IMG/VR virus record: IMGVR_UViG_3300042987_003255
Coordinates: 1 to 21,618 of that record
Length of the DNA: 21,618 nt
Source of the DNA: a virus
Direction: 5' to 3' (one strand)
Shown here: positions 1-21,618 of the stretch, one piece after another
Layout: every line of letters begins with the position of its first letter
How positions within the stretch are numbered: the first letter of the stretch is position 1
Program-made: the position numbers and the translations under genes
The notes under the pieces: model-generated
What the model saw: the letters and a program-made list of their open reading frames with translations, nothing else
Told to the model about the DNA's origin: nothing
Databases searched by the model: none

Positions 1-578
1 GGTTGTTTCAGTTATTGTTTTATAGGGTTTAATCTGAGTAGTTAATGACTTATTATCAATTTTTATCTCCCCATCTATACCCCCTTTCATATCCTTACTT
101 ATACCTTGACCCGATAATATTTTACATGAATCTTCCCCTAGATTTTCGTTAATCACTTTCATGGCAGTATCTTCATTTCTTTTACCTAAACAACCAGACT
201 TTCTCAATGTTTTAAGTATGTTTTCTAAAATTTCTGATTTTTCTTGTCTATTGAAAATAATGTCTTTTGAAGATTCTATTATGGAGAAAAATCTTTTGAG
301 TTCTTTGAGATTGTTTGATGGGTCGTTAGTGAATGAAACAACTTGTTCATTACTTTTTTCAAGTATTTCATTAACGTATTTGTGTATGATACAAAATGAA
401 GTATAAGATGAGGTAAGGTTCATTAATATTGACCTCTGATTATCATTTTCATATAAACCCGATTCATGACCATAGAATAAAGAATTTTTTTCTTTCCAAT
501 GTTCGGGATATGATTTCTTTAAAATGTCTAACCAATTATTAAGATATTCTTTTTTAAATCTTACAAAAGTTTTTTTTT
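1..578 (-). CDS. Partial protein of unknown function, possible PD-(D/E)xK nuclease; joined by frameshift to the SOD gene
   Basis: On the minus strand one frame has no stop from about 609 to the left window edge, where the gene is cut off. The translation looks like a real protein: it begins around TFVRFKKEYLNNWLDILKKS and continues with PEHWKEKNSLFYGHESGLYE. Near the edge it contains GGIDGEIKIDNKSL followed by TTQIKPYK, an arrangement (D ... QxK) that resembles the catalytic core of PD-(D/E)xK nucleases; this is weak inference. The first in-frame ATG is at 421-423, well inside the coding-like part, and no GTG or TTG lies upstream in frame. The frame is entered from the preceding superoxide dismutase frame by a -1 shift in the A run at 570-578. 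It could be a fusion made by programmed frameshifting, a gene with an unusual start such as ATT, or a gene broken by an indel or an assembly error. Confidence 0.6.
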
Positions 579-1424
579 GAATGAATTTGTTGGAGGGAAC
601 AAAAGTTTTTTATAATTTTGTTCTTCTTGGTTTGTACATTTTTTACATTCCAAATTTTCTTTTAGGACTTCTTCTTTTGTATTTGATAATATTTGTTTCA
701 AAACTAATTCCTCATCAAGTCTTGTTTCCAATTTCATGTTTAATAATTTATCAACAAATTCCCAATTTACAACATCCCAAAAATTTTTGATATAATCGTC
801 CCTCTTATTTCTATATTTTAGATAGTAAGCGTGTTCCCATAAATCCAATCCTAATATTGGATATCCACCATTTTCAATATCGTTCATTAATGGGTTATCT
901 TGATTTGGAGTTGACATGATTTTTAATGTGTTATTTTTTGTTACAACTAACCACACCCAACCTGAACCAAATCTTTCTTTTGCTACCTCATCAAATTTTT
1001 TCTTAAACTTGGCTAATGATTCAAAATTTTCTTCAATCTTTTTTAAAATTGTACCTTTAGGTTTTTGAGGTTTTGGTGATAACATTTTCCAAAATAAGGC
1101 GTGATTATATGCACCACCAGCGTTATTTCTAACCGTTTTATTGAATCGAGAAATAGTTTTAACGATTTGTTCCAAATCTAAATCACCGAACTTCTTTTTA
1201 TCTAAAGCTAAGTTCAATTTCTCGACATAACCTTTATAATGTTTGTTATAATGATAATCCATTGTCTCAGGGTCAATGAATCTTTTTAAGGCTGTATAGG
1301 AATACGGTAACTTTTCAATCCCTATTTTTCTCATCTCCGTTATGAAAAATTTCTCACTTTTTTTCTTTTCGATACTTCTTACCTCTTCTTCAATTTTTTC
1401 TATTTTATTTACTAAATTTTTCAT
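561..1424 (-). CDS. Superoxide dismutase (Mn-type) domain protein with N- and C-terminal extensions
   Basis: This 287-residue protein contains a complete Fe/Mn superoxide dismutase domain at about residues 35-228. It would convert superoxide to hydrogen peroxide and oxygen. All four metal ligands are visible: H58 in DYHYNKHYKGYV, H108 in NAGGAYNHALFW, and D194 and H198 in LDLWEHAYY. The GG in NAGG and Q175 in STPNQDNPL are the second-shell pattern of manganese enzymes; iron enzymes usually carry Gln in the first motif instead. The first 34 residues are Lys/Glu-rich and look helical. The tail after residue 229 is about 60 residues longer than usual and contains a CKKC pair. The ATG at 1422-1424 is preceded by an AT-rich leader, and the gene follows the helicase gene by 34 bases, so the two are probably co-transcribed. 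The product is expected in the cytoplasm or the virion; no signal peptide is seen. The frame ends just after an A9 run that may be a frameshift site. Confidence 0.9.
   Translation of the reverse strand: MKNLVNKIEKIEEEVRSIEKKKSEKFFITEMRKIGIEKLPYSYTALKRFIDPETMDYHYNKHYKGYVEKLNLALDKKKFGDLDLEQIVKTISRFNKTVRNNAGGAYNHALFWKMLSPKPQKPKGTILKKIEENFESLAKFKKKFDEVAKERFGSGWVWLVVTKNNTLKIMSTPNQDNPLMNDIENGGYPILGLDLWEHAYYLKYRNKRDDYIKNFWDVVNWEFVDKLLNMKLETRLDEELVLKQILSNTKEEVLKENLECKKCTNQEEQNYKKLLFPPTNSFKKKLL
570..578 (-). other. A9 run, candidate -1 frameshift site at the end of the SOD frame
   Basis: Read on the minus strand, the SOD codons TTC AAA AAA AAA CTT TTG TAA contain an A AAA AAA slippery heptamer four codons before the stop. 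Slipping back one base gives AAA AAA AAA ACT TTT GTA and enters the frame that stays open to the window edge. Homopolymers of this length are also common sequencing and mutation hot spots, so an artefact is possible. Confidence 0.45.
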
Positions 1425-1435
1425 TTTTTTTTATT

Positions 1436-1443
1436 TATAAATA
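1436..1443 (-). promoter_or_regulatory. TATTTATA motif, candidate late promoter for the SOD gene
   Basis: The minus strand reads TATTTATAAATA (a 12-base palindrome spanning 1432-1443) 11 bases before the SOD start codon. It lies in the 34-base gap after the helicase gene and is one of nine such motifs in the window. Confidence 0.35.
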
Positions 1444-1458
1444 ATCTAATTTCTTCAT

Positions 1459-3219
1459 TTATTTCTTTGCGTTGATTTGACTTAAGATTTCTTCAACAAA
1501 ATCAACCGAATCTATGTTATCCCCCATAACGGTTCCGATAATAATTTTCTTTTTTGATAGGATATCGTAAATAACGCCCTCAATGGTATTTTCAAATATT
1601 GGATAATAAACAGAAACATTTTTTTTCTGACCGTATCTGAAGGCTCTATCTTCACCTTGAGCGTGTTCGGCAGGTACGAATGATAGGTCGTTCATTATAA
1701 CAGCCTCGGCAGCGGTTAAAGTCAGACCAACACCAGCGGCTTTTAAGTTACCCACAAAAACTTTAATTTTATCATTTTCCTGAAAGTCATCAACGGCCTT
1801 TTGTCTTGCTGGTTTAGATGTGCTACCGTCTAACGAAACACATTGTTTTCCAAAATGTTGAACTAATTTTTTTAGAGTATCTGTGAAATTAGTGAAAATG
1901 ATTACCTTCTTTCCTTGTTCGATAATATTTTCAGCTAACTCTATTGTACTTTCAATTTTTTCTTCGGCAATAATTTGTCTGACCTTTGTTAATTTAGAAA
2001 ATTGAAGTGTTAATGATGATGATTCTTCTTGTTTGGTTCTGTACCAGTCATAATAATCCCCCATCAATTCTTCATACAATCTTGACCTTAATCTCAAATA
2101 AACAGGTGTTATTATTTTATCTGGTAAATCTAATACATCTTCTTTGAGTCTTCTTAGTATCTGATGTGAAGTTCTATTTCTTAATTCTTCTAAATTTGAT
2201 GCTCCACTTGTATTCCAAATTCTTCTGTTACCCCCTACTTTGAATTGATATCCATTACAATATCTAACCACATATGCCATCCAATTTTGTGCTACAGGTG
2301 AATCAATTAAGTTTAATATGTTATAGTAATTTATCGGACGAGATGTAAGTGGTGTACCCGTCAATAACCATAATATTTTGATTTTTTTTGCAAAACTATT
2401 AATGAGTTTAGTTCTTTTGGCTTGTGGGTTTTGAAGATAATGAGCTTCATCAAGAATTATTAAATCAAAGTTTGATTTATCAATAAGACTATTTCCTTTT
2501 TCTTTGGGGTCGTAAAAGTTTTTAACGATATCGTAATTCATTATAACAAAATCATGTTCTAACGAATAGTTTTTTCCTTCAGCGATAAAGATACTTCTAT
2601 CTGTATAGTTTTGAATTTCTCTTGACCAATTTATCTTAAGTGAAGCTGGACAAATAATAAGAATTTTTTTAGCACCTGTTTCTAATGCTGCGATTATTGT
2701 TGAAGTTGTCTTTCCCAAACCCATGTCATCAGCTAAAATATATCTTGTACTTCCTACCAAATTTTCAATCGCAATTTTTTGATGTTCAAGAGGAGGTCTA
2801 TGAGAATATTTTGAATAATCTATTTCAACTTTTTCAACTCTATGTTTTTTTATAATTGCTGTTTTTGGTAACCAAAAATCATGGTTTGTTTCACCGCTCC
2901 ATACTTTACCCCAAATATGATATGATTTGTCTTTCTCTACTAATAATTTTTCAACCCAAATTTGTTCAGGTACACCAACATATAATTTTTCATCGGCAAT
3001 CTTCTGAGCAAAGTAGGGGTCGACATCAACCCATTTTTTTGCTACTTTAGATGGTATCTCATGATAAGTTATAATATAATCAGATTGAGCTCGAGTGGGA
3101 AAAAATTTTCTATTTTTTTCTTTTTGGTATTTTAACTTAAGAATATAATTGTTATTACCGTTGTATGTTTCTAAAATATTAAGAGCCTTTTGTTCTACTG
3201 TAGTTTTTAAATCATCCAT
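1459..3219 (-). CDS. SNF2-family DNA-dependent ATPase/helicase
   Basis: This 586-residue superfamily 2 protein has both RecA-like lobes of the SNF2 family. The first lobe carries Walker A in DDMGLGKTT (about residues 162-170), the Walker B box LIILDEAH (about 252-259) and the motif III-like LLTGTPL. The second lobe carries NLKAAGVGLTLTAAEAVIM and motif VI as GEDRAFRYGQ, the phage counterpart of the DRAHRIGQ signature of SNF2/SMARCAL1-type proteins. About 150 N-terminal residues are unassigned. Such enzymes translocate on duplex DNA and remodel branched DNA or DNA-protein complexes; in T4 the helicase UvsW has a comparable replication and recombination role, but this protein is of the SNF2 type. 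The reading frame extends one codon further to a TTG at 3222, but the ATG at 3217-3219 is the natural start. It is the first gene of the minus-strand group and diverges from the structural genes. Confidence 0.92.
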   Translation of the reverse strand: MDDLKTTVEQKALNILETYNGNNNYILKLKYQKEKNRKFFPTRAQSDYIITYHEIPSKVAKKWVDVDPYFAQKIADEKLYVGVPEQIWVEKLLVEKDKSYHIWGKVWSGETNHDFWLPKTAIIKKHRVEKVEIDYSKYSHRPPLEHQKIAIENLVGSTRYILADDMGLGKTTSTIIAALETGAKKILIICPASLKINWSREIQNYTDRSIFIAEGKNYSLEHDFVIMNYDIVKNFYDPKEKGNSLIDKSNFDLIILDEAHYLQNPQAKRTKLINSFAKKIKILWLLTGTPLTSRPINYYNILNLIDSPVAQNWMAYVVRYCNGYQFKVGGNRRIWNTSGASNLEELRNRTSHQILRRLKEDVLDLPDKIITPVYLRLRSRLYEELMGDYYDWYRTKQEESSSLTLQFSKLTKVRQIIAEEKIESTIELAENIIEQGKKVIIFTNFTDTLKKLVQHFGKQCVSLDGSTSKPARQKAVDDFQENDKIKVFVGNLKAAGVGLTLTAAEAVIMNDLSFVPAEHAQGEDRAFRYGQKKNVSVYYPIFENTIEGVIYDILSKKKIIIGTVMGDNIDSVDFVEEILSQINAKK

Positions 3220-3265
3220 CAAAATTTACAAAATCCAATTTCATGAATAATAAGTAAAAAACAAA

Positions 3266-3273
3266 TATTTATC
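3266..3273 (+). promoter_or_regulatory. TATTTATC motif before the first plus-strand structural gene
   Basis: The motif lies in the 57-base divergent gap between the helicase start and the ATG at 3277, with only 3 bases between motif and start codon. If it acts as a -10 element the mRNA would be leaderless or would start inside the gene, so its role here is uncertain. Confidence 0.25.
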
Positions 3274-3276
3274 AAT

Positions 3277-3792
3277 ATGTCTACTAATAAAGTTCCAATT
3301 ACAAGGTTAGGTAAATTTTTCGGTGCTGAAGATTTCGCACTCGATATTGAAATGGGAAGAGAATGGTTAGAGGGTGATATGAATTTCACTCTGGTTTTAT
3401 ATAGGGTTGATAGATACAAAACTAAAACAGATGATGTATATGGTGAAACAGTGTCAGATGGGATAAAGTTTTTTCCACCTGTTGAGTTTAAAGGTTTTGT
3501 TTATATTGCTCCCCCTGAAAATAAAAATATGGGTAACTCAAAAGTAGAACAGATGGAACCTGGTAATTTAAGAGTTTCTGTTTATCAATCTCATTTAGAT
3601 GAATTAGGTATTGAAATTTCTTTTGGTGATTATATTGGTTATTACGAAACAGAAACAAGAGTTAGATATTATTCAGTTGCGAATGACGGAAGGGTAGTCT
3701 CAGATAATAAACATACTTACGGTGGTTATAAACCTTATTATAGGACTATAATCGCCACACCAGTTACAAATAACGAATTCAGAGGGTTATAA
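3277..3792 (+). CDS. Unrecognised phage structural protein, possibly a neck component
   Basis: This 171-residue soluble protein opens the plus-strand structural block. It has no signal peptide or membrane segment and is rich in beta-type sequence with many Tyr and Gly residues. A stretch reading LYRVDRYKTKTDDVYGE followed by FFPPVEFKGFVYI looks like the opening of a small beta-domain virion protein, but I cannot name the family. T4-type phages carry neck genes (13, 14) and the tail-completion gene 15 upstream of the sheath gene, and this gene lies in the equivalent place, so a head-tail connector role is a positional inference. Its stop codon overlaps the next start by one base (TAATG at 3790-3794), which indicates translational coupling to the metallopeptidase gene. 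Confidence 0.45.
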   Translation: MSTNKVPITRLGKFFGAEDFALDIEMGREWLEGDMNFTLVLYRVDRYKTKTDDVYGETVSDGIKFFPPVEFKGFVYIAPPENKNMGNSKVEQMEPGNLRVSVYQSHLDELGIEISFGDYIGYYETETRVRYYSVANDGRVVSDNKHTYGGYKPYYRTIIATPVTNNEFRGL

Positions 3793-4394
3793 TGAAAATT
3801 TTAATAAACGAACATCAATTTAATTTGATAAAAGAACAAACTGAAGGTTTAGAATCTTTTGTGGACACTATTATTAATAAGTTTCCCGAAGCTAAAGATT
3901 ATAAAGATGTTATTTTAAAATCGATTATAAATTCAGGTTGTAAAAAAATTGAGTTTGCACATTTTAAATTTCCCGCTTCGGGAGTTGCTATGACCAACGG
4001 TGTGATGATAAATAAAAATATGTTAGGTCAACCACTATATAATCTCCTTTTTGTGATATTTCACGAAATTGCCCATTCTTACCAATATAGAAAGTTTGGC
4101 GAGGAAAAAATGATGGACTTATATACTGACAATGTTTCAATAAAAGACGCGGCAAAATTTATGAAAGAAGTTGAAATTGTAGCGGATGAATTTGCAACTA
4201 GAAAATGTAGAGAATTCATAAAATTGGGCCTCTTAAAAAATGTTACATTCTCAGGTTTTTATAATCAATTACCATTAGTACATTTTGAAAGTTTCATCAA
4301 AAGTATTAAAGACAAACTTGAATCAAAAAATTTAAAAACAATTGAAGAAAAAACATCTTTCATGTATAACATGATAAAATCTGAAATTGAATAA
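3792..4394 (+). CDS. Putative zinc metallopeptidase (HExxH)
   Basis: This 200-residue protein contains the zinc-binding motif HEIAH (H91, E92, H95) in a hydrophobic helix reading LLFVIFHEIAHSYQY. A second helix with E128 and D132 in EVEIVADEFATRK is a plausible source of the third zinc ligand, as in gluzincin-type peptidases. There is no signal peptide, so it should act inside the cell or as a virion part. The start overlaps the previous stop by one base, and the next gene begins 8 bases downstream, so it sits in the structural operon. The substrate cannot be read from the sequence: maturation of a head or tail protein and cleavage of a host protein are both possible. The N-terminus MKILINEHQFNLIKEQ is short and amphipathic and is not part of the catalytic core. 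Confidence 0.7.
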   Translation: MKILINEHQFNLIKEQTEGLESFVDTIINKFPEAKDYKDVILKSIINSGCKKIEFAHFKFPASGVAMTNGVMINKNMLGQPLYNLLFVIFHEIAHSYQYRKFGEEKMMDLYTDNVSIKDAAKFMKEVEIVADEFATRKCREFIKLGLLKNVTFSGFYNQLPLVHFESFIKSIKDKLESKNLKTIEEKTSFMYNMIKSEIE

Positions 4395-4402
4395 TTATTA
4401 TT

Positions 4403-5443
4403 ATGGGGTTTCCAAAACAAATAAAGAAAAATATTTCATTAACACCTTATAGAACACTTTATCCAAGACGTGTTGAATTATTGGATAAAATAAATGAACA
4501 TGGTACATTCCTACCTAAATCAATTTTACATGCCGATTTGGATAGAGGATTTTTAGATTTTGTAAAAAATGATTTAAGGGTGGTAGTTGAAGGTAAAACA
4601 ATTCCAAATGTTGATATTATTATCACAACACAAAATTGGTCTCAGTTTACTCAAACTTGGAAGTTCCAAGATTTAGATAAAAATGCTTCCCCACCTTTTA
4701 TAACTGTCGTTAGAGCACCTGAAATAAAATACGGTACAAATCCTTCTTTAAGATATACAATACCTGTAAGAAGACAATTTTATTATGCTTCAGTTCCAAG
4801 TTTTGATGGTGATAGATTAAATGTAGATGTTTATCAAATACCTGAACCGATACCTGTTGATATAAATTATTCGGTAAAAATTATTTGTAATAGAATGAGA
4901 GAATTGAACGCTCTCAATAAAACTATTTTACAACATTTTTCTTCTCGACAAGCCTATGTTAATATAAAAGGTCATTATATACCTATAATTTGGAATAATG
5001 TTTCTGATGAATCAGTTATGGAACTTGAGAAAAGAAAATATTATGTTCAAAGTTATGAATTTACAATGTTAGGTTTCTTAATGGATGAGGATGAGTTTGT
5101 TATTAAGCCAGGTGTTGAAAGAGTTTTCCAAATTTATGAAACCGCTGATAGGACAAGGAAATCAGGAAAGAGAAAACAATTGTCTGACCCAGCAACTTAT
5201 AATGTTTCCGTTGAATTTGCCGATTCTGAAATTTTACAACTTAAACGTATTTACGATACTGTTGATTTAAGTTGGATATCATCTGAAAATGTGGATACGT
5301 ATGATGTCTTTATTAATGGTTTATATTTTGGTTCTAACCTTACGGATATTAATGTAAAAGGTGATGATTTGTTACGTTTTGAAATTGTAAAAACGATACC
5401 TAATCAAACATCAAACTTGCTTTTTGAAGCAACAATAGTTTAA
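4403..5443 (+). CDS. Probable tail completion/neck protein (gp15-like position) with C-terminal beta domain
   Basis: This 346-residue soluble protein precedes the sheath gene, where T4 has gene 15, whose product caps the tail and stabilises the top of the sheath. The central part (about 150-245) runs from VDINYSVKIICNRMRELNAL through AYVNIKGHYIPIIWNN to RKYYVQSYEFTMLGFLMDED, a pattern like tail-terminator proteins, in which strands flank a long helix. The assignment rests on this pattern plus gene order and is not a confident family match. The last 75 or so residues contain VDLSWISSENVDTYDVFING, which resembles a fibronectin type III or Ig-like strand pattern and looks like an added module. 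The stop codon overlaps the stop of the opposite-strand gene at 5440 (convergent genes). Confidence 0.5.
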   Translation: MGFPKQIKKNISLTPYRTLYPRRVELLDKINEHGTFLPKSILHADLDRGFLDFVKNDLRVVVEGKTIPNVDIIITTQNWSQFTQTWKFQDLDKNASPPFITVVRAPEIKYGTNPSLRYTIPVRRQFYYASVPSFDGDRLNVDVYQIPEPIPVDINYSVKIICNRMRELNALNKTILQHFSSRQAYVNIKGHYIPIIWNNVSDESVMELEKRKYYVQSYEFTMLGFLMDEDEFVIKPGVERVFQIYETADRTRKSGKRKQLSDPATYNVSVEFADSEILQLKRIYDTVDLSWISSENVDTYDVFINGLYFGSNLTDINVKGDDLLRFEIVKTIPNQTSNLLFEATIV

Positions 5444-5598
5444 TTTTCACCATAGATATCTTTCTTTTCTTTACAAGTTTCTAAAATTAAATTCTCTAAA
5501 AATTTGTAAATTTTCAATCCTTTTTTTTCACAATGTTTTTTCAACATTTCGTGTGCCTCTATTGATATCTTTAGATTTTTTATTTTCTTGTTTTCCAT
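5440..5598 (-). CDS. Small ribbon-helix-helix DNA-binding protein
   Basis: On the opposite strand to all its neighbours, this 52-residue protein reads as a short basic strand (KKIKNLKISIEAHEMLKKHC) followed by two helices (KKGLKIYKFLENLILETCKE). That is the layout of the ribbon-helix-helix (Arc/MetJ/CopG-like) fold, which binds short DNA palindromes as a dimer. The frame is open to an ATG at 5649, but the extra 17 residues (MYRGRFISSFFLPIYIS) do not fit the fold, and the ATG at 5596-5598 lies just after a TATTTATA motif, so I chose the shorter form. Its start is divergent from the sheath gene with 132 bases between them, so it could repress itself, the sheath promoter, or both. Its stop overlaps the stop of the upstream plus-strand gene. 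Confidence 0.65.
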   Translation of the reverse strand: MENKKIKNLKISIEAHEMLKKHCEKKGLKIYKFLENLILETCKEKKDIYGEN

Positions 5599-5603
5599 AC
5601 TAA

Positions 5604-5611
5604 TATAAATA
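5604..5611 (-). promoter_or_regulatory. TATTTATA motif upstream of the ribbon-helix-helix gene
   Basis: On the minus strand CTATTTATATTAGTATG places the motif 5 bases before the chosen start codon. Its presence on this strand shows that the motif follows gene orientation and is not a plus-strand composition effect. Confidence 0.35.
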
Positions 5612-5640
5612 GGCAGAAAAAAGGAAGAAATAAATCTGCC
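5612..5640. repeat. Inverted repeat GGCAGA/TCTGCC in the divergent region
   Basis: Six-base arms at 5612-5617 and 5635-5640 are separated by 17 A-rich bases. The repeat lies between the ribbon-helix-helix start and the sheath gene and could be an RNA hairpin in the leader of the minus transcript or a protein-binding site. It may also be chance. Confidence 0.3.
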
Positions 5641-5646
5641 ACGATA

Positions 5647-5659
5647 CAAATATTATTTG
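5647..5659. promoter_or_regulatory. Palindrome CAAATA-T-TATTTG, candidate operator
   Basis: A perfect 13-base palindrome with a single central base lies 48 bases upstream of the ribbon-helix-helix start and 71 bases upstream of the sheath start. Ribbon-helix-helix repressors often bind short symmetric sites near their own promoter, which makes this the best operator candidate. AT-rich palindromes do arise by chance in such DNA. Confidence 0.3.
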
Positions 5660-5689
5660 AAAAGTAAAGTTTTTTCATTCGGGAACTAA

Positions 5690-5697
5690 TATTTATG
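5690..5697 (+). promoter_or_regulatory. TATTTATG motif, candidate late promoter for the sheath gene
   Basis: The motif sits 33 bases before the sheath ATG, a spacing that leaves room for an ordinary short leader. No -35-like box is evident upstream, as is also true of T4 late promoters. Confidence 0.4.
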
Positions 5698-5730
5698 ATA
5701 AAATAAATCTGATTAGAAATTAATTAAATA

Positions 5731-8700
5731 ATGGCAACAAACAGCAAAGTATTCGTGTCACCTGGTGTGTACACATCTGAAAGAGATTTAAGCTTTGTAA
5801 CTCAAAGTGTTGGTGTTACGACTTTAGGTATAGTTGGTGAGGCTTTAAAAGGTCCAGCTTTCGAACCTATTTTTATTAGTAATTACAGCGAGTTCGAAAC
5901 TTATTTCGGTGGAACAAACCCTGAAAAATTTATAAACACACAAATTCCAAAATATGAAGCATCATATATAGCGAAGGCGTATTTGCAACAATCCAACCAA
6001 ATGTTCATGACAAGAATATTAGGTTTATCGGGTTATGATGCGGGTCCTTCTTGGTCTATTCAAACAATTGCAAATGTGGATTCTACAACAGTGGGATTCC
6101 AAAAAGATTGTACGAGTATACCTGATTACATGTCACAAACATGTACATTAAGTTGTACTGGTAGAACTGTAACAATCAGTGTAGATTTCTCTGGTTGTAC
6201 AAATCAAGATGGTAGTATATCTTACTTAACATCTTTCCCTGCGGAAATTGATTGTTTACTTACAACACCATATACAAAATTTAATGGTGGTACCTCATCT
6301 TTAAAGAGTGATATTAATTCTCAATTGTTATCAGTATTTGCAAACAATAGTTTGTCAGGTACTTCAATCAATTATTGGGGTAGCATTCCAACTGACGATT
6401 ATAACATTTTAAGTACAACATTTACAGGTGAAACTAACGTATTCGGTGTTCCGAATGTTTCGGCTGATTACACTGATTACACATCACCGTATAACGACCC
6501 TTGGTATTATGCGTTGTTTGATAACTTTAGTGGTAACAGTTACTCAGGATATTCATTCTGGACTGTAGTAAGTAACTTAGTATTGTTACCTACAACAGCA
6601 ACAACTACTACTACAACATCAACTTCAACTACTACGACAACAGTTAATCCTTGTTCAACTACAACAACAACTGTACCTTCAACAACAACTACAACTACTG
6701 TTACAAACTGTTTCTCAGGAACTGTAACAGGTGTTATATACTTGTATTCTGGTGATAGTTATTCTAACTATAATAACTTAGTAGTAGGTACATTGAGGTC
6801 AAGAGGTTTATCAACTTATAGTTCAACAGAACACGGACCTAATTATGAAGTAGACCAACTTAGTGCTGTGACTTTGGATTTCTCTGGTACTTATTCAGCG
6901 GTAACTAAGAATCCTTTCTCAACATTTGGTGTTAATGTTACTAATAAAAATGGTAAAACATTTGCTTTCAAAACATCACTTCAATCTTCAGATGCTACTT
7001 ATGCACCTAAAGTATTCGGTGTAAGTAACTTCTCAAAACCAAGAACTGAAACACCTTTATTTATGGAAGAAACTTTCCAAAGTATGTTAAACTGGGCATA
7101 CAAGAAAGGATATATCAGAGGTTTGAGACAAGAATTAATCGCATTACCAAGTGCAAGAAGTAACGATAGTTCAAGTATCGGTTTCTATTTAGAAAGATAC
7201 CAAGCACCAGAAAGTCCTTGGGTTGTTTCTGAATTAAGAGGTACAAGTGTTTACAGACTCTTTAAATTCATATCAATAGCTGATGGTAACAGTGCTAATG
7301 ACCAAATAAAAATCTCTATGATTAATATGTCATTCTCTAACCAAACATTTGATGTGTTAGTAAGAGATTTCTATGATACTGATGATTCACCTGTGGTTTT
7401 AGAGAAATTCACAAACTGTTCAATGGACCCAGGTCAGAATAACTTTATCGCTAAGAAAATAGGTTCTTCTAATGGTGAGTTTGCTTTAAACTCGACTTAC
7501 ATAATGGTTGAGATGAATGAAGACGCTCCAGTGGATGCGTTACCTTGTGGTTTCGAGGGTTATACTTTCAGAAACTATGATGGTGTTAATTCTCCATTCC
7601 CTATCTACAAAACTAAGTATGACTATCCAGGTGAAGTTGTATACGACCCACCATTTGGTTATACAACAGGTGCTGATAATCCTACAGTAAGTGCAGGTGA
7701 TAATGTAAGAAGAACTTACTTAGGTATCTCAAGTAGTGTTGGATATGATTTAGATTTCTTCCAATATGTAGGTAAACAAAATACAAACACAACATGTGAC
7801 CCTGTTCCTCAAGAATGGTCTTACATGTCTAAAGGTTTCCACATGGACTCAGGTGCGACAGTAGTTACAATTCCTGATGTATATTCTACTTCAGGTAAGA
7901 CAATGTTCGCAGTAGGTGTGGCTGATTTCAGAAATGACCCTGATAGTCAAGAAAACCCTTACTACAGATTATATGCGAGAAAATTCTCGTTGTTAGTTCA
8001 CGGTGGTTTCGATGGTTGGGACATTTATAGAGAGTACAGAACAAACTCAGATAGATTCCAAACTGGTTCAAGTGGTTTCTTAGAAGGTGCTTGTGTTTCA
8101 GATAGATATCCAAACGCATCAGGTGCTGGTATGTTCAGAAGAATCACAATAGGAGACAACACTCAAGATTGGTCAAATACTGACTACTACGCTTACTTGT
8201 TAGGTCAACAAACGTTCTCTAACCCTGAAGCTGTGAACATCAACGTGTTTGTAACACCAGGTATTGATTATGTAAATAACAGTAACCTTGTTGAAGACGC
8301 AATCGAAATGATTGAGTATAACAGAGCTGACTCTCTTTACGTATGTACAACTCCTGACTATAACATGTTTGTACCTTCTACAACAAACTCAGCGGATTTA
8401 ATTTATCCACAAGAAGCTGTAGATAATTTGGCAAACACTGGTATAGATTCAAACTATACAGCTACTTACTATCCTTGGGTATTAACAAGAGATACCGTTA
8501 ACAACACTCAATTGTATATTCCAGCAACAGCTGAAGTTACAAGAAACTTGGCGTTGACAGATAATATCGCTTTCCCTTGGTTCGCATCAGCGGGTTACAC
8601 AAGAGGTATAGTAAACTCAATAAAAGCTAGAAAGAAACTCACTCAAGAAGACAGAGATACTTTATACGTTGGTAGAATAAACCCTATCGCTACTTTCTCT

Positions 8701-9069
8701 GACGTAGGTACAGTAATTTGGGGTAATAAAACTCTTCAAATTGCAGAGTCTGCTCTTGATAGAATCAATGTAAGAAGATTACTTTTACAAGCTCGTAAAT
8801 TAATATCTGCGGTGGCTGTAAGGTTATTATTCGAACAGAATGATGCTAAAGTGAGACAAGATTTCTTAGATGCGGTTAACCCTATCTTAGATGCTATAAG
8901 AAGAGACAGAGGTCTTTACGATTTCCGTGTAACAGTTTCTTCTTCAGCTGAAGACTTAGATAAAAACCAATTAGTAGGTAAGATTTACATCAAACCAACT
9001 AAAGCATTAGAATTCATAGATATCGAATTCTTGATTACACCAACAGGTGCATCATTTGAGAATATCTAA
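5731..9069 (+). CDS. Tail sheath protein (gp18-like), enlarged
   Basis: This 1112-residue protein forms the contractile outer sheath that drives the tail tube through the host envelope. The N-terminus is typical of sheath proteins: VFVSPGVYTSERDLS, then TTLGIVGEALKGPAFEPIFI and a YFGG turn. The C-terminal third (from about residue 790) carries the conserved core, including DWSNTDYYAYLLGQQTF, VNINVFVTPGIDY and the final LDAVNPILDAIRRDRGLYDF and GKIYIKPTKALEFIDIEFLI. T4 gp18 has 659 residues, so this protein carries several hundred extra residues in the middle, which should form surface domains. A Thr-rich tract at residues 288-327 with cysteines C308 and C327 marks one domain border. The start at 5731 is preceded by AT-rich sequence without a Shine-Dalgarno. 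A hairpin terminator follows the stop codon. Confidence 0.95.
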   Translation: MATNSKVFVSPGVYTSERDLSFVTQSVGVTTLGIVGEALKGPAFEPIFISNYSEFETYFGGTNPEKFINTQIPKYEASYIAKAYLQQSNQMFMTRILGLSGYDAGPSWSIQTIANVDSTTVGFQKDCTSIPDYMSQTCTLSCTGRTVTISVDFSGCTNQDGSISYLTSFPAEIDCLLTTPYTKFNGGTSSLKSDINSQLLSVFANNSLSGTSINYWGSIPTDDYNILSTTFTGETNVFGVPNVSADYTDYTSPYNDPWYYALFDNFSGNSYSGYSFWTVVSNLVLLPTTATTTTTTSTSTTTTTVNPCSTTTTTVPSTTTTTTVTNCFSGTVTGVIYLYSGDSYSNYNNLVVGTLRSRGLSTYSSTEHGPNYEVDQLSAVTLDFSGTYSAVTKNPFSTFGVNVTNKNGKTFAFKTSLQSSDATYAPKVFGVSNFSKPRTETPLFMEETFQSMLNWAYKKGYIRGLRQELIALPSARSNDSSSIGFYLERYQAPESPWVVSELRGTSVYRLFKFISIADGNSANDQIKISMINMSFSNQTFDVLVRDFYDTDDSPVVLEKFTNCSMDPGQNNFIAKKIGSSNGEFALNSTYIMVEMNEDAPVDALPCGFEGYTFRNYDGVNSPFPIYKTKYDYPGEVVYDPPFGYTTGADNPTVSAGDNVRRTYLGISSSVGYDLDFFQYVGKQNTNTTCDPVPQEWSYMSKGFHMDSGATVVTIPDVYSTSGKTMFAVGVADFRNDPDSQENPYYRLYARKFSLLVHGGFDGWDIYREYRTNSDRFQTGSSGFLEGACVSDRYPNASGAGMFRRITIGDNTQDWSNTDYYAYLLGQQTFSNPEAVNINVFVTPGIDYVNNSNLVEDAIEMIEYNRADSLYVCTTPDYNMFVPSTTNSADLIYPQEAVDNLANTGIDSNYTATYYPWVLTRDTVNNTQLYIPATAEVTRNLALTDNIAFPWFASAGYTRGIVNSIKARKKLTQEDRDTLYVGRINPIATFSDVGTVIWGNKTLQIAESALDRINVRRLLLQARKLISAVAVRLLFEQNDAKVRQDFLDAVNPILDAIRRDRGLYDFRVTVSSSAEDLDKNQLVGKIYIKPTKALEFIDIEFLITPTGASFENI
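6592..6711 (+). repeat. Thr-codon repeat tract inside the sheath gene
   Basis: About 120 bases consist mainly of ACA/ACT codons with occasional TCA. They encode three Thr runs separated by VNPCS and VPS and ending in VTNC. The tract is low-complexity DNA that can change length by slippage, and its protein product is an extended, possibly glycosylated linker. It lies between two sheath surface segments. Confidence 0.8.
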
Positions 9070-9077
9070 TATTTATT
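9070..9077 (+). promoter_or_regulatory. TATTTATT motif right after the sheath stop codon
   Basis: The motif starts on the base after the sheath stop codon, 7 bases before the terminator hairpin and 44 bases before the phosphatase start. As a promoter it would transcribe through the hairpin, so it is one of the weaker members of the motif set. Confidence 0.2.
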
Positions 9078-9083
9078 AATAAC

Positions 9084-9107
9084 GGTGGGGAGTAATCCCC
9101 ACCTTTT
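9084..9107 (+). terminator. Intrinsic terminator after the sheath gene
   Basis: A perfect 8-base-pair GC-rich stem GGTGGGGA / TCCCCACC with a GTAA loop is followed by TTTT, 14 bases after the sheath stop. It is the most GC-rich structure in the window and separates the highly expressed sheath gene from the genes that follow. The short T run means that some read-through is likely. Confidence 0.85.
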
Positions 9108-9121
9108 AGCCAATATAGAAA

Positions 9122-9937
9122 ATGAAATTAATAATAGAAGGAATTACAAAAGAAGGGACACCAGATTTAAAATATTACGCATTCGATTGGGATGACAATA
9201 TTGTATCCATGCCAACAAAAATTATAGTAAAAGATAGTGATGGTGAAGAAGTTGGAATGTCCACTGAAGATTTTGCTAAATACAGAACGATGATTGGTAA
9301 AGAACCTTTTAAATATAAAGGTAAAACCATCTCAGACTTCGCGTCTAATCCTTTTCGTAATTTCAGAACGGAAGGTGATAAAACCTTTATTATAGACACA
9401 ATGTTGGCAAAACCAGGTCCAGCATGGACTGATTTTGTGGAATGTATAAATGGGGGTTCAATATTTGCGATAATAACAGCAAGAGGTCATAATCCTCTTA
9501 CCATTAAAGAAGCGGTGTACAATTACATCATCTCAAATTTTAATGGTATCGACAAAAAAGAATTGACTAAGAACCTTAAAAAATATAGAAAGTTTACAGG
9601 GGAAGAAGAATTAACAGACAAAAACTTGATTAAAAGTTATTTGGACTTATGTAGATTTTATCCTGTGAGTTTTGGTGAAGGTGCTGAAGCAAATCCTGAA
9701 GAGGCAAAGATTCAAGCGTTAGAAGAATTTATAGATTATGTGAGGGGTATGGCATCATTACTTAATAAAAAGGCTTACTTAAAGAACGTAATAAAAAACA
9801 ACTTTATACCGACTATAGGGTTTTCAGACGATGACCCTAGAAATATAGAAGCGATGAAAAAGCATCTAGAAAAGAAAGAAGATGATATAGTTAAACTATA
9901 TTCAACACAAGGAGGAACTAAAAAAAGAGTAAAATAA
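9122..9937 (+). CDS. HAD-superfamily phosphatase
   Basis: This 271-residue protein has the catalytic motifs of the haloacid dehalogenase superfamily. Motif I is YYAFDWDDN with nucleophile D22 and acid D24, motif II is IITARG with T119, and motif IV is IGFSDDDPRN with acidic D236-D238. Lys in KAYLKNVIKNN is the likely motif III residue. The region between motifs I and II is long enough for a cap domain that sets substrate choice. Possible roles are nucleotide or nucleic-acid-end dephosphorylation; T4 Pnk has a phosphatase domain of this superfamily, but motif I there is of the DxDGT type and the proteins are not obviously close. It lies between the sheath and tube genes, which are normally adjacent. 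It follows a terminator, so it is probably expressed at a lower level than the sheath. Confidence 0.8.
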   Translation: MKLIIEGITKEGTPDLKYYAFDWDDNIVSMPTKIIVKDSDGEEVGMSTEDFAKYRTMIGKEPFKYKGKTISDFASNPFRNFRTEGDKTFIIDTMLAKPGPAWTDFVECINGGSIFAIITARGHNPLTIKEAVYNYIISNFNGIDKKELTKNLKKYRKFTGEEELTDKNLIKSYLDLCRFYPVSFGEGAEANPEEAKIQALEEFIDYVRGMASLLNKKAYLKNVIKNNFIPTIGFSDDDPRNIEAMKKHLEKKEDDIVKLYSTQGGTKKRVK

Positions 9938-9950
9938 TTAAGTACTGGAC

Positions 9951-9965
9951 CTTATAAATTATAAG
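9951..9965 (+). repeat. AT-rich palindrome CTTATA-AAT-TATAAG
   Basis: Six-base arms with a 3-base loop lie 13 bases after the phosphatase stop in the 125-base gap before the tube gene. It has no GC pairs beyond the ends and no T tract, so it is at best a weak hairpin. Apart from a TATTTATA motif, nothing else is recognisable in this gap. Confidence 0.3.
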
Positions 9966-10020
9966 TAAAATGTACAAAGTAAAAAAATAAAGTAAATAGA
10001 AAAATTTTTCAACATTCGAC

Positions 10021-10028
10021 TATTTATA
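10021..10028 (+). promoter_or_regulatory. TATTTATA motif, candidate late promoter for the tube gene
   Basis: CTATTTATAAG occurs 34 bases upstream of the tube ATG, almost the same spacing as at the sheath gene. The leader between motif and start is A-rich and lacks a Shine-Dalgarno. This and the sheath copy are the best-placed members of the set. Confidence 0.45.
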
Positions 10029-10062
10029 AGAAATAAATAACAAAACAAAAATTTAAAATAAT

Positions 10063-10551
10063 ATGGCTGATTTATTAATGAAAATGCCAATTACGTATGA
10101 ACCGAAACGTGCCAATAGATTTATATTGAGGTTTCCTTCTACGTTAGGTATAAACGAATGGTTCGTAGAATCAACATCACGACCACATATAGTTATAAAG
10201 GATGTAGAAATTCCATTCTTAAATACTTCAACTTATGTTGCAGGTAGATTCAACTGGCAAACAATTCCTGTTGTATTTAGAGACCCAATCGGACCTTCAG
10301 CTACTCAAGCATTAATGGAGTGGGTACGTCTTCACGCAGAATCAGTAACAGGTCGTATGGGTTATGCAGCAGGATACAAAAAGAACGTGGACTTAGAAAT
10401 GTTAGACCCAACAGGTGTTGTTGTAGAAAAATGGATTTTGGAAGGTACGTTCTTAACAGATGTTAACTTCAATGCGTTAGCGTATAACAACGATAACTTA
10501 GCAACAATCAATTGTACACTTAGAATGGATAGATGTATTAACATTTATTGA
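10063..10551 (+). CDS. Tail tube protein (gp19-like)
   Basis: This 162-residue protein is close in length to T4 gp19 (163 residues), the subunit that stacks in rings to form the inner tail tube. The sequence fits the family: a start of the type PKRANRFILRFP, then IVIKDVEIPFLNTSTYVAGR and FNWQTIPVVFRDPIGPSATQ, the helix ALMEWVRLHAESVTGRMGYA, and a beta-rich C-terminus ending MDRCINIY. Tube monomers share a beta-barrel fold with secretion-system Hcp and lambda gpV. It has its own candidate promoter and is separated from the sheath gene by the HAD gene, which is unusual. Only 70 bases follow before the homing-endonuclease-like gene. Confidence 0.93.
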   Translation: MADLLMKMPITYEPKRANRFILRFPSTLGINEWFVESTSRPHIVIKDVEIPFLNTSTYVAGRFNWQTIPVVFRDPIGPSATQALMEWVRLHAESVTGRMGYAAGYKKNVDLEMLDPTGVVVEKWILEGTFLTDVNFNALAYNNDNLATINCTLRMDRCINIY

Positions 10552-10584
10552 TTTTTTAAATATGTAGATTTATATATCCATCCA

Positions 10585-10613
10585 TTGACAAACTACTTAT
10601 TTTCCCATATATT
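10585..10613 (+). promoter_or_regulatory. Sigma-70-like promoter for the homing-endonuclease-like gene
   Basis: TTGACA at 10585-10590 and TATATT at 10608-10613 are separated by exactly 17 bases. Transcription would start about at the ATG at 10622, giving an mRNA with almost no leader. Bacteroidota housekeeping promoters differ from this consensus, so the match may reflect the element's earlier host or be chance. Confidence 0.4.
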
Positions 10614-10626
10614 TATAGTATATGGG
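10604..10626 (+). promoter_or_regulatory. Hairpin covering the start codon of the homing-endonuclease-like gene
   Basis: CCCATATA (10604-10611) pairs perfectly with TATATGGG (10619-10626) across a 7-base loop. The 3' arm contains the ATG at 10622-10624, and a TATTTATA motif (10610-10617) fills the end of the 5' arm and the loop. In long read-through transcripts the hairpin would hide the start codon, while a transcript starting near 10620 would lack the 5' arm and be translated. T4 homing endonuclease genes are known to use a comparable arrangement. Confidence 0.5.
10610..10617 (+). promoter_or_regulatory. TATTTATA motif inside the start hairpin of the homing-endonuclease-like gene
   Basis: The motif spans the loop of the start-codon hairpin and overlaps the TATATT box of the sigma-70-like promoter by four bases. 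It is 4 bases from the ATG. A late transcript beginning just past it would escape the hairpin, which fits late-phase expression of the gene. Confidence 0.35.
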
Positions 10627-10993
10627 AAATTTTATTTGTATACATTGTAATAAAAAAATTGAAACCTTAATAGGTTTAAGGTCACATTCGGCATTATCAC
10701 ATAATATGACATCTGAAGATGTTTATCTAAAATATGTGTGTAATGGTATTCCCCCCCTGTGTGAATGTGGTTGTGGTGAGACACCTAAATTTAAAAGTTT
10801 GGTAAAAGGTTATTGGAGATTTGTAATGGGTCATCATAATCGGGTACCAGGAAAAAACAATTTCCATAAAAATCCTGAAACGCATAAAAAGGCTATCGAA
10901 ACTCAAAAAAAGAATTGGAAGGAAGGTAAGTATCGTAGGTGGTGGGAAAAAAACGATGAGGAAACATTAAGGAAGATAGAAGGTATTAAATAA
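10622..10993 (+). CDS. Homing-endonuclease-like zinc-binding protein, probably truncated
   Basis: This 123-residue basic protein starts with a C2H2 zinc-finger-like segment, CIHCNKKIETLIGLRSHSAL followed by SH. Next comes CECGCGETPKFKSLVKGYWR and then FVMGHHNR, a Cys/His signature common in phage HNH and GIY-YIG homing endonucleases and their DNA-binding regions. The tail NNFHKNPETHKKAIETQKKN resembles the NUMOD3-type DNA-binding motif. A complete nuclease active site is not evident, so it may be a remnant or a small family member. It sits alone between the tube gene and the gp26-like gene with its own promoter, start hairpin and terminator, which is how free-standing mobile genes in T4-like phages are packaged. 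Confidence 0.65.
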   Translation: MGNFICIHCNKKIETLIGLRSHSALSHNMTSEDVYLKYVCNGIPPLCECGCGETPKFKSLVKGYWRFVMGHHNRVPGKNNFHKNPETHKKAIETQKKNWKEGKYRRWWEKNDEETLRKIEGIK

Positions 10994-11030
10994 AATTTGT
11001 GTTTATAAAAAAATAAAGATTTTTATATTT

Positions 11031-11064
11031 AATCATAGGGTGTGTAAAGCCCTATGATTTTTTT
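11031..11064 (+). terminator. Hairpin with T7 tract ending at the next start codon
   Basis: AATCATAGGG (11031-11040) pairs over 10 bases with CCCTATGATT (11050-11059) across a 9-base loop, and T residues run from 11058 to 11064. It has the form of an intrinsic terminator for the homing-endonuclease-like gene. The ATG at 11065 follows the T tract without a gap, so the next gene depends on read-through, or the hairpin also acts as a translation element. Confidence 0.75.
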
Positions 11065-11814
11065 ATGGAACAAAGTATGTACAACCCCAATCCACTAACA
11101 TTACCACATGACATTGTAAAATTACCATCTCAGGGTGTTTTTTATAAAAATAAAAAGAAAGCCCTTAAAGTTGGTTACCTTACCGCAGCGGATGAAAACG
11201 TATTAATGGGCGGAGGAAATAGTAAAGAAGGTCTAATAATAACGTTGTTAAGGTCTAAGATTTATGAAACCGACTTTAAACCTGAAGATTTACTTCAAGG
11301 GGATATGGAAGCTCTATTAATTTTCCTTAGAAATACAGCATTCGGACCTGAATATGTCATAACATTGACAGACCCTGAGACTAATAAAGAATTTACATCT
11401 ACCATACTTTTGGACGAATTGTTTATAAAAGAAACAACAATTAAGCCTGGTGAGGATGGTACATTTACAACAAAATTACCAAAATCGGATATAACTGTTA
11501 AACTAAGACCTTTGACTTTCGGTGAACTAATGGAATTAGACAAAATGGCGGAAAGTTATCCTGTGGGAAGACCTGTTCCGAGACAAACTTGGAAACTTAA
11601 TAAAATGGTTGTAGAAATGAATGGTAATTCAGAGCCAGGTTTTATTGCTCAAAACATAGAACAATTACCGATAGCGGATGCCAAATTTATAAGAAACTTT
11701 ATAGATGAAAATGAACCAAGATTAGATTTAACAAAAATGGTAAAAGCCCCATCAGGAAAAGAGACAAAAGTTAACATTGTCTTTGGGGTTGAGTTTTTTC
11801 GGCCTTTCTTCTAA
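11065..11814 (+). CDS. gp26-like baseplate/tail-assembly protein (tail assembly chaperone candidate)
   Basis: This 249-residue soluble protein begins LPHDIVKLPSQGVFYKNKKK, then VGYLTAADENVLM. This pattern, a short LPS-G-x-Y loop followed by a helix beginning TAADE, recalls T4 gp26-type base plate proteins. A long helical and beta segment follows, with TVKLRPLTFGELMELDKMAE near residues 145-165. It stands between the tube and tape measure genes, the place where many tailed phages encode tail-assembly chaperones. Its 3' end overlaps a second open frame, which strengthens that reading. The frame-0 stop is at 11812-11814. Because the ATG directly follows a terminator-like hairpin, expression must depend on upstream transcription reading through, or on a promoter I cannot identify. 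Confidence 0.7.
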   Translation: MEQSMYNPNPLTLPHDIVKLPSQGVFYKNKKKALKVGYLTAADENVLMGGGNSKEGLIITLLRSKIYETDFKPEDLLQGDMEALLIFLRNTAFGPEYVITLTDPETNKEFTSTILLDELFIKETTIKPGEDGTFTTKLPKSDITVKLRPLTFGELMELDKMAESYPVGRPVPRQTWKLNKMVVEMNGNSEPGFIAQNIEQLPIADAKFIRNFIDENEPRLDLTKMVKAPSGKETKVNIVFGVEFFRPFF

Positions 11815-11959
11815 TTATCGACCATCCCAATCGTGGGAATTTTATGTTTGTTCAAAACATTTGGGGGTTAACTATTCTGACTTCTTGAATCTACCTGTAT
11901 TCTTGCGCCGATACATGATTAATGAACATTTGAAAGAGATTTCACCACCAGAAACTTAA
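11744..11959 (+). CDS. Frameshift extension of the gp26-like protein
   Basis: The +1 frame is open from 11744 to a TAA at 11957-11959, overlapping the end of the gp26-like frame by about 70 bases. Downstream of the overlap it encodes about 49 residues of convincing protein: WEFYVCSKHLGVNYSDFLNL then PVFLRRYMINEHLKEISPPE. The only start in the frame is a TTG at 11777, inside the overlap. A fusion with the 249-residue product is more likely than an independent gene: lambda G/GT and many other phages make such an extension by frameshifting just upstream of the tape measure gene, as here. The C-terminal part looks helical, as in other chaperone extensions. Reinitiation after the frame-0 stop is an alternative. 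Confidence 0.6.
   Translation, partial: KPHQEKRQKLTLSLGLSFFGLSSNYRPSQSWEFYVCSKHLGVNYSDFLNLPVFLRRYMINEHLKEISPPET
11794..11800 (+). other. Candidate slippery site TTTTTTC for +1 or -2 frameshift
   Basis: Frame 0 reads GAG TTT TTT CGG CCT TTC TTC TAA. If Phe-tRNA slips forward one base from TTT to TTC, the next codon is GGC and the extension frame is entered, giving ...E-F-F-G-L-S. CGG, an uncommon arginine codon in this AT-rich DNA, waits in the A site and could promote the pause. A -2 slip on the T run reaches the same frame with one more Phe. A -1 shift meets a stop at once. Confidence 0.45.
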
Positions 11960-11967
11960 TTCTATAC

Positions 11968-11975
11968 TATTTATA
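11968..11975 (+). promoter_or_regulatory. TATTTATA motif, candidate late promoter for the tape measure gene
   Basis: CTATTTATATAAAAAC follows the end of the frameshift extension by 8 bases and lies 17 bases before the tape measure ATG. Confidence 0.4.
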
Positions 11976-11992
11976 TAAAAACCTAAAAACGA

Positions 11993-13933
11993 ATGTTACA
12001 AGATAAAGGTCAAGAAAAATTAATTGAAGATAAAATTTATTCAATTGATACCTACATTCAAAGTATTGGAGATATGTTCTCCAATATACTTTCTAACATT
12101 CCATTACCAGGGACGGGTTTTTACGATGAACTAAATAGTTCATTTTCGGTTATGGAATCGACTGTTTCCAAACTTGCATCTCAATTCGGTGGTACTCGAG
12201 ATTTGGCGGTTGCGATTAAACAAAGTATGGCTGAGTCGGCTGCGAGTGTAATACAATTGGGGGGTACATTACAAGACATTGCAAACATTCAATTAAGTGT
12301 TGTAAAGGCAACTCAAACTCAAACAATACTTAACAAAGATTATTTCCAAGATTTATATGCCATAAGTTCTTTGGTAAGTGACACGGGTAAAGTAAGTGCT
12401 GAGACAACTAAAGAAATTGTTTCATCATTTATTAATGCTGGTTATGGTTTATATAACATTAGTAGTGAAGTTTCAACAATTATTAATAACGCAAAAGAAT
12501 TGGGTGTTACCACAAATTCGGTCTTTAAACAGGTTGCGGAAAATATGAATAAGTTAGCCCTTTATAATTTCAGTGACGGTGTACAAGGTATGGCCAAAAT
12601 GGCAGCTCAGGCGGCCGCTTTGAGAATCGATATGAAAGATACTTTAACACTAGCCGACCAATTATTCAAACCTGAAAAGGCAATTGAAATGTCAGCGGCA
12701 TTCAGAAGATTAGGTGTTAGTGTGACTGAGTTGTTAGACCCATATAAGTTGATGGATATGGCAAGAAATGACCCTGAAGAATTACAGAAGTCTATTTTAA
12801 ATGCCACAAAATCATTGGTTGATTTTGATGAGAAAAATCAAAAAATGAGAATATTACCTGGTGCTCAAGGACAATTAAGAGAATTGGCTGAAGCTATGGG
12901 AATGCCTGCTGAAAAATTGGCACAAATGGCATTGAATGCGGGTGATTTGGAAAGAAAAATGAGTCAAATAAGATTCCCATCACAATTTGCGGATGAAAAA
13001 ACTCGAACAATGATTGCTAATATGGCACAAATGAGTGGTGGGTCATATGTTGTACAATATGAGGATTTAAGAGGTGAAAAAGTTACTAAGTTAGTATCGG
13101 AGTTAAAAAAAGAAGATGTTGAGGCATTGCAAGCTATGAATGTTAATATGGGTAAGAGTGCAATGGAATTACAAAGAGAAGCTAATGGATATTTGAAAAG
13201 TATGGCTTTTGATTTGGCGGCACAAAGGGGTGTTGTACCAAGGGCGTTAGCCGCATCTCGAGGTTTCGAAACGATGCAAAAAAGAATTTATGAAACTGTA
13301 AAACCAGCATTGGATATACCAGCCACAGTTTTAGGTTTAAAAAGAGATGAAAGAACAGGAATGTACCAATCTACAGGTTCTGTAGAAAGGATAGTGGATA
13401 GTTTTGAAAAACTTGTTAGTGAAAAAGTGTCAGAAGCAATAAAAAGTGGTAAACAAATAGATTTTGGGGATTTGTTCAAAGGTATAAGAGAAAAATTGGA
13501 TAAGGCAGGGATTAAATCTGACGCAAGTATTGAAGATTATTTGAAAAAGGCTAAAGAAACTATCAAAAATGTTTATGACCAATATAAACCAAGTGTTAGT
13601 TTTAGTAACCCAAGAATGGATGAAATTTCAAATAGGTGGACTCAAACTAAAACTCAAGTTGCGGCACCAACTATGAAATCCGCGTTAGGTGCGGATAAAG
13701 TTGCGATGTTAGAAGCACCTACTCAGTCAAGAATTAGAGGTGACCAACAGTTAGGTACAGTTAAGGTAGATGGAAATATAAATCTAACAACACCAACAGA
13801 CGGAATGATGAAAGATGCCATAGTAAGAACCTTAGATAGAAAAGAGGTTGCCGATAAAATAACTGCGATAGTATTATCGTCAACACAATTAAACGAGACG
13901 TTAAAAGGAAGTGGTAAAGCTAAAATTAGTTAA
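11993..13933 (+). CDS. Tail tape measure protein (gp29-like position)
   Basis: This 646-residue, mainly helical protein has the composition of a tape measure: rich in Ala, Lys, Glu, Met and Gln, with few aromatic residues. The segment from about 100 to 300 has repeated amphipathic helices with YQ/FQDLYAISSLVSDTGKVSAE and AKMAAQAAALRIDMKDTLTL, typical of phage tape measures. T4 gp29 has 590 residues. Tape measures run inside the tube and set its length at about 0.15 nm per residue, which would predict a tail near 100 nm. A short C-terminal beta segment (KVDGNINLTTPTDG) probably contacts the baseplate hub. No clear membrane segment is seen. The position directly after the candidate chaperone gene supports the assignment. 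Confidence 0.75.
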   Translation: MLQDKGQEKLIEDKIYSIDTYIQSIGDMFSNILSNIPLPGTGFYDELNSSFSVMESTVSKLASQFGGTRDLAVAIKQSMAESAASVIQLGGTLQDIANIQLSVVKATQTQTILNKDYFQDLYAISSLVSDTGKVSAETTKEIVSSFINAGYGLYNISSEVSTIINNAKELGVTTNSVFKQVAENMNKLALYNFSDGVQGMAKMAAQAAALRIDMKDTLTLADQLFKPEKAIEMSAAFRRLGVSVTELLDPYKLMDMARNDPEELQKSILNATKSLVDFDEKNQKMRILPGAQGQLRELAEAMGMPAEKLAQMALNAGDLERKMSQIRFPSQFADEKTRTMIANMAQMSGGSYVVQYEDLRGEKVTKLVSELKKEDVEALQAMNVNMGKSAMELQREANGYLKSMAFDLAAQRGVVPRALAASRGFETMQKRIYETVKPALDIPATVLGLKRDERTGMYQSTGSVERIVDSFEKLVSEKVSEAIKSGKQIDFGDLFKGIREKLDKAGIKSDASIEDYLKKAKETIKNVYDQYKPSVSFSNPRMDEISNRWTQTKTQVAAPTMKSALGADKVAMLEAPTQSRIRGDQQLGTVKVDGNINLTTPTDGMMKDAIVRTLDRKEVADKITAIVLSSTQLNETLKGSGKAKIS

Positions 13934-13939
13934 TTAATC

Positions 13940-13947
13940 TATTTATA
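13940..13947 (+). promoter_or_regulatory. TATTTATA motif before the giant baseplate gene
   Basis: CTATTTATAATAAAAAG occupies most of the 22-base gap after the tape measure gene and ends 8 bases before the ATG. The closely coupled genes downstream lack further copies in gaps of their own, so this would be the promoter nearest to the baseplate group. Confidence 0.4.
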
Positions 13948-13955
13948 ATAAAAAG

Positions 13956-16900
13956 ATGCCAAGTTATTTAACTTTCCCATCAACGGAGCAATATAGAAAA
14001 GTATTAATGGCGAGAAATCTCGCACCATATACTGTGCCTGGTGTTTATACCCCCAATGTTAACCAAATTAATTATGAGGTTGTTTTGAGGGATGAAAGTG
14101 TTGTGGATTCCCCTGATGAGTTAATAGCTAAAGACCCATTTGCTGATTTATTATATCCCTTGAACCCATTTGGACCTGAAGGTGGTTTTAGTAAAACCAT
14201 CAATGCGGGTGGATTGGCGAATACAAAATCGAATTTAGGGCCATACGATGTACAAGATGCGAAATTACCTGAACTGAGTTTACCTTACGAGAAACAAATA
14301 CCAACTAATAATGTTTATACTAGTGGTAGAGAAATACAGTTATATTCGGTAGACAGTGATTTATTTAATGGTAATCCGAGTTCCAAAAATTTATTTATAC
14401 CTTATTACGAGCCATGGAGTTTTGTTCCATCAACCTATACGGCATATGATATATTACTTCAGGATGACCCAAATGGTGATATGGGTAAGTTATCACAAGA
14501 TTCTTTTATTGCTCAATTAGGTGCAAGACAATTAAAGAGTTTATTACAAGATAACAACGCCACACAATCACAAAACCGTTTGAATTCATTTAATGCGAAT
14601 GTTTTAAGAGGTGTTGGTGCTGGTGCAACTTCATATTTAAGAGGTACTAGTAATCAACCATATACATCGTATAAAATAACTTTAGATGCCGATTATTTAG
14701 CGGGAAATTATTTAGGTAGATTATCGGGTTCTTATTCACCATCATCAACAATACCTGGGGATTATTTTGAGGATGAACAATATCTAAGATATCCTGGAAC
14801 GGTAAATCAAATATCTAACGCACTTAACATTAAATCGATATTAGGTCCGATTAATCAATATTTGGGTCCTAAGGTTTTCAGAAGACAAACACCATCAGAA
14901 GTATTCATACAAAATACTGGGTCGGGACAAGTATCTCAATTATTTATTAGTTTAAACTATAACAAATACAAACCTAACTATAATAGAAACCTTTTACAAG
15001 ACATTGGTCAAGGTGCTCTAAATGTATTGGGTTTATCAAGCCAAGTTGATGTTCCAACAAATTATTATGTGGGTTCATCGGTACAAGACCCAACTTTTAT
15101 TGAGTCCCCATTAGGACAAGTACCTTATGATAGTTTGGGTAGAGATACACAATCAATTGTTGTTGGTCCTACCGAAATGTCAAATCTATTCGAAAACAAC
15201 TCAACGAATGCCTTAAAATTTGGTTTGAATGGTAAGGCGTTTGAAGATGGTGCGGGATTATCTGGTGGATTGGTATGGAGTTCTCCTAAATATAGTAACG
15301 CAGGTTATAGAGCGTTAATTGGGGGAGACCAAGGAACTGAAAGTCCATCATTTAATGAGGTTAAATCTAAAATAGATACTGAATTAAGTATTGAATACGG
15401 ATTTAAAGAAGGTTCGATATTAGATATTACTCAAAAACTTTTGGATTCAACACCAAGAGGTGGAAAAAGATTATCACACGTTGGTAACGCAATCAACCAA
15501 CTGAGTAAAGTTTTTAATGACGGTTATAAGGAAATTACTAAAGGTTCTAAAGTATTATCATATGTAGACCAAAATGGTGCTGTTGTAGGAACAGAATATT
15601 GTAGAGTATTCACTAAAGATACTCCATATTATACATACCAAGATTTACAGAAGTATGATGGTAATATTAGAAAGTTCACTTATTCCGTATTGGATAATAC
15701 CTTCAATTTGAATATCGCACCACTTAAAACAACATCAACATCAAGTTCAACAAATATTGTTAATGGAAGTGTAAAAAAATATATGTTCTCAATAGAGAAT
15801 TTGGCTTGGAGAACTTCTAATAGGCCAGGTTTTACCGTTTTAGATTTACCTGAGTGTGAAAGAGGTCCGAATGGTGGTAGAGTTATGTGGTTTCCTCCAT
15901 ATGATTTAGCATTTTCAGAAAACATTACACCTAATTTCGAATCAAATAACTTTTTAGGTAGACCCGAGCCTGTTTACACATATAAGAATACTCAAAGGTC
16001 AGGGACTTTAAGTTGGAAAATAGTTGTAGACCATCCTTCAATATTAAATGTTATTGCGGATAAAGAATTAAAAAACTTAACCGACCAACAAATTAACGGT
16101 ATTGTTGATTCATTTTTTGCGGGATGTAAGAAATATGATATCTATACGTTAGCGGCTAAATATAATACAATACCTATAAATGAATTGTATGCGATACAAG
16201 AAATAATTTTAAATGAAACCAGTTTAAAACCCGAGGACGTTGAAAGTATTTCTAATGTGGCATCAAAACAAACTGAAGATATTAAACAACAACCACCAAG
16301 TGTTGATTTAACAAAATATAATGGTTTGGCATATTATTTTGATAATGATTCTCCTGACCCAAATTCAACATCGACAACAACAACGGCTGATTATCTTACA
16401 TTGTATAATGAGTATATCGGAAATAAATCGACATACGAGAATAATGCGCCAACAGAAAGTGATAAATCAAATATTGATAATTTCTTCACAAGTATTATTG
16501 AGACGAACTTTAAACAAAACGATGATTTATTAAATGATTTAGTGAAACTTTTTGAAGGTAATAGTACAGCAGATGGTAAAACAAATGCGTTTGTTACAAT
16601 TACTTTACAAGGTAGTGCTTCGGCACCAGCCACTGCGGGATACAATCAGAATTTATCTGAAAGAAGAGCGTCATCGGTAAAAAACTATTTTACAAATTGG
16701 AATAGTGGTAAACTTGCTAAGTATATAACAAGTAATAATTTGGTTATACAAACATCGGGGACTGGTGAACAAGTACCTAATTTAAAAGTTCCTAATGCAC
16801 CATATATCACGGCAAGTAATTGTACTGATTTGAAACCAAACGCAACACAGTACGAAAAAATCTACTCACCAAATGCAATGGCATGTAGAAGAGTATCTAT

Positions 16901-18875
16901 GAGTATTTCAAATCCTAAGATAAATCCACCAGAAAAAAACCCAACAAATGATAATACTCAAACAACTCCAACTTCAAAAACACCACCTGGATACACACCA
17001 GCACAGCCAGTTCCTGCTAATATATCAACTCAACAAAAATTAAGAGATGGTATTAGTAAGAAAATTTTAAGAACACTATTATCAGAATGTAGTTATTTCG
17101 AGGCAATTCAGAAAGAAGACCCAATGTTTTATGGTTCTATTCAAAAACAATTAAAACATTTTAGTCCTGCTTTCCATGCGATTACGCCTGAAGGTTTGAA
17201 CTCAAGATTAACTTTCTTACAACAATGTACTAGACCTGGAGATACTATCCCAACAATAGGTTTGGACGGTAAACCAAAATACACTAATTCAGTTAATACA
17301 AGTTTTGGTGCTCCTCCTGTTTTAATATTGAGGATAGGTGACTTCTATAATACAAAGATAGTTCCAACATCATTGAATATTCAATATGAACCGTTAGTTT
17401 TGGATATTAATCCTGAAGGTATTGGTGTTCAACCTATGATAGCAAAAATATCTTTAAGTTTTAACTTTGTTGGTGGTTCAGGGTTGAAAGAACCCATTGA
17501 CCAATTACAAAATGCGTTATCATTTAATTATTATGCCAATACAGAAATGTACGATGAAAGAGCTGACGCTACAGACCCATCATATAAAAAAATAGATGCG
17601 GATGTTGTTAAAGCGATTTTAGACCAATCAAAAACATTGGGAGTAAATAATGTGAATAACAACATTAAAAATGATGGAGGAAAACCAATTGGTGACGTAG
17701 TTCAAATTGTACAATCGGATGCTGGTGCAAGTGGAAATACGACCTACCAAAAAATTATGGATGGTTTATTAACAAATGGTCAAAACTATATTAATTCGGT
17801 TTATAACAAAATAGTACAATTAACAAAAGATAATAACTTCCAAGTTTATACTTGTTTTATACAAGATAGGAAATACTCAAGTGGGGTAACAAAAGAATTT
17901 ACAACACCGAAAGATTTAAAGATTGTAGGTAAACCATACGACATAGAGTCAAGAATTACAAAATTATTTGATGATATTAATAATGATATTGATAATGTTA
18001 AGAACGATGGGGACGATGGATTAGATTTTATCAAACAATTGTTTGTTCAAAACTATTCTAAGAACTCAGTGAAGAAAGTTAAGGAAAGTTTAAAAAATGC
18101 TGTCAATAAAAATAAAACAGATATTATAAATTCAACAACTTCAGTTTTAAATGAGATAACGAATTCACAAACTGATTTAGTTAGAACATTTAGAAAATTA
18201 GATATTATTGATTCATTAACCGATGGTTATATTCAAACAAATCAAAGTGCTGAAATCTATAATTTGACAGCAACAACTGAAGTACAATCAGGCGGAACAT
18301 ACGCAGATACCTACGCAGAATTAGTTGGGGATTATGATTTGGCCGTTGATAGTTTAAGTTCCTTTTATAACGATTTGAAATCATCAGGATTTATTGAGAT
18401 AGAATATAACACTGATAATTTAAGACTTTATGATGATGGAAATACATTGGGTGTTGATTCTTGTTGTATAAATCAAGAAAAGAGATTTTATATGGCAATG
18501 TCAAAAGTGATACTTGACCCTAATAAATTGAATTCATTTATAGAAGAAATTATACCTAAAGATATTCAGACACAAAATGTCGGTGGAAAATCTATTTTAG
18601 ATTTCACCAAAGATTATTTTTCACAAAAAAGAAATTACTATCAAAGAGAGTATACAGCAGAACAAAAATTTGTGAAAAATTTTGAAACTACAAGTAATTA
18701 TAAAGACAAGTACAAAACTTGGAAACCATTTGTTTCGGGTAAAGTTCGAAAATTCTTGTTCAGCGGTTATGTTGATGGAACATCCACACAAGTAACTTAT
18801 TTACAGAATTTATATAAAGACGGAAACTCAAATACAAGTGACCAAACATTCAACGGAAAAAATAAACTTAACTAA
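13956..18875 (+). CDS. Giant baseplate protein with an embedded OmpA-like domain
   Basis: This 1639-residue protein is the largest in the window. The first 600 residues are Asn/Tyr/Ser-rich structural sequence I do not recognise. A segment around 640-720 (GRVMWFPPYDLAFSENITPN, then TYKNTQRSGTLSWKIVVDHP) looks like a compact baseplate domain. A Ser/Thr linker at 804-810 leads into an OmpA-C-like module at about 865-985: GYNQNLSERRASSVKNYF (Y896), GTGEQVP and CRRVSMSI (R978, R979), the peptidoglycan-binding signature. A Pro/Thr linker (985-1025) follows, then a domain at about 1030-1185 with GAPPVLILRIGDFYNTKIVP and PMIAKISLSFNFVGG, similar in pattern to hub or tube-adaptor domains of contractile systems. 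The C-terminal 400 residues are helical. It probably belongs to the baseplate and may contact the cell wall. The stop overlaps the next start by one base. Confidence 0.7.
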   Translation: MPSYLTFPSTEQYRKVLMARNLAPYTVPGVYTPNVNQINYEVVLRDESVVDSPDELIAKDPFADLLYPLNPFGPEGGFSKTINAGGLANTKSNLGPYDVQDAKLPELSLPYEKQIPTNNVYTSGREIQLYSVDSDLFNGNPSSKNLFIPYYEPWSFVPSTYTAYDILLQDDPNGDMGKLSQDSFIAQLGARQLKSLLQDNNATQSQNRLNSFNANVLRGVGAGATSYLRGTSNQPYTSYKITLDADYLAGNYLGRLSGSYSPSSTIPGDYFEDEQYLRYPGTVNQISNALNIKSILGPINQYLGPKVFRRQTPSEVFIQNTGSGQVSQLFISLNYNKYKPNYNRNLLQDIGQGALNVLGLSSQVDVPTNYYVGSSVQDPTFIESPLGQVPYDSLGRDTQSIVVGPTEMSNLFENNSTNALKFGLNGKAFEDGAGLSGGLVWSSPKYSNAGYRALIGGDQGTESPSFNEVKSKIDTELSIEYGFKEGSILDITQKLLDSTPRGGKRLSHVGNAINQLSKVFNDGYKEITKGSKVLSYVDQNGAVVGTEYCRVFTKDTPYYTYQDLQKYDGNIRKFTYSVLDNTFNLNIAPLKTTSTSSSTNIVNGSVKKYMFSIENLAWRTSNRPGFTVLDLPECERGPNGGRVMWFPPYDLAFSENITPNFESNNFLGRPEPVYTYKNTQRSGTLSWKIVVDHPSILNVIADKELKNLTDQQINGIVDSFFAGCKKYDIYTLAAKYNTIPINELYAIQEIILNETSLKPEDVESISNVASKQTEDIKQQPPSVDLTKYNGLAYYFDNDSPDPNSTSTTTTADYLTLYNEYIGNKSTYENNAPTESDKSNIDNFFTSIIETNFKQNDDLLNDLVKLFEGNSTADGKTNAFVTITLQGSASAPATAGYNQNLSERRASSVKNYFTNWNSGKLAKYITSNNLVIQTSGTGEQVPNLKVPNAPYITASNCTDLKPNATQYEKIYSPNAMACRRVSMSISNPKINPPEKNPTNDNTQTTPTSKTPPGYTPAQPVPANISTQQKLRDGISKKILRTLLSECSYFEAIQKEDPMFYGSIQKQLKHFSPAFHAITPEGLNSRLTFLQQCTRPGDTIPTIGLDGKPKYTNSVNTSFGAPPVLILRIGDFYNTKIVPTSLNIQYEPLVLDINPEGIGVQPMIAKISLSFNFVGGSGLKEPIDQLQNALSFNYYANTEMYDERADATDPSYKKIDADVVKAILDQSKTLGVNNVNNNIKNDGGKPIGDVVQIVQSDAGASGNTTYQKIMDGLLTNGQNYINSVYNKIVQLTKDNNFQVYTCFIQDRKYSSGVTKEFTTPKDLKIVGKPYDIESRITKLFDDINNDIDNVKNDGDDGLDFIKQLFVQNYSKNSVKKVKESLKNAVNKNKTDIINSTTSVLNEITNSQTDLVRTFRKLDIIDSLTDGYIQTNQSAEIYNLTATTEVQSGGTYADTYAELVGDYDLAVDSLSSFYNDLKSSGFIEIEYNTDNLRLYDDGNTLGVDSCCINQEKRFYMAMSKVILDPNKLNSFIEEIIPKDIQTQNVGGKSILDFTKDYFSQKRNYYQREYTAEQKFVKNFETTSNYKDKYKTWKPFVSGKVRKFLFSGYVDGTSTQVTYLQNLYKDGNSNTSDQTFNGKNKLN

Positions 18876-19198
18876 TGAGTGATTTATATTTCAATCGGTA
18901 TAGAAACTTTCTTATTAATGGAGAACAAACAGTTGTTCCATTTGTAAAAGTCCCTGCAAAGGCAACTGATAAGAAATATTTTTATAAAGTTGGTGTAAGT
19001 AGGTTGGATAAAGTAAGCCAAGAGTACTATGGAACACCATTATTTGGATGGATTATCCTTTTGGCTAATCCTGAATATGGGGGATTGGAGTGGAACATTC
19101 CTGATAATGCTCTATTGACAATTCCATTTCCTTTAATAGCTTCAGTACAAGATTACGAAGCTGAGTTAAATAATTACTTCTTCTATTATGGTAGATAA
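18875..19198 (+). CDS. Baseplate wedge protein gp53-like (LysM-like fold)
   Basis: This 107-residue protein shows the LysM-like pattern of T4 gp53-type wedge proteins: YKVGVSRLDKVSQEYYGTPL, then FGWIILLANPEYGGLEWNIP and a closing LLTIPFP. Related small phage proteins (tail protein X type) share the order of YxV...D.I...YYG.P..W..I..AN and a final IP strand. T4 gp53 helps assemble wedges around the hub. The start codon overlaps the stop of the giant baseplate gene (TAATG), and the next gene begins 11 bases before this one ends, so all three are translationally coupled and likely made in linked amounts. Confidence 0.8.
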   Translation: MSDLYFNRYRNFLINGEQTVVPFVKVPAKATDKKYFYKVGVSRLDKVSQEYYGTPLFGWIILLANPEYGGLEWNIPDNALLTIPFPLIASVQDYEAELNNYFFYYGR

Positions 19199-21605
19199 CA
19201 ATGAAAATGTATTAGTAGAATATGACTATCAAAACGTTATATTAGTTGACCCCAACAAAGTTTTTGATAGTTTAGGTAACGTCAAAGAAAGGTTATTGAA
19301 ACCTGAAAATTTGGTGTATTATGCTAATTTGGAATGCTCATTGTTTCCAAGAACAAGACTTGCGGTTTCATCAAGTGGGTATTATAATAATGAAACAATA
19401 TCTATTGCGACTATTAATTTCATGAAACCTGGAGGTAAGAAGTTTTTAGATAATTCTTATTTAGATGAAATTACAGGATTAGATAGTACGAGGGGATTAG
19501 GACAAAATCAGACAATAGAAAGGGCATCAGATGTTTCCAAAAGTACTAACTCAAAAGAAGATTATAATACAACTATTGGCAATCCGACAAACAATAATTT
19601 ACTTTTAATTGAAAGTATAAGTATTGATACTCAATTGAACTTATTTCCGTTGGTTACAATCGAAATGCAAGACATTAGAGGACGTGCATTATTTGAACAA
19701 GGTGAAAATTCACCATACGCCGTATTTTTTAATTATCCGTATCCACTTTTTTATTTAACGGTAAAAGGTTATTTAGGAAAGGCAATTAAATATCAATTAG
19801 CATTGAAAACGTTTAATGCAAGATTTGATACTTCAAGTGGTAACTTTAGAGTTACCTGTACATTTATGGCTTACAAATATAATGTTTTAACACAATTGAA
19901 AATGGAATATTTGAAAGCGATTCCATATATGTACAAAAGTAATTATAAAATATCCCCATCGAATACAAGTGGTACTCAGACCGCATTAAATCAAGTTGGT
20001 AATACTATTGGAGATGTTGAAACTAAAATAACTTTTAGGGGGTTAGAAAAAATTAAAGAGGTTTATTCTGATTACAAATCAAAAGGTTTAATTCCTGATG
20101 ACTTTCCTGTTATCACATTACAAGATTTAATTGTGAGATTAAATAAATTAGAGGAAGATATTTTAAATAGTTTTCAAACTGCGGATTTAATGCCATTGAC
20201 AGATGGTGAAAATTTCAATTTAAATTTGGATGAATTTGCAAATAAAGTATATTATAGTGGAGATAAGTCATGGTTCAGTACTTATTTAGATGAAACTAAT
20301 TTTTTCATTCAAAAAAATACTAATCAGAAAGTTTACACTTTCAAAAAAGAAATATTAGAAGGAAAGAATAAAGATAATAGAGAGATTGCAATAACGAATT
20401 TGAAAGCGTTAATTGATGTTGCAAAAAAAGATTTAGGTATTAATAAAACTTTTGGTAGCCAAGGTCAATACACTATTGGAAAACAAACTTTTCCATCTTC
20501 AATACCATTTTCAATCACGTATGAGAATATACAAGTTAGAATGTCAGTAGATGATATTGACTGGGTGGCAACGTACCAACAAAGAACTGGGAGAGAAGGA
20601 ACGGCAAGTGAAATTAGTGATTTTATATCTAAAAGTCAAACACAATTAAATTCAATAAAGCCAGATGGTAATCAGTCAAACAATTATTATTGGTTTACTT
20701 TTGAAGGTACTAATAATTTTGTGGGATTAATACAGATAATGAGAAATCTATTATCGGTTAAATTGGATGAAATACAAGGAAAACTAGCAACTATTTTATC
20801 AGAAAGACTTTCAGTTAAAGATAAATTTTTAGGATTTAAACCAACAATAAAAAATGTCATTGCTGTTATTTTGGCTAGTGCCGAGGCGTTTCTAAGGATT
20901 ATGAATGATGTTCACGAAACAGCTTGGGATAAAAGAGAAAATAAGGATAGAATAAACGCGATATTAGGAGGAGATAAGTCAGCGGTATCTGTTGATGCTA
21001 AACAATCAGTAACAACAACTGACGGAAATTTAATACCTATATATCCTTGGCCACAATATTATATAGAAACAAATGATAGTAAAGGTAGGAATTTTGAATT
21101 AACATACCCTGGAGACCCAAAAGTGGCTCAAAAAACTAAAGGATATTTATTCGATGTTTGGCCTGAAATCGAATTTGTTGAGGAATATATTAGAGGTAGA
21201 GTAACCACAAAAAATATACCTAGCGTTAGTACAGATTCGGTAAATTCTGACCAAATAATAAATAGAGTATCATTGAATGCTATTGATTTTCCAACGTCAA
21301 ATGCTTTATTCAGAAATCGACAAGACGTTAAATTCTTTTTTGAACTTTGGGAGAGAGTTTATTTATATGCTAACTATGAAAGATTTAGAGGTCCTGATGC
21401 CGAAAATAAAATCCAAGAAATTTTAGCCGAAACCGAATTTATCAATATAAAAAATTCGTTAGGTGTAGATTCCCCTTTTTTGATTAAAAAACTTAAAAAC
21501 TATGGATTTAATGCGACAAATATTATTCCATATCTTTTTAACATTACAAATCAAGGTATTGGGGAAAGTTGGCAAAAATATATAAGAGATATTTTTGTAA
21601 CATGA
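19188..21605 (+). CDS. Large baseplate protein, hub-like, family not resolved
   Basis: This 805-residue soluble protein follows the gp53-like gene with an 11-base overlap. A beta-rich segment at about 138-235 reads LLLIESISIDTQLNLFPLVT, then IEMQDIRGRALFEQGENSPY, PLFYLTVKGYLGKAIKYQLA and FDTSSGNFRVTCTFMAYKYN. The order of a membrane-proximal ring-like strand set with K-GY-GKA and a GNF..TC.F strand resembles hub proteins of the T4 gp27 type, but I cannot confirm the family. The middle is helical (about 300-600), with a probable coiled segment RNLLSVKLDEIQGKLATILS. The C-terminal part begins YLFDVWPEIEFVEEYIRG. No enzyme motif is visible; in particular no lysozyme or peptidase active site was found. 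The stop TGA overlaps the next ATG. Confidence 0.6.
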   Translation: MVDNNENVLVEYDYQNVILVDPNKVFDSLGNVKERLLKPENLVYYANLECSLFPRTRLAVSSSGYYNNETISIATINFMKPGGKKFLDNSYLDEITGLDSTRGLGQNQTIERASDVSKSTNSKEDYNTTIGNPTNNNLLLIESISIDTQLNLFPLVTIEMQDIRGRALFEQGENSPYAVFFNYPYPLFYLTVKGYLGKAIKYQLALKTFNARFDTSSGNFRVTCTFMAYKYNVLTQLKMEYLKAIPYMYKSNYKISPSNTSGTQTALNQVGNTIGDVETKITFRGLEKIKEVYSDYKSKGLIPDDFPVITLQDLIVRLNKLEEDILNSFQTADLMPLTDGENFNLNLDEFANKVYYSGDKSWFSTYLDETNFFIQKNTNQKVYTFKKEILEGKNKDNREIAITNLKALIDVAKKDLGINKTFGSQGQYTIGKQTFPSSIPFSITYENIQVRMSVDDIDWVATYQQRTGREGTASEISDFISKSQTQLNSIKPDGNQSNNYYWFTFEGTNNFVGLIQIMRNLLSVKLDEIQGKLATILSERLSVKDKFLGFKPTIKNVIAVILASAEAFLRIMNDVHETAWDKRENKDRINAILGGDKSAVSVDAKQSVTTTDGNLIPIYPWPQYYIETNDSKGRNFELTYPGDPKVAQKTKGYLFDVWPEIEFVEEYIRGRVTTKNIPSVSTDSVNSDQIINRVSLNAIDFPTSNALFRNRQDVKFFFELWERVYLYANYERFRGPDAENKIQEILAETEFINIKNSLGVDSPFLIKKLKNYGFNATNIIPYLFNITNQGIGESWQKYIRDIFVT

Positions 21606-21618
21606 TATATCCAATCAG
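21602..21618 (+). CDS. Start of a further gene, cut by the window end
   Basis: ATG at 21602-21604 overlaps the TGA stop of the previous gene in the ATGA form and opens MIYPI before the window ends. Because the preceding baseplate genes also overlap, this is probably the next member of the baseplate operon. Too little sequence is present to say what it encodes. Confidence 0.4.

Follow-up and report, generated by a model that had tools for sequence, protein, structure and literature searches.

A Bacteroidota-type OmpA-like module in a giant baseplate protein of uncultured contractile-tailed phages

A module of 213 residues within a giant phage baseplate protein almost certainly belongs to a distinct Bacteroidota subfamily of OmpA-like domains – the one found as the C-terminal domain of PorE-related TPR/PD40 proteins – that has become fixed in one of the core baseplate proteins of uncultured phages with contractile tails. 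The stretch of DNA analysed here, referred to as the window, comprises 21,618 nucleotides of one strand (positions 1 to 21,618 of IMG/VR record IMGVR_UViG_3300042987_003255). The giant protein (1639 amino acids; 13956–18875, plus strand), recognised from its open frame, gene order and relatives, carries the module at residues 780–992 (16293–16931, plus strand). OmpA-type anchoring of contractile machines is known from the inside, in the TagL protein of the type VI secretion system (T6SS); the phage baseplate context is new, and our search of open-licence papers found no OmpA-type domain in a phage baseplate. The module also defines a Ser-variant OmpA subfamily across phages and cells. Taken as a whole, the best explanation – to which we give very nearly an even chance – joins the capture of a Bacteroidota domain by the baseplate protein with a wall-gripping role at the tube tip.

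The module is a well-supported member of the OmpA-C-type domains. Pfam OmpA matches the whole 1639-residue protein at E=7.7e-6 and 26.6 bits, just below the cut-off of 27.2, while the isolated module scores 30.8 bits against the same curated cut-off (PF00691); among the relatives, 44 of 56 also give a Pfam OmpA match. Against a profile derived from cellular Bacteroidota sequences alone, the window's module scores 99.4 bits and the median over 168 phage modules is 61.5, whereas shuffled phage modules score no more than 11.5. Together, these values argue that the match is not due to chance. In the opposite direction, a PDB search with the relatives' profile picks out domains of Pal, PorE and OmpA (E ~2e-5). 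Structure prediction, which the earlier note had proposed as a check, bears out the fold: modelled with 56 relatives, the module reaches a pLDDT of 92.8 and a pTM of 0.91 in AlphaFold, and its top PDB match in Foldseek is the C-terminal domain of PorE (6TOP; E=7.8e-4, probability 1.00). OmpA-C structures rank next, some of them solved with meso-DAP ligands. Foldseek probability is 1.00 to both 6TOP and 5NHX, with target-normalised TM scores of 0.49–0.54.

The limits of the module differ from those first proposed, 16500–16920 (residues about 865–985). The module does lie there, but its real start is some 70–85 residues earlier, at about residue 780, so that it also includes a YFDNDSPDPN strand and loop and two helices; in the relatives' alignment, conservation begins at the YF(D/E/H)NDxP motif at residue 794. 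Of the Thr- and Pro-rich linkers suggested on both sides, the downstream one (residues 992–1021; 16929–17018, plus strand) is real and among the least conserved stretches of the protein (mean identity 0.27, pLDDT <50). The upstream Thr run, STSTTTT (residues ~803–809), belongs to the folded module instead: AlphaFold is confident there, cellular homologues have a similar stretch, and a variable linker is located before residue 780. In one relative (L051, 3840–3960), an in-frame TAA splits the giant gene in the N-terminal part of the module, with both halves readable.

The module region appears to split a single domain, because both of its flanks match the C-terminal domain of the proteins that occupy the same gene position in Flavobacterium phage immuto and Microcystis phage Mel-JY01. 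The first half (residues 600–760; 15753–16235, plus strand; mean column identity up to 0.84) matches it with an hhalign E-value of 6.3e-6; the second (residues 1030–1210; 17043–17585, plus strand; up to 0.86) gives a colinear but weak match, at E=0.024. The homologues in immuto and Mel-JY01 are syntenic and do without the module, in keeping with its earlier reading as an insertion into a large contractile-tail baseplate protein. In an AlphaFold model of residues 476–1212, the flanks mostly remain below pLDDT 60 and the module stays at ~90. A Foldseek search with this model returned one weak match, a baseplate chain of AFP (6rao_G, E=0.074), which we take as a hint only, as the modelled flanks are too uncertain.

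The surroundings of the gene are those of a contractile-tail baseplate. The window encodes, in this order, a sheath, a tube protein (PHROG 4542), a gp26-like protein (PF12322), a tape-measure-like protein, the giant protein, a gp53-like protein (PHROG 7145) and a hub-like protein – the same order as in immuto and Mel-JY01. The upstream neighbour, a tape-measure-like or gp29-like gene (11993–13933, plus strand), probably acts as the tape measure, judging from its position and a weak PHROG baseplate hub match (E=0.013); the downstream one (18875–19198, plus strand) encodes a gp53/LysM-like baseplate wedge protein (PHROG 7145, E=9.7e-5). A place after the presumed tape measure and before the gp53 and hub genes is that of tube initiators (gp48/gp54, Afp7/Alg7). 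Gene order and a half-significant hhalign profile match thus make the giant protein likely to be tube-initiator- or hub-like. Among ten long relatives, nine also have gp25, a wedge protein.

Several other features of the window deserve mention. The tail sheath itself (5731–9069, plus strand; 1112 amino acids) has a large insert ahead of its conserved C-terminal sheath domains, and within this insert a long run rich in Thr, TTTTTTSTSTTTTTVNPCSTTTTTVPSTTTTTT. The hub-like frame (19188–21605, plus strand) ends at 805 amino acids, 13 bases before the contig end, and complete homologues mostly have ~2050–2400; this reflects either a contig-end error or a real truncation. A complete iron/manganese superoxide dismutase (561–1424, minus strand; PF02777, E=3.2e-41; PF00081, E=2e-22) adjoins the tail genes, an SNF2-type helicase (1459–3222, minus strand; PF00176) lies upstream of them, and a 200-residue protein (3792–4394, plus strand) has a zinc-metallopeptidase-like HEIAHSY motif and a weak DUF3920 match (E=4e-4). 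By eye, an SNF2-like protein on the minus strand of another contig (L084) is interrupted by a long intein-like insert.

Residue conservation within the module was counted in a profile alignment of distinct phage modules, 80 cellular modules and the canonical OmpA domains encoded in a single Bacteroidota genome. The three motifs first noticed in the sequence – GYNQNLSERRA (895–905), GTGEQVP (~935–941) and CRRVSMSI (977–984) – are all present, as is GSAS (residues 886–889; 16611–16622, plus strand) in place of GxTD. The latter puts Ser889 where the Asp that binds diaminopimelate (DAP) would stand, a position held by Ser in 165 of 166 phage and all 80 cellular modules and by Asp in 11 of 11 canonical domains of that one Bacteroidota genome. 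As phage and cellular modules have the Ser in common, the GSAS-type loop is a trait of the subfamily rather than a loss specific to phages, and the profile match to a single set of cellular proteins backs its description as a Bacteroidota-type variant. PorE contacts the DAP residue through the side chains of Asp576, Asn584 and Arg591 (PMC7192894); Ser889, Asn897 and Arg904 have the same spacing, 8 and 7 residues. With the Asp ligand replaced by Ser, the canonical mode of DAP binding would not apply.

The other pocket positions are retained in the helix YNQNLSERR (residues 896–904; 16641–16667, plus strand), which has the complete Nx2LSx2R motif (Asn897, Leu900, Ser901, Arg904). Its Asn, Leu and Arg occur in 98–100% of modules – in phages, Asn897 in 165/166, Leu900 in 164/166 and Arg904 in 166/166; in the cellular set, 80/80, 79/80 and 80/80 – although the mean column identity of the module is only 36%. 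The corresponding residues of TagL, Asn494, Leu497 and Arg501, are required for wall binding (PMC8253398). The key Arg is not R979, as the earlier note had it: in OmpA-family structures, the DAP-binding Arg is that of LSxxR, here R904. The first strand and loop, YFDNDSP (residues 794–800; 16335–16355, plus strand), follows a YFxNDxP motif conserved in the 168 phage and 80 cellular modules, Asn797 being nearly invariant and Asp798 mostly conserved, and has no aligned counterpart in canonical OmpA. Gly937–Glu938 of GTGE (16764–16769, plus strand) is at least 90% conserved in alignment A1 (Gly 162/164, Glu 161/164). The segment AMACRRV (residues 974–980; 16875–16895, plus strand), with Cys977, Arg978 and Arg979, is the counterpart of the NRRVEI strand, and its Cys977 and Arg978 (module positions 198 and 199) are found in 162 of 162. 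A further residue is specific to the phages: Cys956 (16821–16823, plus strand), present in 162 of 163 phage and none of the 80 cellular modules. It forms with Cys977 (16884–16886) a pair nearly invariant in phages and absent from cells, possibly a disulfide.

The cellular relatives were reached through a query modelled on a suspected OmpA subfamily of Bacteroidota in which YFHNDEP and GFASP occur. This served as a lead only, and the conclusions are based on real sequences retrieved. We name the domain 'FASP'; it is OmpA-like, lies at the C-terminus of Bacteroidota TPR/PD40 proteins and is marked by the motifs YFHNDEP and G(F/Y)ASP. The search gave at least 496 genomic loci, of which the best 80 were used; where their titles name a phylum, they are Bacteroidota, mostly Flavobacteriales and Crocinitomicaceae. 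All 80 match the phage profile at 58–98 bits, mostly over nearly the whole module. A first-pass scan of genome contigs with the phage module had given 49 pattern matches, none of them confirmed. Across 148 Bacteroidota genomes, only six places exceed 60 bits (68–92), all of FASP type, and other OmpA-type matches stay at or below 36, so that the full-length match stands clearly above that of other OmpA domains. Like PorE and CHU_0125, the cellular FASP proteins contain TPR and PD40 regions, but they score far below the cut-offs of those families. In a profile scan, the giant protein shows neither N-terminal TPR nor a PD40 propeller, nor does it match the NCBIfam PorE family; as a whole protein, it is neither FASP nor PorE. 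A quick tree separates phage and cellular FASP domains, as one group, from canonical OmpA (SH-aLRT 99); within the group, phage and cellular sequences fall on opposite sides. The weak support for the phage side (37) and the long branches leave the direction and number of transfers unsettled; capture from a Bacteroidota host is nonetheless the likely course.

Among the viral loci retrieved, the module occurs in one protein only. The giant protein has >597 relatives in IMG/VR, on contigs of up to 317 kb, and all 224 that span the site have the module (245 ORFs of the family were examined). With members on contigs of >300 kb among those checked, the module thus characterises this large, uncultured phage group as a whole. 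All 98 viral loci found with the module or its cellular counterpart are this same baseplate protein. The module is constant in these relatives and absent from the homologues in immuto, Mel-JY01 and L408. The nearest sheath relative, LR756508, has no module within 38 kb around its sheath gene; a related baseplate domain lies outside that stretch. Searches with tblastn gave no match for the whole protein in INPHARED, nor for the module consensus in INPHARED and PLSDB. As to hosts, a Shine–Dalgarno motif precedes 2% of 579 phage genes, compared with 37% in Mel-JY01 and 12% in immuto. Weak use of this motif is typical of Bacteroidota; together with the kinship of the module, it suggests Bacteroidota hosts for the phage group.

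What the module does is a matter of graded probabilities. The mechanism that we favour, at somewhat below even probability, is that the tube tip takes hold of the cell wall after contraction; the near-invariance of Asn, Leu and Arg in a module that otherwise diverges fast speaks for it, as does the architecture of the source family, which points to the wall. If the giant protein is part of the tube-initiator/hub layer, sheath contraction would carry its six (or three) copies into the periplasm along with the tube tip. There, the module would grip the stem peptide of peptidoglycan – or the wall complex that carries its cellular relatives – and so hold the tip at the wall during DNA passage. Arg904 and Asn897 would bind the carboxylate and amine of diaminopimelate, and the Asn797–Asp798 loop might take over the part of the absent Asp. 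Peptidoglycan anchoring by the module is a plausible hypothesis; the narrower version, in which it locks the injecting tube tip onto peptidoglycan with a Ser-for-Asp pocket common to an uncharacterised Bacteroidota family, is more tentative. Against a wall grip speak the Ser for Asp in both phage and cellular members of the subfamily, the poor model of the flanks (pLDDT <60), the placement in the tube-initiator layer by gene order and a half-significant match, and the structural use of LysM, another fold of wall-binding type, in AlgoCIS. As regards the earlier suggestion that the module might replace lysozyme, profiles recognised no hydrolase in the hub homologues L040 and L006, both from the window's group, where a missing profile match does not amount to absence.

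The strongest rival, a close one though less likely than not, sees in the module a structural connector: a host-derived fold reused to bridge tube initiator and wedge, whose pocket, if used at all, holds a loop of another virion protein, and which never touches peptidoglycan. There is a precedent in LysM domains: the tube initiator Alg7 of AlgoCIS, a Bacteroidota system, has an outward LysM contacting the wedges (PMC8894135), and LysM also occurs in gp16 of A-1(L) and gp53 of T4 (PMC10966104). Fixation in 224 of 224 relatives is what would be expected of an essential part, and the absent DAP-binding Asp and the phage-specific invariant Cys pair fit a connector too. Yet the pocket residues persist while the rest of the module diverges, which suggests a conserved small ligand – an argument weakened in turn by the fact that some of these residues also cap a helix. 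An improbable reading is molecular mimicry: the module would imitate the C-terminal part of one of the host's TPR/PD40/OmpA proteins and dock on the complex which that protein binds, in the outer membrane or in type IX secretion/gliding, taking it as receptor or entry port. The similarity is indeed specific to one PorE-like subfamily rather than to OmpA domains generally, but this subfamily has no known partner here, receptor-binding proteins seldom sit in the core of a baseplate, and the TPR and PD40 domains are missing from the phage protein. Convergence on, or chance resemblance to, OmpA with no shared ancestor has only the low identity to solved OmpA domains (11–25%) in its favour and is rejected as exceedingly improbable in view of the end-to-end profile match far above shuffles, the confident AlphaFold fold and the matches of the phage profile to cellular loci.

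Set beside known systems, the module is closest to the cellular FASP domain, with which it has in common the whole-length match, the YFxNDxP loop, the Thr-rich stretch, Ser for Asp, the YN..L..RR helix and the closing strand (SVYS..A..ERRIEI); the cellular proteins, however, carry TPR and PD40 and no Cys pair, whereas the phages have the module alone, inside a baseplate protein. The PorE C-terminal domain of the type IX secretion system (T9SS) is the best PDB match in fold, with equal spacing of the three DAP-contact positions, but has Asp576 where the phages have Ser889. At the level of the whole protein, immuto gp235 and the 2255-residue protein of Mel-JY01 have the same gene position and a C-terminal domain matching the flank of the giant protein, without an OmpA module. 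In immuto, the protein at the hub position (L082, 22503–25319) has at its C-terminus a D-Ala-D-Ala carboxypeptidase domain of VanY type (PF02557, E=6.6e-10), a type of domain not recognised in the hub homologues L040 and L006 of the window's group. The LysM domains of Alg7, from an extracellular contractile injection system (eCIS), and of T4 gp53 likewise place a fold of wall-binding type on an inner baseplate protein, albeit another fold, and there contact wedge proteins. TagL, OmpA and Pal, finally, have the OmpA-C fold and the NxxLSxxR motif, and in TagL such a domain anchors a contractile machine, the T6SS, to the wall (PMC8253398); but they belong to a different subfamily, retain the Asp ligand and anchor the attacker's own machine from inside.
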